Shown: positions 1-64,000 of the stretch, one piece after another
How the letters are laid out: every line of letters begins with the position of its first letter
Position numbering within the stretch: position 1 is the stretch's first letter
Source: Rhodoferax sp.
GTDB taxonomy: Bacteria; Pseudomonadota; Gammaproteobacteria; Burkholderiales; Burkholderiaceae_C
Direction: 5' to 3'
Assembly: GCA_031291305.1 (NCBI GenBank)
Contig: JARLJH010000036.1
Location: forward strand, 1 to 64,000
Length of the DNA: 64,000 bases
Notes under the pieces: generated by a model
Database searches by the model: none
Told to the model about the DNA's origin: nothing
The model's input: only the letters and a program-made list of their open reading frames with translations
Program-made: the position numbers and the translations under genes

Positions 1-102
1 GCCCACTTTGTCGAACCAGGGGTTGTAGATCAGCGGCGCCTTGAACGCATAGGTGGGAAAACCGATGTGGGCGATTATTTCTGTATTGCCATCGATACGC
101 AT
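1..102 (-). CDS. Shikimate dehydrogenase-like protein, N-terminal fragment cut by window edge
   Basis: Reading leftward from the ATG at 102, 34 codons stay open to the window edge. The peptide begins MRIDGNTEIIAHIGFP and continues FKAPLIYNPWFD. This is the layout of the substrate-binding N-terminus of AroE-family enzymes, which reduce 3-dehydroshikimate or oxidise shikimate/quinate with NAD(P). The classic GxPxxHSxSP segment is altered to GFPTYAFKAP, as in catabolic or paralogous members rather than housekeeping AroE. It is the last visible gene of a leftward group with the TetR regulator and TRAP binding protein, which suggests uptake and use of an alicyclic or aromatic acid. Only the first tenth of the protein is visible, so the family call is tentative. 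Confidence 0.55.
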   Translation of the reverse strand, partial: MRIDGNTEIIAHIGFPTYAFKAPLIYNPWFDKVG

Positions 103-116
103 GATAGTTCAATCAA

Positions 117-170
117 AAATGGGCTCTAGCCCTTATTAATACTTTGCAGGTAGCTATTGTTACAATAGCA
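117..170 (+). repeat. Dispersed intergenic repeat, copy 1 of 14
   Basis: The copy reads AATGGGCTCTAGCCC, then a spacer of about 17 nt, then TAGCTATTGTTACAATAGCA. It lies between the TRAP binding-protein gene and the shikimate-dehydrogenase-like gene. The left half is itself a small palindrome, GGGCT-CT-AGCCC. Confidence 0.8.
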
Positions 171-255
171 AATCAACATCGACCTCGTCCCTGCAATCCT
201 GTTGAATGGGCGGGGTGAATCCGGTCCAACAGGGCCAGCTTTACCCCGGTTGCCA

Positions 256-1263
256 TTACTTACGCAACTTGGCCAGTTCGGTCTGAACTTCAGTGACCGT
301 CTCGTCACCGACGCTGGCGCTGAACTGGGCAATCACCGGTTTCATCTTCTCGCGCAGCTTGGCCACTTCGGCCGGTGGCAACTCGGTCACCTGCATGCCA
401 CCCTTTTTCAGGGCCTCCATGTTGGCGGCTACCGCTGCACGTGCCTGCACGCGTTGGAACTTGGTCGCTTCGTCAGCGGAGTCATCAATGATCTTGCGCT
501 CGGTCGACGTCAGCGTGTCCCAGACCTTCTTGCTGAAGATCACCGACTGCGGGTTGTACTGGTGGTTGCTCATCACCATGTACTTCTGCACTTCCCAGAA
601 CTTGCTGGTAGCGATCACGGACACCGGGTTTTCCTGACCGTCAATGGCTTTTTGCTCCAGCGCGCCATACACCTCGGGAAAGGGCAGCGGGGTCGGGTTG
701 GCACCCAGCGCCTTGACCCAGGCCACGTTGATCGGGTTCGGGATCACACGCAGCTTGAGACCTTCAATGTCTTCCACCTTGTTGATGGGGTGCTTGCTGT
801 TGGTGATTTCGCGGTAGCCGAGTTCCCAGTAAGCCAGACCGACCAGACCCTTGGCTTCGAGCTTCTGGTGCAGCTTCTTGCCCACCGGGCCATCTACCAG
901 CGCGTCAGACTCTTTGCTGTTGGCGAACAAAAACGGAAAGTCAAAAATCGCCAGCTCCTTGGCCACACTGGCCAGAATGCCGGTGTTCATCACGGCCATG
1001 TCGAGCATGCCACCCTGGATGGCCGAAATGTTGGCCTGGTCACTACCGAGGATGCCGCCGGTAAACAGCTTGGCTTGCACCTTGCCGCCCGATTTGGCTG
1101 CCAGGAGTTCGGCGAACTTCGTCATGCCGGCGACCGAGGGATGCGCGCCCGAACCGTTGGTGGCGAACTTGAAGGTGTGCTCTTTAATGTCCTGCGCAGA
1201 GGCCCAACCAAACGTGAACAGGGCCACTGCGGCGACAAGAGATTTGAGGACTAATCGTTTCAT
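256..1263 (-). CDS. TRAP transporter solute-binding protein, DctP family
   Basis: This 335-residue protein starts with a Sec signal peptide ending WASAQ and has the DctP/SiaP fold. Recognisable segments are the start of the mature chain (HTFKFATNGSGAHPS), GGILGSDQANISAIQGG, the AIFDFPFLF segment, KLRVIPNP with the Arg that normally salt-bridges the ligand carboxylate, and NPVSVIATSKFWEVQKYM. It would bind an organic acid in the periplasm. A GGAGACA ribosome-binding site precedes the ATG. Upstream in the same direction is a fused remnant of the membrane subunits, so the protein has no intact permease beside it. The next gene downstream is shikimate-dehydrogenase-like, which hints at a quinate/shikimate-type ligand by context only. 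Confidence 0.9.
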   Translation of the reverse strand: MKRLVLKSLVAAVALFTFGWASAQDIKEHTFKFATNGSGAHPSVAGMTKFAELLAAKSGGKVQAKLFTGGILGSDQANISAIQGGMLDMAVMNTGILASVAKELAIFDFPFLFANSKESDALVDGPVGKKLHQKLEAKGLVGLAYWELGYREITNSKHPINKVEDIEGLKLRVIPNPINVAWVKALGANPTPLPFPEVYGALEQKAIDGQENPVSVIATSKFWEVQKYMVMSNHQYNPQSVIFSKKVWDTLTSTERKIIDDSADEATKFQRVQARAAVAANMEALKKGGMQVTELPPAEVAKLREKMKPVIAQFSASVGDETVTEVQTELAKLRK

Positions 1264-1351
1264 GAATGTGTCTCCATCTACTGTGCAATCGGGACGTCAA
1301 CTGAGAGGTCGATGCGGCGGCGTGCCCAGCACCGCGTCAACCCGCTGGAAA

Positions 1352-1570
1352 TCAGTGGTAGAAGAAGTTCATTGGCGCCATCACGATTGGCGGGAACGCC
1401 ACCAGTAGGAACAGGAAAAAGATCAGCCACAAGAACAACCAACGCGATAGCTCCTCAGATATCGAAATGCCCGAATTGAAGGCATAACGCATCACAGCAT
1501 TGCTAAACACCATCAGCATCATGATCACCGTCAATAGTCGGCAATACTGGCCAATCAATTTTTGAACCAT
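1352..1570 (-). pseudogene. DctQ-DctM in-frame deletion remnant of a TRAP permease
   Basis: The 72 codons begin like a DctQ small permease subunit: MVQKLIGQYCRLL, a hydrophobic helix, VMRYAFNSGISISEELSRW, LFLWL. After LFLWL the sequence changes to FFLFLLVAFPPIVMAPMNFF and stops, which resembles the last helix of a DctM large subunit. A DctQ is normally 160-200 residues and a DctM about 430. The simplest reading is a deletion of roughly 1.5-1.7 kb that joined the 5' part of dctQ to the 3' end of dctM in frame. The gene order dctQM then dctP fits an ancestral TRAP operon. The assignment of the distal part to DctM rests on family resemblance only. Confidence 0.65.
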
Positions 1571-1612
1571 GCTTTGCCTCCAAATGTTTCAAACCGCGAG
1601 GATTGTTAATGT

Positions 1613-1626
1613 ACGAACTGGTTAGT
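1613..1626. promoter_or_regulatory. Candidate TetR-type operator upstream of the TRAP remnant
   Basis: The imperfect palindrome ACGAACTGGTTAGT (ACnAACnnGTTnGT) lies about 45 bases before the DctQ-like start and about 65 bases after the 3' end of the TetR gene. Its size and symmetry fit a TetR-dimer site. Binding by the neighbouring TetR is inferred from position. Confidence 0.35.
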
Positions 1627-1689
1627 TTTCCTGTTATCGGTATTTACCCTTGGATTTAAAAAAATCCGCTCTGGCTAAATCGAACCCGA

Positions 1690-2367
1690 TCAGGCCAGCA
1701 TGAAGCGCACCACCATATCGGTGATATTGGCACGCCGGGCCGCCATGGCACCCTGTCCATTGACCGCATCCTTGAAAATCAGCCCGAAAGTGTGCTGGTT
1801 GGAAACATTGAAAAACGTCAGGGCAGAGATCGACGCATGGATGTCGGTTGGGTCCAGCCCCTTGCGAAACACACCTTGCGCCACACCCCGCTCATAAAGC
1901 TCGCGGATCGCCGCGATGGCGGGCACGTTGAGCTGTTGAATGCTCTGGCTTTGCGCTATATACGCACCACGCTCAATGTTCTCGTTCATCACCAGGCGGA
2001 TGAAGTCAGGGTGGCTCCAATGGTGATCGAACGTGAACTCAACCAAGCGTCGCAAGGCGGCCTCGGGTGCCAGGTTCTCCAGATGCAATTCAGATTCAAT
2101 GTCCCGCATGCGGCGGTAAGAATCTTCTAGAACTGCTACATACAAGCCTTCCTTGCTTCCGAAGTAGTAGTAAATCATGCGCTTGCTGGTACGGGTGGCA
2201 TCCGCAATAGCATCGATGCGCGCGCCGCTCAGCCCCTTCTCGGCAAACTCCTTGGTAGCTACTTCCAGAATGCCAGCCATGGTACGCACCGGGTCGTTAG
2301 TGCGCGTGGTGACCTTGCCCGCAGCTTTGGGCGCTGCTTTTTGATCTGAATGGACTAACTGGTTCAT
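1690..2367 (-). CDS. TetR family transcriptional regulator
   Basis: The protein has 225 residues. After a polar leader of about 28 residues comes a TetR_N helix-turn-helix: ILEVATKEFAEKGLSGARID, IADATRTSKRMIYYYFGSKE, GLYVAVLEDSYRR. The C-terminal ligand domain contains FDHHWSHPDFIRLVMNENI and resembles the large set of TetR proteins that control catabolic and transport operons. It is transcribed in the same direction as the TRAP remnant, the binding protein and the shikimate-dehydrogenase-like gene, so it probably controls that group. The effector is unknown. It lacks close resemblance to RutR, so I do not link it to the pyrimidine operon. Confidence 0.88.
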   Translation of the reverse strand: MNQLVHSDQKAAPKAAGKVTTRTNDPVRTMAGILEVATKEFAEKGLSGARIDAIADATRTSKRMIYYYFGSKEGLYVAVLEDSYRRMRDIESELHLENLAPEAALRRLVEFTFDHHWSHPDFIRLVMNENIERGAYIAQSQSIQQLNVPAIAAIRELYERGVAQGVFRKGLDPTDIHASISALTFFNVSNQHTFGLIFKDAVNGQGAMAARRANITDMVVRFMLA

Positions 2368-2641
2368 TTAACGAGTATAGGAGTATCTTCGTGCCAAGTC
2401 ACGCGGCACAAACTCATCAGACCAAGGGTATCGTCGGCGCCTGTATCACGGCCCAGATGCCGCGAACGCCTTGACTGTGCACTCCGTAGCTAAGCCCACA
2501 CCAAGGATTTGTGTCAGCCACAAAATATCCCCACCGCCATATTAGGTTGACGCGGTGCCATGTTGGCGCGACCTACAATCCGATGTGAAGCCAAGACAAA
2601 TAAAAGTGGCAAGGGAATTCACTCTGTATTGAGTTTGATGA

Positions 2642-3886
2642 TTGATATTAGGAACTGTTTTGACTAGCTTTCGCATCAATCTGCACGAGGCCATTTATTC
2701 CCTGGCAGATGCGTTGGACCTTGTGGGCGTTACCCACATCCACCACGGTAAAAGAGTCGCCTTTATCGCGGCAGAAATCGCCAAGCGATCTGGCTGGGCT
2801 CATCCTCGCATGGACGACCTGTTCCAGGCGGCCATTCTTCATGACTGCGGTGTTTCAAAAACGCTGGTTCACGCACGACTGGCCCAGTTTCAATGGGAAA
2901 ACGAGGCCGAGCATTGTGTTCAGGGCGCGGAACTTCTGCAATCCTGTGAGTTGTTGAGCCAATATTCAAATTTCATCCGCCACCACCATACACATTGGGA
3001 GCAACTCGAAAGTCTTGATCTCGCGGTGGAGGAAAAACTTGCCGCCAATTGCATTTATCTGGCCGACCGGGTAGACATTGCTTGTCTGAGCTCCCGTGGA
3101 GAATCCGTTAATCTTTTGCTGATCAAAGATGAGGTGCGATCTCGCATTTTTAAAAAACGCGGCACCTGGTTTGAACCGTCTTTGGTGGACCGCTTCATGG
3201 AGGTTTCTTCCAATGAAGGATTTTGGTTTTCTCTGGAAGGCGATCATGCCAGCAACTACGTGTCGCGCTGGGTCTTTGACTCACCTGGCGTGGAAATCGG
3301 CTTCAGCGAACTGAGAAATCTGGTGCGCGTCTTCTCTCGTATCGTGGATGCCAAAAGCACGTTTACGCGCGAACACTCCGAAGGTGTTGCCTCTCTTTCC
3401 CGGCATATTGGGGAGTTGTTCGAGCTGCCTGAAAGATCCTGTGAAATGCTGGAGCTTGCCGGGCTGCTCCACGACCTGGGAAAACTCCGGATACCCGACG
3501 AGCTGCTGGAAAAACCCGGAAAACTCACGCACTATGAGTATTCGGATGTCAAACGGCACAGTTTTGACACCTACAACATTCTGAAAGACATCCACGGGCT
3601 TGAAGAAGTGGCCTTGTGGGCGGGCCAGCACCATGAGCGCATCGATGGAAGCGGCTACCCGTACCACCATGCCAACGACGAAATCTCCTTTGAAAGCCGG
3701 ATTATTGCTACAGCAGATGTTTTTCAGGCGCTGGCCCAAAACCGGCCCTATCGCGGTTCCTTGCCCCCGGCAGAAATCTCGGCGATTTTGAACGAAGAGG
3801 CCTTGAACGGAAGGCTGGATTCAAGGATCGTTCAAAAAATTGATCGCCATTTCGACTCGTGCCATCGCGCCGCAATGGCGTCCTAG
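2642..3886 (+). CDS. HD-GYP domain phosphohydrolase with a second N-terminal HD domain
   Basis: The reading frame gives about 414 residues from a TTG at 2642; a TTG at 2660 is an alternative and no in-frame ATG lies nearby. The C-terminal half carries full HD-GYP signatures: HSEGVASLSRHIGELF, LLHDLGKLRIP, and HHERIDGSGYP, followed by IIATADVFQALAQNRPYR. Such domains hydrolyse cyclic di-GMP at a di- or tri-metal centre. The N-terminal half (about residues 30-130) has a separate HD-like set, HHGKRVAFIAAEI, ILHDCGVS and RHHHTHW. No sensory or receiver domain is visible. It stands alone between the TetR gene and the pyrimidine operon. Confidence 0.85.
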   Translation: MILGTVLTSFRINLHEAIYSLADALDLVGVTHIHHGKRVAFIAAEIAKRSGWAHPRMDDLFQAAILHDCGVSKTLVHARLAQFQWENEAEHCVQGAELLQSCELLSQYSNFIRHHHTHWEQLESLDLAVEEKLAANCIYLADRVDIACLSSRGESVNLLLIKDEVRSRIFKKRGTWFEPSLVDRFMEVSSNEGFWFSLEGDHASNYVSRWVFDSPGVEIGFSELRNLVRVFSRIVDAKSTFTREHSEGVASLSRHIGELFELPERSCEMLELAGLLHDLGKLRIPDELLEKPGKLTHYEYSDVKRHSFDTYNILKDIHGLEEVALWAGQHHERIDGSGYPYHHANDEISFESRIIATADVFQALAQNRPYRGSLPPAEISAILNEEALNGRLDSRIVQKIDRHFDSCHRAAMAS

Positions 3887-4062
3887 CTTCGGCGCTAAGC
3901 AGATCCAGCCCGACCCGTGGTTGCCAGCTGCGGACCAGTCGGCATGGCCCAAAGCCACCCCGAAGCACAAAACATGGGCTGACCCCGTACCGACTGTTCC
4001 GTTGTTTCGCGTTAACCCCTAGAGACATCTTGGCACGTGCTTTGCTAGCATTCCAAACGAAC

Positions 4063-4078
4063 TTGACCAAACGGTCAG
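4063..4078. promoter_or_regulatory. RutR-like operator before preT
   Basis: The sequence TTGACCA-AA-CGGTCAG matches the RutR box TTGACCA-NN-TGGTCAA at 12 of its 14 defined positions and contains the exact inverted repeat TGACC/GGTCA. It sits 22 bases before the GTG start of preT, next to the AGGAG ribosome-binding site, where a repressor would block transcription. RutR senses uracil/thymine and controls pyrimidine catabolism in other proteobacteria. No rutR gene is in the window, so a trans-acting regulator is inferred. Confidence 0.55.
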
Positions 4079-4099
4079 ATTTATTTAGGAGTCGCCCAC

Positions 4100-5458
4100 G
4101 TGTCCCTGTCCCTTGCCCCAGATATTCGCCCCGGTCGGCTTGATGCCTCCGATTACGCCCAGCGTTTTGCCGATGCCACGCCGCGCCTGACCCGCGCCCA
4201 GGCCGTGCTGGAGGCTGAGCGCTGCCTGTATTGCTTCGATGCACCCTGCGCCACGGCCTGTCCGACGCATATTGATGTGCCGTCGTTTATCAAACGCATC
4301 GCCGACGGCAACCTGCGCGGCTCGGCCAGCGCCATTCTGGAAGCCAACCCGCTGGGTGGCATGTGCGCCCGCGTCTGCCCCACCGAGAACCTGTGCGAAG
4401 CCGTCTGCGTGCGCAACACGCAAGAGGGCAAACCGGTGAGCATTGGCCGCCTGCAGCGTCACGCGGTCGATGCGTTGATGGAAAGCGCGCAGCCGCAAAT
4501 CTTTACCCGCGCAGCACCCACCGGCAAAAAGATCTCGGTGGTCGGCGCCGGTCCGGCAGGGCTGGCTTGCGCCCACACCCTGGCCAAACTGGGGCACAGC
4601 GTGGTCGTCTTCGACGCCAAACCCAAGGCCGGTGGCCTCAATGAATACGGTCTGGCCAGCTACAAAACCACCAACAACTTTGCCCAGGCCGAGGTGCAAT
4701 GGTTGTTAGCCGTGGGCGGCATCGAGCTGCGCCACAGCTGGCGACTCGACAGCGTGGCCCAGCTGGACGCACTGCGTCGGGACTATGACGCCCTGTTTCT
4801 GGGCATGGGTCTGCCCAATACGCACCAGCTTGGCGTACCGGGTGAAAAACTTTATGGCGTGCAGGACGCGGTGGATTTCATTGCCACGCTGCGCCAAGCC
4901 GAAGATTTGTCGATGCTGCCCATCGGTCGCCAGGTGGTGGTGATTGGCGGCGGCATGACGGCTGTGGACGCCGCAGTGCAGGCCAAGCTGCTGGGCGCGC
5001 AGGACGTGCAGATGGTCTACCGGCGCGGGCCGGAGGCCATGAGCGCCTCCAAGGCCGAGCAGGAATGGGCGCAGACCAACGGTGTGGTGATCCACCACTG
5101 GCTGGCACCCGATGAGATCGTGCCCAACAGCTTCGACCCCCAATACGCCGGTGGTGTGCGCTTTGTCCGACAAAAAATGGTCAACGGCAAGCTGGTGGCG
5201 ACCGGCGAAAAAGTGGTGATGGAAGCCGACATGGTCTTCAAGGCCATCGGCCAGACGCTGGGCAACCCGCTGCTGGCACAGGCCGACTTTGTGCTGCAGG
5301 GTGGGCGCATTGCCACCGATGCCAATGGCCAGACCAGCCAGCGCGGCGTCTGGGCGGGTGGCGACTGCCGGGCCGGGGGGCTGGACTTGACCGTCGAGGC
5401 GGTGCAGCACGGCAAGCTGTCGGCGATGGCGATGCATGCCCAGCTCACTTCTGTATGA
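4100..5458 (+). CDS. preT: NAD-dependent dihydropyrimidine dehydrogenase subunit PreT
   Basis: The 452-residue flavoprotein resembles the glutamate-synthase small chain. The N-terminal Fe-S region has CLYCFDAPCATACPTHIDVP and GGMCARVCPTENLCEAVCV. An FAD site, VVGAGPAGLACAHTLAKLGH, and an NAD(P) site, VVIGGGMTAVDAAVQAKLLG, follow, and FKAIGQTLG and WAGGDCRAGG close the FAD fold. With PreA it reduces uracil or thymine to the 5,6-dihydro base, the first step of reductive pyrimidine degradation. The start is a GTG with AGGAG eight bases upstream. It opens the operon preT-preA-hydA-VOC-amidase. Confidence 0.93.
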   Translation: MSLSLAPDIRPGRLDASDYAQRFADATPRLTRAQAVLEAERCLYCFDAPCATACPTHIDVPSFIKRIADGNLRGSASAILEANPLGGMCARVCPTENLCEAVCVRNTQEGKPVSIGRLQRHAVDALMESAQPQIFTRAAPTGKKISVVGAGPAGLACAHTLAKLGHSVVVFDAKPKAGGLNEYGLASYKTTNNFAQAEVQWLLAVGGIELRHSWRLDSVAQLDALRRDYDALFLGMGLPNTHQLGVPGEKLYGVQDAVDFIATLRQAEDLSMLPIGRQVVVIGGGMTAVDAAVQAKLLGAQDVQMVYRRGPEAMSASKAEQEWAQTNGVVIHHWLAPDEIVPNSFDPQYAGGVRFVRQKMVNGKLVATGEKVVMEADMVFKAIGQTLGNPLLAQADFVLQGGRIATDANGQTSQRGVWAGGDCRAGGLDLTVEAVQHGKLSAMAMHAQLTSV

Positions 5459-5513
5459 GAAGTGGCTCAAGCCCCCGTTCAACCTCCACAGATCACTATG
5501 TAAATAGTAGCAA
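5459..5513 (+). repeat. Dispersed intergenic repeat, copy 2 of 14
   Basis: A diverged copy: AGTGGCTCAAGCCCCC, then a spacer, then CACTATGTAAATAGTAGCA. It fills the 74-base gap between preT and preA, inside the operon. Confidence 0.65.
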
Positions 5514-5532
5514 AAAGATTTGAAAGCACGTC

Positions 5533-6846
5533 ATGGCAAATTTGAAAACAGACTTCATCGGCATCTCCAGCCCCAACCCGTTCTGGCTGGCCTCGGCGCC
5601 ACCCACCGACAAGGCCGTCAACGTCATCCGCGCGTTTGAAGCCGGTTGGGGCGGCGTGGTCTGGAAGACGCTGGGTGAGGACGGCCCGCCCGTGGTCAAC
5701 GTCAACGGCCCGCGGTACGGGGCCTTGATGACCCCGGACCGGCGACTGATGGGCTTCAACAACATCGAACTCATCACCGACCGTGACCTGGCCTTGAACC
5801 TGAAGGAAATCACCGAGGTCAAACGCGCCTGGCCGGACCGTGCCGTGGTGGTCTCCCTCATGGTGCCGTGTGTCGAAGAGTCCTGGAAAGCCATCCTGCC
5901 GCGCGTGGAAGACACCGGCTGCGATGGCATTGAGCTGAACTTTGGCTGCCCGCACGGCATGAGCGAGCGCGGCATGGGCGCGGCCGTGGGCCAAGTGCCC
6001 GAATACATCCAGATGGTGACCGAGTGGTGCAAGCGTTACAGCAAGCTGCCGGTGATCGTCAAACTCACGCCCAACATCACCGACATCCGCTTGCCCGCAC
6101 GCGCCGCCAAGCACGGCGGCGCGGATGCGGTGAGCTTGATCAACACCATCAACTCGATCATGGGCGTGGACCCCTACAGCCTGACCATGGTGCCCAGCAC
6201 CGGCGGCAAAGGCAGCCACGGCGGTTATTGCGGCCCGGCGGTCAAACCAATTGCGCTCAACATGGTGGCCGAGATTGCCCGCGATCCGCAGACGGCTGGC
6301 CTGCCGATCAGCGGCATTGGCGGCGTGGGCAACTGGCGTGATGCTTTTGATTTCATAGCACTTGGCGCAGGCAACGTGCAGGTGTGTACCGCCGCCATGG
6401 TCTACGGCTTCAAGATCGTGCAGGAGATGATCAGCGGTCTGTCGAACTACATGGACGAGATGGGCTTCACCAGCATCAACGACTTCCGGGGCCGCGCCAT
6501 TCCCACCGTGAGCGACTGGAAATACCTCAACCTCAACCACATCAGCAAGGCGGTGATCGATCAGGACAAGTGCATCGACTGCGGGCGCTGCCACATTGCC
6601 TGCGAAGACACCAGCCATCAGGCCATCATGGCCACCAAAGACGGCAAACGTCACTTTGAGGTGAAGGAAGACGAATGCGTCGGCTGCAACCTGTGCACCC
6701 TGGTGTGCCCCGTGCCCGAGTGCATCACGCTACGCACCGTGGCGGCAGGGGAGACGGACTTGCGCACCGGCAAAACGGTTTCTGCAGAACATGCGGACTG
6801 GACGACGCACCCGAACAACCCCTCGTGCGGCGCGACCTGCGGCTAA
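5533..6846 (+). CDS. preA: NAD-dependent dihydropyrimidine dehydrogenase subunit PreA
   Basis: The 437-residue protein has an FMN-binding dihydroorotate-dehydrogenase-like barrel: NPFWLASAPPTDKAVNVIRA, NFGCPHGMSERGMGAAVGQ, VIVKLTPNITD, GIGGVGNWRDA. A C-terminal 2x[4Fe-4S] ferredoxin domain follows, with CIDCGRCHIACEDTSHQ and CVGCNLCTLVCPVPECI. It carries the catalytic site for reduction of uracil or thymine and receives electrons from PreT. The tail after the ferredoxin domain ends with PSCGATCG. The gene is separated from preT only by one dispersed repeat, so the two are probably co-transcribed. Confidence 0.95.
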   Translation: MANLKTDFIGISSPNPFWLASAPPTDKAVNVIRAFEAGWGGVVWKTLGEDGPPVVNVNGPRYGALMTPDRRLMGFNNIELITDRDLALNLKEITEVKRAWPDRAVVVSLMVPCVEESWKAILPRVEDTGCDGIELNFGCPHGMSERGMGAAVGQVPEYIQMVTEWCKRYSKLPVIVKLTPNITDIRLPARAAKHGGADAVSLINTINSIMGVDPYSLTMVPSTGGKGSHGGYCGPAVKPIALNMVAEIARDPQTAGLPISGIGGVGNWRDAFDFIALGAGNVQVCTAAMVYGFKIVQEMISGLSNYMDEMGFTSINDFRGRAIPTVSDWKYLNLNHISKAVIDQDKCIDCGRCHIACEDTSHQAIMATKDGKRHFEVKEDECVGCNLCTLVCPVPECITLRTVAAGETDLRTGKTVSAEHADWTTHPNNPSCGATCG

Positions 6847-6899
6847 TTCAGCGGCGTAACATGTAAGCGCCAAACATTCTCGGGCGAGCCGTTTATATA

Positions 6900-6949
6900 A
6901 GAAATTGGCCTCTAGCCCCCGTTCCAATTGCACTAACAGCTATTTATTA
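6900..6949 (+). repeat. Dispersed intergenic repeat, copy 3 of 14
   Basis: A near-consensus copy: AAATTGGCCTCTAGCCCCC, then a 17 nt spacer, then ACAGCTATTTATTA. It lies between preA and hydA, immediately ahead of the hydA ribosome-binding site. Confidence 0.85.
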
Positions 6950-6950
6950 A

Positions 6951-8402
<1,452 letters not shown>

Positions 8403-8433
8403 GCCAAGCTTGACACACGCAGCCCAAGCCACC

Positions 8434-8838
8434 ATGGACATCGAAGGCATCAGCCACGTCACCTTTGTGGTGCAAGACCTGGAGCGCATGGCCCGGCTGA
8501 TGTGTGAGGGCCTGGGTGGCCGCGAGGTGTACGACAGCCACCGCAAAAACTTCTCGCTGTCGCATGAGAAGTTTTTTGTGGTGGGTGGTACATGGATCGC
8601 CGCCATGCAGGGCGATGCCCCGGAGCAGAAATCGTACTCACACCTCGCGTTCAAGGTGTCCGAAGAAGCCTTACCAACATTCGAGCAACGCCTACGCAAA
8701 CTGGGTGTCGAGATCAGACCCCCAAGACCACGGGTTGAAGGCGAAGGGCAGTCGCTGTATTTCTACGACTACGACAAGCACCTCTTTGAACTCCACACCG
8801 GAACGCTGGCGCAACGGCTGCAGCGGTATGCGCAATGA
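8434..8838 (+). CDS. FosX-like vicinal-oxygen-chelate hydrolase
   Basis: The 134-residue VOC protein is strongly FosX-like. Metal ligands match: His8 in EGISHVTF, His70 in YSHLAFK and Glu in FELHTGTL. Glu45 in HEKFF corresponds to the FosX catalytic Glu44, and RPRVEGEGQSLYFYDYD is almost the FosX signature. FosX enzymes are Mn-dependent and add water to the epoxide of fosfomycin. The ATG at 8434 is the natural start; upstream codons in frame look non-coding. It lies 31 bases after hydA in the same direction, inside the pyrimidine operon, so its native substrate could be a catabolic intermediate rather than fosfomycin. Confidence 0.85.
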   Translation: MDIEGISHVTFVVQDLERMARLMCEGLGGREVYDSHRKNFSLSHEKFFVVGGTWIAAMQGDAPEQKSYSHLAFKVSEEALPTFEQRLRKLGVEIRPPRPRVEGEGQSLYFYDYDKHLFELHTGTLAQRLQRYAQ

Positions 8839-8967
8839 GACATTCGGCATCCGCACACCGTACCTGCCCGCATTGGGCTGAAGTGGGGCGCACCAAAGTC
8901 ACTGGTTTAGGCCTTCGCTTGTTGTCGTATGGCAACTGTGAAAACCTGGCGCAGCGGTTGTGGCCTG

Positions 8968-9040
8968 CCAACGAGGGTGATGCCGGGGGCCTCATACTGT
9001 CAAAGGCCCAGAAATCGGCCCCCGGCATCACCCTCATTGG
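8968..9040 (+). repeat. Conserved-loop stem-loop A
   Basis: The arms 8968-8991 and 9017-9040 pair over 24 bases with one mismatch (CCAACGAGGGTGATGCC on the left). The 25-base loop begins TCATAC and ends GAAATC, with a CTG/CAG pair inside. The same loop ends occur in four other hairpins of this window whose stems differ. There is no T-run after it, so it is not a standard terminator. Confidence 0.8.
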
Positions 9041-9225
9041 CGACAAGTGGCGCTGTGGGTTCGCCAGCCAAAAAATACAAAGCTCTCAGAAGCTACAAGT
9101 TAAAAAACAACTTTGGCACACCGTCAAAAACCCACAAGTGCAGGGGCTGTCGTACCTGACACGAGCGAAGCAAAGTGCCGTGACTCTCCCCGCCGTTGAG
9201 GCAGGGCTGAGCAGCGCAGCAGACT

Positions 9226-9400
9226 GCGGAAAAAGGGCTGGCGATTGTTTGAGCGAAGCGAGTTCGAGCCAGCCCCCGCAGACTGCGAGCAGCGCAAGGA
9301 ACCGCGCAGCGGCCCTGCCGTCGGCTCGCCTTTTCTTTGCTTACTTTCTTTTGGCGAAGCAAAAGAAAGTGAGTGGCCGCCGGGCCATTCCCGGCCAGCG
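9226..9400. repeat. Widespread Comamonadaceae/Burkholderiales intergenic repeat with stem-loop
   Basis: The segment has the features of a common comamonad intergenic repeat: GGGCTGGCGATTGTTTGAGC, GCGAGCAGCGCAAGG, then CGTCGGCTCGCC and a 13-base stem-loop at 9341-9372 (TTACTTTCTTTTG / CAAAAGAAAGTGA, loop GCGAAG). GAGTGGCCGCCGGGCC follows. I recognise the motif from other comamonad and xanthomonad genomes; its role is not known to me. Confidence 0.65.
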
Positions 9401-9514
9401 GGAGCAACCAAATCCAAATGTACTTCGCCCGCCGGGGCGAGACCCGGCCTGCCGCCGTCCCACGGCAAGTAAGGCAAGTAACCCCTTCCTACCCACCCCA
9501 CAAAGGAAAACACC

Positions 9515-10768
9515 ATGACCACCACCACCGACATCAGCACCCTGCGCATCAACGGCCAGCGCCTTTGGGACTCTTTGATGGAACTCGCCAAAATCGGCGA
9601 AACCCCAAAAGGCGGTGTCTGCCGCCTAACCCTCACCGACCTCGACAAACAAGGTCGTGACCTCGTCACGAAATGGGCGCGCGAGGCGGGCCTGACAGTG
9701 ACCATCGACAAAATCGGCAACGGCTTCATGCGCCGCCCAGGCCGCAATAACGCCTTGCCACCGATCGTCACCGGCAGCCACATCGACACCCAGCCCACTG
9801 GCGGCAAGTTCGACGGCAACTACGGTGTGCTGGCGGGCATGGAAGTCATGCGCACCTTGAACGACCACAACATCCAGACCGAAGCCCCGGTGGAGGTGAG
9901 CTTCTGGACCAACGAAGAAGGCTCGCGTTTTGTGCCGGTGATGATGGGCTCAGGCGTGTTCTCCAAAACCTTCACGCTGGAGCACGCCTACGCCGCTAAG
10001 GACATTGATGGCAAGACGGTCGGTGAGGAGTTGGCACGCATTGGTTACATCGGTGACCAGGAACCCGGTGACCACCCGATTGGTGCATTTTTTGAGACCC
10101 ACATTGAGCAGGGTCCGGTGCTCGAAGACAACGATGTGACGATTGGCGTGGTGCAAGGTGTTCTGGGCATCCGCTGGTTTGACTGCACCGTCACCGGCAT
10201 GGAAGCCCACGCCGGCCCGACCCCGATGGCGCTGCGCAAGGACGCGATGCAAGTCGCCACCCACATCATGCAAGAGGTGGTCGCTACCGCCATGCGCCAC
10301 CAGCCCCATGGCCGTGGCACGGTCGGCATGGTGCAAGTGTTTCCCAACAGCCGCAACGTGATTCCGGGGCGCGTCAAATTCTCCATCGACCTGCGCAACA
10401 GCACCGATGCGCTGGTGGACACCATGGCAGATGAAGTCAAAGCCTTTGCCGCCAGCATCAGCGCCAAAACTGGCCTGAATGTCCAGATCGACCTAGTATC
10501 GAGCTACCCGGCCCAAGCCTTCCACGACGACTGCAAAAACGCCGTGGCCAGCGCGGCAGCCAAGCTCGGCTACAGCAACATGCCAGTGGTCAGCGGTGCA
10601 GGGCACGACGCGGTCTACATGGCCAAGCTCGCGCCTACCGGCATGATTTTCATCCCCTGCTTGAACGGCATCAGTCACAACGAGATTGAGAGCGCCACGC
10701 CCGAGCACATTGCCGCGGGTTGCAACGTGCTGTTGCATGCGATGCTGGAGCGGGCTGGGGTGGTTTAA
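9515..10768 (+). CDS. N-carbamoyl amino acid amidohydrolase (beta-ureidopropionase type, M20 family)
   Basis: The 417-residue zinc hydrolase belongs to the hydantoinase/carbamoylase family (AmaB/HyuC/PydC-like). Metal-site segments are GSHIDTQPTGGKFDGNYG, FWTNEEGSRF and GAGHDAVYM. EAHAGPTPM and GISHNEIE belong to the dimer and lid region. In this operon it would hydrolyse N-carbamoyl-beta-alanine or N-carbamoyl-beta-aminoisobutyrate to the beta-amino acid, CO2 and ammonia, completing the reductive pathway. The ATG follows an AAAGGAAA ribosome-binding site. The 676-base repeat-rich gap before it is unusual for an operon member. Confidence 0.92.
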   Translation: MTTTTDISTLRINGQRLWDSLMELAKIGETPKGGVCRLTLTDLDKQGRDLVTKWAREAGLTVTIDKIGNGFMRRPGRNNALPPIVTGSHIDTQPTGGKFDGNYGVLAGMEVMRTLNDHNIQTEAPVEVSFWTNEEGSRFVPVMMGSGVFSKTFTLEHAYAAKDIDGKTVGEELARIGYIGDQEPGDHPIGAFFETHIEQGPVLEDNDVTIGVVQGVLGIRWFDCTVTGMEAHAGPTPMALRKDAMQVATHIMQEVVATAMRHQPHGRGTVGMVQVFPNSRNVIPGRVKFSIDLRNSTDALVDTMADEVKAFAASISAKTGLNVQIDLVSSYPAQAFHDDCKNAVASAAAKLGYSNMPVVSGAGHDAVYMAKLAPTGMIFIPCLNGISHNEIESATPEHIAAGCNVLLHAMLERAGVV

Positions 10769-10920
10769 GGCTGCTTCTGTCAAGAAGCTGATCGATAACG
10801 CGGCGCACCCACGAAATGTGTCATTGTGTCGCCGGATTTACGTCTGCTTCATTGGCCGCTTACATCGCGCAGATAGAGTCATGACACCGCGGATCTGCCG
10901 CACACTTGGATAAATCTGTC

Positions 10921-11175
10921 ATGAAAAAAACTGCGCTTGCGTTCACCCTCTTGGCCTCACTCGGTCTGGCATACGCCGACAACGCTCCACCACCGGGCGG
11001 TGGTCCCAAAAAAAACGCCGCGCTGGATGCTGCCTTGAAAGAATGCTCAGCCTCAATCATCAAAGACAGTAATGGTCGGCCCGACATGTCCGCGATGGAT
11101 GCCTGCATGAAAGCCAAGGGCTTCGAAAAACCGTCCAAACCACCGGCAGGCGGACCTCCTCCGAATGGCAACTGA
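10921..11175 (+). CDS. Small secreted Pro/Gly-rich protein of unknown function
   Basis: The 84-residue product starts with a clear signal peptide (MKKTALAFTLLASLGLAYA). The mature part is about 65 residues: a NAPPPGGGPKK linker, a short helical segment with two cysteines (LKECSASI and MDACMKAKGF), and a second Pro/Gly tail ending PPAGGPPPNGN. The two cysteines could form one disulfide in the periplasm. A start 15 bases earlier is possible, but the signal peptide favours 10921. It lies between the pyrimidine operon and the convergent lipase foldase gene, and I see no functional link to either. Confidence 0.6.
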   Translation: MKKTALAFTLLASLGLAYADNAPPPGGGPKKNAALDAALKECSASIIKDSNGRPDMSAMDACMKAKGFEKPSKPPAGGPPPNGN

Positions 11176-11176
11176 G

Positions 11177-12151
11177 CTATTCGTAGGCAGCTAACCGAGG
11201 GAGTTCTGCCTCGCTGAACAAGCTTTGCTGTAACTGGGTCAGGCTCGCTCGTCGTTCAGATTCTGTGGCGTTGCTGCTGGCTTGCAGCAATTTGTCACGC
11301 GCGTCCCGGTAGTTGGCGATGCGGCTTTTCCAGGTAGCCTCATCCCGATCCACGTCCGCCAAGCGGGTGGCAGCTTGGGGGTCCAGCTCTTTGGCCCGCA
11401 TGCGGTAGATGTCGTCCTCGCTGGCACCTTGGGCACGCATGTCCGTGGCTTGTTGCTCGATACGCACCACCACGTTGCTGGCCTCGCGCTCGGCGCGCAG
11501 GGCCGCCGGAAGAGCTGCGTCCAACGCGGCGAGCTGCTGTTTCTTTTGTTCGGCGTTCAGGGCTGGGTTCTGGCTGATCTCCAGGCGGCTCACAGCATCC
11601 ATGTCGTAGGCATCTTCAAAACCGAACATGCCCTGATTTTCGTCAGCGCTGAAGTGTTGGGAACGCAAGGCTTGCACAGCCAACATCCGGCGGCGAATCG
11701 CTGCCACAGCACTGCCTGAGAGATCCGGCTTGTTTTCCAAACCGACAAGATCGCGCTTGAATGCAATATACCGATCCAGCAGTTGCTGGGCTTTTTGCGC
11801 CTGGGGGACAGGTAGCCGTCGCTGCAATTCGCTGCGGATCTGGGTCGTGATGGCCTCCACGCTTTGTTCGCCCACTGTGCTCAGGTAGTAGTCAAACATA
11901 CGCCTGAGTTCGCCGTAGGCCAAGGCACCTGATCCCTCGGCTTCACTGCCGCTAAGCGAGGTCTGCAAGTCGCCATCTGGCAAGGTGCCCTGCAAGGATC
12001 GGGCAAACGGTTTGGGCTCGCTAGTTTGTGCCTGCGGGGCCAAAGTGACGCCCGTGCGCTGATCGCTTTGTTGCCAGTAGTACAGCCCTGCCGCCATCAG
12101 GGCCAATGCGCACAAGCCCAGCAAGGCATGGGCAGCACTGATGTGTCGCAT
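11177..12151 (-). CDS. lifO: Lipase-specific foldase (Lif)
   Basis: The protein has 324 residues with one N-terminal membrane anchor (LLGLCALALMAAGLYYW), a flexible linker, and a helical chaperone domain. The Lif motif RxxFDYxLS appears as RRMFDYYLST, and MFGFEDAYDMDAVSRLEI and LPAALRAERE are typical of the family. Lif proteins sit in the inner membrane and fold the partner lipase in the periplasm before type II secretion. The gene starts 10 bases after the lipase stop. A GTG two codons earlier is an alternative start. Confidence 0.9.
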   Translation of the reverse strand: MRHISAAHALLGLCALALMAAGLYYWQQSDQRTGVTLAPQAQTSEPKPFARSLQGTLPDGDLQTSLSGSEAEGSGALAYGELRRMFDYYLSTVGEQSVEAITTQIRSELQRRLPVPQAQKAQQLLDRYIAFKRDLVGLENKPDLSGSAVAAIRRRMLAVQALRSQHFSADENQGMFGFEDAYDMDAVSRLEISQNPALNAEQKKQQLAALDAALPAALRAEREASNVVVRIEQQATDMRAQGASEDDIYRMRAKELDPQAATRLADVDRDEATWKSRIANYRDARDKLLQASSNATESERRASLTQLQQSLFSEAELPRLAAYE

Positions 12152-12161
12152 AGGCACTTGC

Positions 12162-13589
<1,428 letters not shown>

Positions 13590-14591
13590 ATGCATGTGAA
13601 ACCATTCACCCGTCGTCAAGCTGTGGTTCTGGGCGCATCCCTGCTGGCCCTGGCCCCCGGCCTGACTTTCGCCCAAGCCAAGCTCAAAGTGGCCGCCGTC
13701 TACACCGTGCCGTTTGAGCAGCAATGGGTCAGCCGCCTGCACCTTGCGCTCAAGGCCGCTGAAGCGCGTGGCGAGATCGAATACAAGGCCTCAGAGAACG
13801 TCAGCAACGCCGACTACGAACGCGTCATGCGCGAATACGCCACGGGTGGCAACCAGCTGATCGTCGGCGAAGCCTTTGCCGTGGAAGCCGCCGCACGCAA
13901 GGTGGCCAAGGATTTCCCCAAGGTGTCGTTCCTGCTGGGCTCCAGCGGCAAACCGCAAGCGCCTAACTTCAGCGTGTTTGACAACTTCATCCAGGAGCCT
14001 GCTTACCTGACCGGCATGATCGCTGGCGGCATGACCAATAGCAACCAGATTGGTATGGTTGGCGGCTTCCCCATCCCTGAGGTGAACCGCCTGATGAACG
14101 CCTTCATGATGGGTGCCAAAGAGGTCAACCCGAAGGTGGAATTCAGCGTCAGCTTCATCAACAGCTGGTTTGACCCACCGAAAGCCAAGGAAGCCGCTTT
14201 TGCCATGATCGACAAGGGCGCCGACGTGATGTATGCCGAGCGTTTTGGCGTCAGCGATGCCGCCAAAGAAAAGGGCAAGCTGGCCATTGGCAACGTGATC
14301 GACACGCAGGCGCAGTACCCCGACACCGTGGTGGCTTCGGCGCTGTGGCACTTTGAGCCCGCTGCTGACCGCGCCATCAAGCTGGTCAAAGAGGGCAAGT
14401 TCACCGCCGAAGACTACGGTCAATACGCCATGATGAAGTACAAGGGCTCGTCGCTGGCGCCTCTTGGCACGTTTGAGAAGAAGGTGCCCGCAGCCCTCAT
14501 GGCCAAGGTCAAGGCCAAGGAAAAAGCCATTGTGGAAGGCAAGTTCAGCGTCAAGGTGGACGACGGCCAGCCCAAGTCAAGCGCCAAATAA
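13590..14591 (+). CDS. BMP-family ABC transporter substrate-binding protein (nucleobase/nucleoside)
   Basis: The protein has about 333 residues. It starts with a twin-arginine-like leader (FTRRQAVVLGASLLALAPG) cleaved near TFAQA and continues as a PnrA/BMP domain: LKVAAVYTVPFEQQW, VGEAFAVEAAARKVAKDFP, NFSVFDNFIQEPAYLTGMIA. The family binds nucleosides or nucleobases. The ATG at 13590 is preferred because GGAG lies six bases upstream; an earlier ATG overlaps it. It is followed by a double ATPase and two permeases, the standard BMP-type transporter set, and then a CodA-family deaminase, which points to a pyrimidine base or its analogue as cargo. Confidence 0.92.
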   Translation: MHVKPFTRRQAVVLGASLLALAPGLTFAQAKLKVAAVYTVPFEQQWVSRLHLALKAAEARGEIEYKASENVSNADYERVMREYATGGNQLIVGEAFAVEAAARKVAKDFPKVSFLLGSSGKPQAPNFSVFDNFIQEPAYLTGMIAGGMTNSNQIGMVGGFPIPEVNRLMNAFMMGAKEVNPKVEFSVSFINSWFDPPKAKEAAFAMIDKGADVMYAERFGVSDAAKEKGKLAIGNVIDTQAQYPDTVVASALWHFEPAADRAIKLVKEGKFTAEDYGQYAMMKYKGSSLAPLGTFEKKVPAALMAKVKAKEKAIVEGKFSVKVDDGQPKSSAK

Positions 14592-14612
14592 GCGCGACTC
14601 GCCGCACGCTGC

Positions 14613-16190
14613 GTGAGCGAACCTGTTCTGACCCTGTCGGGCATCACCAAGCGCTTTGGCGACTTGGTGGCCAATGACAACATCTCGCTGGACATCAGCC
14701 CCGGCGAGGTACTGGCCTTGCTGGGCGAAAACGGCGCGGGCAAATCGACGCTGGTGTCGATCCTGTTTGGCCACTACACCGCCGACGCAGGCGAAATCCG
14801 CGTGGCAGGCAAGCTGCTGCCGCCGGGCGACCCGCGCGCTGCGTTGGCCGCAGGTATTGGCATGGTGCACCAGCATTTCACGCTGGCTGACAACCTGAGC
14901 GTGCTCGACAACGTGATGCTGGGCACCGAACCGCTGTGGCAACCGTTTACCCAGCACCGTGAAGCGCGCGACAAACTCATCGCTGTTGGTCTCGAATTTG
15001 GCCTGAATGTGGACCCGAAGGCGAAGGTTGGCAACCTGTCGGTGGGCGAGCGCCAGCGCGTCGAGATTCTGAAAGCGCTGTACCGTGGCGCGCGCATCCT
15101 GATTCTGGACGAGCCGACCGCGGTGCTCACCCCGCAAGAATCTGAAAGCCTTTTTGAGGTGTTAGCCCAGATGGTTTCTCAGGGTCTAGCTATTATTTTT
15201 ATCAGCCATAAACTGGGTGAAGTGCTGCGCGTCTCCAGGCGCGTGGCCGTGCTGCGTGGCGGCAAGCTGGTGGCCGAGGCGCTCGCCAAAGACTGCACAC
15301 AGGTGCAGTTGGCGCAGTGGATGGTCGGCCACGCCGTAGCGCCGCCTGAGCGGCACCCAGCGCAAAACATTGGTGAGGCCGTGTGTGTGCTGGATCAAGT
15401 GAGCACGACTGCGCAACGTGAGCAACTCAACCAGGTGTCCCTCACGCTGCACAGTGGCGAGATCGTGGCCATTGCCGGGGTCTCGGGCAACGGCCAGGTG
15501 GCGCTGGCCGAATTGCTGTGCGGCACCCGGCAGGCCACATCCGGTCAGGTGACTTTTTTGGGTCAACCCCTGCCACAGCACCCGGCAGAGTTGGTGGCCC
15601 TGGGCGTGGCGCGTATTCCCGAAGACCGTCACGCCGTGGGCGTGGTGGGCGACTTGCCGGTGTGGGAAAACGCCGTGTCCGAGCGCCTGCGCAGTCCGGC
15701 GTTTTCACGCTTTGGCTGGGTGCGCCGAGCCAGAGCCCGCGCTTATGCCAAACGGGTGATGGAGGCTTTTGATGTGCGCGGCGGCGGCCCGCTGGTGGCG
15801 GCACGGTCGCTCTCCGGTGGCAATATGCAGAAGCTTATTCTGGGCAGAGCCCTGATGCAGCCTGAATCTACAGCTATGGATACTCAAGCGAACCCAGCGT
15901 CTGCAAACGCGGCCAAGGTGCCGCGCCTGATCATCGCCCACCAGCCCACCTGGGGGCTGGACATTGGTGCCGTGGCCTATGTGCAGGCGCAACTGATCGC
16001 CGCCCGAGATGCCGGTGCAGCGGTGCTGGTGATCTCGGACGACCTGGACGAAGTGCTGACGCTGGGCGACCGTGTGGCGGTGATGCATGCCGGGCAGATG
16101 ACGGCTGCCCAACCCGCGACGGACTGGACTCGCGAGGCCATTGGCCTGGCAATGGCCGGTGTGGCCGCCCACGACAAGGCAGCGGCATGA
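14613..16190 (+). CDS. ABC transporter double ATP-binding protein (NupO/YufO type)
   Basis: The 525-residue protein has two ABC domains. Domain 1 has Walker A GENGAGKST, signature LSVGERQRVEI and Walker B ILILDEPTAVLTP. Domain 2 has a degenerate Walker A (GVSGNGQ), signature LSGGNMQKLILGRAL, and LIIAHQPTWGLDIGA in place of the Walker B Glu, as is normal for this family. Between GRALMQP and LIIAHQP lies an extra Ala/Ser/Thr-rich stretch of about 20 residues. The GTG start follows the binding-protein gene by 21 bases, and the stop overlaps the next start (ATGA). It powers the nucleobase importer. Confidence 0.92.
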   Translation: MSEPVLTLSGITKRFGDLVANDNISLDISPGEVLALLGENGAGKSTLVSILFGHYTADAGEIRVAGKLLPPGDPRAALAAGIGMVHQHFTLADNLSVLDNVMLGTEPLWQPFTQHREARDKLIAVGLEFGLNVDPKAKVGNLSVGERQRVEILKALYRGARILILDEPTAVLTPQESESLFEVLAQMVSQGLAIIFISHKLGEVLRVSRRVAVLRGGKLVAEALAKDCTQVQLAQWMVGHAVAPPERHPAQNIGEAVCVLDQVSTTAQREQLNQVSLTLHSGEIVAIAGVSGNGQVALAELLCGTRQATSGQVTFLGQPLPQHPAELVALGVARIPEDRHAVGVVGDLPVWENAVSERLRSPAFSRFGWVRRARARAYAKRVMEAFDVRGGGPLVAARSLSGGNMQKLILGRALMQPESTAMDTQANPASANAAKVPRLIIAHQPTWGLDIGAVAYVQAQLIAARDAGAAVLVISDDLDEVLTLGDRVAVMHAGQMTAAQPATDWTREAIGLAMAGVAAHDKAAA

Positions 16191-17248
16191 GGCTCGAAAA
16201 GCGCACCCAGAATTCCAACGTGGCGCTGGCTCTGGCGCCGCTGGGCGCGGTGGCTTTCACCCTGGCCATCAGCGCGCTGCTGGTGTTGTGGGCCGGTGCG
16301 CCCGTGGGCCAGACCTATGGGTTGCTGTTCAAGGGCGGCTTTGGTTCGGTGTTTGCCATCTCCGAGACGCTGACCCGCGCCATCCCGCTGATGCTCACCG
16401 GTCTGGCTGCGGCGGTAGCCTTCAAGGCGCGGCTGTTCAACATTGGCGCCGAGGGTCAGTTGTACGCCGGTGCGCTGGCGGCGGTGGCCGTGGGTGGTTT
16501 GCATGGCGGCACTGGTTTTGATTTGCCACCGGCCTTGCTGTTTGTACTGATGATGCTGGCCGCCGCACTGGCAGGTGCCTTGCTGCTGCTGGGACCCGCG
16601 CTGATGAAAGCCAAATTGGGCGTGGACGAGGTGGTGACCACGCTGTTGCTGAATTTCATCGTGCTGCTATTGGTGTCCTGGATGCTCGACGGCCCGATGA
16701 AAGACCCGACTGCCATGGGCTGGCCGCAAAGCGTGGCGCTGGTGGGTGATCTGGAACTGTCCAAACTGATCCCGCAAACCCGCGTGCACACCGGCCTGCT
16801 GTGGGGCATCAGTCTGGCCGTGGGCTTGTGGGCGCTGATGAAATACACGGTGCTGGGTTTTGACATCCGCGCTGTCGGGGCCAACGCCCGCGCCGCCGCC
16901 TTTGCCGGGGTGTCGGTGACGCGCACGGTGGTGCTGGTGGCCATGCTCTCAGGCGGATTGGCCGGGCTGGCCGGGGCTATCGAAGTCGCCGGACGCACCA
17001 GCTACCTGACGCTGGACATGTCACCGGGCTATGGTTACAGCGGCATCGTGATTGCCATGCTGGCCGGGCTGCACCCGCTGGGCGTGGTAGCGGGCAGCGT
17101 GTTTGTGGCCGGTATCCTGGTGGGGGCCGACAGCATGAGCCGCGCCGTCGGTGTGCCCACCTACATTGCGGATGTGATCGTCGCCACCTCGCTGATTGCG
17201 GTGCTGATTGCCACGCTGCTGACGCAGTATCGGGTGCGGTGGAAATGA
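16187..17248 (+). CDS. ABC transporter permease 1 (NupP/YufP type)
   Basis: The 353-residue integral membrane protein has about nine to ten hydrophobic helices. Family segments include LTRAIPLMLTGLAAAVAFKA, LFNIGAEGQLYAGALAA, DEVVTTLLLNFIVLLLVSW and FDIRAVGANARAAAFAGVSV. It forms half of the inner-membrane channel of the BMP-type importer. Translation is coupled to the ATPase gene by a 4-base overlap. A 409-base gap with two stem-loops separates it from the second permease, which is unusual because these genes normally abut. Confidence 0.92.
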   Translation: MRLEKRTQNSNVALALAPLGAVAFTLAISALLVLWAGAPVGQTYGLLFKGGFGSVFAISETLTRAIPLMLTGLAAAVAFKARLFNIGAEGQLYAGALAAVAVGGLHGGTGFDLPPALLFVLMMLAAALAGALLLLGPALMKAKLGVDEVVTTLLLNFIVLLLVSWMLDGPMKDPTAMGWPQSVALVGDLELSKLIPQTRVHTGLLWGISLAVGLWALMKYTVLGFDIRAVGANARAAAFAGVSVTRTVVLVAMLSGGLAGLAGAIEVAGRTSYLTLDMSPGYGYSGIVIAMLAGLHPLGVVAGSVFVAGILVGADSMSRAVGVPTYIADVIVATSLIAVLIATLLTQYRVRWK

Positions 17249-17336
17249 GTGACGCGCTCGCCCTGATGTTGCTCGCACCGACACTCTCTGGCGGTATGAC
17301 CTCTCGCGAACGCTTCACTTTGAAACCCGCAAGGCA

Positions 17337-17396
17337 GACCCTGTGCGCAGCTTCCTCATACTGGCGTACCAGAAATCGTCAGCCGCGCACAGGGTC
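17337..17396 (+). repeat. Conserved-loop stem-loop E
   Basis: The arms 17337-17355 and 378-396 of the same kilobase pair over 12 perfect bases (GACCCTGTGCGC) and then imperfectly to 16 of 19. The 22-base loop begins TCATAC, has an inner CTGG/CCAG pair and ends GAAATC. It faces stem-loop D. Confidence 0.75.
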
Positions 17397-17499
17397 CACC
17401 TCGCTGGCGCCTTGGGCACTGATGAATACCTGCAATCAAGCCACGCTTCGGCTGTCCTGCCCTTGGTCTTCAAAAACCATCCAATCGTCAACGAACGTC

Positions 17500-17575
17500 G
17501 CGCGATGGCCGGATGGGGTGGCCGCAGATTTCTGGTACCCCAGTATGAGGCGGACGCCCCATCCGGCCAGCGCGC
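17500..17575 (-). repeat. Conserved-loop stem-loop D (inverted)
   Basis: The arms 17500-17525 and 17550-17575 pair at 23 of 26 positions (core TGGCCGGATGGGG). Read on the minus strand, the loop begins TCATAC, holds CTGG/CCAG and ends GAAATC. Apart from one central base it is identical to the loop of stem-loop E, while the stem is unrelated. Confidence 0.8.
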
Positions 17576-17657
17576 AGCGCCGGACCAACGTATCTGCCAA
17601 CAACTCTTCGGCGCCTGAATTACTGCTTAGCATGCAAAAAAACAAAGCATCTGCCCC

Positions 17658-18581
17658 ATGACAGAATTCCTCGACATCCTCGCCAACACCGCCTTCTGGG
17701 TGGCGGTGCTGCGCATTGCCACACCGTTGATTCTGGGTACGCTAGGCGTCTTGTTGTGCGAACGCGCCGGTGTACTGAACCTGGGGATCGAAGGCATCAT
17801 GGTCGCCGGCGCCTTTACCGGCTGGCTGACGGTGTATGCCGGTGCGCCACTATGGGCTGGCGTGGCGGTGGCAGCGCTCACGGGTGCTTTATTCGGCCTG
17901 CTGCACGCGTTTTTGACCGTTGGGCTGGCATTGTCACAGCACGTCTCGGGGCTGGGCATCACCCTGCTGGCCACGGCACTCAGTTCTTATGGCTACCGGG
18001 TGAGCTTTGCCAAGGTTTCCACGCCGCCGACCATCACGCCATTTGCCGAGATGCACTGGCTGCCGATTCCCGTCCTCTCGCAGCAAACTGCGCTGACTCT
18101 GCTGGCCTTGCTGGCGGTGCCGGTCACGGCCTACCTGTTGTTCAAGACACCGATCGGGCTGGCGGTACGCATGGTTGGCGAAAATCCGCAGGCCGCTGAA
18201 GGCCAGGGCCTGTCCGTCGGCAGAGTGCGCACCGGTGCCATCGTGGCAGGCTCGGCGCTGATGGGCGTGGCTGGTTCGTTTTTGACGCTGTCGGCCTTTA
18301 ACGCCTTCTTCTTCAACATGGTTAACGGGCGTGGCTGGATCTGCGTGGCGCTGGTGGTGTTTGCCTCTTGGCGACCGGGCAAGGCGCTGCTGGGCGCACT
18401 GCTGTTTGCATTTTTTGACGCGCTGCAACTGCGCCTGCAACAGATGGGTGACGCCCTGCTGCCCTACCAGCTGTACCTGATGCTGCCGTATGTGTTGTCC
18501 ATCGTGGCGCTTGTTCTGGTGGCGCGCAAGGCCAGCTATCCGCAGGCGCTGATGAAACCGTACCGCAAGGGCGAACGCTGA
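17658..18581 (+). CDS. ABC transporter permease 2 (NupQ/YufQ type)
   Basis: The 307-residue membrane protein has about eight helices. Family segments are ATPLILGTLGVLLCERAGVL, NLGIEGIMVAGAFTGWL, HVSGLGITLLATALSSYGYR and VRMVGENPQAAEGQGLSVGR. It completes the channel of the BMP-type importer with the first permease. The deaminase gene starts 25 bases downstream in the same direction, which ties transport to base deamination. Confidence 0.92.
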   Translation: MTEFLDILANTAFWVAVLRIATPLILGTLGVLLCERAGVLNLGIEGIMVAGAFTGWLTVYAGAPLWAGVAVAALTGALFGLLHAFLTVGLALSQHVSGLGITLLATALSSYGYRVSFAKVSTPPTITPFAEMHWLPIPVLSQQTALTLLALLAVPVTAYLLFKTPIGLAVRMVGENPQAAEGQGLSVGRVRTGAIVAGSALMGVAGSFLTLSAFNAFFFNMVNGRGWICVALVVFASWRPGKALLGALLFAFFDALQLRLQQMGDALLPYQLYLMLPYVLSIVALVLVARKASYPQALMKPYRKGER

Positions 18582-18606
18582 TATCCAACCACCAAGAGCA
18601 CCCACC

Positions 18607-19881
18607 ATGCTTGACCTATTGATCCACCACGCCAGCCTGCCCGACGGGCGCAAAGAGATGTCACTCGCCGTCCAGGACGGCAAGATCGTCGAGGTCAGCC
18701 CCGGTTTGCAGGCCCCGGCACAGCAAACCGTTGATGCGCAAGGCTACCTGCTGAGCCCGCCGTTTGTTGACCCGCACTTTCACATGGATGCCACGCTGAG
18801 CTACGGCCTGCCGCGCGTCAACCAGTCGGGCACGCTGCTTGAAGGCATTGCACTGTGGGGTGAACTCAAACCACTGCTCACCCAGGACGAATTGGTGGAA
18901 CACGCCATGGCCTACTGCGACTGGGCCGTGGCCAAAGGATTGCTGGCGATTCGCACGCACGTGGACGTGTGTGATGCGCGCCTGCTGGCGGTGGACGCCT
19001 TGCTGGACGTCAAGCGCCAGGTGGCGCCCTACATCAACCTGCAACTGGTGGCCTTTCCGCAGGATGGTGTGTTGCGTGCGCCGGGTGCGCTGGACAACCT
19101 GAAACGTGCACTCGACAAAGGCGTGGACGTGGTTGGTGGCATCCCGCACTTTGAGCGCACCATGGTCGATGGGGCTGCCAGCGTCAAGCTGCTGTGTGAA
19201 CTGGCCGCGGAGCGCGGCCTGCGCGTGGACATGCACTGCGACGAGTCGGACGACCCGCTGTCGCGCCATGTCGAAACCCTGGCGTATGAGACCCAACGCC
19301 TGGGGCTGCACGGACGCGTCACTGGCTCACACCTGACCTCCATGCACAGCATGGACAACTATTACGTCAGCAAACTGATCGCCCTGATGACAGAGGCGCA
19401 GTTGCACGCTGTGGCGAATCCGCTGATCAACATCACCCTGCAGGGACGCCACGACACGTATCCCAAACGCCGTGGCATGACGCGTGTGCCCGAGCTGCTG
19501 GCCGCTGGCATCAATGTGGCGTTTGGCCACGACTGTGTGATGGACCCGTGGTACTCCTTGGGCAGTGGCGACATGCTGGAGGTGGCCCACATGGGCCTGC
19601 ACGTGGCACAAATGACCAGCCAGAGCGCCATGCGCGCCTGTTTTGATGCCGTCACGGTGAACGCCGCCCGCGTCATGGGGCTGGCGGGTTATGGATTGGA
19701 GGTAGGCTGCCACGCCGACTTTGTGCTGCTGCAAGCGCGTGATCCCGTTGAGGCACTGCGTCTGCGCGCCACCCGACTGAAAGTCTTTAAACGCGGCCAG
19801 TTGTTGGCCGAGTCAGCGCCCGCCGTGGCGCAGCTGCACCTTCCGCAAAGGCCGACGCAAACGGCCTGGATGGGTGCCTGA
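18607..19881 (+). CDS. codA: CodA-family cytosine/5-methylcytosine deaminase
   Basis: The 424-residue amidohydrolase aligns with E. coli CodA throughout: PPFVDPHFHMDATLSYG (metal HxH), NQSGTLLEGI, RTHVDVCDA, VAFPQDGVL, VDMHCDESDD, GSHLTSMHS, INITLQGRHDTYPKRRGMTR and FGHDCVMDPWYSLG. The last motif is FGHDDVFDPWY in CodA. The metal-ligand Asp is kept (Asp309), but the next residue, CodA Asp314, is Cys310. Loss of that Asp marks bacterial 5-methylcytosine deaminases, which make thymine. The gene is the last of the transporter operon, and the reductive degradation operon for thymine/uracil lies about 8 kb upstream. Cytosine could still be a substrate. Confidence 0.88.
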   Translation: MLDLLIHHASLPDGRKEMSLAVQDGKIVEVSPGLQAPAQQTVDAQGYLLSPPFVDPHFHMDATLSYGLPRVNQSGTLLEGIALWGELKPLLTQDELVEHAMAYCDWAVAKGLLAIRTHVDVCDARLLAVDALLDVKRQVAPYINLQLVAFPQDGVLRAPGALDNLKRALDKGVDVVGGIPHFERTMVDGAASVKLLCELAAERGLRVDMHCDESDDPLSRHVETLAYETQRLGLHGRVTGSHLTSMHSMDNYYVSKLIALMTEAQLHAVANPLINITLQGRHDTYPKRRGMTRVPELLAAGINVAFGHDCVMDPWYSLGSGDMLEVAHMGLHVAQMTSQSAMRACFDAVTVNAARVMGLAGYGLEVGCHADFVLLQARDPVEALRLRATRLKVFKRGQLLAESAPAVAQLHLPQRPTQTAWMGA

Positions 19882-19900
19882 TAACCCGATAAGTTTATAC

Positions 19901-19958
19901 AACAAATTGCCTTATAGCCCCCATTCAGCATAGGCTTACAGCTATATACAAGATAGCA
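19901..19958 (+). repeat. Dispersed intergenic repeat, copy 5 of 14
   Basis: The copy reads AAATTGCCTTATAGCCCCC, then a spacer, then TTACAGCTATATACAAGATAGCA. It directly follows the deaminase gene. Confidence 0.8.
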
Positions 19959-20081
19959 TTTGACGAACGAATCCACCACCCGTTCATCGGTCCATCCATG
20001 CCTGGTCGGCGCCAGCAGCGGGGTGGCTTATAGTCTTGCCACGGTCAAGCTCAGCCGAATCACTTTCACGATGGTCGCCTC

Positions 20082-21062
20082 ATGAACATATTGCGCTTGC
20101 TTTCACCCATCTGGGTCGCTCTGGGCTTGGCCGCTTGTGGTCAATCAACCGGGCCCAGCGTCAACACACCGCAGGAACCTGCTGCGGCAGCGTCGGCACC
20201 CGTGGTCAAGCAGGAAATTGCGCTGGTCATGAAGACACTGACCAATCCGTTTTTTGTCGAAATGGAAAAAGGCGCGCGACGCGCCGAACAAGAACTCGGC
20301 GTCAACCTGGTGGTCAAAACGGCGGCACAAGAAACCTCCATCGAGCAGCAAATCCAGCTGGTCGAAGACCTGACCGCCGCCAAGGTAAACGCCATCGTCA
20401 TCGCGCCAGGTGACTCGCAACGCCTGATTCCTGCGCTTAAAAAAGCCCGCGATGCGGGTATCAGCATCGTCAACGTCGACAACCGACTTGATCCGGATGC
20501 CATCCAGCAGGCAGGGATGGCACCGATACCATTTATCAGCGTGGACAATGAAGCGGGAGCCTATAAGGCAGGTCAATTCCTGGCGAAAGGCGTCACCACA
20601 CCGACTGAAGCGGCCATTCTCGAAGGTATTCGCAGTGCCGATAACGCCAAGCAGCGCGCTACGGGCGCGCGCCGCGCACTGCTGGAAAACCCGCATATCA
20701 AATTGGTGGCGTCCGAGACTGCCAACTGGAAAATTGACGAGGCCTATACCGTGACGCAGCAGATGTTCAGCGCGCACCCCAAGATCAAGCTGCTGTTTGC
20801 CTCCAACGACATCATGGCCATTGGTGCGCTGAAATACCTGCAGAAAAGTGGCCTGCAAGGGGTCAGAGTGGCCGGTTTTGATGCTCTGAACGAAGCACTG
20901 GCCGAAATCCGCAACAAACGCATGGTTGCCACCGTGGATCAGCAAGCGGCTGAACAGGGTTACCAGGGGGTGGCGCTGGCGCTACGCCTGACCCAAGGCA
21001 GTTCGGTACCCAGTGTCACCACCATCGACACCCGGCTGATCACCGCCGATACCCTGAATTGA
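20082..21062 (+). CDS. RbsB/LuxP-type periplasmic binding lipoprotein, likely sensor partner
   Basis: The 326-residue protein has a lipoprotein signal with lipobox LAAC and a Peripla_BP_4 fold: IALVMKTLTNPFFVEMEKGA, INAIVIAPGD-like VNAIVIAPGDSQRLIPAL, ISIVNVDNRLD, KLLFASNDIMAIGALKYL and RVAGFDALNEAL. Such proteins bind sugars or furanosyl signals. No ABC ATPase or permease lies next to it. A hybrid kinase with a large periplasmic domain starts 15 bases downstream, so it more likely presents a ligand to the kinase, as LuxP does for LuxQ. The ligand is unknown. Confidence 0.88.
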   Translation: MNILRLLSPIWVALGLAACGQSTGPSVNTPQEPAAAASAPVVKQEIALVMKTLTNPFFVEMEKGARRAEQELGVNLVVKTAAQETSIEQQIQLVEDLTAAKVNAIVIAPGDSQRLIPALKKARDAGISIVNVDNRLDPDAIQQAGMAPIPFISVDNEAGAYKAGQFLAKGVTTPTEAAILEGIRSADNAKQRATGARRALLENPHIKLVASETANWKIDEAYTVTQQMFSAHPKIKLLFASNDIMAIGALKYLQKSGLQGVRVAGFDALNEALAEIRNKRMVATVDQQAAEQGYQGVALALRLTQGSSVPSVTTIDTRLITADTLN

Positions 21063-21077
21063 CGCGCTGGTGCCTGC

Positions 21078-23495
21078 TTGAAACGACGCTCCAGCATCAC
21101 GACGAAACTGCTCGGCTACCTGCTGATCGCAGGGGTTTTACCTGTGATCTTGCTCGGGAGCATTACATTTCAAGTCACCAAGCGCGTGGTGACAGAGCAG
21201 GCCGAGGCGGAAAACACGCGGCTACTGTCCAGTTTTGCCTCGTATTTAAGCCTGTACCAGGACCAGATTGACGACTTGGCAGCCAACATTGCTGGCAATG
21301 CCGAGATTGGCCAGGCACTGCGCCATGCCGACGATGGTTCCGCCGACACCTATGACGAACTGGAGTTGCGCGCCCGCCTTGGTTACATCCTGAACAGCTA
21401 TGTGCGTGCCAAGGGTCTGGTGTCGATCAACGTGTTCTCACGCGGTGGCGCACGCTTCCAGGTGGGAGAGACGCTCAACGTCAGCAAGGTGGAAACAGCG
21501 GAAATCCAGCGTCTGATGCAGGAGGCTGCCAGTTCCAGTTCACCCACCCTGTGGCGCGGCGTGTTTGACAACCTGAACACCCACTCGGATGAAAAAAAGG
21601 TCATCAGTGTGACCCGCGACATCCGGCATTTTTCACCCACCACGGGCCAATCTGATGTGGTCGGGGTGCTGGTGATCAGCCTCAACAATGACATCATGAA
21701 GAGTTTTCTGCGTGGCATTCCGCTGGAGGCGGGCAGCCAGCTCATGAGCTTGGACCCACAGGGCTACATCAACTTGCATTCTGACCCACGCCAATTCGGC
21801 AAACCCGAATTGCCCGCGTTGCTGGCGCTGATGCGTGCACCCACCGCCGTATCTCGGCTCACGCTGGACGGCCAGGAAGTGCTGATGCAGGTGATGCCAA
21901 CCCAGGGCCATTCAGGCATGTTGGCGGTGATCAAGCCCAGTCACCTGCTGACGCAGAAGGTGAACCAGTTGGCCGTATTGACCCTGGCTGTGGTGGTACT
22001 GGCCTTGCTGGCAGTACTGACCGTGGCCTGGGCCTTTGCAAGAAAAGTGGTGACACCGGTTAAGGCGGTGTCACAGGGTTTCAGGCAGATTGCCAATGGA
22101 CCCGTCGGGCTGCAACCCTTGCCCGAAGACGCGGTACCTGAAGAAATTGCCCAACTCATTCATGGCTACAACAACCACCTGCTGGCCCTGGAAGCCCAAA
22201 ACACCGCTGCTGAAGAACTGCGCCTGGCCAAGAACGAGGCCGAAGCCGCCAACCTGGCCAAGAGTCGCTTTCTGGCGATCATGAGCCACGAGATCCGCAC
22301 GCCCATGAATGGCATTCTGGGCACGGCGCAATTGCTGTTGTCGCACCGACTCAGTGAACATGATCGCTTGGACTATGCACGCACCGTACTCAGCTCGGGC
22401 CAGTCGCTGCTTTCACTGCTCAATGACATACTGGATTTATCCAAGATCGAGGCCGGCAAGTTCCAGTTGGACATGACCGACATTGATCCGCAGACGCTGC
22501 TGTCAGATACCCAAGCCCTGTTTGCCAGTGCTGCCAAAAACAAAGCACTGGGGCTGGCGTGTGTCTGGCAAGGTCCGGCCGGTCGGCGCTACCGCAGTGA
22601 TGGTCATCGTCTGCGCCAGATGCTCTCCAATCTGGTGGGCAATGCCATCAAGTTCACCGCTGCGGGTCATATTGAGGTTCAGGCCAACGAGATCGATCTG
22701 GACGGTCAGACGGCACTGCTGGAGTTTTCTGTCACCGATACCGGCATGGGCATCGAACCGAACAAGCTGCCCCTGCTGTTCAAGCCGTTCTCCCAAGCCG
22801 ACAGCTCCACCACCCGCCAGTTTGGCGGTAGCGGCTTGGGCTTGTCGATCGTTCGCAGTCTGGCCCATCTGCTAGGCGGCGATGTGGGGGTACAAAGCCA
22901 GCCGGGCCAGGGCTCGCGCTTCTGGTTTCGGGTGAAGGCGCAGGTGCTAACACCCCCTGCACAGCAGATTCAACCAGCACAGGAGGTTCGCCAGCAGAGC
23001 CGACAGGCAGCAGGCTCAATGGCGCGCAGCCGTGCGGTGCCCAGCATGTGCGGGCGCATTCTGGTGGTGGAAGACAACGCGGTGAACTGTCTGGTGATCG
23101 AAGGTCTGCTGGCGCAGATGGCTCTGACAGTGACAGTGGCGAATGATGGGCAGCAGGCACTGGCGCATGTTCAGGCGGGCGAGAAATTTGATGTGATCCT
23201 GATGGATTTGCAGATGCCGGTCATGGACGGCTACGCCAGTGCCACAGCGATACGCGCGTGGGAAATGCAGGGCAACCATGCACGCACACCCATCGTTGCG
23301 CTGACAGCAGATGCGTTTGAAGAAGACCGTCAACGCTGCCTGGCGGTAGGCATGGACGGCTTTCTGACCAAGCCCATTGCGCTGCGTGACTTGGTGGCGG
23401 CACTGAACGCTTGGTTGCCGGACGTAGACCATCCCTTCGAACATACGGCGCTGGGCACCGAGCCGGGCGATGCAGCTGGCCGGGTACAGGACTAG
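21078..23495 (+). CDS. Hybrid sensor histidine kinase/response regulator
   Basis: The 805-residue protein has a first membrane helix at about residues 12-30, a periplasmic cache-like sensor to about 290, a second helix ([20 protein letters not shown]) and a HAMP linker. HisKA follows with phospho-acceptor His404 in [10 protein letters not shown], then HATPase_c ([25 protein letters not shown]). The C-terminal receiver has Asp710 in [11 protein letters not shown] and Lys in FLTKPIAL. It starts with TTG just after the binding lipoprotein gene. No Hpt or output-regulator gene is adjacent, so the final phosphorelay steps lie elsewhere. The malic enzyme gene converges on it. Confidence 0.93.
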
Positions 23496-23541
23496 CGCTT
23501 TACGCAGGCCTCTGCTGCCCAGCTGCAACTGGCTTCAAGTA

Positions 23542-25185
23542 TCAAATGTAGGACGGATAGTGCGTGTCGTACACGTGGGCACGCACCAGTTCCATCAGGT
23601 TTTCCGGGCGTGAGCAGCTGGCCAGTCCGCGTTCGAAAATCACTTCTGCCACAGCCACGGCAATGTGCACTGACACCTCGCGCACACTGGTCAGCGGCGG
23701 CAGCAGGCTGCCCTGCATCAGGTCGGCCGGAGTGACATAGGCGGCCAAAGTCTTCGCAGCGGCCAGGAACATCTCGTCGGTGATGCGCGTGGCACCGCAG
23801 GCGATCGCACCCAGGCCCAAGCCCGGGAAGATGTAGGAGTTGTTGCCCTGGCGCGGCACCAGAGTTTTGCCACAGCATTGCACTGGGGCAAACGGGCTGC
23901 CGCAGGCAAACAGGGCACGCCCCTGGGTGGCGTGGTAGGCCTCTTCAGCGGTGCATTCGGCTTTGGAGGTCGGATTGGACAGCGCGAAGACGATCGGCAA
24001 GGGATTGATCGCCGCCATCGCCTCCAGCACTTCGGTGGTGAAGGCACCACCGACCGCCGCCACGCCAATAATGGCGGTGGGTTGCAGCGCGTTCACCGCG
24101 GTCAGGAAATCGTCCACCTGAGCATGCGGGTGCGCGTAGGGCAGCTTCTGTGCAGCCAAGCCGGTGCGCGACTGCACCACCAGGCCCTTGGAGTCCACCA
24201 GCCAGCAGCGCTGACGTGCCACCTCCAGCTCAGCGCCTTCGGCCACCATGGCCGCCACCAGCAAATCAGCAATGCCGGTCGCGGCCTCACCCGCACCCAG
24301 GAACAGGAACGTCTCGTCGATCAGCCGCGTGCCCTTGACGCGCAACGCCGACAACATGGCCGACAGCGCCACCGCTGCGGTGCCTTGAATATCGTCGTTG
24401 AAGGTGCAAATTTTGTCGCGATAGCGCTCCAGCAGCCGGAAAGCGTTGTGGTTGGCAAAGTCTTCAAACTGGATGATCACGTTGGGGAACACCTCGATCG
24501 CGGCGGTGATGAACTCGTCCACCAGTTCGTCATAGGCCGCGCCGGTGACGCGGTGGCGGCGCAGACCCACGTAATACGGGTCGGCCAGCAGGGTTTCGTT
24601 GTTGGTGCCCATGTCCAAGGTGATGGGCAGGCAGATGGCCGGGTCAATGCCGGCGCAGGCGGTGTACAGCGAAAGCTTGCCCACCGGAATGCCCATGCCG
24701 TTGGCGCCCTGATCGCCCAGACCCAGAATACGCTCACCATCGGTGACGACGATGATGCCGGCTTTGTGCGGCCAGTTGCGCAGGATGTCGGCGATGCGGC
24801 CACGGTCATTGATGCTGATAAACATGCCCCGATGGCGCTGGAAGATATGCCCGAAGCGCTGGCAAGCCAGGCCCACGGTGGGCGTGTAAATCAGCGGCAT
24901 GATCTCGTCTAGGTTGTCGCACACTACCCGAAAGAACAGCGCCTCGTTGCGGTCATGCAGAGAAGTCAGCGCCATGAATTTGTCCAGCGGATCAGGCAGG
25001 CGGCGCATATTTTCCAGAAAGCGGGCGACCTGCTCGTCCTGCGTCTGCACGTGCGGTGGCAACAAACCGCGCAACCCCAGCGCGTCGCGCTCGACCTCGG
25101 AGAAAGCAGTGCCTTTGTTGAGCAGCGGGTTTTGCAGCAAGGCAATGCCATGCTCAACGCTATCCGGGTTGATTTTCTTGGTCAT
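23542..25185 (-). CDS. maeA: NAD-dependent malic enzyme
   Basis: The 547-residue protein oxidatively decarboxylates malate to pyruvate. Family segments are IYTPTVGLACQRFGHIFQ, VVTDGERILGLGDQGANGMG, IPVGKLSLYTACAGI, QFEDFANHNAFRLLERYR, TFNDDIQGTAAVAL and the Rossmann loop FLGAGEAATGIADLL. It is the SfcA/MaeA type, not the phosphotransacetylase fusion. The ATG at 25185 has GAGGAAG just upstream; an earlier in-frame ATG lies within the promoter region. With the dicarboxylate transporter in this window it could feed C4 acids into pyruvate. Confidence 0.95.
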   Translation of the reverse strand: MTKKINPDSVEHGIALLQNPLLNKGTAFSEVERDALGLRGLLPPHVQTQDEQVARFLENMRRLPDPLDKFMALTSLHDRNEALFFRVVCDNLDEIMPLIYTPTVGLACQRFGHIFQRHRGMFISINDRGRIADILRNWPHKAGIIVVTDGERILGLGDQGANGMGIPVGKLSLYTACAGIDPAICLPITLDMGTNNETLLADPYYVGLRRHRVTGAAYDELVDEFITAAIEVFPNVIIQFEDFANHNAFRLLERYRDKICTFNDDIQGTAAVALSAMLSALRVKGTRLIDETFLFLGAGEAATGIADLLVAAMVAEGAELEVARQRCWLVDSKGLVVQSRTGLAAQKLPYAHPHAQVDDFLTAVNALQPTAIIGVAAVGGAFTTEVLEAMAAINPLPIVFALSNPTSKAECTAEEAYHATQGRALFACGSPFAPVQCCGKTLVPRQGNNSYIFPGLGLGAIACGATRITDEMFLAAAKTLAAYVTPADLMQGSLLPPLTSVREVSVHIAVAVAEVIFERGLASCSRPENLMELVRAHVYDTHYPSYI

Positions 25186-25232
25186 GGGAGACTTCCTCTG
25201 GCAATTTTTGAGTCGTGACACTTCACGAAGGC

Positions 25233-25262
25233 ATCATGGTACTCCTGCTTAACCTGTGTCAA
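25233..25262 (-). promoter_or_regulatory. Sigma-70-like promoter of the malic enzyme gene
   Basis: On the minus strand a perfect -35 TTGACA (25262-25257) is followed after 18 bases by CATGAT (25238-25233, four of six matches to TATAAT). Transcription would begin about 40 bases before the chosen ATG. Confidence 0.45.
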
Positions 25263-25285
25263 GAGGTCAGATCAGCAGAAACCTA

Positions 25286-25342
25286 TTTGCTTCACAAAGC
25301 ATAGTAATCTATCCTTAGCAGATAAGGGCTAGATGCCAATTT
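25286..25342 (-). repeat. Dispersed intergenic repeat, copy 6 of 14
   Basis: On the minus strand it reads AAATTGGCATCTAGCCC, then a hairpin of TTA-rich arms (CCTTA-GCAGA-TAAGG on the plus strand), then ATTACTATGC. It lies between the malic enzyme and hemerythrin genes, just outside the malic enzyme promoter. The rest of this 301-base gap shows nothing else. Confidence 0.8.
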
Positions 25343-25486
25343 AGTGCAAATGAACTCAACCATCCAGCGGGCCGTCATACGAGGCCGTATTGCGTCCAGT
25401 TGCGCTGATTTGGCCTGGTTCATGTGCACCCGACGCCGTACCGAGCCGATCAATCTAGAGAAACAAAGCAGGCCTTACTGCAGTCT

Positions 25487-25981
25487 CTAAGTCGTCATGC
25501 GCTGGGCGCGCGCTGCCAGTTCCACCGCGAACTGCCCCTTCGCCTCAGGATAAATCAGGGTTTCTTCGAGCACGATGTGGTCATGCATCAGCGCCAGGAA
25601 GACTTCCACGTTATGCAGCAGCTCGGCCAAATCGACCCAGTCTTCGCCATCGGCAATGGCGCGCAGCATGGGGGCGAGTTCCAGCCAATTCTGCTCAATC
25701 CAGCCGTGATCCTGCTGCAGCGTGCGCACCGCGTGCACCAGCTCGGCGTTGTCGCTGGCCAGCAACTTGGGAAAAATGTCTTTTTCTTCGTCGGCATGGT
25801 GCTGGCGTGCCGTGGCTGAAAAGAAGGCCTCGATCACACGAACCGCGTCGCGGTACTGGGCCTCATCGGCACCCGCCTGAATCTGCTCCAGCACGCCCGT
25901 CAATTTCTCCAGATGTTCATGAATTTGCTGGTGGCATGCATCCAGCGCCTGAAAACGGTCGGATTGGGTATCGGGCTTCAT
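25487..25981 (-). CDS. Hemerythrin-like HHE domain protein
   Basis: The 164-residue helical protein has the His/Glu pattern of a di-iron hemerythrin cation-binding domain: DACHQQIHEHLEKL, ATARQHHADEEKDIFP, LQQDHGWIEQNW and LALMHDHIVLEETLIYPE. Such proteins bind O2 or NO, or handle iron under redox stress. The ATG at 25981 has AGGAG six bases upstream. It is divergent from the ferredoxin-linked oxidoreductase operon across a region with an FNR/ANR-like box, so both may respond to oxygen. Confidence 0.85.
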   Translation of the reverse strand: MKPDTQSDRFQALDACHQQIHEHLEKLTGVLEQIQAGADEAQYRDAVRVIEAFFSATARQHHADEEKDIFPKLLASDNAELVHAVRTLQQDHGWIEQNWLELAPMLRAIADGEDWVDLAELLHNVEVFLALMHDHIVLEETLIYPEAKGQFAVELAARAQRMTT

Positions 25982-26078
25982 CACTTACTCCTGAAAATGG
26001 ATATCGATGTTGATGGGATCAACGCGACTGTAGCTGCATCGACGACCTAGTTTCGCCGATTTTCATGCCGATTGGTAT

Positions 26079-26092
26079 TTGATCTAGATCAT
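26079..26092. promoter_or_regulatory. FNR/ANR-like box between hemerythrin and oxidoreductase operon
   Basis: TTGAT-CTAG-ATCAT matches the FNR/ANR/DNR consensus TTGAT-N4-ATCAA at nine of ten positions. It lies about 98 bases before the hemerythrin start and 112 bases before the oxidoreductase start. A second palindrome, TTGAT-GGG-ATCAA at 26010-26022, has perfect arms but a 3-base spacer. Confidence 0.55.
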
Positions 26093-26203
26093 GTTTACTG
26101 CAGATTCAAAGACAAAGCCAGACACTGCCCGGCGGACCTTGGCGTACCATCGCGCTCACCTGCGGCAAGGCTGACTCACTGCAAGCAGGGCAAGGAGACA
26201 ACG

Positions 26204-28051
26204 TTGCAACCCACCAACACCGCCAACCCCGCCTATTTCCACAAGGTCGTGGACTGTCAGTGGGCCTGTCCGGCCCACACCCCCGTACCCGAATACATCC
26301 GTCTGATCGGACAGGGTCGCTACAGCGACGCCTACATGGTCAACTGGGTGTCCAATGTGTTTCCGGGTATTTTGGGGCGTACCTGCGACCGCCCTTGCGA
26401 GCCCGCTTGCCGACGTTCGCGGGTCGAAGAAAACAACGGCCTCAAGCCCGAGCCGGTAGCCATTTGCCGACTCAAACGGGCGGCCGCCGACAACAAGGAC
26501 TCGGTGCTGGACCGTATGCCCGCCATTGCACCGTCCAACGGCAAACGCATTGCCTGCGTGGGCGCCGGGCCAGCGTCGCTGACGGTGGCGCGTGACCTGG
26601 CCCCGCTGGGCTACCAGATCACGGTGTTTGAGGGTGAGGCCAAGGCCGGCGGCTTCATGCGCTCGCAGATCCCACGCTTCAGGCTGCCCGAGTCGGTGAT
26701 CGACGAGGAAACCGGCTACATCCTGAACATGGGTATCGATTTCAAAAACAACCAGCGCGTGGAATCCATGCAAGCGCTGCTGGCACAAGGCTATGACGCT
26801 GTGTTTGTCGGTTGCGGCGCACCACGCGGGCGTGATCTGGACGTCCCAGGCCGCGCTGAGGCGGGCGCCAATATCCACATCGGCATTGACTGGCTGGCCA
26901 ACGTGTCGTTTGGCCACATCAACACCGTGGGAGAGCGCGTGATCGTGCTCGGCGGTGGCAATACCGCCATGGACTGCTGCCGTTCGGCACGGCGCCTGGG
27001 TGGCAAAGACGTGAAAGTGATTGTGCGCAGCGGCTTCGAAGAGATGAAAGCCTCACCTTGGGAAAAGGAAGACGCGCAGCACGAAGGCATCCCGATCCTG
27101 AACTACCACGTCCCCAAGACGGTGGAACACGTGAATGGCAAGCTGACCGGCATGACGTTTGAGATCGTTCGCGCCGAATACGATGCCAAAGGCCGACGCA
27201 GCCTGATCCCTACAGGCGAGCCCGACGTCCACGTCGAATGCGACACGATCCTGGTAGCCATCGGCCAGGAAAACGCGTTTCCGTGGATTGAGCGTGACTG
27301 CGGCATCAATTTTGACAAGTGGGGCTTGCCGGTGCTGGGTGAGGGCACCTTCCAGTCCACCGTGCCCAAGGTCTTTTTTGGTGGTGACGCAGCCTACGGC
27401 CCGAAAAACATCATCACGGCCGTGGCCCATGGGCACGAGGCGGCGGTGTCGATCGACCGTTTGCTCAGCGGTGAAGACGTGTCGCGCCGCCCGCCGCCAA
27501 TGACCAATCTGATGTCGCAAAAGATGGGTATCCACGAGTGGAGCTACCGCAATGATGTGTCCAACGACCATCGCTTCAAAGTGCCGTGGGCCCAGGCAGA
27601 GCAAGCACTGGCCAGTATCAAAATTGAAGTGGAATTGGGTTTTGACGCGGCCACGGCGTTCAAGGAAGCCAGCCGCTGCCTGAACTGCGACGTGCAGACG
27701 GTGTTCAACCGCAGCACCTGCATCGAGTGTGATGCCTGTGTCGATATCTGCCCGATGGATTGCATCACCTTCACCGCCAACGGCGACGAAGCGGATCTGC
27801 GAACGCACCTGAAGGCACCTGCAACGCACACGACGCAGGATCTGTATGTGTCGGCCGAGCTCAAAACAGGGCGCATCATGGTCAAAGACGAAGACGTGTG
27901 CCTGCACTGCGGCCTGTGCGCCGAGCGTTGTCCTACCGGAGCCTGGGACATGCAGAAATTCCTCCTCAACACCACACAGGCGGGGCCACGCGCCCGAGAC
28001 AGTCAGCCAGTCGCAGCACCGGAACACAGCGTGGGAGTCGCAGCATCATGA
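26204..28051 (+). CDS. korC: NAD(P) reductase subunit of a 2-oxoacid oxidoreductase (GltD-like, Fe-S)
   Basis: The protein has about 615 residues from the TTG at 26204, which follows AAGGAGA; longer in-frame extensions lack family resemblance. The N-terminal Fe-S region has CQWACPAHTPVPEY and GRTCDRPCEPACRR. FAD binding is GAGPASLTVARDLAPLGY, and NAD(P) binding is VLGGGNTAMDCCRSARRLG. A C-terminal ferredoxin part follows, with CIECDACVDICPMDCI and CLHCGLCAERCPTGAW. It is joined by a 4-base overlap to 2-oxoacid oxidoreductase alpha and beta genes. This matches the alpha-beta-gamma plan of the Azoarcus 2-oxoglutarate:NADP oxidoreductase, where gamma is the flavin NADP reductase. Confidence 0.82.
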   Translation: MQPTNTANPAYFHKVVDCQWACPAHTPVPEYIRLIGQGRYSDAYMVNWVSNVFPGILGRTCDRPCEPACRRSRVEENNGLKPEPVAICRLKRAAADNKDSVLDRMPAIAPSNGKRIACVGAGPASLTVARDLAPLGYQITVFEGEAKAGGFMRSQIPRFRLPESVIDEETGYILNMGIDFKNNQRVESMQALLAQGYDAVFVGCGAPRGRDLDVPGRAEAGANIHIGIDWLANVSFGHINTVGERVIVLGGGNTAMDCCRSARRLGGKDVKVIVRSGFEEMKASPWEKEDAQHEGIPILNYHVPKTVEHVNGKLTGMTFEIVRAEYDAKGRRSLIPTGEPDVHVECDTILVAIGQENAFPWIERDCGINFDKWGLPVLGEGTFQSTVPKVFFGGDAAYGPKNIITAVAHGHEAAVSIDRLLSGEDVSRRPPPMTNLMSQKMGIHEWSYRNDVSNDHRFKVPWAQAEQALASIKIEVELGFDAATAFKEASRCLNCDVQTVFNRSTCIECDACVDICPMDCITFTANGDEADLRTHLKAPATHTTQDLYVSAELKTGRIMVKDEDVCLHCGLCAERCPTGAWDMQKFLLNTTQAGPRARDSQPVAAPEHSVGVAAS

Positions 28052-29862
28052 AACGTATCGAAGCAGTCAACGACTTTGTCATCAAGTTCGCCAACGTCAA
28101 CGGCTCAGGCTCAGCCTCGGCCAATGAACTGTTTGCCAAAGCCGTGATGCGCATGGGTGTGCCGGTGAGCCCGCGCAACATTTTCCCGAGCAACATCCAG
28201 GGCATGCCAACCTGGTATGAAGCCCGCGTGTGCGAAAAAGGCTATCACGGTCGCCGTGGTGGCGTGGACATGATGGTGGCGATGAACCCGCAGTCGTGGG
28301 ATGCCGACGTGGCCGAAGTTGAGTCCGGTGGCTACCTGTTTTATGACAGCACGCGGCCCATGCCCGCCAGCAAATTCCGCGAGGACTTGCACACCATGGG
28401 CATGCCGCTGACGGAAATCACCAACGCAGCCTACACGGACCCGCGCCAGCGCCAGTTGTTCAAGAACATCATTTATGTCGGCGCGCTGTCGGTGTTGCTG
28501 GACGTGGAGGCTGAAGTCTTCGAAAAGCTCTTTGCCGAGCAATACAAGGGCAAGGAGCGGCTGCTGGAGTCCAACGTCAAGGCATTGCATTTAGGGCGCG
28601 ACTACGTCAAACAGCACATGCAGGCGCCGCTGGGCATCCGCGTGCAACGTGCCGATGCGGTGGGTGACCAGATCTTCACCGACGGCAACAGTGCCGCTGG
28701 CCTGGGTCTGGTGTATGGCGGCGCGACAGTGGCTGCGTGGTATCCAATCACACCGTCGACATCCGTTCCCGAGGCATTCCAGAAATACTGCGACAAGTTC
28801 CGGGTCGATCCGGCCACCGGCCAGCACAAGTTTGCCATTGTGCAGGCCGAGGATGAACTGGCCTCCATCGGCATGGTGGTGGGCGCTGGCTGGAACGGAG
28901 CACGCGCTTTTACCGCCACTTCAGGACCGGGCGTATCGCTGATGACCGAGTTCATCGGTCTGGCCTACTTTGCTGAGATTCCGGTGACCATCATCAATGT
29001 GCAGCGTGGTGGCCCCAGCACCGGCATGCCCACGCGCACACAGCAGTCCGACTTATTGAGCTGCGCCTACGCCTCGCATGGCGACACCAAACATGTGCTG
29101 CTGTTCCCGCAAGACCCGCACGAGTGTTTCACCCATTCAGCGGCAGCGCTGGATCTGGCCGAGCGTCTGCAGACGCCCATTTTTGTCATGACCGACCTGG
29201 ACATTGGCATGAACCAGCGGCTGTGCAAGCCGTTCGAGTGGGACGACACCAAGGAATATGACCGCGGCAAGATCATGACCGCCGAAGAACTTGAAGCTGG
29301 CAAGCCCTTTGGCCGCTACCGCGATGTCGATGGCGACGGCATTCCCTGGCGCACCCTGCCCGGCACGCACCCCAGCAAGGGCGCGTTTTTCACCCGTGGC
29401 ACCTCACGCAACCCGCAGGCCATGTACTCCGAGGCCGGGCCAGACTACATCTACAACATGGAGCGGCTGATCCGAAAGTTCAAAACCGCCGAAACCTTGG
29501 TCCCGCAACCCGTGTTACGTCAGGCGACAGCGCCCACCCGTATCGGTGTGATTTATTACGGCTCCACCACCCCGGCGATGCGTGAAGCACTCGACGTTCT
29601 GGAGCGCAATGGCGACCATGTGGACGCGCTACGGCTGTGCGCCTTCCCGTTCCCTGACGCGGTACGCTACTTTCTGGCCGAACACGACAAGGTATTTGTG
29701 GTCGAGCAAAACCGCGATGCCCAGATGCGCACCATGCTCATCACCGAGCTTGAGATCAACCCTGCCAAGCTGGTCAGGGTGTTGCACTATGACGGCACAC
29801 CCATCACTGCGCGCTTCATTATTAGTAGCATACATGACAATCTGCAAAAGGAGATCGCATGA
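28048..29862 (+). CDS. korA: 2-oxoacid:acceptor oxidoreductase alpha subunit (fused gamma-alpha)
   Basis: The 604-residue protein has an N-terminal gamma domain (FANVNGSGSASANELFAKAV, GYHGRRGGVDMMVAMNP). The pyrimidine-binding alpha domain follows, with WYPITPSTSVPEAF, AEDELASIGMVVGAGWNGAR, ATSGPGVSLMTEF and RGGPSTGMPTRTQQSDL, then the C-terminal domain. The YPITPST loop binds 2-oxoacid and CoA in this family. Substrate cannot be read reliably; 2-oxoglutarate is favoured by analogy with the KorABC enzyme. Start and stop overlap both neighbours (ATGA), so the three subunits are translationally coupled. Confidence 0.9.
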   Translation: MKRIEAVNDFVIKFANVNGSGSASANELFAKAVMRMGVPVSPRNIFPSNIQGMPTWYEARVCEKGYHGRRGGVDMMVAMNPQSWDADVAEVESGGYLFYDSTRPMPASKFREDLHTMGMPLTEITNAAYTDPRQRQLFKNIIYVGALSVLLDVEAEVFEKLFAEQYKGKERLLESNVKALHLGRDYVKQHMQAPLGIRVQRADAVGDQIFTDGNSAAGLGLVYGGATVAAWYPITPSTSVPEAFQKYCDKFRVDPATGQHKFAIVQAEDELASIGMVVGAGWNGARAFTATSGPGVSLMTEFIGLAYFAEIPVTIINVQRGGPSTGMPTRTQQSDLLSCAYASHGDTKHVLLFPQDPHECFTHSAAALDLAERLQTPIFVMTDLDIGMNQRLCKPFEWDDTKEYDRGKIMTAEELEAGKPFGRYRDVDGDGIPWRTLPGTHPSKGAFFTRGTSRNPQAMYSEAGPDYIYNMERLIRKFKTAETLVPQPVLRQATAPTRIGVIYYGSTTPAMREALDVLERNGDHVDALRLCAFPFPDAVRYFLAEHDKVFVVEQNRDAQMRTMLITELEINPAKLVRVLHYDGTPITARFIISSIHDNLQKEIA

Positions 29863-30914
29863 CTTTCATTGCCAAACCCCGGCTGCATCATCCAACCCTG
29901 CAGACCAACAAGGTTGGCTACACCCGGCGCGACTATGAAGGGCGCATCTCGACGCTGTGCGCCGGTTGCGGACATGACTCAATTTCAGCAGCCATCATCC
30001 AGGCCTGCTGGGATCTGGACATTGAGCCGCACCGCGTGGCCAAGCTCTCGGGCATTGGTTGCAGCTCCAAGACACCCGACTATTTTCTGGGCGCCTCGCA
30101 CGGCTTCAACACCGTGCACGGACGCATGCCCTCGGTGCTGACCGGTGCCAACCTGGCCAACCGCTCGCTGCTGTATCTGGGCGTGTCGGGTGACGGCGAC
30201 TCGGCCTCCATTGGTCTGGGGCAGTTTGCCAACGCCATGCGCCGTGGCGTTCGCATGGCCTATATCGTTGAGAACAACGGGGTCTATGGCCTAACCAAAG
30301 GGCAGTTCTCGGCCACCGCCGACCGTGGCTCGAAGAGCAAGAAGGGTGTGGTCAACAGCGACAGTCCGGTCGATCTGGTGGGCATTGCCTTGCAACTCGG
30401 GGCAACGTTTGTGGCGCGCAGTTTTTCAGGCGACAAAGCACAGTTGGTACCGCTGATCAAAGGCGCCATGGCCCATGGTGGCGCGGCTTTCATTGATGTC
30501 ATCAGTCCGTGCGTGACCTTCAATAACCACAGCGGCAGCACCAAGAGCTATGACTACGTGCGCCAGCATAACGAGGCGGTGAGCCGCATTGACTTCATGA
30601 TCCCGGGCCACGAGATCACTGCTGACTATGCGCCAGGTTCACTGGTGGAGGTGGAACAGCACGACGGCACCGTGCTGCGTCTGCGCAAGCTGCACACCGA
30701 CTACGACCCCACCGACCGCTACGCGGCCATGAGCTACATGCAGTCGCACGCCGAGTTGGGTGAAATCGTCACCGGCCTGCTGTACGTAGACCCGCTGGCC
30801 ACCGACTTGCACACTTCGCTCAACACATCGGCGATACCGCTCAACACCATGAATGCCAGCCAGCTCAACCCTGGCAAACAGGCACTCGACAAGATCAACG
30901 CCGCATTGCGCTAA
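29859..30914 (+). CDS. korB: 2-oxoacid:acceptor oxidoreductase beta subunit
   Basis: The 351-residue TPP-binding subunit has LCAGCGHDSISAAIIQACWD, VAKLSGIGCSSKTPDYFLG, VSGDGDSASIGLGQFANAMR (the GDG..N TPP-Mg motif, with VENNGVYGLTKGQ following), and ATFVARSFSGDKAQL. It decarboxylates the 2-oxoacid on TPP and passes electrons to its Fe-S centre. Together with the alpha subunit and the flavoprotein it could make acyl-CoA plus NAD(P)H or reduced ferredoxin. Confidence 0.92.
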   Translation: MTFIAKPRLHHPTLQTNKVGYTRRDYEGRISTLCAGCGHDSISAAIIQACWDLDIEPHRVAKLSGIGCSSKTPDYFLGASHGFNTVHGRMPSVLTGANLANRSLLYLGVSGDGDSASIGLGQFANAMRRGVRMAYIVENNGVYGLTKGQFSATADRGSKSKKGVVNSDSPVDLVGIALQLGATFVARSFSGDKAQLVPLIKGAMAHGGAAFIDVISPCVTFNNHSGSTKSYDYVRQHNEAVSRIDFMIPGHEITADYAPGSLVEVEQHDGTVLRLRKLHTDYDPTDRYAAMSYMQSHAELGEIVTGLLYVDPLATDLHTSLNTSAIPLNTMNASQLNPGKQALDKINAALR

Positions 30915-30981
30915 GCTTGCGACTTTCCTGCACCCTTTTTATCTCACGCCGCTTACGCTGCAAACAAAAGGAGTCCGCACC

Positions 30982-31425
30982 ATGCCCGAACGCACTGTTT
31001 CTCAATCCATGGCGCAGCGTCACGTTGTCAGTGTGCTGCCAACGGCCACCGTGCACGCTGCGGCTTGCGTGATGACGCGAACCAACAGCAGCAGTGTGCT
31101 GGTGATTGATGCCAGCAACACCATGCTGGGCATCGTCACCGAACGCGACATGATCTACCGCGTGCTGGCCAAGACGCTGGACCCGAGCAGCACGCCGGTG
31201 TCCGAGGTGATGACACGCAGTCCACATTGCGTTCACCCTGAGACCAAAGTGGCCGACGCGGTGCTGATCATGATCGAGCGGGGCTTTAGGCACCTGCCGG
31301 TGCTGACCGCTGACACGAACAAGATATTGGGCGTGTTCTGTGTGCGCGATGCGCTTCCCCGCGAAGTCAATGTCGCTGTCAACTTGGCCGAGTTCAACGA
31401 ACAGGTGAACGACGCGCTGGGTTAA
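30982..31425 (+). CDS. Tandem CBS-domain protein
   Basis: The 147-residue protein is a single Bateman module: TVHAAACVMTRTNSSSVLVI, MLGIVTERDMIYRVLAK, VSEVMTRSPHCVHPETKVAD and GFRHLPVLTADTNKILGVF. CBS pairs bind adenine nucleotides and often tune a partner protein. Strong AAAGGAG precedes the ATG at 30982. It follows the oxidoreductase beta gene by 67 bases in the same direction and may be its operon partner. The last four bases overlap the convergent thioredoxin-like gene. Confidence 0.85.
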   Translation: MPERTVSQSMAQRHVVSVLPTATVHAAACVMTRTNSSSVLVIDASNTMLGIVTERDMIYRVLAKTLDPSSTPVSEVMTRSPHCVHPETKVADAVLIMIERGFRHLPVLTADTNKILGVFCVRDALPREVNVAVNLAEFNEQVNDALG

Positions 31426-31811
31426 GCGCTGGTGTCGGCGGCGTTGTTGATCCAGGTCTGAACGCGCCCCACCAGAGCTCTGACGTCCAGGTCTGCTAGC
31501 GGGGCCGCAGCCGGATCTTGCAGTGCCATGCGCACCAGCCGCTCCAGGGTTTGCGGTTGTGGAGTGATCGGGCCAAAAAATCGGGGTTCGCTGCCGATGC
31601 TCAGGAGCAGGGTGGGAAAGTTTTCCACGTCCAGCGGGTCCAGAACGTCGGCCTCGTCCTCAATGTCCAGCCACACAAACCGGGTGTGCGGGTAGTCTGC
31701 CTTCACGCTAATTTGCACCTGCTGGAAGATGCTGCGGTACTGCTCGCAGACGTTGCACCACTGGGCGCACAGGCAAACCACTAGAGGCGTATCAAGTGTT
31801 AAAGAGGGCAT
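31422..31811 (-). CDS. Thioredoxin-fold protein with CNVC motif
   Basis: The product has about 129 residues with a thioredoxin-like start (LVVCLCAQWCNVCEQYRSIF), then FVWLDIEDEADVLDPLDVEN and FPTLLLSIGSEPRFFG. The active site is WCNVC, and the cis-Pro region is NFPTLLL. No signal peptide is seen, so it is cytoplasmic. The start is unsure: ATG 31811 or TTG 31826. It lies 20 bases after the EAL protein gene in the same direction and may be its last operon member. Confidence 0.75.
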   Translation of the reverse strand: MPSLTLDTPLVVCLCAQWCNVCEQYRSIFQQVQISVKADYPHTRFVWLDIEDEADVLDPLDVENFPTLLLSIGSEPRFFGPITPQPQTLERLVRMALQDPAAAPLADLDVRALVGRVQTWINNAADTSA

Positions 31812-31830
31812 GGGACTGGTTCGCAATATG

Positions 31831-34251
31831 TCAATCTTTGGGTGCCATCAACATGGCATTGATGCGTACCACCGCTGCGTCAAATTCCTCGGCGGGGACT
31901 GGGCGCGAGAAGTAATACCCCTGCGCGTAGTGACAGCCCATGCGCTGCAGTGCTCGCAGGTGGTTTTGAGCCTCGACACCTTCGGCCACCGTACTTAGCC
32001 CCAGACTGCGACCCATGGCGATGATGGCACCTACCAGCGTGTTGTCGTTGTCGCCACGGCGCATGTCCTGCACAAAGGATCTATCGACCTTGAGCGTATC
32101 CACCGGAAACAGTTTCAGGTACGAGAGCGAAGAATACCCGGTACCGAAATCATCCAGATAAACCCGAAAACCCATCGCATGCAGCGCGTTGAGCCACTGC
32201 AGTGACCGGTCAACATCGTGCAGCATCACGCCTTCGGTGATTTCCAGTGCCAGCCTGTCCGGTGAGATGCCATAGTGTTGCACCGCCTCCCGCAGTCTTT
32301 CAGGCGGCAGGCCGTCGGGTATCTGACGGCCTGAAACGTTGATCGACAAGGTGTAATTCAACCCTTGAGTCTTCCAGTCCAGGAGTTGCCTGCAGGCCAC
32401 ATCGAGCATGAGCATACTCATCTCGACCACCAGACCGGTTTTCTCAGCCAGCGGTATGAAACTGTCGGGCATCACCAAGCCGCGCGTGGGGTGACGCCAG
32501 CGAATCAGTGCCTCGGCACCAGACACACATTGTGCGGCCAGATCAATGATGGGCTGGTAAAAAAGCACGAATTCCTGATTGCGGATGGCGCTGCGCAGAT
32601 CGCTTTCCATGTGCCTGCGCTGTTCGGCAGCTTCGGTCAGGACCGGGTTGAAAAAAACATGGCTATCGCCGCCCGCCGACTTGGCGCTTTCCATGGCCAG
32701 TTCAGCTTGGCGCAACAATGAAGGCACGTCAAAGCCGTCGCTGGGGAACATCCCGATACCGATGCTGGCGTGCAAGTTGATGGGTGATCCATCGACAAAA
32801 TAGGGCTGGCGGATGGCTTGCGAAATACGACTGGCAATCCGGTCAACGACTTCGCCCTGGGTGAGGTGATTCAGGATGACGGCAAAGTTGTCTGCTGCCA
32901 GTCTGCCCAGCGTGTCTTCGCTGCTGACGCAGGCCGACAAGCGCCGGGTGGTGGTCTGCAAAATGCTGTCGCCCGCTGGCAGACCCATACCTTCATTGAT
33001 GCGTCGAAATTCATCAAGGTTAATCAGCAGCAATGCAAAGCCCCCCGTCTTGGCAGCGGCATATTCCTGCACCAAAGCGTGCAACCGTTCCTGCAGCCCC
33101 AGCCGGTTGGACAAACCTGTCAACGGGTCGGTAACGGCCAGATGTCTGGCAGAGGCTTCAGACTCCTTGAGCTGGCTGACATCATGCATCACGCCTTGCA
33201 ACAGACCGTCGCCCACGGATCGCAGCACCACATTGACCCAGCTTCGCTCGACACCGGCCATCAAAATTTGGAAATCTTTCGTCACCGCAGTGTTCTGGCA
33301 CAAGGCACTTTGCACCAGTTTGTCCATCAGGGTCGGGGTTTGCCAGGGCAACTGGTTGACGTTGAGCGACAGTACCTCCGTATCCTGGGGCTGCTGGGCC
33401 ATGTTGAACAGGCTCGCAAATGCGGGGTTCCAGGACATCAGCACGCCATCGCGGTCGATCAGGAACAGTCCGGACTCGGCATTGTCAAAAATGGTGTGGT
33501 ACTTCTTTTCTTCGATTTCACCTTGCAGGCGCAACTGACGCTCAGCTGCCAACGCGCCTGTCAGTCCGTCGGCCAGGGCGTTGATGTCTTTCACCAACTG
33601 GCCGATTTCGGTGCCACGATGCCTGCCGGGAATCGCCAGGCGCTCCCCCGTCGTCGGGTCCATCCGGTGTAAGCGGTCTGACATGGCCTTGATCGGTCGC
33701 ACGACGAACAGCAGCATCATCACCACCACGGCAAAGGTAACCATCCCCAACTGCCAGATCAGCTGTATGGCGGCAAACCAGACTTCCTCCTTGATGCGAG
33801 CGTCGATCATCTGCGGGTCAGGTGTCAACAGGATGTGACCGATCAGTTTCTGTTTGTCAAAGGGTGAATAGATCAGGCGCTTTATCGGCGGAGCGGCCAG
33901 TATGTCTGCGTCGGCCGGACTGCGGCGCTTGTCGGTCAGCACGGCGTCTTCCGTCGAGATACTGACCGCCAGCACGTCAGAATTATTCAGCAGACCTTGC
34001 GCCAACTCGCCAGCCAGAGTCTGATCCTTGACAAAGCAAGCCACCGCCAGCGTGCTTTGCACCGTATCAAGCAGCTCGACCAGCCGAACTTCACTGGCCT
34101 GATGCGCACGCTGGCTGGTGAACCAGGCGGTGTAGGCCACGGCCAGGATACCTGCCAGCAAAGAAGCCGCGATGACGGCCAGTGTTGAGCGCAACAGCAG
34201 CCCGGGCAAGCACTGCTTGGCATCCAACCGTAACGACCAGGATGGGATCAT
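31831..34251 (-). CDS. Membrane EAL phosphodiesterase with HAMP, PAS and degenerate GGDEF
   Basis: The 806-residue protein has an N-terminal helix (about 20-45), a periplasmic CHASE8-like domain, a second helix near 170-190 and a HAMP segment. A PAS domain (YHTIFDNAESGLFLIDRDGV) leads to a GGDEF domain whose active-site loop is GRLAADNFAV instead of GRxGGDEF, so it should not make cyclic di-GMP. The EAL domain is intact, with EALIRWRHP, LALEITEGVM, DDFGTGYSSL and VDRSFV. Its start overlaps the PstS-like gene by four bases, so its output is probably linked to whatever that protein and the upstream barrel sense. Confidence 0.92.
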   Translation of the reverse strand: MIPSWSLRLDAKQCLPGLLLRSTLAVIAASLLAGILAVAYTAWFTSQRAHQASEVRLVELLDTVQSTLAVACFVKDQTLAGELAQGLLNNSDVLAVSISTEDAVLTDKRRSPADADILAAPPIKRLIYSPFDKQKLIGHILLTPDPQMIDARIKEEVWFAAIQLIWQLGMVTFAVVVMMLLFVVRPIKAMSDRLHRMDPTTGERLAIPGRHRGTEIGQLVKDINALADGLTGALAAERQLRLQGEIEEKKYHTIFDNAESGLFLIDRDGVLMSWNPAFASLFNMAQQPQDTEVLSLNVNQLPWQTPTLMDKLVQSALCQNTAVTKDFQILMAGVERSWVNVVLRSVGDGLLQGVMHDVSQLKESEASARHLAVTDPLTGLSNRLGLQERLHALVQEYAAAKTGGFALLLINLDEFRRINEGMGLPAGDSILQTTTRRLSACVSSEDTLGRLAADNFAVILNHLTQGEVVDRIASRISQAIRQPYFVDGSPINLHASIGIGMFPSDGFDVPSLLRQAELAMESAKSAGGDSHVFFNPVLTEAAEQRRHMESDLRSAIRNQEFVLFYQPIIDLAAQCVSGAEALIRWRHPTRGLVMPDSFIPLAEKTGLVVEMSMLMLDVACRQLLDWKTQGLNYTLSINVSGRQIPDGLPPERLREAVQHYGISPDRLALEITEGVMLHDVDRSLQWLNALHAMGFRVYLDDFGTGYSSLSYLKLFPVDTLKVDRSFVQDMRRGDNDNTLVGAIIAMGRSLGLSTVAEGVEAQNHLRALQRMGCHYAQGYYFSRPVPAEEFDAAVVRINAMLMAPKD

Positions 34252-34670
34252 TTCGGGAATTCCAGGACGATGCGCAGGCGTTTGTCGACCTGACTGCGAT
34301 CAACATACGCCAAGCCCCCAGGGTTGACCATCAGCAACTCGATCACGTCGGCAGGCTGGGCGGCTTGCAACGGCGGCGAGGTTCTGCCCGAAAAGATCAA
34401 CCTTGCCCAATAGGCATTGATTTCATTCAAATCCTTGTTGACCAGTTTGCGGTAAAACTCGGCTCGCACAGGAGCACTGTCGGGTTGGTCAATGGGTATA
34501 GCCGTCTCGCCATTGGGCAATCTGCGGTAGCGCCCAAGAAAAATATTAATGACCTGATCCTGACTGAGCTGCTGTATAGCGCTGGCGCCATTGACCACCA
34601 CCACCGGCTCAGCACGAACCCTGGCAGCCAAGCCCGACAACATCAACACGATCAGAAGCAGCGCCTTCAT
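34248..34670 (-). CDS. Short PstS-like periplasmic binding protein
   Basis: The 140-residue protein has a signal peptide ending ARVRAEP and a PBP-like domain: VVVVNGASAIQQLSQDQVIN, IFLGRYRRLPNGETAIPIDQ, RAEFYRKLVNKDLNEINAYW, LMVNPGGLAYVDRSQVDKRL. This is the small PstS-like type found beside GGDEF/EAL and chemosensory receptors, about half the length of transport PstS proteins. It overlaps the EAL gene start by four bases and follows the barrel gene by six bases. A role as ligand-presenting subunit for the EAL receptor is inferred. Confidence 0.8.
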   Translation of the reverse strand: MKALLLIVLMLSGLAARVRAEPVVVVNGASAIQQLSQDQVINIFLGRYRRLPNGETAIPIDQPDSAPVRAEFYRKLVNKDLNEINAYWARLIFSGRTSPPLQAAQPADVIELLMVNPGGLAYVDRSQVDKRLRIVLEFPK

Positions 34671-34676
34671 GGTGAA

Positions 34677-35927
34677 CTAAAACACGAAATCCAGTGCCAG
34701 ACTGAACACGGTCATGTGGCCGTCCCAGCCACCTGACTCGGTGCCTTTGACCAGGAAGATGGACGATGGTTGGCCACGAATCCAGTCCACCTGCGCTTTC
34801 AGTGCCAGATTCTTCTGGATGTCCCAGCGGCCACCCACGGTGTACGTATTCCGATCGGTAAAGCTGTGCGCCGCCAGCGATGCTGTCACCCCGTCAAGAA
34901 CAGGGTTTCCGGTGACGGGCAATGTGTCGATATCCGACAAACTGCGCGAGACGCCCAGAAAGGGTGTCAACGCGCCTACTCGATACCCGCCCAGAATATA
35001 GGCCGCATTCGAGTCTGCATAGGCAGGGCTGTCGTGTTTGATCTGGTTCAACATGAACTGGATATTGAGCGGTCCCTTGTCATACACCAGCCCGAGGGAG
35101 CTAAAGCTTGCCCGCTGATTGGCCATGGCCATGCCTGGCACCAGTGACAGATAAGGCATGCCAGTCAACGCATCGACCGGCATCTCCTGATTGAACTGCA
35201 GTTGGGCGTAACTGGCCCTGAACTGCCAGGGTCCGCTGGTGAAATCCAGGTAGCCACCCAGCAGAGCCGAGCCCTGCAGATCCCACAAGATGCCGGGGGC
35301 ATAAGGTTCTTTTTCAGCAGCCTTGCCCGCAAAAAGCTTGCCTTTCAGCAAACCCGAAGCCACTGGCAGCGTGGCAGTGATATCTATGCCATCAATGTAG
35401 GAGAGCACCAGTGAGCCATAAAAATCCGCAGGCGGTCGCACACTGATGTTGGAATAGCCCACCAGTCTGGAGTCTCCCAGCATGTAGAACTCCGTACCCA
35501 AACGTCCGACACGCAAAGAGAAATCGGGTGAAAAATCGTGCCGCAAAAATGCCCAGGCCAATTCGGGGCGGTAGCTTGAATCGGCGTGGTAGCGCGAAAC
35601 CACCTGCACCACGCCCTCGGTACTGGCGCTGAACTGCACATTGGCCTGGATGCCAAGCACGCTGTCCACCTTGGCTGTCCACCGTGTGTCTGCACCGTTG
35701 GGTTGTGTCAGATCGCGGATGAACTGGGCGCTGTCTTCGTTGGTACGGGTCATCCCCAAGGTACCGAAGCCATGCAGACTGACGACAGGCGACTCCGCCA
35801 GGGCTGCGTCGTCCATTGCCCAGGACAAGGACGGACAACCCAGACTCAGGCAAGCCAACGCGCCAAGGCAGACCTGCTTACCCAGCTGACAAAACCCGCA
35901 AACGCGCCTGTTATGAACGATGAACAT
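34677..35927 (-). CDS. Outer-membrane beta-barrel protein (porin-like)
   Basis: The protein has about 416 residues with a signal peptide ending PSLSWA. The mature chain has alternating amphipathic strands rich in Tyr, Phe and Gly (VVSRYHADSSYRPELAWAFL, FSLRVGRLGTEFYMLGD, SFTDRNTYTVGGRWDIQKN) and ends in a terminal Phe (SLALDFVF), as outer-membrane barrels do. The FSLRVGR motif recalls phosphate- or anion-selective barrel families. ATG 35927 gives the cleanest signal peptide; ATG 35942 and GTG 35963 are alternatives. It opens the barrel, PstS-like, EAL operon. Confidence 0.78.
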   Translation of the reverse strand: MFIVHNRRVCGFCQLGKQVCLGALACLSLGCPSLSWAMDDAALAESPVVSLHGFGTLGMTRTNEDSAQFIRDLTQPNGADTRWTAKVDSVLGIQANVQFSASTEGVVQVVSRYHADSSYRPELAWAFLRHDFSPDFSLRVGRLGTEFYMLGDSRLVGYSNISVRPPADFYGSLVLSYIDGIDITATLPVASGLLKGKLFAGKAAEKEPYAPGILWDLQGSALLGGYLDFTSGPWQFRASYAQLQFNQEMPVDALTGMPYLSLVPGMAMANQRASFSSLGLVYDKGPLNIQFMLNQIKHDSPAYADSNAAYILGGYRVGALTPFLGVSRSLSDIDTLPVTGNPVLDGVTASLAAHSFTDRNTYTVGGRWDIQKNLALKAQVDWIRGQPSSIFLVKGTESGGWDGHMTVFSLALDFVF

Positions 35928-35966
35928 ACTGATTGACCCCATCCCTATGCCAACTGGCCACACACA

Positions 35967-35986
35967 TTGACCGTTGAACCGGTCAA
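35967..35986. promoter_or_regulatory. Perfect 7-base inverted repeat upstream of the porin operon
   Basis: TTGACCG-TTGAAC-CGGTCAA is a perfect 7-base inverted repeat with a 6-base spacer, 40 bases before the porin start and 95 bases after the end of the phosphofructokinase gene. No T-run follows, so an operator is more likely than a terminator. The cognate factor is unknown. Confidence 0.4.
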
Positions 35987-36080
35987 ACCAGTTTATCCGC
36001 AGGCTGACACAGCGTCATCGAATGAGGCCACAGACACCAGCTTTGTAGGTCGGTCAAAAGTGCTGCTGCAGCCAGAAAGC

Positions 36081-37190
36081 TCAATCGCCAAAAGAAATGC
36101 CCAGATCGCGCCCGGTTTGCAGGGCGTCACAATCCATCGGCACGTCGCGGATGTGGCCAGCCACTTCTTCCAGGGCCACGTAGTCCACACCGTTCACTCC
36201 CAGAGACACCATCACACCACTTTGGCCAGCGTCGAGCCCGCGCACCGCTGCAGCGCCAAAGCGCAGCGCGGCCAACCGGTCAAACGCCGTCGGGCTGCCG
36301 CCGCGCAACAGATGACCCAGCACCACCACGCGGGTTTCTTTGCCGGTGCTCTTGGCCAACGCATCAGCAATGTTCTCGCCGATGCCGCCCAGGCGCTCGG
36401 CATGGCCCACTTCCGCCTGCGCCACCAGTTCACGATGGCCATCCTTGGCCTGCGCGCCTTCAGCCACCACAACGATGGAGTACAAATGACCATCGGCCTC
36501 GCGTTCAAGGATCTTGGCGGTGACCCGTTCCAGGTCAAAGGGGACTTCCGGAATCAAAATGGCGTGGGCGTTGCCGGCAATGCCCGCGTGCAGGGCAATC
36601 CAGCCAGCATAACGGCCCATGACCTCCACCACCATGACACGCTGGTGGCTCTCAGCCGTGCTGTGCAGACGGTCCAGACACTCGGTGGCGAAACCCACCG
36701 CAGTGTCAAAACCGAAGGTGGTGAAGGTTTTATCCAGATCGTTGTCAATGGTTTTGGGCACGCCCACAATACGCAAGCCCTTGCGGTGCAGGGCGTCGGC
36801 AATCGTCAACGAGCCGTCGCCACCGATCGACACCAGCGCATCAATTTCGTGCGTGGCAAAGTAGGTCAGCAATTCGTCGGAGCGGTCAATCTCGCGCACC
36901 GTGCCGTCGGGCATGTTCACCGGAAAGTGCAGCGGGTTGCCTTTGTTGGTGGTTCCCAGAATGGTGCCGCCCAGATGGCCGATGCCGCGCACCTTGTCAC
37001 GGGTCAGGCGATACACGCCGCCGTCGGGATAGCGCTCTGGGAACATGATGCCGTTGAAGCCGTCGCGGATACCGTAGGTCTGCCAGCCCAGATTGTCGGC
37101 AGCGATCACCACCGATTGGATCACCGCGTTGAGGCCGGGTGCGTCGCCGCCGCCAGTACAGACAGCGATACGTTTGATAGGTTTTGTCAT
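36081..37190 (-). CDS. pfkA: 6-phosphofructokinase (group with Gly104/Lys124 pattern)
   Basis: The 369-residue enzyme phosphorylates fructose 6-phosphate. Motifs are AVCTGGGDAPGLNAVIQS, GTILGTTNKGNP, SIGGDGSLTIA, VPKTIDNDLDKT, VVEVMGRYAGWIALHAG and LGHLLRGGSPTAFDR. GGDGS has Gly where PPi enzymes usually have Asp, but PKTIDND has the Lys typical of PPi enzymes and of some ATP enzymes such as trypanosomal PFK. The phosphoryl donor is therefore uncertain. ATG 37190 has GAGGA upstream. Confidence 0.9.
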   Translation of the reverse strand: MTKPIKRIAVCTGGGDAPGLNAVIQSVVIAADNLGWQTYGIRDGFNGIMFPERYPDGGVYRLTRDKVRGIGHLGGTILGTTNKGNPLHFPVNMPDGTVREIDRSDELLTYFATHEIDALVSIGGDGSLTIADALHRKGLRIVGVPKTIDNDLDKTFTTFGFDTAVGFATECLDRLHSTAESHQRVMVVEVMGRYAGWIALHAGIAGNAHAILIPEVPFDLERVTAKILEREADGHLYSIVVVAEGAQAKDGHRELVAQAEVGHAERLGGIGENIADALAKSTGKETRVVVLGHLLRGGSPTAFDRLAALRFGAAAVRGLDAGQSGVMVSLGVNGVDYVALEEVAGHIRDVPMDCDALQTGRDLGISFGD

Positions 37191-37287
37191 GCAAAAGTCC
37201 TCTGTTAAATCATCAAGCTTGTGGCCAAGCGCAATTGTGCCGCAAGCCTTGACGTGGCTAGCGTTCATCCATCACTTCAATCGGATT

Positions 37288-37346
37288 TGCTTTGTATCAA
37301 TTCAATAGCTGTAAGTCATTTAAATTCGGGGGCTACAGGCCAATTT
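37288..37346 (-). repeat. Dispersed intergenic repeat, copy 7 of 14
   Basis: On the minus strand it reads AAATTGGCCTGTAGCCCCC, then a spacer, then TTACAGCTATTGAATTGAT. It lies between dctR and pfkA. Confidence 0.82.
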
Positions 37347-37372
37347 GATCATGAATCTGCATCGAACCAGAC

Positions 37373-37996
37373 TTAGCCCAGGGACTGCAGTCGACCTAGT
37401 TTATGCGCTAGTTCGATGGCCGAACTAACACCCATTTTCTCGAAAATGTTGGCGCGGTGAAATTCCACGGTGCGCGCAGTAATACCCAGATTCTCGGCAA
37501 TGTTCTTGTTGTAGTGACCACGAATCAACTGGTCCAGCACCTCGCGCTCGCGCGGACTCAAGCTGGACAGGGCCTGGCGCAGGCGGCGCGCTTGCACGTC
37601 AACATCCTGCACAGCACTGGCTGCCGCCAGCGCCTGGGCCACGCGGTCCACCAGTTCATTGTCCTGAAACGGTTTTTCCAGAAAGTCCCAGGCCCCGTTC
37701 TTGACTGCGGCCACCGCCATGCTGACATCGCCGTGGCCGGTCAAAAACAGCACCGGCCAAGGGCAGCCCAACGCCTTGAGCTGCTCAAACGTCACCAAGC
37801 CCGACATCGGGGCCATGCGCAGATCCATCAACACCACGGATGCCCCCCAGTCACCTCCCAGCGCTCGCGCTGCGGCCAAAAATGGCTCGCCGCCATCCCA
37901 GGTTGTCGGCTGATACCCACGCGAATCAAACAGCCAGGCCAGACCGTCGCGGATGTCTGGGTCGTCGTCGATGATGTGCAATTCAGGGCGCTTCAT
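37373..37996 (-). CDS. dctR: FixJ/NarL-type response regulator DctR
   Basis: The 207-residue regulator has a receiver with acidic pocket IIDDDPD, phospho-Asp in VVLMDLRMAPMSG, Thr/Lys in FLTGHGD and LEKPFQD. A LuxR-type HTH follows: LSPREREVLDQLIRGHYNKN and ITARTVEFHRANIFEKMGV. It is coupled to the sensor gene by a 4-base overlap. The pair resembles Rhodobacter capsulatus DctSR, which controls a TRAP dicarboxylate transporter. Here the target would be the dctPQM genes 4 kb away. Confidence 0.9.
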   Translation of the reverse strand: MKRPELHIIDDDPDIRDGLAWLFDSRGYQPTTWDGGEPFLAAARALGGDWGASVVLMDLRMAPMSGLVTFEQLKALGCPWPVLFLTGHGDVSMAVAAVKNGAWDFLEKPFQDNELVDRVAQALAAASAVQDVDVQARRLRQALSSLSPREREVLDQLIRGHYNKNIAENLGITARTVEFHRANIFEKMGVSSAIELAHKLGRLQSLG

Positions 37997-40044
37997 GGTG
38001 TTCCTTCACCCGCATTCTGCGGCACTTGGGCCAGCGGCAGGACCACGGTAAATCGGGCACCCCCAAGCACCGGGTCGCGGCCCACCTCCAGACGGCCATG
38101 ATGTGCCTCCGCGATGGAGCGGCAAATCGCCAGCCCCATGCCCATACCGCCTTCCTTGCGGCTCACAAAGGCGTTAAAAATACTCGACAACGCCTCCTCA
38201 CTGACACCAGGGCCTGTGTCAGACACCGACAAGGCCGCCAAGCCCTGCGCACTGTCCTGGCGCAAGTCGATCCAGACCTGTGGCGTGGCGGTACCATGCC
38301 CCGCCCAGTCGCGTGCGTTGCTCACCAGGTTGTTGACCAGATGCTCCAGCAGCAATTCATCGGCATCGACCCATACGGGCAGCCTGGGCGCAGACCATTG
38401 CGCGGGTGTACCGTCGTCGTCATTGGTGACTGCCAGTACGCGCGTCAGAAATGCCACAAGGTCCAGACGCTGACGCGACAGCTCGCGCCGCCGCGCGAAG
38501 TCATTCACGCGGCGGATGATGCCCCCGGCGCGATCGGCCAGACGCGCCATGCGCTGCACCACGGGCAGCAACTCCGCCAAGCTGATGTTGTCATCTGCCA
38601 ATCGGTTGAGCAGGCCATTGGCAAAGCTGCTCAGCGCTCCCAGCGGCTGGTTGAGCTCATGCGCCAGGGTGGACGCGACCTCGCCCACGGCAATCAGGCG
38701 GCCCGAGGCTTCAAGCTTCTCCTGCTGCAATGCAGCCATGCGCTGGGCACGCTTGCGCTCGCTGATGTCCAGCACCGAACTCATCCAGCCAATCTGCACG
38801 CCGCTGGCGGTGTTGAGCGGCGCTTCATGGATCAGCACGTCGATCACATGGCCGTCCCGATGTGCAAACTGCACTTCCACACCGTCATCAGAGGTTCCGC
38901 GGGCGATGATGCCCATGTGCACCTGCATCAGTTGCTCCTGCTGATCAGGGGGCCAGTACGGAAACGGCATCTGCCTCCCAATAAGCTCAGCAGGTTCGTA
39001 ACCCACCATGCTGGCAAAGGCATCGTTGATATAGAGAATGCGGCCCTGCATGTCCCAGGCACGCAGACCAATCGTGACCGAATTTTCCATCGCGGTACGC
39101 AGCGCCACCTGCGCCTGCAACAGCGCCTGCACCTGCTGGCGCTTGACAGAATCGCGACGCAACACATACAGCGCCAGCAGCATCCCCAGCAAAAACAGCA
39201 GCGCCACCAAGAAGAAGATGCGCGGCACCGTGGCAGGCTGGGCATGGATCTGTTCCACCCGCACAAACAAATCAGTGCCTGCTAGGTTCAGGGCCACGCG
39301 ATAAGCCTGGTTGTCGGACGCATCCGCCAAGGTGGCCATAGGGTCAGTTTCCAGATGCACGCGGTGATCCTGGCTGAACCACACCGGCAAAAGAGCGGTC
39401 AATGCCCGCTCCAGAGACACAGCAGCCAAGTAGTTGCCTGCAAACTCGCCGCGGTCAAAAAACGGCACGGCAAGCCAGATCACATCGGTGACCGTGCCAT
39501 CCGGGCGCAGCATCGGGCCAGCATAGGCCGCGCGACGCAAGCCGCGCGTAGTGGTCTGCATCAGGGTCAGCGCCTGGGTATTCTCAAAGTTGGCAGCACG
39601 GTCATGTTCCCAGCGCTCGGGACCCACCCGCGCATCCTCCAGCCGCCCGGCCGCGATCCAGCCGCTGGACAACACCACACCGGGCTCGCGCCACAGCAGA
39701 CCACCCTGTGCGCCGACCGTGGCTAAATCGGAAGCAACTGTTCCCGTCGTGCTGGCCTGCAACACCTTCTGACGCGCCATCACCATCAGGTCGTCTTCCA
39801 GGCGGCGAAAGTGGAACTGCACGCTTTGCTCAAGCCACTGGGCATCTGCAGCACGACGGCGAGCGGCCTCGTCAGCCTCAAAATGATGCAGGTACAGCAG
39901 CAGCGTCACAACCGATCCCACCAATAACACCAGCAGGCCCAGCAACCATAAAAGCGTGACCCGGTGGCGCCCCAAAGGGCGCACCACAGACTGTTGCAGC
40001 AAAGCAAAGTCGAGCGAATGGTCAGTAGCAGGATTGGAGGCCAT
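37993..40044 (-). CDS. dctS: Sensor histidine kinase DctS
   Basis: The 683-residue kinase has a first helix (LLWLLGLLVLLVGSVVTLLL), a periplasmic PDC/Cache sensor of about 240 residues, and a second helix (FFLVALLFLLGMLLALYVL). A PAS domain (IGLRAWDMQGRILYINDAF), HisKA with STLAHELNQPLGALSSFANG, and HATPase_c (VNNLVSNARDW, DTGPGV, GMGMGLAICRSI) follow. The sensor layout matches DctB/DctS proteins that detect C4-dicarboxylates. It is divergent from the UbiA-like gene and the dctP genes. Confidence 0.9.
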   Translation of the reverse strand: MASNPATDHSLDFALLQQSVVRPLGRHRVTLLWLLGLLVLLVGSVVTLLLYLHHFEADEAARRRAADAQWLEQSVQFHFRRLEDDLMVMARQKVLQASTTGTVASDLATVGAQGGLLWREPGVVLSSGWIAAGRLEDARVGPERWEHDRAANFENTQALTLMQTTTRGLRRAAYAGPMLRPDGTVTDVIWLAVPFFDRGEFAGNYLAAVSLERALTALLPVWFSQDHRVHLETDPMATLADASDNQAYRVALNLAGTDLFVRVEQIHAQPATVPRIFFLVALLFLLGMLLALYVLRRDSVKRQQVQALLQAQVALRTAMENSVTIGLRAWDMQGRILYINDAFASMVGYEPAELIGRQMPFPYWPPDQQEQLMQVHMGIIARGTSDDGVEVQFAHRDGHVIDVLIHEAPLNTASGVQIGWMSSVLDISERKRAQRMAALQQEKLEASGRLIAVGEVASTLAHELNQPLGALSSFANGLLNRLADDNISLAELLPVVQRMARLADRAGGIIRRVNDFARRRELSRQRLDLVAFLTRVLAVTNDDDGTPAQWSAPRLPVWVDADELLLEHLVNNLVSNARDWAGHGTATPQVWIDLRQDSAQGLAALSVSDTGPGVSEEALSSIFNAFVSRKEGGMGMGLAICRSIAEAHHGRLEVGRDPVLGGARFTVVLPLAQVPQNAGEGTP

Positions 40045-40163
40045 GTCGATAAGGGGGTGAACTTCGCATAATAGCCAGTGCCCGGTGGCAGGCGGTCAAA
40101 TCAACGCATTGGCTTGACTTTCATCACGGCGCGTACAGCAGGGTCGGCTATAGATTCACCACC

Positions 40164-41072
40164 ATGACCCCAAACGACACGCATGAAATTTCCCTGGTAA
40201 CCGTGTGGCAGCTCTCACGACCAGCATCGTTGAGCGTGACAGCTGTGGCCTGGCTGCTAGGATTGGCATCCGCTGCGGGATGCGGCATCAGCCTTGACTG
40301 GGCGAGCGCACTGGCGGCCTTGCTGCTGACAGGTGGTTTTCACGCTGGAACCAATATCCTGCACGCCTATCACGCCGCACGCCAGGAAGCAGCCGGAGGT
40401 TTGGCTCGCAGCCCTCTTTCTGCCAATGACGGCATACACCTGATCCGTCAAGGCCGCATCACCCTGGCGCAGACCCGCCAAGTAGCGTGGGCGGTGCTGG
40501 GATTGGTGATGATTGCGGGCTTGGCATTGGCCGTGAAGGTCGGTGGTGGCCTGTTGCTTCTAGGCTTGGCTGGCCTGATGCTGACATGGGCCTTCACCGC
40601 GGCACCTCTGAAGCTCGAACAATGGGGTGGGGCCGAGATAGGTGCTGCGCTGGCCGGGTGGCTGGCGGTGCTGGGCACGGACTATACGCAGCGCCATCAC
40701 TTCTTTCTGGTCCCGGCCGTGGACGCATGGAGCTTTGCGCTGCTGGTGGCTGCCATCCCCCTGACACAGCGCGCCACGTGGCCCGCCACCCCGAAACCCC
40801 GCCTGGACTTGAATGCCATTGGCGCGCTGTATGTGGCGCTGATCGTGTTGGCCTATGCCTGGCTGGTCGGTGGTGTGTCGCTACTGTACCAGCCACGACA
40901 GGCGCTGTGGGGCCTGCTGTCACTGCCCGTTTCGCTGGCAGCCGCAGCGTGGCTATGGGGCGCTGGTCGCCAACCGCAACGCGCCTGCCGGGCTTGGCAA
41001 CTCAGCTTGGTCGCTGCTTTGCTGCATGGCCTGGCTATGGCCGGTGGTCTGGTAACGGTGACGATGTTCTGA
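40164..41072 (+). CDS. UbiA-fold membrane protein lacking the catalytic aspartate motifs
   Basis: The 302-residue polytopic protein (about eight to nine helices) looks like MenA/UbiA prenyltransferases in helix pattern and in the N-terminal RPASLSVTAVAWLLG. The first Asp-rich motif, normally NDxxDxxxD, reads TNILHAYHAARQEAAGG, and no second DxxxD motif follows. It should therefore not bind Mg-diphosphate in the usual way. It precedes two dctP genes and is divergent from dctSR. Its role is unknown. Confidence 0.7.
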   Translation: MTPNDTHEISLVTVWQLSRPASLSVTAVAWLLGLASAAGCGISLDWASALAALLLTGGFHAGTNILHAYHAARQEAAGGLARSPLSANDGIHLIRQGRITLAQTRQVAWAVLGLVMIAGLALAVKVGGGLLLLGLAGLMLTWAFTAAPLKLEQWGGAEIGAALAGWLAVLGTDYTQRHHFFLVPAVDAWSFALLVAAIPLTQRATWPATPKPRLDLNAIGALYVALIVLAYAWLVGGVSLLYQPRQALWGLLSLPVSLAAAAWLWGAGRQPQRACRAWQLSLVAALLHGLAMAGGLVTVTMF

Positions 41073-41132
41073 CGCTGCCAAGCGGCGCAGTTGTCAGGTT
41101 CGCTGCGCAACCATCGCATCGGCCGTTTCATA

Positions 41133-42173
41133 ATGGCCGCCATGCCAGCCTGTCAACTCCAATCTATCCGGCGCCGCCAGTGGCTTGCCGCCTGTGCTGG
41201 CGCGGCGCTGCTGCCTGCAGCCGGCTCGGGTACCACGCAGCCACAGATTACCTTGCGGTTTTCTCACGTCGTGGCCGAAGAAACACCCAAGGGTCTGGCG
41301 GCCAACCGCTTTAAGGTGCTGGTGGAACAGCGTTCTGGCGGACGCATTGGGGTGCAGGTGTTTCCCAACGCGCAGTTGTATGGCGATGCCAATGAGATGC
41401 AGGCGCTGCAACTCGGTGCGGTGGATCTGGTGGCCCCATCGCTGTCGAAGTTTGGACGCATTGGCCTGCCAGAGTTCGAACTGTTTGACCTGCCTTTTCT
41501 GTTTGACGACCTGAACGCCGTGCGGCGCATCACCCTGGGGCCGCTGGGCCAGCGTTTGCTGCAAGGCTTGCAACGCCAGGGGCTGGTGGGTCTGGGCTAC
41601 TTTGACAATGGCTTCAAGCAGATGAGCGCCAACCGCCCTCTTCTGGAGCCGAAAGACTTTGTCGGCCTGCGCATGCGGGTACAGGCCTCGCAGGTGATTG
41701 CCGCACAGATGCGTGCCTTGGGCGCACGACCCGTTACCTTAGCCTTCAGCGAAACGCGCCGTGCCCTGGCCACCGGCGTGGTGGACGGCACGGAAAACCC
41801 GGTGTCCAACTTCTGGACCCAAGGCATGGACGAGGTTCAGACCGACCTGAGCCTAACCAACCACGGCTACCTGGGCTATGCCGTGGTGACCAACCAGCGG
41901 CTATGGAACTACCTGACCCAACCTGACCGCGACTTGGTCAATCAGGCCCTGCAGGACAGCCTGGGCTTTGCCAACCAGATGGCCGACACGCAAAATGACA
42001 AGGCCCTGATCGCCTTGCGTCTGGCCCACACCACCCGCATTCACACCCTGTCGCAGGCGCAACGTGACCTCATGCGCCAAGCGGTGCAGCCGGTTCACCA
42101 GGAACTGGCGCGACGCATCGGGTCGGAATGGCTACAAACCTTGCGTGAAGCTTTGGGCCAAAAGGGCATCTGA
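41133..42173 (+). CDS. dctP: TRAP solute-binding protein DctP, first paralogue
   Basis: The product has about 346 residues with a leader containing RRRQWLAACAGAALLPAAG and a DctP domain: ITLRFSHVVAEETPKGLAAN, FELFDLPFLFDDL, LGYFDNGFKQMSANRPL, LRMRVQASQVIAAQMRALGA and GTENPVSNFWTQGMDEVQ. These are C4-dicarboxylate DctP signatures. It shares the whole architecture with the next gene but is clearly diverged. ATG 41133 or 41142 may be the start. Its position nearer the dctSR genes suggests a sensor-accessory or alternative-ligand role. Confidence 0.88.
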   Translation: MAAMPACQLQSIRRRQWLAACAGAALLPAAGSGTTQPQITLRFSHVVAEETPKGLAANRFKVLVEQRSGGRIGVQVFPNAQLYGDANEMQALQLGAVDLVAPSLSKFGRIGLPEFELFDLPFLFDDLNAVRRITLGPLGQRLLQGLQRQGLVGLGYFDNGFKQMSANRPLLEPKDFVGLRMRVQASQVIAAQMRALGARPVTLAFSETRRALATGVVDGTENPVSNFWTQGMDEVQTDLSLTNHGYLGYAVVTNQRLWNYLTQPDRDLVNQALQDSLGFANQMADTQNDKALIALRLAHTTRIHTLSQAQRDLMRQAVQPVHQELARRIGSEWLQTLREALGQKGI

Positions 42174-42185
42174 TTTTCCTCGTTA

Positions 42186-42211
42186 GGTGTTAACCCTAGC
42201 TGTTGAACACC
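42186..42211. promoter_or_regulatory. Candidate operator ahead of dctPQM
   Basis: GGTGTT and AACACC form a 6-base inverted repeat with a 14-base spacer about 80 bases before the second dctP start, where a response regulator such as DctR could act. This is inferred from symmetry and position only. Confidence 0.3.
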
Positions 42212-42288
42212 ACAGTTGTTTTGCGATGTCGTGATGGTTAAGCTCGCGTCTCTCTCATCTGTCCACCCCCTTTTGGAGCCACGTCATC

Positions 42289-43284
42289 ATGAAATTGAAA
42301 TTCGTTCTCGCCGCTGCCCTGTTAGCCGTTGGTTTGAGCGCCAGCGCCCAAACCATCATCAAATTCAGCCACGTTGTGGCTGCTGACACGCCCAAAGGCA
42401 AAGCTGCAGAATTTTTTGCAAAAAAGGCTGCCGAACTGACCAAAGGCAAGGTCAAGGTAGAGGTTTACGCCAATAGCTCCCTGTACAAGGATGGCGAGGA
42501 GATGTCCTCGTTGCAGCTGGGCTCGGTACAGATGCTGGCCCCCTCTCTGGCCAAATTTGGCCCGCTGGGTGTGAAAGAATTTGAAGCCTTTGACTTCCCT
42601 TTCATGTTTGACAATTACACCGAATTGCACAACATCACGCAGGGGCCGGTTGGCGCAGCGCTGCTGGCCAAGCTGGAACCCAAGGGCATCAAAGGTCTGG
42701 CGTACTGGGACAACGGCTTCAAGTCGTTCTCGGCCAACACGCCGCTGAAGACGGTGGCAGATTACAAGGGTAAAAAATTCCGCATTCAATCCTCTAAGGT
42801 GCTCGATGAAGAAATCCGCGCGGTAGGAGGCATCCCACAGGTGATGGCATTCTCCGAGGTGTATCAGGCACTGCAAACGGGCGTGGTCGACGGCACCGAA
42901 AACCCGATCTCAAACTTCTATACACAGAAGATGTATGAGGTGCAAAAACATCTGTCGCTGACCAACCACGGCTACCTGGGCTATGCAGTGATCGTCAACA
43001 AGAAATTCTGGGACGGCCTGCCTGCAGATATCCGCGGTGAACTCGAAGAAGCCATGAAAGAAGCCACGGTGTACGCCAACAAAATTGCCCAGGAAGAAAA
43101 TGACAAGGCCCTGGAAAGCGTGCGCAAGAGCGGTAAAACCGAGGTTTACACGCCCACCAATGAAGAGCGTATGGCGCTGAAAAAAGCCATGGCACCGGTG
43201 CATATCAAGATGGCTGACCGGGTCGGCAAGGACACGCTGCAACAGTTTTACAAGGCGACGGGTTTCGACCCCTCCAAGCTGTAA
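42289..43284 (+). CDS. dctP: C4-dicarboxylate TRAP solute-binding protein DctP
   Basis: The 331-residue protein has a signal peptide ending SASAQ. The mature domain has IIKFSHVVAADTPKGKAAEF, FEAFDFPFMFDNYTELHN, YWDNGFKSFSANTPLKT, FRIQSSKVLDEEIRAVGG, VVDGTENPISNFYTQKMYEV and LTNHGYLGYAVI. The match to characterised malate/succinate/fumarate DctP is close. The ATG follows TTTTGGAG. dctQ and dctM follow, so this is the main binding protein of the intact transporter. Confidence 0.95.
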   Translation: MKLKFVLAAALLAVGLSASAQTIIKFSHVVAADTPKGKAAEFFAKKAAELTKGKVKVEVYANSSLYKDGEEMSSLQLGSVQMLAPSLAKFGPLGVKEFEAFDFPFMFDNYTELHNITQGPVGAALLAKLEPKGIKGLAYWDNGFKSFSANTPLKTVADYKGKKFRIQSSKVLDEEIRAVGGIPQVMAFSEVYQALQTGVVDGTENPISNFYTQKMYEVQKHLSLTNHGYLGYAVIVNKKFWDGLPADIRGELEEAMKEATVYANKIAQEENDKALESVRKSGKTEVYTPTNEERMALKKAMAPVHIKMADRVGKDTLQQFYKATGFDPSKL

Positions 43285-43334
43285 ATACCTACTGTTGCAC
43301 CGTTGCCAACCTGACTGCACGCCGGAGTTAACCG

Positions 43335-44048
43335 ATGAAATTTCTTGATCACCTGGAAGAGTGGCTGATCACCTTCCTGATGGGTGGCGCCACGCTGATC
43401 ATTTTCGTAGCGGTGGTCCATCGCTACGCTGCGGGTTTGCCCATTCCCGGCGTGCAGGACTGGCTGCTGTCGCTCAACTTCAGCTGGGCCCAGGAGTTGA
43501 CCATCATCATGTTTGTGTGGATGTGCAAGTTTGGCGCAGCCTACGGTGTGCGTACCGGCATCCACGTTGGGGTGGACGTGCTGATCAACCGCCTGAGCAG
43601 ACCCATGCGCAGCAAGTTTGTGATTCTGGGACTGCTCGCCGGGGCCCTGTTCACAGGCATCGTGGCCACATTGGCGGCGCACTTTGTCTGGGAAAACGGC
43701 GCCCATTACTACTTCTTCAACCTGCTGGGGCAGCCGTTGGACGGTATCACGGAAGGCCCCACCACACCTGATCTGGAGTGGCCTACCTGGATGGTCTATA
43801 GCGCCGTGCCGCTGGGCTCGTCGCTGATGTGTTTCCGGTTTTTGCAGGTAATGACGACCTTCGTCAAAACCGGTGACCTACCACACCACGACCACAGCCA
43901 TGTCGACGGACTGGATGCTGAAGAGCCGCTACCCGCAGACACCAACCCCTACGCCATGAGTGACAACCTGCACCCGCGTGATTTGCACCATTCACTGGAC
44001 GGAAAATCGCGCAAAGATGACACCTCCAAAGGAGGGGACGCCCAATGA
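43335..44048 (+). CDS. dctQ: TRAP transporter small permease DctQ
   Basis: The 237-residue protein has four membrane helices (LITFLMGGATLIIFVAVVHR, the WAQELTIIMFVWMCKFGAAY core, FVILGLLAGALFTGIVAT, and a last helix). A hydrophilic His/Asp-rich tail of about 45 residues (HHDHSHVDGLDAEEPLP and beyond) is longer than usual. DctQ is the four-helix partner that anchors DctM. A 4-base overlap couples it to dctM. Confidence 0.92.
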   Translation: MKFLDHLEEWLITFLMGGATLIIFVAVVHRYAAGLPIPGVQDWLLSLNFSWAQELTIIMFVWMCKFGAAYGVRTGIHVGVDVLINRLSRPMRSKFVILGLLAGALFTGIVATLAAHFVWENGAHYYFFNLLGQPLDGITEGPTTPDLEWPTWMVYSAVPLGSSLMCFRFLQVMTTFVKTGDLPHHDHSHVDGLDAEEPLPADTNPYAMSDNLHPRDLHHSLDGKSRKDDTSKGGDAQ

Positions 44049-45328
44049 ACGCCGCCATCATTTTCATTCTGCTGATTGTGCTGATGCTCACCGGCATGCC
44101 GGTGTCCATCTCGCTGGGCCTGACCGTTCTGACCTTTTTGTTTGGCTTTACCCAGGTGCCGCTGGAATCCGTGGCCCTGAAGTTGTTCACCGGTATTGAG
44201 AAGTTCGAGATCATGGCGATCCCGTTCTTCATCCTGGCGGGCAACTTTTTGACGCACGGCGGTGTCGCACGACGCATGATCAACTTTGCCTCCAGCATGG
44301 TGGGCCACTGGTACGGTGGCCTGGGTCTGGCAGGCGTGCTGGGTTGTGCGCTGTTTGCGGCGGTATCGGGCTCCAGCCCAGCCACGGTGGTGGCGATTGG
44401 TTCCATCCTGCTGCCCGCCATGACCAAAGCCGGGTTCCCCAAAAGCTTTGGCGCGGGGGTGATCACCACCTCGGGCGCGTTGGGTATTTTGATTCCGCCA
44501 AGCATCGTGATGGTGATGTATTCGGTGGCGACCAACACCTCTGTCGGCGCGCTGTTCATGGCCGGGGTGATCCCCGGCCTGCTGCTAGCCGGTGTGCTGG
44601 GTGGCGTGACTTGGTACCGCGCCCGCAAATTCAACTACCCGCGCCTGGCCAAGGCCACTTGGGGCGAACGCTATAAAGCATTCAGGGCGTCGGTCTGGGG
44701 GCTGCTGCTGATCGTGATCGTGATGGGCGGCATCTACACCGGCATGTTCACGCCGACCGAAGCGGCAGCCATGAGCGCGGTCTATGCGTTCTTTGTGGCG
44801 GTGTTTGTCTACAAGGACATGAGCCTCAAAGACGTGCCTAAAGTGCTGCTGAACTCGGCCAACATGTCGGCCATGCTGCTGTACATCATCACCAATGCCG
44901 TGTTGTTCAGCTTCATCTTGACCAACGAGAACATTCCACAAGCCCTGGCCGACTGGATGCTGGGCCACGGGCTGGGCATGATCAGTTTCCTGCTGGCGTG
45001 CAACGTGATCCTGCTGCTGGCTGGCAACTTCATGGAGCCGTCTTCCATCGTGCTGATCTTTGCGCCGATCCTGTTCCCGGTGGCCATCAAGCTGGGCATC
45101 GACCCGGTGCACTTTGGCATCATCATGGTGGTCAACATGGAAGTGGGCATGTGCCACCCGCCGGTGGGTCTGAACCTGTATGTGGCGTCGGGCATCACCA
45201 AGATGGGTATCACCGAGTTGACCGTGGCAGTCTGGCCGTGGCTACTGGCGATGCTGGTCTTTTTGGGCCTGGTGACTTACTGGCCCCCCATGTCGATCTG
45301 GTTCCCCCGCATGTTGGGGATGATGTAG
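44045..45328 (+). CDS. dctM: TRAP transporter large permease DctM
   Basis: The 427-residue protein has about twelve helices and the DctM signatures GMPVSISLGLTVL, FFILAGNFLTHGGVARRMI, SGSSPATVVAIGSILLPAM, TTSGALGILIPPSIVMVMY, GNFMEPSSIVLIFAPILFP and HPPVGLNLYVASGITKMG. It is the Na+-coupled channel for C4-dicarboxylates. A strong hairpin terminator follows 26 bases after the stop. Confidence 0.95.
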   Translation: MNAAIIFILLIVLMLTGMPVSISLGLTVLTFLFGFTQVPLESVALKLFTGIEKFEIMAIPFFILAGNFLTHGGVARRMINFASSMVGHWYGGLGLAGVLGCALFAAVSGSSPATVVAIGSILLPAMTKAGFPKSFGAGVITTSGALGILIPPSIVMVMYSVATNTSVGALFMAGVIPGLLLAGVLGGVTWYRARKFNYPRLAKATWGERYKAFRASVWGLLLIVIVMGGIYTGMFTPTEAAAMSAVYAFFVAVFVYKDMSLKDVPKVLLNSANMSAMLLYIITNAVLFSFILTNENIPQALADWMLGHGLGMISFLLACNVILLLAGNFMEPSSIVLIFAPILFPVAIKLGIDPVHFGIIMVVNMEVGMCHPPVGLNLYVASGITKMGITELTVAVWPWLLAMLVFLGLVTYWPPMSIWFPRMLGMM

Positions 45329-45354
45329 GGGTCAACGCCTTTTCACTCAGATCA

Positions 45355-45378
45355 AGCCCGGCCCTGACCGGGCTTTTT
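45355..45378 (+). terminator. Rho-independent terminator after dctM
   Basis: The 7-base stem AGCCCGG / CCGGGCT with loop CCCTGA is followed by a run of T. It closes the dctPQM operon. Confidence 0.85.
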
Positions 45379-45409
45379 CACGCCTCAATAAAGTTCAACA
45401 ATTTATGGT

Positions 45410-45466
45410 AAATCGGTCTGTAGCCCCCGATTTACCTTCGTAAGCAGATATATTATTTATAGCATC
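45410..45466 (+). repeat. Dispersed intergenic repeat, copy 8 of 14
   Basis: The copy reads AAATCGGTCTGTAGCCCCC, then a spacer, then TATTATTTATAGCATC. It lies between the dctM terminator and the convergent MBL hydrolase gene, just touching the stop of the latter. Confidence 0.8.
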
Positions 45467-46103
45467 ATTCGTCTGCTACGTAGGGATTGGTGCGTCGCTC
45501 GCGCCCGAACGTACTCTCGGGGCCGTGGCCGGGGATGAAGACCGTGTCGTCGCCCATCGGCCACAAACGGTTTTTGATGCTGGCAATGAGCGTGGCGTGG
45601 TCGCCCTGCGGAAAATCGGTGCGACCGATCGAACCGGCAAACAGCACATCACCCACAAAAGCGCGCTTGGCCTCGCTGGAGTAAAACACCACATGCCCCG
45701 GCGTATGACCCGGGCAGTGCCGTACCTGCAGCGTGCTGTGACCCACCGTCACCGTGTCGCCATCGTGCAGCCAACGCGTCGGCTTGAACAACTTGGCCGG
45801 AGGAAAACCGAACATCTTGCTTTGCGCGGGCAGGCCATCAATCCAGAACTGATCACCCTCGCCCGGGCCGATGATCGGCAGGCCAAGCCGCTCGGCCAGC
45901 TCGCCCGTGCCTCCAGCGTGGTCAATATGTGCATGGGTGAGCCAGATCTGTTCCAGTTTCAGGCCCAGGCGCTTGACCTCGGCCAAAATCTTGCCCAGAT
46001 CTCCGCCCGGATCAATGACGGCAGCCTGGAGGGTTTGATCGCACCAGACCAGTGAGCAGTTTTGCTCAAAAGCGGTGACAGGGATGGTGAGGTAGTGCAG
46101 CAT
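45465..46103 (-). CDS. MBL-fold metallo-hydrolase (YcbL/glyoxalase II-like)
   Basis: The product has about 212 residues. Zinc-ligand motifs are THAHIDHAGG, HCPGHTPGHVVFYS, FVGDVLFAGSIGRTDF and IPGHGPESTFGRER, with AAVIDPGGDLG at the N-terminus. This is the glyoxalase II/YcbL branch, which hydrolyses thioesters such as S-D-lactoylglutathione. The start may be the ATG at 46103 or 46112. It is cytoplasmic. Confidence 0.88.
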   Translation of the reverse strand: MLHYLTIPVTAFEQNCSLVWCDQTLQAAVIDPGGDLGKILAEVKRLGLKLEQIWLTHAHIDHAGGTGELAERLGLPIIGPGEGDQFWIDGLPAQSKMFGFPPAKLFKPTRWLHDGDTVTVGHSTLQVRHCPGHTPGHVVFYSSEAKRAFVGDVLFAGSIGRTDFPQGDHATLIASIKNRLWPMGDDTVFIPGHGPESTFGRERRTNPYVADE

Positions 46104-46156
46104 GGACTGCATTATTGCGCCGCCTCACGGCAGCGTCTTTGCACCATTGAGGCGCC

Positions 46157-46456
46157 TCAATCCGGATAGACGCTCAGCACCCGATGCGCCACCAAATCCA
46201 GAGCAGGTTTGACGTTGCCTTGTTTGTCCGTCCAGGCCTTGGGCGTCAGGCTGCCAGCCAGCGCCACCGAGTCACCGTCGCGCAAACCCAGCAGCGCCGC
46301 ACAGGGCGCGTCATCAAACGCGATCACGTTGACGATAAGATTTTCGCCATCGCCCGCCTGGGCGCGCACCTTGGCCACCATGAACCGGCTGTCGCCCTTG
46401 CCCACACGTTGCTCGGGATCACCCAGCAACTTGCCTGCAACCAAACCATCAATCAT
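46157..46456 (-). CDS. Short single-stranded DNA-binding (OB-fold) family protein
   Basis: The 99-residue product begins at the ATG at 46456, preceded by GGAG. It has an SSB-like OB fold: MIDGLVAGKLLGDPEQRVG, RFMVAKVRAQAGDGENLIVN, VIAFDDAPCAALLGLRDGDS and VALAGSLTPKAWTDKQGN. It lacks the acidic tail of replication SSB. The upstream part of the open frame shows no family resemblance. It is divergent from the thioesterase gene. Confidence 0.75.
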   Translation of the reverse strand: MIDGLVAGKLLGDPEQRVGKGDSRFMVAKVRAQAGDGENLIVNVIAFDDAPCAALLGLRDGDSVALAGSLTPKAWTDKQGNVKPALDLVAHRVLSVYPD

Positions 46457-46550
46457 CCTGCACTCCATCTCTCGATACCATGCATGGTAGCTGCTGCCGA
46501 GTATCGGCACGGTCGCTATAGTGCGGTGCATTCTGGCTATTGGAAAGAAA

Positions 46551-46973
46551 ATGCGCATCTGGCAACAACCCATCTCTGTCGAAGCACTGACCACACTGAG
46601 CGCCAACACGGCGACCAGCCATCTTGGTATTGAATTTCTGGAAGTAGGTGACGATTTCATCACCGCAAGAGTACCCATGGATGCACGCACTCGCCAGCCG
46701 CTGGGCCTGTTGCATGGCGGCGTGAGTGTGGTGCTGGCCGAAACGCTGGGCTCGGTAGCGGCCAACTATGCCTGCACACCCGGCCATCAAGCCGTGGGGC
46801 TGGATATCAATGCCAACCATCTGCGCGGCGTCAAGAGTGGCTGGGTCACCGGCACGGCGCGGGCAGTTCACATTGGGCGCACAACCCAGGTCTGGCAGAT
46901 TGATATGTGCAACGAAGCCGGTGAACCGACCTGCGTTTCACGCATCACCATGGCTGTTTTGGCACCCAAGTAG
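46551..46973 (+). CDS. Hotdog-fold acyl-CoA thioesterase (MenI/EntH type)
   Basis: The 140-residue PaaI-superfamily protein has HLGIEFLEVGDDFITARVPM, LLHGGVSVVLAETLGSVAAN with the conserved catalytic-region Glu, and GLDINANHLRGVKSGWVTGT. E. coli relatives are EntH and MenI (YdiI), which hydrolyse aryl- or DHNA-CoA esters. GGAAAGA precedes the ATG at 46551. No menaquinone or enterobactin gene is nearby, so the native substrate is open. Confidence 0.85.
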   Translation: MRIWQQPISVEALTTLSANTATSHLGIEFLEVGDDFITARVPMDARTRQPLGLLHGGVSVVLAETLGSVAANYACTPGHQAVGLDINANHLRGVKSGWVTGTARAVHIGRTTQVWQIDMCNEAGEPTCVSRITMAVLAPK

Positions 46974-46992
46974 CTAGCCATCAATTTATATG

Positions 46993-47038
46993 CAAAATTG
47001 GCCTCTAACCCTCATAAACAAAGGGTTATTAGCTATGG
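46993..47038 (+). repeat. Dispersed intergenic repeat, copy 9 of 14
   Basis: The copy reads AAATTGGCCTCTAACCC, with a central stem ACCCT/AGGGT, then ATTAGCTAT. It fills the gap between the convergent thioesterase and RND genes. Confidence 0.85.
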
Positions 47039-50000
47039 TTATTGATTAACTTCAGCCACCGTGTCATCCTGCCCCACCGGCACCTCCCGGGTCAGCACTG
47101 GGCCGTGGCCGCTGAAGCGATCTAGCGCCAGATAAATCACCGGCGTGATGAACAGCGTGATGGCCTGTGAAAACACCAACCCGCCGACCACGGCCAGACC
47201 CAGCGGCTGGCGCAACTCGGCACCCGCGCCAACGCCCAGCGCGATTGGCAAGGCGCCCATCAGCGCCGCCATGGTGGTCATCATGATCGGGCGAAACCGC
47301 AATACACAAGCTTCACGAATGGCCTGCGCGGGCGTCATACCGTGATGGCGCTGGGCATCCAGCGCAAAATCAATCATCATGATGGCGTTCTTCTTGACGA
47401 TGCCGATCAACAGCACGATGCCGATGGTGGCAATCAGCGTCAGGTCATGCTTGAACAACATCAAGGTTGCCAGCGCACCCACTGCCGCCGAAGGCAACCC
47501 GACCAGGATGGTGATGGGGTGGATATAACTCTCATACAGCACGCCCAACAACACGTAAATCACCAGCAAGGCGGCAACGATCAGGATCGCCTGACTGCCC
47601 TGTGATTTCTTGAACACGGCGGCATCACCGCCATAGGTCGTGATGATGGAAGACGGCATCCGAATAGCCTCCCGCGCAGCGTCAATCTTGGCGGTCGCAT
47701 CGCCCAGCGCCGCACCCGGTGCCAGGTTGAATGACAAGGTCACCGCCTGCAACTGCCCAACGTGGTTGATGGACGTGGCACCCACGGTGCGCTCCACGAT
47801 GGTGAAGCTCGATAGTGGCACCAGCGCGCCTGTGGAGGAACGCACATAAATGCCGTTCAGGGCACTTTCGTCCTGCTTGGCGTCTGAGGCCACCTCCATG
47901 ATCACCTCGTAGCTGTCGGTGGGCAGGTAGATGGTCGAAACCTGGCGTTCGCCAAAGGCGCTGAACAGCGCGCTGCGGATGGACCCAATGGAAACACCCA
48001 GGGAATTGGCCCGGTCTCGGTCGATCTTGAGTTGGGCGATCAGGCCGCGCAGTTGCGCGTCACTGGTCACGTCACGAAACAGCGGGTCGTTTCGGATGCG
48101 CTCCTGCAGCTTGTTGGCCCAGTCGTTCAACTCATCAGCGCGCACACTCTGCAAAACGTATTGAAACTGCGCCTTGCTGGGCCGACCGCCGAGTTGCAGG
48201 TTCTGAACGGGCCGCATGAAAACATTGATGCCCGCCACCGCACTAAGCTTCTTGCGCAGGCCCTCCACCACTGTTTTCATGGGTGGTCGCTGACCTTGCG
48301 GCTTGAGCGTAATGAACATGCGTCCAGTGTTTTGCGGACCGTTGCCACCGTTGAACGAGTTCACCGCAGCCACACTGGCATCGGCGCGAATAATGCCAGC
48401 GGCGCGCTCTTGCAACACGATCATTTCAGGGAACGACACGTCTTCACCGGCCTCGGTGGAGACGCTGATCTGGCCGATGTCTTCCTCGGGGAAGAACCCC
48501 TTCGGAATCACCACCAGCAGCCAGGCGGTAGCGACAAAAGTGGCCACCGCCAGCCCAAGGATGACGCCGCGATGCGCCAGTGCCAGGTCCAGCAGTCGGG
48601 TGTAACCCGCCAGCAAGGCGTTGAAGCCACGCTCGAACTGGTGCACCAAAGCGCCTGGGGGCTTCTTGTGCGCTTCGTCGCTCAAAAAACGGCTGGCCAG
48701 CATCGGCACCAGTGTCAACGACACAAACGCCGACACCATGATCGCCAAGCCCACCACCACGGCAAATTCGTGAAACAGCAGGCCAATCACCCCAGGCATG
48801 AAAAAGATCGGGATAAACACCGCAATCAGCGAACTACTGATCGAGATGATGGTGAACCCGACCTCGCGCACGCCGCGCAACGCCGCCTGAAACGGGTTTT
48901 CACCTCGCTCCACGTGGCGGATGATGTTCTCCAGCACCACGATGGCATCATCCACCACCAAGCCCACCGCCAAGGTCAGGCCCAGCAGCGAGATGTTGTC
49001 CAGGCTGTAACTCAGCCCCCACAGCAGCGCCACCGCGCCGATCAGCGAAATCGGCAAAGACAGCGCCGGAATGACAGTGGCAACAAAGCGGCGCAAAAAC
49101 AGAAAAATCACCAGCACCACCAACACAATCGTGCCCAGCAGTGTCAGCGTCACATCGTGCAATGCTGCTCGCACCGACACCGACCGGTCATTGATGGGAG
49201 TCAATGACACCGATTGCGGCATCTGGCTTTGCAGGTTGGGCAAAGCTGCTCGAATGGCATCAACCACCTGCACCGTGTTGGCACCCGGCTGGCGCTGGAT
49301 GGCCAGCGTGATGGAGTTTTCACCATTGAAAGTCGCCCAGCGCTTGAGGTCTTCCAGGCTGTCTTCCACCTTGGCCACGTCCTTGAGCCGCACCGGGTTG
49401 CCTCCGCGTGTGCTGATAATCAGGTTGGCGTAGTCAGCGGCATTGGTGAGTTGCCGATTCGCCTGCAACACCAGCGTTTGCTGGGGTCCGTCAAGCGTAC
49501 CGACTGGAGTATTGACGTTGGCGGCTGTCAGCGCCGCGCTGACTTCATCCAGCCCGATGTTGCGCGCAGCCAGCGCGTCTGGCTGAATACGTACCCGTAC
49601 TGCAAACCGTTTGGCCCCATAGATATTGACCTGCGCGACACCGTCCAGGGTGGACAGAGTGGGCGAGATCAGGTGCTCGGCATAGTCTTCCAGCTCAGCC
49701 GGTGGCAGGGACGGCGACCGCAGCGAAATCAGCAGCACCGGCGCATCGGCCGGGTTCACCTTGCGGTACGACGGCATGGTCGTCATGTCCACCGGCAAAC
49801 TGCGCTGTGCCCGCAGCAAGGCGGCCTGCACGTCGACCGCCGCCGCGTCAATATCGCGCCCCTCGGCAAATTCCAGCGTCAGCGACGTGGCACCGAGCGT
49901 GCTGGTGGAACTGATGGTCTGCAGCGCCGTGACCGTCTGGAACTGCTTTTCAAGCGGCAGCGCCACAGATGTCGCCATGGTCTCCGGGCTGGCACCCGGA

Positions 50001-50152
50001 AAAGTGGCCGTCACATTGATCACCGGGGTGTCATAGCTGGGTAAAGCGGCCAGCGGAATGCCTTTGATCGCCAGCACGCCTGCCACCACCATGGCCAGAT
50101 TCAGCAGCACCGTCATCACCGGACGGCGGATAAACAGTTCAGACAGATTCAT
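47039..50152 (-). CDS. RND multidrug efflux permease (MdtB/MdtC-like)
   Basis: The 1037-residue AcrB-class pump starts MNLSELFIRRPVMTVLLNLA. It has two periplasmic repeats, GLTLAVGLVVDDAIVVLENI with the proton-relay Asp pair in TM4, and TM10-TM12 (IVKKNAIMMIDFALDAQR). GDAAVFKKSQGSQAILIVA marks the second half. It exports drugs or similar compounds by proton antiport. The start overlaps the adaptor stop by four bases. MdtBC pumps usually come as two permeases; only one is here, and no outer-membrane factor is adjacent. Confidence 0.92.
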   Translation of the reverse strand: MNLSELFIRRPVMTVLLNLAMVVAGVLAIKGIPLAALPSYDTPVINVTATFPGASPETMATSVALPLEKQFQTVTALQTISSTSTLGATSLTLEFAEGRDIDAAAVDVQAALLRAQRSLPVDMTTMPSYRKVNPADAPVLLISLRSPSLPPAELEDYAEHLISPTLSTLDGVAQVNIYGAKRFAVRVRIQPDALAARNIGLDEVSAALTAANVNTPVGTLDGPQQTLVLQANRQLTNAADYANLIISTRGGNPVRLKDVAKVEDSLEDLKRWATFNGENSITLAIQRQPGANTVQVVDAIRAALPNLQSQMPQSVSLTPINDRSVSVRAALHDVTLTLLGTIVLVVLVIFLFLRRFVATVIPALSLPISLIGAVALLWGLSYSLDNISLLGLTLAVGLVVDDAIVVLENIIRHVERGENPFQAALRGVREVGFTIISISSSLIAVFIPIFFMPGVIGLLFHEFAVVVGLAIMVSAFVSLTLVPMLASRFLSDEAHKKPPGALVHQFERGFNALLAGYTRLLDLALAHRGVILGLAVATFVATAWLLVVIPKGFFPEEDIGQISVSTEAGEDVSFPEMIVLQERAAGIIRADASVAAVNSFNGGNGPQNTGRMFITLKPQGQRPPMKTVVEGLRKKLSAVAGINVFMRPVQNLQLGGRPSKAQFQYVLQSVRADELNDWANKLQERIRNDPLFRDVTSDAQLRGLIAQLKIDRDRANSLGVSIGSIRSALFSAFGERQVSTIYLPTDSYEVIMEVASDAKQDESALNGIYVRSSTGALVPLSSFTIVERTVGATSINHVGQLQAVTLSFNLAPGAALGDATAKIDAAREAIRMPSSIITTYGGDAAVFKKSQGSQAILIVAALLVIYVLLGVLYESYIHPITILVGLPSAAVGALATLMLFKHDLTLIATIGIVLLIGIVKKNAIMMIDFALDAQRHHGMTPAQAIREACVLRFRPIMMTTMAALMGALPIALGVGAGAELRQPLGLAVVGGLVFSQAITLFITPVIYLALDRFSGHGPVLTREVPVGQDDTVAEVNQ

Positions 50153-51345
50153 GGCTTGACTGGTTTGGCTGGTTTGGCTGCGCCAGACACTTCACTCTTG
50201 GCGTCCGCTGGGCGCTCTTTCACAGCGGCGTTTGGCCGCACATTCTGCTTGCCTTCCGTCACAACGCTATCGCCTAGCAGAACACCCGTAACGGCAGCAT
50301 CTGTGCGTTCGGCATGAATCACCTTAACCGGACGCAATATTGCCTTTCCGTCCACCACCACATAAACAACGCTGCCTCGCAGTGTCTCAATGATGGCCGC
50401 CTGCGGCACCACCACGACCTGCTGCAACGTGGCCACCGTTTGCGACACCTCGACAAAAGCACCTGGCCAGAGTTTGCCCTCGGGATTGGCAAAAACCGCC
50501 TTGGCCTTCACGGTACCTGAGTTGGCGTCTACCAGGTTGTCCATGAACTGCAACCTGCCCTTGAAACTGCCACCACCATCGGCCAATGTGGCGCTGACCT
50601 CGGCACCACCGTCTTTGAGCGCGGACAACGCGCTGGTCAGGTTGCGTTGCGGCACGCTGAAGGCCACGCCAATCGGGTCCAGCTGGGTGATGGTGACCAG
50701 GGTGGTCTGGTTGGCCTGCACGGCGCTGCCTGCATAGACGTTGACGGCCCCCGCGCGCCCTGACTGGGGCGACGTGATACGGTCATAGGACAAGGCCACA
50801 TTGTTGGCAGTGATGGCCGCCTGGTCAGCAACCAGGGTTGCCGCCCAGCTATCAACCAGCGCTTGCGCCGTATCCACAGCACCTTGCGAGACAAAGTTTT
50901 GTGCCAGCAACTGCTGGGCCCGTGCCAACTGACGCTTGGCATCACTCAGGCTGGCGTTGTCTTTGGCAAGTTGTGCCCGCGACTTGGCAGCGTTGGCCTC
51001 ATCGGCGCGCGCATCCAGCGTAAACAGCAGCTGACCGGCTTTGACAAACTGCCCTTCCTTGAAATGCACTTGGAGAATCGTGCTGGTGACCTGGGTCTTG
51101 ACGTCCACACTGGTCAGCGGGACCACCGTGCCGGTGGCCTGCAAATTGACAGCCATGTCCTGCTTTTTGGCTTGCACGGTTGTTACCGAGACGGGTGGTG
51201 ATGCACCGGGCGCGGCACCGCTGGCAGCCGATGCGGGGCCAGCAGCCACCGGTGCCGCAGGTTTGTCGGAACAGCCGGAAAGGGCCAGACTGGCCAGCGC
51301 TGCCAAGGCGCAAACAGTGATGCAATACGGGCGAAAAATGTTCAT
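50149..51345 (-). CDS. RND efflux periplasmic adaptor lipoprotein (MdtA-like)
   Basis: The 398-residue membrane-fusion protein has a lipobox (LALSGC), a barrel-sandwich hybrid domain (LQATGTVVPLTSVDVKTQVT, HFKEGQFVKAGQLLFTLDAR), a coiled-coil hairpin of about 70 residues (SLSDAKRQLARAQQLLAQNF), and a beta-barrel with ITQLDPIGVAFSVPQRNL. The C-terminus is Lys/Pro/Ala-rich. It links the RND permease to an outer-membrane channel encoded elsewhere. Confidence 0.92.
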   Translation of the reverse strand: MNIFRPYCITVCALAALASLALSGCSDKPAAPVAAGPASAASGAAPGASPPVSVTTVQAKKQDMAVNLQATGTVVPLTSVDVKTQVTSTILQVHFKEGQFVKAGQLLFTLDARADEANAAKSRAQLAKDNASLSDAKRQLARAQQLLAQNFVSQGAVDTAQALVDSWAATLVADQAAITANNVALSYDRITSPQSGRAGAVNVYAGSAVQANQTTLVTITQLDPIGVAFSVPQRNLTSALSALKDGGAEVSATLADGGGSFKGRLQFMDNLVDANSGTVKAKAVFANPEGKLWPGAFVEVSQTVATLQQVVVVPQAAIIETLRGSVVYVVVDGKAILRPVKVIHAERTDAAVTGVLLGDSVVTEGKQNVRPNAAVKERPADAKSEVSGAAKPAKPVKP

Positions 51346-51512
51346 GGCTCATGATAAATCAGGCCAGTTACACGCGTGACAAACCGAACGATGGAGCATG
51401 CAAAGCTCATGTAAAGTTAGGCATGGTCCGCACGTTCTTGCAGACGGATCATTCAGGCCAACCTGTTTGCCCCGAGAATTCCAGACGACCATCCATTCCA
51501 ACCGGAGATGCC

Positions 51513-51731
51513 ATGTTTTCAGAATATCGCGAACAAATTGCCCAACTCAAATTGGACGACGCCCACTTTGCGCAGATTTTTGAGCGGCACGATGCGCTCG
51601 ACGCCCAAATCAAACGCATAGAAGCGCATATGGAACCCGGCACCACACTGGAAATTGAAGCACTCAAGAAAGAAAAACTGCACCTCAAGGACGAGGTGTA
51701 TCAGTTGTTGCTCAAAGCCCAACAGGCTTGA
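51513..51731 (+). CDS. YdcH-family (DUF465) small coiled-coil protein
   Basis: The 72-residue charged helical protein reads FSEYREQIAQLKLDDAHFAQ, IFERHDALDAQIKRIEAHM and LEIEALKKEKLHLKDEVYQL, the standard DUF465 pattern. CGGAGAT precedes the ATG. It is divergent from the RND adaptor. The family is widespread in proteobacteria, and its role is not established. Confidence 0.85.
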   Translation: MFSEYREQIAQLKLDDAHFAQIFERHDALDAQIKRIEAHMEPGTTLEIEALKKEKLHLKDEVYQLLLKAQQA

Positions 51732-51750
51732 CGCCTGAACGGGCCCAAGC

Positions 51751-52329
51751 TCACTCTGAGGCAGCCTGGGCCAGGCGCTCGCTGCGCCAATACACGTCGT
51801 CGCCCACGCTGCCATCCTGACGATGGCGATTCAACACCCGGGCCAGCACAAACATCAGGTCTGACAAGCGGTTCAGGTACTGGCGCGGCGTGTCCTTCAG
51901 TTCCTCCTGACCTTCCAGCGCGACCACCGCCCGCTCAGCCCGGCGCGCCACGGTGCGGCATACGTGGGCCAGCGACGCCGCGCGAGTGCCCGCAGGCAGG
52001 ATGAATTCCTGGAGTCTGGGCAAAGCCTCGTTGTGTTCGGCCAGGGCTTCATCCAGCGCCAGCACGGCCTCAGGCTTGAGCAGCTCAAACCCCGGAATCG
52101 ACAGCTCGCCGCCCAGGTTGAAGAGCTGGTGCTGAATCTCCACCAGCAACGTGCGCACGCCCTCGGGCATGTCCTCGCACAACAACACGCCGATGTTGGA
52201 GTTGAGTTCATCCACATCCCCCATGGCGTGCACGCGCAGGCTGTCCTTGGAGACCCGCGTGTTGTCGCCCAGGCCGGTGGTGCCGTTGTCGCCAGTGCGG
52301 GTGGCGATTTGTGTCAGTCGTTGTCCCAT
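51751..52329 (-). CDS. Cob(I)yrinic acid a,c-diamide adenosyltransferase, PduO type
   Basis: The 192-residue enzyme makes adenosylcobalamin from ATP and Co(I) corrinoid. PduO signatures are TRTGDNGTTGLGD, GDVDELNSNIGVL, FNLGGELSIPG, CRTVARRAERAVVAL and YLNRLSDLMFVLARVLN. ATG 52329 is favoured; the longer open frame upstream lacks resemblance. Its presence implies a B12-dependent enzyme elsewhere. Confidence 0.93.
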   Translation of the reverse strand: MGQRLTQIATRTGDNGTTGLGDNTRVSKDSLRVHAMGDVDELNSNIGVLLCEDMPEGVRTLLVEIQHQLFNLGGELSIPGFELLKPEAVLALDEALAEHNEALPRLQEFILPAGTRAASLAHVCRTVARRAERAVVALEGQEELKDTPRQYLNRLSDLMFVLARVLNRHRQDGSVGDDVYWRSERLAQAASE

Positions 52330-52463
52330 AGGTGGCTTTTGATTGATTGAAATAAGTGGATCAGGCCGAACCGCCCCCGCGCCAAACTTGCTGGCACGCA
52401 GCAAGTTCACACGTGCGTGCCAAGATGTTTCAGCATAATCAAACATTATCACGGAGACCCCTC

Positions 52464-53882
52464 ATGAATGCACCGCATGTCGGCACCCACCTGGTGCCAG
52501 AGTTTCACCCCCGCGCCATGCCCATTGCCTTGCTGGAAGCCCTCAAAACGCGCTTTGGCACCCAGCTTTCCACCGCCCAGGTGATCCGCGAGCAGCATGG
52601 CCGCGACGAATCTGCCTTCACCGTGCCTCCACCCGACGCGGTGGTGTTTGCCGAAAACACTCAGGACGTGGTGGACGTCGTCAAGCTCGCAGCGCAATAC
52701 AAAGTGCCGGTAATTCCTTTTGGCGTGGGTTCATCGCTGGAAGGCCATCTGCTGGCCGTGCAGGGCGGCATCAGCATCGACGTGGGTCGCATGAATCAGG
52801 TGCTGGCCATCAACGCCGAAGACCTGACCGTGACAGTGCAGCCCGGCGTGACGCGCAAGCAGCTCAACGATGCGGTCAAATCGACCGGCCTGTTTTTCCC
52901 GATTGACCCCGGCGCGGATGCCTCCATTGGCGGCATGGCGGCCACGCGCGCCAGCGGTACCAATGCCGTGCGCTACGGCACCATGCGCGAGAACGTGCTG
53001 GCGCTTGAGGTGGTCACCGCCAGCGGTGAGGTCATCCGCACCGGTACGCGCGCCAAAAAATCCAGCGCCGGTTACGACCTGACGCGCCTGATGGTGGGAT
53101 CCGAGGGAACGCTCGGCCTGATGACCGAGATCACTGTCAAGCTCTACCCGCTGCCCGAAGCAGTGATGGCGGCCATCGTCAGCTTCGACACCCTGGCCGA
53201 TGCGGTCAACACCACCATCCAGATCATCCAGATGGGGTTGCCGATTGCCCGCTGCGAACTGCTGGACGCCACCACCGTGCGCATCGTCAACCAGTACGCC
53301 AAGCTCGACCTGCGCGAAGGCGCCATGCTGTTGATGGAGTTTCACGGCTCGCCTGCCGGTGTGCAAGAGCAGGTGGAAGTGGCACAAGCCATTGCCGACG
53401 AGCATCACGGTCACGCTTTTGAATGGGCCAAAACGCCCGAGGAGCGCACCCGCCTATGGACCGCCCGGCACAACGCCTACTTTGCCGGCGTGCAATCGGT
53501 GCCGGGCTGCAAAGCAATCACCACCGACGCCTGCGTGCCGATCTCGCGTCTGTCCGACGCGCTGCTGGACTCGGTGACCGAGGCGCAGCAAAGCGGCATT
53601 CCGTACTTCATGGTCGGCCATGTGGGTGACGGCAACTTCCACATGGGCTACCTGATTGACCCCAACAAGCCCGAGGAACGCGAACTGGCCGAGCAGCTCA
53701 ACCACCGCCTGGTGACCCGGGCGCTGGCCTTGGGCGGCACCTGCACCGGCGAGCACGGCGTGGGCCTGCACAAGATGGGTTTTCTGGTGGACGAGACCGG
53801 CGCAGGGGCTGTGGCCATGATGCGCGCCATCAAACAGGCGCTGGATCCGGACAACATCATGAACCCAGGAAAGATTTTCTAA
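52464..53882 (+). CDS. FAD-linked D-lactate/glycolate-type dehydrogenase
   Basis: The 472-residue flavoprotein has an FAD_binding_4 domain (VPVIPFGVGSSLEGHLLAVQ, GGMAATRASGTNAVRYGTMR, GSEGTLGLMTEITVKLYPLP) and an FAD-oxidase_C domain ending NPGKIF. The sequences VGDGNFHMGYLID and GGTCTGEHGVGLHKMGFL carry the active-site His residues. It resembles D-lactate dehydrogenase (cytochrome) and other 2-hydroxyacid dehydrogenases; the exact substrate is not certain. ACGGAGA precedes the ATG. It is separated by four bases from mnmD. Confidence 0.88.
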   Translation: MNAPHVGTHLVPEFHPRAMPIALLEALKTRFGTQLSTAQVIREQHGRDESAFTVPPPDAVVFAENTQDVVDVVKLAAQYKVPVIPFGVGSSLEGHLLAVQGGISIDVGRMNQVLAINAEDLTVTVQPGVTRKQLNDAVKSTGLFFPIDPGADASIGGMAATRASGTNAVRYGTMRENVLALEVVTASGEVIRTGTRAKKSSAGYDLTRLMVGSEGTLGLMTEITVKLYPLPEAVMAAIVSFDTLADAVNTTIQIIQMGLPIARCELLDATTVRIVNQYAKLDLREGAMLLMEFHGSPAGVQEQVEVAQAIADEHHGHAFEWAKTPEERTRLWTARHNAYFAGVQSVPGCKAITTDACVPISRLSDALLDSVTEAQQSGIPYFMVGHVGDGNFHMGYLIDPNKPEERELAEQLNHRLVTRALALGGTCTGEHGVGLHKMGFLVDETGAGAVAMMRAIKQALDPDNIMNPGKIF

Positions 53883-53886
53883 ATCC

Positions 53887-54729
53887 ATGACGGAACCCGT
53901 GACCTGGCTGGCCGATGGCAGCCCGCACAGCACCCGCTTCAATGACCGATACCACTCCTGCGCGGGGGGAACGGCACAAGCGCTGGGCGTCTTTCTGATG
54001 GGTTGCGGTTTGCCGCAACGCTGGCAGGGTCGGCCCCTCTTCACAATTCTGGAAACCGGCTTTGGCCTGGGTATGAATTTCCTGACAACCTGGGCCAGCT
54101 GGGAGGCAGACCCACAGCGTTGCGAGCAACTGCATGTCGTATCGGTGGAGGCGCATCCGGTGGCAGCGGCCGACCTGGTGCGCAACGTGCAGTCTGCTAC
54201 ACCCCCCACCGACACCGAGCGCCCACTGTCTGCCACCATCGCCGTGCGGGTCCATGAGCTGGCTCGGGCCTGGGAAAGCCTGTCACCTGGCATCCAGACG
54301 CTGAACTTTGCCCAAGGGCGGGTGCGCTTGACGCTGGCCGTGGGTGAGGTACAGAACATGTTGCCGGACTTGAACTGTGTCGCTGATGCCGTGTTTCTGG
54401 ACGGCTTCAGCCCGCAGCTCAATCCGCAGATGTGGTCCGCCGACACGCTGCGGGCCGTGGCGCAGCATTGCCGACCCGGTACCACCCTGGCAACCTACAC
54501 CGTCGCCAAGGACGTGCGAACGCGACTGCAGACGCTGGGCTTTTCGGTAGCCAAGTGCCCCGGGTTGCCGCCCAAGCGGGATCGGCTTCAGGCCATATAC
54601 AGGGGCGCTGCTGACCAGCCTGCTTCAGAAGTGGTGTCTGAAACCTTAAACTCTCCTGGTTCAACGCAGTCAGCCCACACTGCTCAAACACTCGCATCCG
54701 CACCGCTTGCATCGCACACCACAGGCTGA
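53887..54729 (+). CDS. mnmD: tRNA methyltransferase MnmD (stand-alone)
   Basis: The 280-residue protein is the methyltransferase half of MnmC: GSPHSTRFNDRYHSCAGGTA, FTILETGFGLGMNFLTTW (SAM site), DAVFLDGFSPQLNPQMWSAD and GTTLATYTVAKDVRTRLQTL. It methylates nm5s2U34 in tRNA wobble positions. The FAD oxidase half of bifunctional MnmC is missing; instead the protein ends in a Ser/Thr/Ala tail of about 40 residues. A separate MnmC oxidase would be needed to process the cmnm5 form. Confidence 0.85.
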   Translation: MTEPVTWLADGSPHSTRFNDRYHSCAGGTAQALGVFLMGCGLPQRWQGRPLFTILETGFGLGMNFLTTWASWEADPQRCEQLHVVSVEAHPVAAADLVRNVQSATPPTDTERPLSATIAVRVHELARAWESLSPGIQTLNFAQGRVRLTLAVGEVQNMLPDLNCVADAVFLDGFSPQLNPQMWSADTLRAVAQHCRPGTTLATYTVAKDVRTRLQTLGFSVAKCPGLPPKRDRLQAIYRGAADQPASEVVSETLNSPGSTQSAHTAQTLASAPLASHTTG

Positions 54730-54730
54730 A

Positions 54731-54797
54731 TTTTTTGTGGTCTTTTGGGCTCCAAGCCCAGGAACAGCAAGCGTATATAAATATCAATTCAATAGCA
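54731..54797 (+). repeat. Dispersed intergenic repeat, copy 10 of 14
   Basis: A diverged copy: TTTTGGGCTCCAAGCCC, then a spacer, then ATATCAATTCAATAGCAAAT. It lies between mnmD and the beta-propeller gene. Confidence 0.65.
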
Positions 54798-54812
54798 AAT
54801 CAAAAAACTCGT

Positions 54813-56024
54813 ATGTCTACTCTCCAAGCAAAGTTCACCCCGATCCGTCTGCTGGCTCTGGCCGCCGTGCTGCCCTGGCTGGTGCCAGCGCACGGACAAA
54901 CTGCCGCGCCTGCAGCCGCCGTGCCGTCCAGTGCCAAGCCAGCTTCCAAATCCGCCGAGCCAGCCGGTGGCATCCCGGTCAAGGTCACACCCGACATGAC
55001 CGGTGCAGGCATCGTCTCCAGCGGTGTCACCTTGTCGGCCATTCCGCCCGTCACCGGCAACCGCAGCAAGCCGGTGGCCTCCTGGGGCAAACCTTTGCCC
55101 TATCCGATCGTGATTGCTGACCGGCGCAACAACCGCTTGATTGAAATCGCGCCGGACAAACATATCGTCTGGGAATTCCCCTCGCCCAGTCTGGCGGTGT
55201 ACCGTGGCAACGAAGACGTGAACTTCTCGGCCGATGGCAGCCAGTTGGCCGTCAGCGAAGAAGACAACTTTGACGTGCATCTGGTGGACTACAACCAGCG
55301 CGCCCTGACCTGGACCTACGGCACGCCCGACCATCGCGGCAAAGGCAAAGACCTGCTGAACTACCCGGACGACACCCACCTGCTGGCCGATGGCAAAGTC
55401 GTCACTGCGGACATCCGCAACTGCCGCATTGTGATCATTGACCCCAAAACCAACGAGATCGTCACCCAGTGGGGCACAACCGGCCAATGCAAGCACAACC
55501 CGCCAACGCAGCTGGACTACGCCAACGGCGCCACGCCCATGGCCAACGGCGACCTGCTGGTAACCGAGATCAGTGGCTCCTGGATTTCACGCATCACCCG
55601 CGACAGCAAGGTGCTGTGGAGCGTCAAGGCACCGCATATCCGCTACCCGTCGGACGCCTTCCCTACGGTGGACGGCAAGCAGATCATCGTGGCTGACTTC
55701 TCGAAACCGGGCCGCGTGGTGATCTTTGACCCGGCCACCGGCAAGGTGACCTGGGAATACTTTGTCAAGGATGGCATCGGGGCGCTGGACCACTGCTCGA
55801 TTGCCCGCGAACTGCCCGACACGGGTGACATCCTGATCGTTGACGACCTGCATGATCGCGTGCTGGTGATTGACCGCCAGACCAAGGCGATCATCTGGCA
55901 ATATGGCGAGCTGAACAAAAAGGGCCACACACCCGGCCTGCTGAACTACCCGGACGGTTTTGACATCGACGTGTTCCATGACTGGAAAGCGGCGCTCAAA
56001 CAACCGACCTCTGCCAAACCTTAA
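54813..56024 (+). CDS. Secreted beta-propeller protein (PQQ/arylsulfotransferase-like repeats)
   Basis: The 403-residue protein has a signal peptide ending VPAHGQ, an Ala/Pro-rich linker of about 35 residues, then repeated blades: IVIADRRNNRLIEIAPDKHI, VWEFPSP, LTWTYGTPDHRGKG, NCRIVIIDPKTNEIVTQWGT, LWSVKAPHIRYPSDA, VVIFDPATGKVTWEYFV and VLVIDRQTKAIIWQYGEL. Blades end in aromatic W-x-[YF], as in PQQ-like propellers. It is periplasmic or secreted, and the ligand or partner is unknown. The alpha-carbonic anhydrase gene follows by 13 bases, so the two may be co-expressed. Confidence 0.75.
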   Translation: MSTLQAKFTPIRLLALAAVLPWLVPAHGQTAAPAAAVPSSAKPASKSAEPAGGIPVKVTPDMTGAGIVSSGVTLSAIPPVTGNRSKPVASWGKPLPYPIVIADRRNNRLIEIAPDKHIVWEFPSPSLAVYRGNEDVNFSADGSQLAVSEEDNFDVHLVDYNQRALTWTYGTPDHRGKGKDLLNYPDDTHLLADGKVVTADIRNCRIVIIDPKTNEIVTQWGTTGQCKHNPPTQLDYANGATPMANGDLLVTEISGSWISRITRDSKVLWSVKAPHIRYPSDAFPTVDGKQIIVADFSKPGRVVIFDPATGKVTWEYFVKDGIGALDHCSIARELPDTGDILIVDDLHDRVLVIDRQTKAIIWQYGELNKKGHTPGLLNYPDGFDIDVFHDWKAALKQPTSAKP

Positions 56025-56037
56025 CCCAAGGAGCTTT

Positions 56038-56706
56038 ATGAAACACCTGCTGTTGCCGCTGTTGTTGTGTTCCAGCCTTTGCCAGGCCTCGCTGTGCGAG
56101 AGTGGCCACCGCCAGTCTCCCATCAACATCACCGCTGAGGCCATCGTCGCCCACAAGTTGCCGCCCATGCAGCCCGACTACCGCGCCGCGCCGCTCAAAC
56201 TGGCCAATGACGGTCACACGGTGCGGGTGCGTTTTGCCAAGAGCGGTGAGCTGGTGCTGGGTAAAGAACATTACACGCTGCAACAGTTTCACTTTCATAC
56301 GCCGGGCGGCGACCAGATCAACGGCGAGAACTTTCCGTTTGCCGCCCACATCCTGCACAAGAGTCGCTCGGGGCAATTGCTGGCCATCGTGGTGCCGTTT
56401 CGCGTAGGCGCTGAAAACCCCTTGTTGAAACAATTGATGCCGTTCATACCGGTCAAGGTGGACGGCGACCATAGCCACGCGAACGTCAGCGTCAACGCCC
56501 GCGATCTGCTGCCCAAACAACTGAGCTATTACCGCTACACCGGGTCGCTCACGGCGGCACCGTGCACCGAGGGCGTGCAGTGGTTGGTGATGAAACAGCC
56601 GCTGGAGCTGTCTGCCGAGCAGCTGGCTGAGTACAAGCGCCACTTTGCTGACAACATGCGCGGGGTCAACCCGCTGTACCAACGCCCGATTTCCGAGAGC
56701 GAGTAA
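56038..56706 (+). CDS. Periplasmic alpha-type carbonic anhydrase
   Basis: The 222-residue enzyme has a signal peptide (LLLCSSLCQAS) and alpha-CA landmarks: SGHRQSPINI, YTLQQFHFHTPGG with two zinc His, FAAHILHK with the third, and TGSLTAAPCTEGVQWLVMKQ. It interconverts CO2 and bicarbonate in the periplasm. Two cysteines (Cys near the N-terminus and in APCTEGV) fit the usual disulfide. CAAGGAG precedes the ATG. Confidence 0.93.
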   Translation: MKHLLLPLLLCSSLCQASLCESGHRQSPINITAEAIVAHKLPPMQPDYRAAPLKLANDGHTVRVRFAKSGELVLGKEHYTLQQFHFHTPGGDQINGENFPFAAHILHKSRSGQLLAIVVPFRVGAENPLLKQLMPFIPVKVDGDHSHANVSVNARDLLPKQLSYYRYTGSLTAAPCTEGVQWLVMKQPLELSAEQLAEYKRHFADNMRGVNPLYQRPISESE

Positions 56707-56730
56707 GGGTGTCGCTTCACCATCTGCTGG

Positions 56731-57999
56731 TCAGCTGGTAATCAGCATGGCCACCACGGTGGCCGCCATCACGGCGGTGGCCAGCCAGCCCATCCAACGC
56801 AGGCGCGGGCCAATCACGTGCTCGCCCAAGGTGTCGCGGCGCGTGGCCAGCAGCATCATGACCACCATGATCGGCACGGCAATGATGCCGTTGAGCACGG
56901 CCGACCAGAACAGCTCCTTGACCGGGTCCATCGGGGTAAAGCACAGCCAGACCCCGCCCAGCGTCGCCACGGCAATCACGCTGTAAAACCCGGTGCCTTC
57001 GCCCTTGTCCAGGCGAAGGCTCAGGCTGCCATGCCAGCCCGCAGCCTCAGCCACCGCATAGGCAGCTGAGCCGGCCAGCACCGGCACGGCCAGCATGCCG
57101 GTGCCAATGATGCCCAGGCTGAACAGCAGAAACGTCATATTGCCCGCCAAAGGCCGCAAGGCTTCGGCGGCCTGCGATGAGGTCTCGATGTCGGTGACAC
57201 CGGCCGCGTGCAGGGTGACGGCGGTGCTGAGGATGATGAAAAATGCAATCAGGTTGGAAAACGTCATGCCCACGATGGTGTCGAGCTTGATGCGACGCAG
57301 GTGGTAGCGAACTTGCTGTCGTGTGTGCGGGAGCCCCGGCTGGGCGGCGGCGTCTTCCATCTCCTGCGCGGCCTGCCAGAAGAACAGGTAGGGGCTGATG
57401 GTGGTGCCAAACACCGCGACGATCAGCAGCAGCATGGCATGGCCGCCTGGCAAATGCGGCATGACCGTCTCGTGCGCCACCTGCCACCAGTCCACATGCA
57501 GGGTGAAGGCCACCGCCACATAGGACAGCAGCGCCAACGTCAACCACTTGAGCCAGCGCACGTAGCTGGCATAGCTCAAAAACACCTGCAGCACCAGGCA
57601 CAACAAACCAAAGGTGATGGCGTAAATGTGCGGAGAACCGCCCACCAGCAGGCGCAGCGCCTCGGCCATGGCGGCAATGTCAGCAGCGATGTTCAGGGTG
57701 TTGGCTACCAGCAGCATGCCAACCACCGTCATCAACACCGGCTGCGGAAAACGCGCCTTGATATTGGCTGCCAAGCCCTGGCCCGTGACATAGCCCAGGC
57801 GCGCACTCACCAGCTGGATGGCCGCCATCAGCGGCAGAGTCAGGACGACCGTCCACAGCATCGAGAAGCCAAACTGCGCACCCGCCTGCGAATAGGTGGC
57901 GATACCACTGGGATCGTCGTCCGCTGCGCCGGTGATCAGGCCCGGGCCGAGCCGGTGCACGTTTTTTGTGAGACGGATTTTTTTGACTTGTTTCAGCAT
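56731..57999 (-). CDS. Nramp-family divalent metal transporter, non-canonical
   Basis: The 422-residue, eleven-helix protein is COG1914. TM1 reads LGPGLITGAADDDPSGIATY, so the metal-binding DPGN is DPSG. TM6 reads FGTTISPYLFFWQAAQEM, so the MPH motif is lost. Known Mn/Fe Nramps coordinate metal through DPGN and MPH, so selectivity is probably different, possibly for magnesium or another hard cation. It is encoded convergently with the carbonic anhydrase gene. Confidence 0.85.
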   Translation of the reverse strand: MLKQVKKIRLTKNVHRLGPGLITGAADDDPSGIATYSQAGAQFGFSMLWTVVLTLPLMAAIQLVSARLGYVTGQGLAANIKARFPQPVLMTVVGMLLVANTLNIAADIAAMAEALRLLVGGSPHIYAITFGLLCLVLQVFLSYASYVRWLKWLTLALLSYVAVAFTLHVDWWQVAHETVMPHLPGGHAMLLLIVAVFGTTISPYLFFWQAAQEMEDAAAQPGLPHTRQQVRYHLRRIKLDTIVGMTFSNLIAFFIILSTAVTLHAAGVTDIETSSQAAEALRPLAGNMTFLLFSLGIIGTGMLAVPVLAGSAAYAVAEAAGWHGSLSLRLDKGEGTGFYSVIAVATLGGVWLCFTPMDPVKELFWSAVLNGIIAVPIMVVMMLLATRRDTLGEHVIGPRLRWMGWLATAVMAATVVAMLITS

Positions 58000-58040
58000 G
58001 AATCCGCCTGTGCAGCGCGCTCGAGACGCGTTGCCGATAT

Positions 58041-58103
58041 TAAATTGCTATCAATAGCAAAGCTTTAAGTCCTTTATTGTAAAGGGCTTGAGGCAAGTTT
58101 CGG
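58041..58103 (-). repeat. Dispersed intergenic repeat, copy 11 of 14
   Basis: On the minus strand it reads GCCTCAAGCCC, a central hairpin CCTTT-ATTGT-AAAGG, then AAGCTTTGCTATTGATAGCA. It lies between the Nramp gene and the hypothetical gene at 58120. Confidence 0.8.
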
Positions 58104-58119
58104 CCTCAATATCGGGAAA

Positions 58120-58620
58120 CTAGCTGATGGGATCGGTCTCACGCCGATGGCGGGCGCGTTCCATCAATATCTTGACCAGAAGCGCAGCAGCAGCCGAACT
58201 GGCCAGCACGGGTGATGCGGCCAGCGTTTGTGCCAGCCCGTCAAACGCCTGAATACTCACCTGCTGCACAAAATTGGCCAGATCAATCACGTCATCCACT
58301 TTGATGTGCTGCACATCCTCCAACCTGGCCTGCATGCCTGACAGGCCACCCTGCAGGCGCAGCTTGGCAAACACACCGTTGGCCACCGCCAGCAGAGAAA
58401 GGATGCCCAACGGCTGGATCAACTGGCGGATCAAAAACCCGCGCTCGGCCAGGGGCGCGGCCTGGTAAACCTTGCCGACCAGTCGCGCCACCATGTTCTG
58501 GCGCACGACGGGTTCTGCCGTGGCATAAACCTCGGTGACCAATTGCTCAATAGGGATCTCCTCGGCAACTTGCGGGGCGTGGCCAGACAATGGGACTTCG
58601 GGTGAAGGGGATGTTGTCAT
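58120..58620 (-). CDS. Hypothetical protein, mostly helical
   Basis: I do not recognise the 166-residue product. The first 22 residues are Pro/Ser-rich. A helical part follows: IPIEQLVTEVYATAEPVVRQ, NMVARLVGKVYQAAPLAERG, and a hydrophobic segment LIQPLGILSLLAVANGVFAK. Near the end are IKVDDVIDLANFVQQVSIQ and LASSAAAALLVKILMERARH. One or two membrane-associated helices are possible. It is between the Nramp gene and the divergent glutaredoxin gene, and nothing nearby explains it. Confidence 0.65.
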   Translation of the reverse strand: MTTSPSPEVPLSGHAPQVAEEIPIEQLVTEVYATAEPVVRQNMVARLVGKVYQAAPLAERGFLIRQLIQPLGILSLLAVANGVFAKLRLQGGLSGMQARLEDVQHIKVDDVIDLANFVQQVSIQAFDGLAQTLAASPVLASSAAAALLVKILMERARHRRETDPIS

Positions 58621-58806
58621 GAAATGGGCTCCTGTCAGTTGAACCGCCAGCAGGATCAGACAGCGTCTGGGTATCCGTTTGGCTTGAACTTGAGTCTAGA
58701 GCGCGCATGTAACAAGGGATTTCTACCGTGTGAAGCCTGCGTAAAGCTGGTGACAGCCGTAAAGTTAAGCAAACCCGTATGATCCGGGCGTCACAAAAAG
58801 CACACC

Positions 58807-59202
58807 ATGAAACCATTGATCCGACTCTTTTTCCGAACCCTGCGCATCGTGCTGGGCCCTTTCATGTTGCTCTGGGAAGTGCTGAGCCGCCAAAAGCCCG
58901 TGGTTCGCCCAAGTGCGCAACAGGCCCAGGTGGATCAGGACTGCCGCAGTCTGGTGCTGTACCACTTCAAGACCTGCCCGTTTTGCATCAAGGTCCGCAA
59001 AGAAATGCACCGGCTGGCGCTGCCGGTCGAAAAGCGTGATGCGCAGCATGACGCCAAAAACAAGGCCGACCTGCTGCAAGGCAGTGGCCGCGACCAGGTG
59101 CCGTGCCTGAAAGTCACCGGGGCGGATGGTCAGGTGCAGTGGATCAAGGACTCGGGCACCATCATCAGCTACCTGAACCAGCGCTTTGGCACACCGGCCT
59201 GA
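58807..59202 (+). CDS. Membrane-anchored glutaredoxin-like protein
   Basis: The 131-residue protein has an N-terminal hydrophobic segment (LFFRTLRIVLGPFMLLWEVL), then a glutaredoxin domain: LVLYHFKTCPFCIKVRKEMH (CPFC active site), VPCLKVTGADGQVQWIKDSG and IISYLNQRFG. The hydrophobic stretch may anchor it in the inner membrane. It reduces disulfides or glutathionylated proteins. It is followed closely by a TSUP permease gene. Confidence 0.88.
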   Translation: MKPLIRLFFRTLRIVLGPFMLLWEVLSRQKPVVRPSAQQAQVDQDCRSLVLYHFKTCPFCIKVRKEMHRLALPVEKRDAQHDAKNKADLLQGSGRDQVPCLKVTGADGQVQWIKDSGTIISYLNQRFGTPA

Positions 59203-59246
59203 CGCCCTCCGACGGCGGCACGGGTGTGGTCTGGCACGCTAGCGGC

Positions 59247-60020
59247 ATGACCACTGACTTCTGGACCACCTCGCCGCTGCTTGGCGCCGCCGCGTTTGCG
59301 GCTGGGGTGCTCAATGCCATCGCCGGGGGTGGCAGTTTTCTGACCCTGCCGGCACTGGTGTTTGTCGGCATCCCGCCGATCATGGCCAACGCCACCAGCG
59401 CGCTGGCGGTCAGCCCAGGCTATCTGGGCAGTACCTTGGGTTTTCGGGACGAATTACGCGCCGTGCCTGCGCGGCGCCTCAAACGCGAAATGGCCATCGC
59501 AGCGGCGGGTGGCATGGCCGGTGCGCTGTTGCTGCTGGTGACACCGGCCAAGCTGTTCTCGGGCATCGTGCCCTGGCTGCTGCTGTTTGCCACCGTGCTG
59601 TTTGCCTTTGGCCCGACGCTGGCACGCCGTGCCGCCAGCGCGACCTCCCACGCGGGTCAAGGCCTGGACCGATGGCGGGAACCCGGCTTGCTGATCACCT
59701 GCATCTACGGCGGCTACTTCAACGGTGGCCTGGGTATCTTGCTGATGGCGCTGTATGCGGTGACGGGCGAGTCGCGCATCCACATCGCCAACGCGCTGAA
59801 AAACCTCAATTCGCTGGTGTTGTCGTGGTTGTCTGTGGCCGCCTTTGTGCTGGCTGGTGCGATTGCCTGGCGTGAAGGCGTGCTGATGATGGTAGCCGCC
59901 ACGGCGGGGGGTTTCATGGGTGCGCGCTGGGCCAAGCGGTTACCCGCCGCATGGGTGCGCGTCGGGGTGATCGTCACCGGCGTGGTGATGAGTCTGGTGT
60001 TTTTCATTCGCAGCGCGTGA
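59247..60020 (+). CDS. TSUP family (TauE/SafE) membrane permease
   Basis: The 257-residue protein has about eight helices and the TauE/SafE signature: FAAGVLNAIAGGGSFLTLPA, LVFVGIPPIMANATSALAVS, and the second-half repeat CIYGGYFNGGLGILLMALYA. The family exports sulfite, sulfoacetate or similar anions. The ATG at 59247 is used; the longer frame overlaps the glutaredoxin gene. The neighbouring thiol protein is suggestive of sulfur chemistry, but the substrate is unknown. Confidence 0.88.
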   Translation: MTTDFWTTSPLLGAAAFAAGVLNAIAGGGSFLTLPALVFVGIPPIMANATSALAVSPGYLGSTLGFRDELRAVPARRLKREMAIAAAGGMAGALLLLVTPAKLFSGIVPWLLLFATVLFAFGPTLARRAASATSHAGQGLDRWREPGLLITCIYGGYFNGGLGILLMALYAVTGESRIHIANALKNLNSLVLSWLSVAAFVLAGAIAWREGVLMMVAATAGGFMGARWAKRLPAAWVRVGVIVTGVVMSLVFFIRSA

Positions 60021-60027
60021 AAAAACC

Positions 60028-60252
60028 ATGGCCAAGAAATTCCCCGTCGCCCCCAAAAACCCCGAACGCATCTGCTGGGGCTGTGACGCCTATTGCCCGG
60101 CCAATGACATGCGCTGCGGCAACGGCGCAGACCGCACACCGCACCCGGCCGAGTTGTTTGGTGACGACTGGAATTCCTGGGGGCTGGATGATGTGGCGGA
60201 CGACGAGACGGTCGCCCAACCCGTGCCTGGCACGCCTGTTAAATCGGCGTAA
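60028..60252 (+). CDS. DUF3079 small cysteine-rich protein
   Basis: The 74-residue protein has CWGCDAYCPANDMRCGNGAD followed by RTPHPAELFGDDWNSWGL, the DUF3079 pattern. Four closely spaced cysteines suggest binding of zinc or an Fe-S cluster. The start is seven bases after the TSUP stop. Function is unknown. Confidence 0.8.
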   Translation: MAKKFPVAPKNPERICWGCDAYCPANDMRCGNGADRTPHPAELFGDDWNSWGLDDVADDETVAQPVPGTPVKSA

Positions 60253-60282
60253 GCCTGAGCCTGGCGATGCGGATTACTTTAC

Positions 60283-60330
60283 ATTTTGTAGCTACTAGCC
60301 AAGGTAACACAAGGGCTACAGGCCGATTTG
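60283..60330 (-). repeat. Dispersed intergenic repeat, copy 12 of 14
   Basis: On the minus strand it reads AAATCGGCCTGTAGCCC, then a short spacer, then TAGTAGCTACAAAAT. It lies between the convergent DUF3079 and 60333 genes. Confidence 0.8.
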
Positions 60331-60332
60331 GC

Positions 60333-60743
60333 TTATAACTTTCGGCACAAAGGGCCGTCTGCCGGCTGAAGCGCTTGCGCGGCAATCAGGGTGACCAGCT
60401 GGTGGATTTCTTCGAAGCTGAACTGGTCCACCAGCCGCCGCCCCAAATGCGGCGGTACGCGCACCAGACAGCTTTCACCACCGGGCAGCGTCACCTGGAC
60501 GCCCAGGACATCGTTGGCATCGGCACCATCGGCGGCGTCAAGCACATCGCGCTGGCGCAGCATCAGGCGGTCGTATTCAGTTTCGATGGCGTCTTCTGCG
60601 CCCGCAGGCATATCTTCAGGCACCTGCACCACCCAGCCACCCAACGCGTCGGCACGCACCTGTGCGGACACACCCAAACCGGCCGCAAAGCTGGCCAGCG
60701 CGTCCGCCAGCGACGCATCAAAAAAGATGTACTCAAAACCCAC
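60333..60743 (-). CDS. Hypothetical protein
   Basis: I do not recognise the 136-residue product. It starts with GTG (GFEYIFFDASLADALASFAA), then a compact alpha/beta pattern with QVTLPGGESCLVRVPPHLGR and FSFEEIHQLVTLIAAQALQP. No signal peptide or membrane helix is visible, so it is likely cytoplasmic. It is flanked by two dispersed repeats and is divergent from terC. Confidence 0.6.
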   Translation of the reverse strand: MGFEYIFFDASLADALASFAAGLGVSAQVRADALGGWVVQVPEDMPAGAEDAIETEYDRLMLRQRDVLDAADGADANDVLGVQVTLPGGESCLVRVPPHLGRRLVDQFSFEEIHQLVTLIAAQALQPADGPLCRKL

Positions 60744-60797
60744 GCTGGCCGCCTTTCATCAGGGTGAAATCGTTGCAAACGGCCGTTGAGCGGATTG

Positions 60798-60854
60798 CAA
60801 TTGCTATATCTAGTATAGCTCCAAGCCCTTTTAAAAATTGGGCTAGAGGCATGG
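60798..60854 (-). repeat. Dispersed intergenic repeat, copy 13 of 14
   Basis: On the minus strand it reads GCCTCTAGCCC, then a hairpin formed with AAGCCC/GGGCTT-like arms, then AGCTATACTAGATATAGCAA. It lies between the hypothetical gene and terC. Confidence 0.82.
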
Positions 60855-60937
60855 TTGACCATTCATCCAGGCCGACAGGCTGGTCATAATCCAGCCTCAC
60901 ACCCTGTACGTCGTTACGGCATCCCTAGAATGGCCGC

Positions 60938-61678
60938 ATGCCTGATTTCACTTCCTCTCTGTTCTGGATCGCCGTTCTGCAGATCATTGCCATTGACATC
61001 ATGCTCGGCGGTGACAACGCCGTGGTGATTGCCCTGGCGTGCCGCAAGTTGCCCCCCGAGCAACGCAACAAGGGAATCTTCTGGGGCGTGATCGGTGCCA
61101 TTGGCCTGCGTGTGGTGATGATTTTCTTTGCCCTGCAGTTGCTGGCTATCCCCTACCTGAAGATCGTTGGCGCGCTGCTGCTGCTGTGGATCGGCATCAA
61201 ACTGCTGCTGCCCGAGGACGACGATGGACACGCCAATATTGACGGCGGCACCACGCTGCTGACGGCCATCAAGACCATTGTGGTGGCCGACGCGGTGATG
61301 AGTCTGGACAACGTGATCGCTGTGGCAGGTGCTTCGCATGGCTCGATGGTGCTGGTCACCTTCGGCATTCTGGTGTCGATCCCAATCGTCGTCTGGGGCA
61401 GCAAGCTGGTGCTGACGCTGATGGACCGTTTTCCGGTGGTGATCACACTGGGTGCGGCCTTGCTGGGCTGGATTGCCGGCGGCATGCTGCTGACCGATGA
61501 GGCCACGCCCGATGCCATCGCCCAAAACATTCCCTACGCCAACTATGTGGTGAGCGGCATCGGTGCGCTGCTGGTGGTCGTGCTGGGCAAATGGATAGCC
61601 AACCGGCAGCCACGGCGCACCAGCACAGAATTGCCTGGCACCGCCTCTGACAAGACAAACCAAGGAGATCTGCCATGA
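60938..61678 (+). CDS. TerC-family integral membrane protein
   Basis: The 246-residue protein has seven helices and MLGGDNAVVIALACRKLPPE, MSLDNVIAVAGASHGS, and acidic residues in membrane segments, as in TerC/Alx/MeeY-type exporters. The family exports Mn2+ or protects against tellurite and alkaline stress. A 4-base overlap couples it to the universal stress protein gene. Confidence 0.9.
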   Translation: MPDFTSSLFWIAVLQIIAIDIMLGGDNAVVIALACRKLPPEQRNKGIFWGVIGAIGLRVVMIFFALQLLAIPYLKIVGALLLLWIGIKLLLPEDDDGHANIDGGTTLLTAIKTIVVADAVMSLDNVIAVAGASHGSMVLVTFGILVSIPIVVWGSKLVLTLMDRFPVVITLGAALLGWIAGGMLLTDEATPDAIAQNIPYANYVVSGIGALLVVVLGKWIANRQPRRTSTELPGTASDKTNQGDLP

Positions 61679-62103
61679 ACCGAGCCTGTGTGGTTGCAGT
61701 GGACGGCTCCGAGTCTTCACTGCGCGCGGTGGATTACGCCATTGCCGATGCAGCCAGCCGCCAGCAGAGCCCGCACATCTATTTGGTCAACGTGCAACCC
61801 GCGCTATCGTCCAACGTAACCCGCTTCATCGACGCCAAAACGGTGGAAGATTTTCACCGCGAGACCGGTGACGAGGCCTTGGCCGACGCCCTGGCCCATG
61901 TGGAGGCAGCAGGCCTGTCGCACTCAGCGCATGTGCTGGTCGGCGAGGCGGCGCCAAGTCTGGTCGATTTTGCCCAGGCCAAAAACTGCGACCTGATCAT
62001 CATGGGGACGCACGGGTTGGGCAGCGTGCTGGGAATGGTGATGGGCTCGGTGGCCACCAAGGTGCTGCACCTGTCCACGCTGCCGGTGCTGCTGGTCAAG
62101 TGA
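61675..62103 (+). CDS. Universal stress protein (UspA family)
   Basis: The 142-residue protein has CVVAVDGSESSLRAVDYAIA, HVLVGEAAPSLVDFAQAKN and GTHGLGSVLGMVMGSVATKV, the last being an ATP-binding G-2x-G-9x-G(S/T) motif. It is cytoplasmic and probably nucleotide-binding. The AAGGAG ribosome-binding site lies inside the end of the TerC gene. Confidence 0.92.
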   Translation: MNRACVVAVDGSESSLRAVDYAIADAASRQQSPHIYLVNVQPALSSNVTRFIDAKTVEDFHRETGDEALADALAHVEAAGLSHSAHVLVGEAAPSLVDFAQAKNCDLIIMGTHGLGSVLGMVMGSVATKVLHLSTLPVLLVK

Positions 62104-62113
62104 TCAGGCACTC

Positions 62114-62170
62114 ATTTGCTATTAACTCGGAAGCTACATGCCCATTATTTATAAGGGTTATGGGCTATTC
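62114..62170 (-). repeat. Dispersed intergenic repeat, copy 14 of 14
   Basis: A diverged copy with arms GCCCAT/ATGGGC on the plus strand, flanked by TTTGCTATTAA and AAGCTACAT. It sits between the convergent usp and methyltransferase genes. Confidence 0.65.
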
Positions 62171-62172
62171 TT

Positions 62173-62922
62173 CTATAAACCTGCGGTCGTCTTGAAAGGC
62201 GCCCGATAGAGCCAGACGGGCCGCCCATCGGGCGCTTGCAGACGGACTTGTGGCTGCCACTGGGTGGCCTCAAACTCCAGACTCACCAACCACGCACCGG
62301 GTTGAAGCTCGGCAGCGGCCTTGGCGACCGCGCGCGGCATGCTCTCGGGTCGCTGAAACAGATAAACCAAATCGTAGGGTGACCAATCAGCCCGCCAGAT
62401 GTCGCCCTGACGCACCCGTGCCCAGGGGCAGCGTAGCGCGCACAGACCACGCAGCGGCCAGCTCCATTCCAAGCCGTGCAGCCGAGCTGCCGGGTAGGCG
62501 CCACGCAGCGCCTTGAGGCCATCGCCCAAACCACAACCAGCATCCAAAATGAGAGCATCTTGCCCAAGTGGAGCTTGGGCGGGAAGGTCTTTTAACGCAT
62601 GAATCGGGGTGGGAAACAGCGGCGCGTCCCGCCAGGTGTTGGGCGGGTAGATGAGCAGCAGCAAGACCAGCGGCAGCAGCCAAGCCCAGGCAGGTAAGGT
62701 TACGCTACCCGAAACGGCCAGCAGCAGCGGAAAGCCCAGCGCCATCATCAACCGGCGCCACCAGGTGGCCCCCAGCAGGCTGGCGGCCACACCGAGCGCA
62801 CAGGCGCTGCCGGTGGCCAATAGCGGCCCTGCCCCCAGGCGCAACAGGCCGCCAAACAGTCCCCAGGCCGCCAGCCACACCAGCACGGCAGGCAGCGGCC
62901 ACAGCCGCATCAGCGTCATCAT
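62173..62922 (-). CDS. Membrane-anchored class I SAM-dependent methyltransferase
   Basis: The 249-residue protein has three to four N-terminal helices (LWPLPAVLVWLAAWGLFGGL, LATGSACALGVAASLLG, LGFPLLLAVSGSVTLPAWAW). A Rossmann methyltransferase domain follows, with motif I LILDAGCGLGDGLKALRG, the acidic motif LHGLEWSWPL, and VRQGDIWRADWSPYDLVYLF. The target is unknown. ATG 62922 is chosen; the open frame continues upstream into stem-loop B, but that extension has no resemblance. Confidence 0.78.
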   Translation of the reverse strand: MMTLMRLWPLPAVLVWLAAWGLFGGLLRLGAGPLLATGSACALGVAASLLGATWWRRLMMALGFPLLLAVSGSVTLPAWAWLLPLVLLLLIYPPNTWRDAPLFPTPIHALKDLPAQAPLGQDALILDAGCGLGDGLKALRGAYPAARLHGLEWSWPLRGLCALRCPWARVRQGDIWRADWSPYDLVYLFQRPESMPRAVAKAAAELQPGAWLVSLEFEATQWQPQVRLQAPDGRPVWLYRAPFKTTAGL

Positions 62923-63085
62923 GACTCGCGCCGATCTGGTGCTACCAGGCTGACCCAAACGAGACAGGGTTCTGGCGGAGACAGGCGGACACCAGCACCA
63001 GCGGCCGCGATTGAACTCATGCTGTGGCGTGTCGGTTGTATTTTCAAAACCGAGGTCAGTGGAGGATATGCCAGCTTTGGTGATG

Positions 63086-63163
63086 GGCCACACCCGGCAA
63101 GGCGGGGGGCCTCATACGCGCTGCGCTTTGCGAAATCGGCCCCCCGCCTTGCCCGGTATGGCC
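63086..63163 (+). repeat. Conserved-loop stem-loop B
   Basis: The arms 63086-63111 and 63138-63163 pair at 24 of 26 positions (core GGCAAGGCGGGGGGCC). The 26-base loop begins TCATAC, contains CGC/GCG, and ends GAAATC. Confidence 0.82.
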
Positions 63164-63248
63164 TGAGGCGGTGTTGGTGCATGAGCCTGACAAAACCAGG
63201 TATCTGGGAAATCGGCAATTCAGGTGTCGGCGAACCCGAACTCTCGCC

Positions 63249-63328
63249 GCCGGGGTTGGGGCATGGGGGTGCGCCGATTTCGCAAAGCGAAGCGCGTATG
63301 AGGCGCACCCCCATGCCCCAACCCCGGC
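63249..63328 (-). repeat. Conserved-loop stem-loop C (inverted)
   Basis: The arms 63249-63275 and 63302-63328 pair perfectly over 27 bases. On the minus strand the 26-base loop begins TCATAC and ends GAAATC and differs from loop B at a single base, while the stem is unrelated to B. It faces B. Confidence 0.88.
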
Positions 63329-63396
63329 CACTCCAAACGTCAGAGATCAAAGTTCCCATTGAATCAACGCACGCAAAAAACCCCGAAAGATTGAAG

Positions 63397-64000
63397 TCAG
63401 ATTTTTTGCAGCTTCTCAATCAAGCCATTGAGTTCATCGAGCGACCCAAACGCGATGCTGAGTTCACCCATTTCTTCCATACGCCCGGCCCGTTTGACGC
63501 GCTTTTTGACGCGCACTTCGACCTCGGCCATGAGCAAATCGGACAGCTCTTCTTCCACCCGCTTCATGTCGCGCGACTTCTCTTTTTTGGGTTTGGTGGC
63601 CACCAGCGAGAACTCGGCGCTGAGTTTTTTGACCAGACCCTCGGCCTCACGCACCGACATCTTCTTGGCACTGATCTGACTGGCGGCGGTGATCTGCATG
63701 GCCTTGTCCAAGCTCAACAACGCGCGCGCATGGCCCATCTCCACGTCACCGGCCATCAGCATGGTCTGCACCGGCTCAGCCAGATTCAGCAGGCGCAGCA
63801 GGTTGCTGGCGGCGCTGCGACTGCGCCCAACCGCCTGGGCAGCAGTCTCGTGCGTCAGGCCAAATTCTTTGATCAGGCGCTGCAGACCCTGCGCTTCTTC
63901 CAGCGGGTTGAGGTCTTCGCGCTGCATGTTCTCGATCAGCGCCATGGCGGCGGCGGCCTCGTTGGGCACGTCACGCACCAGCACCGGCACGCTGTCCAGC
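63397..64000 (-). CDS. parB: Chromosome partitioning protein ParB, C-terminal part
   Basis: The frame is open from the window edge leftward to 63397 (about 201 residues). It shows the end of the CTPase domain (VPVLVRDVPNEAAAAMALIE, NMQREDLNPLEEAQGLQRLI), the HTH (FGLTHETAAQAVGRSRSAAS) and DVEMGHARALLSLD. A charged linker and a C-terminal dimerisation region follow, with VRVKKRVKRAGRMEEMGELS. ParB binds parS near oriC with ParA, so this window probably lies close to the replication origin. The N-terminus is beyond the window. Confidence 0.95.
   Translation of the reverse strand, partial: LDSVPVLVRDVPNEAAAAMALIENMQREDLNPLEEAQGLQRLIKEFGLTHETAAQAVGRSRSAASNLLRLLNLAEPVQTMLMAGDVEMGHARALLSLDKAMQITAASQISAKKMSVREAEGLVKKLSAEFSLVATKPKKEKSRDMKRVEEELSDLLMAEVEVRVKKRVKRAGRMEEMGELSIAFGSLDELNGLIEKLQKI

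Follow-up and report, generated by a model that had tools for sequence, protein, structure and literature searches.

Dispersed inverted hairpin pairs with a conserved loop and covarying stems in Rhodoferax and its relatives: a candidate family of REPIN-like foldback elements

REP, REPIN and BIME sequences are hairpin-forming repeats dispersed between genes. As described in the sections of PMC8266576 and PMC3116915 used here, inverted pairs of them spread as a unit, and only one folded strand is recognised in the system that they form with the transposase RAYT (TnpA-REP). Repeated palindromes that stand alone have been interpreted as defunct remnants (in the same section of PMC3116915), and by the criteria set out in part of PMC2817692, RAYTs with abundant REPs were reported from gammaproteobacteria only. 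The Beta-proteobacterial repeat element (BRE) is GC-rich, 75-91 bp long and mostly intergenic, with 4 copies in Rhodoferax ferrireducens and 29 in Polaromonas JS666. It occurs in tandem arrays and is common in Bordetella, and the relevant section of PMC3110155 describes no hairpin or inverted pairing. The available parts of PMC3733652 and PMC12306157 mention neither Polaromonas nor Rhodoferax, and that of PMC5217627 lists a Polaromonas motif different from the element analyzed here. A search of freely licensed papers found no description of this element.

Hairpins of the window and their relatives

We analyzed a 64,000-nucleotide stretch of Rhodoferax sp. DNA (the window; contig JARLJH010000036.1, positions 1 to 64,000). 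Five hairpins of one plan had been claimed in a preliminary description, and a pattern search found all of them. They are listed with the strand on which the fold is conserved, here called the working strand, and with the evidence for each.

62923-63396, no strand: intergenic stretch of about 473 bp around the H1/H2 pair (gene ends from our own gene caller)
63080-63331, no strand: dispersed paired unit (~69-74% identity to other loci of the genus)
63086-63163, - strand: hairpin H1, GCGC-loop subtype (DNA and RNA folds; covariance-model match 63094-63155)
63164-63248, no strand: spacer of 85 bases between H1 and H2 (sequence; ends set by the folds)
63249-63328, + strand: hairpin H2 (fold; model match 63258-63319)
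17249-17657, no strand: insertion of 409 bp holding the next two hairpins (comparison with relatives' loci)
17329-17404, - strand: subfamily A hairpin (RNA fold; model match 17338-17395)
17496-17579, + strand: subfamily B hairpin, its partner (RNA fold; model match 17509-17566)
8963-9044, - strand: single, unpaired hairpin of the TGTCAAAGGCCCA-loop subtype (RNA fold; model match 8974-9034)

The RNA fold of 17329-17404 has an energy of -58.1 kcal/mol on the - strand, compared with -41.2 on the + strand. For the pair at 63 kb, the reported spacing of 85 bases was confirmed from sequence and folds, and the two 26-base loops do start with TCATAC, end with GAAATC and differ by one base. Stem lengths of 26 and 27 bp had been given; H2 has 27 bp, but H1 has 25 bp, in segments of 9 and 16 bp with one mismatch between them. 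The pattern TCATAC-N6..30-GAAATC occurs 5 times in the window versus 0.03 expected, and none of 100 shuffles reached 5.

The stems had been called unrelated. They are not entirely so: genome-wide they fall into subfamilies with common basal and apical motifs around a variable middle (by eye). The spacers, judged in the same way, are not conserved between subfamilies. The inner-loop subtypes covary as proposed, in two rows only. Within the GATTT/TATGA internal loop, a tandem G·A, a T·T, a T-A and a second T·T pair are possible. A double change from T-A to G-C (TCAGAC/GACATC), present in two elements of the window's genome and in genome G005, supports a T-A pair inside this loop. Some individual copies have peculiarities of their own. 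The hairpin around position 1500 of locus L011 looks chimeric by eye: its left arm belongs to subfamily B, and its right arm resembles the outer one of subfamily A. In L174 and L175 (around 1501-1583), hairpins of different subtypes carry an insertion of ~20 bases at the identical place in the internal loop. L016 has long G and T runs ~100-200 bases from its hairpin; they lie close to the end of a contig and may be an artefact of assembly.

The window's genome (4.98 Mb in 69 contigs) contains 26 copies of the core CCTCATAC...GAAATCG and none of a reversed control pattern, and a covariance model yielded 30 matches at E<=0.1. Three of 27 rows (L009, L012 and L018 minus) have an ungapped stem score of <=6; the model recovers L009 and L018 minus and misses L012. 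The exact core was present in 26 of 60 genomes, all 26 from the window's genus. With the covariance model, 57 of the 299 genomes sampled from the window's family were found to carry the element, representing 39 of 141 genera. Note that this survey scored few candidates per genome, and the per-genome counts are lower bounds. In the order as a whole, 2 of 200 genomes had the element, both of the window's own family. Among at least 119 public-genome stretches, loop-pattern matches in unrelated species had no stems (best ungapped stem score <=7.5) and thus serve as an accidental control. Nine copies had stems with scores of 17 to 24 (Rhodoferax loci L032, L109 and L122; Polaromonas L092 and L107; a Comamonadaceae bin, L137; and a further bin, L114). 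Three stemless matches belong to the same bacterial group (Paracidovorax L059, Limnohabitans L133 and a Burkholderiales bin, L078). A blastn search with window positions 17320-17590 against 72,556 plasmid and 50,697 phage records yielded nothing at E<=1e-3, and the exact loop had no match in IMG/VR. The host range is probably one bacterial family, Comamonadaceae in the broad sense.

In the examined loci the copies form 77 clusters, comprising 31 inverted pairs and 46 single copies. Orientation is uniform in 31 of 31 pairs, with both working strands pointing outward and 37-130 bp between the padded hairpins. Nine of the 77 clusters lie inside ORFs of our gene caller. No clear preference for particular sites was apparent, a feature that the preliminary description had proposed to look for: 40 clusters lie between tandem, 18 between convergent and 7 between divergent genes, and the window itself has 36, 9 and 9 such pairs of genes, respectively. 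Note that gene positions for these context counts, and for the direction counts below, are from our own codon-usage gene caller and not from annotation.

Paired changes in the stems and the strand that folds

When 32 sequences were aligned on the strand first described, 164 cells had changed on both sides of a pair, compared with 50 expected. Rebuilding the alignment on the GATTTC strand (alignment A3) raised the fraction of paired cells from 89.3% to 93.6% (21 and 22 pairs counted), with 179 both-sides-changed cells versus 52 after shuffling. Alignments A1 and A3 omit four of the 36 elements (L009, L011, L012 and L018 minus). Covariation had first seemed restricted to Watson-Crick pairs, an effect of viewing the opposite strand.

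Stems also covary in place. Orthologous hairpins at the same gene junctions of genomes G139 and G242, with flanks mostly 84-91% identical, show 14 double changes in 270 pairs of 10 hairpins (null mean 4.0, maximum 11 in 20000). Twelve of the 14 lead from one Watson-Crick pair to another; 27 changes are one-sided. This count excludes L220 H2, which looks replaced, and L222 H1, which is out of register; with both included, there are 18 double changes in 324 pairs against a null of 5.1. The nearest G139 stem was a clear ortholog in 8 of 11 cases, with 2 ties and 1 stem closer to a paralogue. Hairpin 17329-17404 differs from its G380 ortholog by 4 double and 5 single changes, a comparison that is weaker on its own (335 of 20000 shuffles reach it). 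Selection on structure, one of the two explanations originally offered, is thus supported by paired changes both among paralogues and between orthologues at fixed sites.

Mismatches in the stems are strand-specific. On the GATTTC strand, 112 stems contain 146 G·T and 11 A·C mismatches (127 to 11 after collapsing shared mismatches, p=4e-26). G·A outnumbers C·T by 38 to 1 (31 to 1 collapsed) and G·G outnumbers C·C by 13 to 1. An earlier count of 110 stems on the strand first described gave 144 A·C and 11 G·T. Positions 0-2 adjoining the loop were left out of these counts, and stems with fewer than 17 (110-stem count) or 16 (112-stem and gene-direction counts) Watson-Crick positions of 24 were dropped. 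The bias points one way in all six groups that yielded elements; the seventh, G317, yielded none. The consensus fold reaches -40.3 kcal/mol on the GATTTC strand compared with -32.6 on the other. Thus, the informative strand is GATTTC...GTATGA, opposite to that of the preliminary description. The G·T bias indicates that the ability to fold is maintained on one strand, apparently as a requirement, and so suggests a protein that recognises this strand when folded. Strand-biased mutation could enlarge the G·T excess; deamination of this kind could be a source of G·T, but not of the transversions G·A and G·G. A tendency of single copies to follow replication direction was considered and dropped: it holds for 10 of 11 singles on G139 contig 1 (our own count), but is absent in the window's genome (7 of 17).

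The mismatch bias is independent of the direction of transcription. G·T versus A·C amounts to 42:2 in members that are sense to tandem genes and 49:2 in antisense members, with non-Watson-Crick rates of 0.109 and 0.094, respectively. This equality argues that the constraint is not exerted via the mRNA of flanking genes.

Insertion, spread and the nature of the folded molecule

The spreading unit measures about 212-250 bp. In the Polaromonas genome G123, a unit of 212-242 bp occupies at least 31 places (our own count from 50 match rows; 40 candidates scored, two at contig ends), with identity of up to 94% over 242 bp. At five G123 sites (L212, L213, L214, L216) a separate repeat with ATAGCTGCTCCCGCGGG abuts the pair, with small differences. 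A longer unit of ~375 bp was considered for several G123 loci and rejected, the extra part looking like a separate adjoining repeat. The stretch between two G123 units 3 kb apart was likewise considered as an autonomous element; it has only chromosomal-looking ORFs (by eye).

Empty sites were found at both paired loci of the window; the corresponding search for G123 comprised G123 alone. The locus of the H1/H2 pair has matches in 74 of 80 genomes of the genus. The loci returned for 29 other genomes were examined, and 18 of these genomes keep the flanking genes as neighbours. Seventeen of the 18 are without a model match, and in 15 of these less than 100 bp separate the genes; the eighteenth, G005, carries H1 alone, in diverged form. 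The insertion ends could not be fixed at this locus, where the relatives' junctions are too diverged. At 17249-17657, 21 of 22 relatives' loci examined have both flanking genes. These overlap by four bases in 11 of the 21 (ATGA in 10), and in 9 others they are 61-245 bp apart with no model match, some with other repeats. G380 has H1 by the model and part of H2, which is cut by N. The four-base overlap (orthologues L349-L370) is a hot spot at which different repeat families have been inserted in different species.

The preliminary description had allowed for a local and accidental similarity if homologous loci lacked the hairpins and no further copies existed. Most examined loci do lack them, as expected of insertions, yet many copies with the same conserved loop ends are present elsewhere in the genome and in relatives.

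On the best explanation, with a probability of about 0.55, the hairpins make up a family of small, mobile, REPIN-like foldback elements, each working as folded single-stranded DNA (ssDNA). The working strand would read stem-GATTTC-inner stem-GTATGA-stem. The working molecule would most likely be ssDNA bound by a protein that reads its apical part, with the short inner stem and the GATTT/TATGA internal loop as the putative target. The stem would only have to pair, so its middle could drift, passing through a G·T (in some cases G·A) mismatch before a compensating change restores the pair. The inverted pair spreads as a unit, inserted at gene junctions. Folding cannot tell DNA from RNA. Two candidates remain, an RNA that the element itself produces, or ssDNA as it becomes exposed during replication, repair or transfer. 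The latter is favoured by the lack of any common promoter region visible by eye and by the resemblance of the unit to REPINs.

The median fold does not differ between single and paired copies (p=0.61). Copies with a fold of <0.85 are commoner among singles (13 of 51 versus 5 of 66, p=0.01), suggesting that some decay is under way. If the hairpin were needed for movement only, old resident copies would be expected to decay. The equal median fold and the covariation between orthologues therefore call for a function at the resident site or for frequent replacement. A more specific version, in which folded ssDNA is selected at resident sites, a putative host protein reads the apical loop and the mover is not the Y1 transposase RAYT, is proposed tentatively, with the odds against it.

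It is possible, though rather doubtful, that the folded molecule is an RNA transcribed from the element as such (either a dispersed small RNA or a protein-binding site in RNA) and not part of flanking transcripts. The mismatch bias could then be read as G·U tolerance on one strand, the internal loop is conserved, and RNA folds on the working strand are strong, with z of -7.8 to -9.9 in four elements (-6.8 and -6.9 on the opposite strand of two elements). However, sense and antisense copies are equally constrained, and with spacers that differ between subfamilies no shared promoter is seen by eye. Rfam gave 0 matches above the gathering threshold in the window, and in six loci, searched also at E<=1, sub-threshold miRNA and C4 matches only. 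Moreover, the 13 G·G and 38 G·A mismatches are tolerated as well, and these are more stable mismatches in DNA.

It appears unlikely that the element is simply a REPIN belonging to the RAYT of this bacterial family, which would then serve two repeat families. The inverted hairpin pairs and empty sites are REPIN-like, and RAYT is present in 11 of 11 element-rich genomes, in 7 of them as the sole Y1 transposase. The co-occurrence with a TnpA-REP-like gene that had been suggested as a check is thus real, but not specific: RAYT is found in 280 of 299 family genomes and the element in 57. A dedicated partnership, which looked perfect at 11 of 11, fell with this control. No model match lies within 1.5 kb of 12 Y1 loci, and in all 11 loci inspected by eye the RAYT gene is flanked by CTGACCC-type repeats instead of the hairpin element. 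The near-universal presence of RAYT and the other repeat beside its gene argue that RAYT is not the specific partner, and the element-rich genomes yielded no cognate transposase. Of 112 elements, 30 have GTAG on the 5' side of the working strand (6.6 expected), but mostly in the Polaromonas lineage: one Polaromonas genome has it at 16 of 18 elements, the window's genome at 1 of 25. With GGAG at 4 (5.9 expected) and CGTC at 19 (12.4 expected), none of these REP/REPIN tags is constant among the 112 elements. RAYT loci L028, L236-L242, L246, L249 and L252 include several in which the gene lies upstream of a gltB-like gene (by eye), and in L352 the CTGACCC-like repeat stands as an inverted pair.

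Mutational upkeep of the stems by template switching, quasipalindrome correction or inverted target duplication at insertion is improbable. A stem-regenerating mechanism had been the other explanation originally offered, and the long, nearly perfect stems, the double changes at fixed sites and the one chimeric hairpin (L011) would fit it. Such upkeep predicts both strands alike, but the mismatches, at 146 to 11, are about 12- to 13-fold biased to G·T on one strand; that a single strand stays foldable is evidence against template switching from one arm to the other. A tandem G·A/A·G replaces two Watson-Crick pairs near the loop in 10 of 32 rows, and as it suits the GATTTC strand only, it also argues against arm copying. 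The nearest stem is orthologous in 8 of 11 cases, and no stem arm was seen at the relatives' ATGA junction (by eye). Least probable is a terminator, stability hairpin or attenuator in the mRNA of neighbouring genes: the hairpins are intergenic, very stable and often between convergent or tandem genes, but single copies between tandem genes are sense in 9 and antisense in 13 cases, fold quality and wobble bias are alike in both directions, and none of 27 copies of the window's genome has the T run of an intrinsic terminator, sought as TTTT on the working strand in the 20-45 bases downstream of the loop.

Comparison with known systems

Most copies of the element, single or paired, keep their fold, in contrast to the reading of single palindromes as defunct remnants in the section of PMC3116915 cited above. 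The mismatch bias tells the working strand and argues against neighbouring mRNAs as the reason for the fold. Comparing G·T with A·C counts in the stems, separately for each gene direction, is a simple general test of the working strand of hairpin repeats. A concrete target can also be named: a putative protein that would bind the GATTTC...GTATGA loop.

Compared by description only, and with the part of the BRE report used here, BRE resembles the present family in size, GC-richness, mostly intergenic position and Rhodoferax/Polaromonas hosts, and the two may overlap in part. They differ in that no tandem arrays occur here (in the 77 clusters, no copy has a neighbour on the same strand within 350 bp). 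Miniature inverted-repeat elements (MITEs) are short and non-coding with inverted-repeat ends, as is this element, which differs in having no assigned transposase or defined target duplication. Integron attC sites keep their structure while their sequence varies, with one strand active. The same holds here, except that the apical loop is conserved and not basal boxes, and no cassette array was seen. From REP/REPIN the element differs in its stems of ~25-30 bp with largely free sequence, its conserved loop of 22-26 bases, the lack of a constant GTAG or CGTC tag and of a RAYT beside the examined copies, and in that most single copies are not decayed. In how the element works, REP/REPIN is nevertheless the closest kind: here too, hairpin-forming palindromes are dispersed between genes, and the inverted pair is the spreading unit, as seen in 31 of 31 pairs and in the units of G123.
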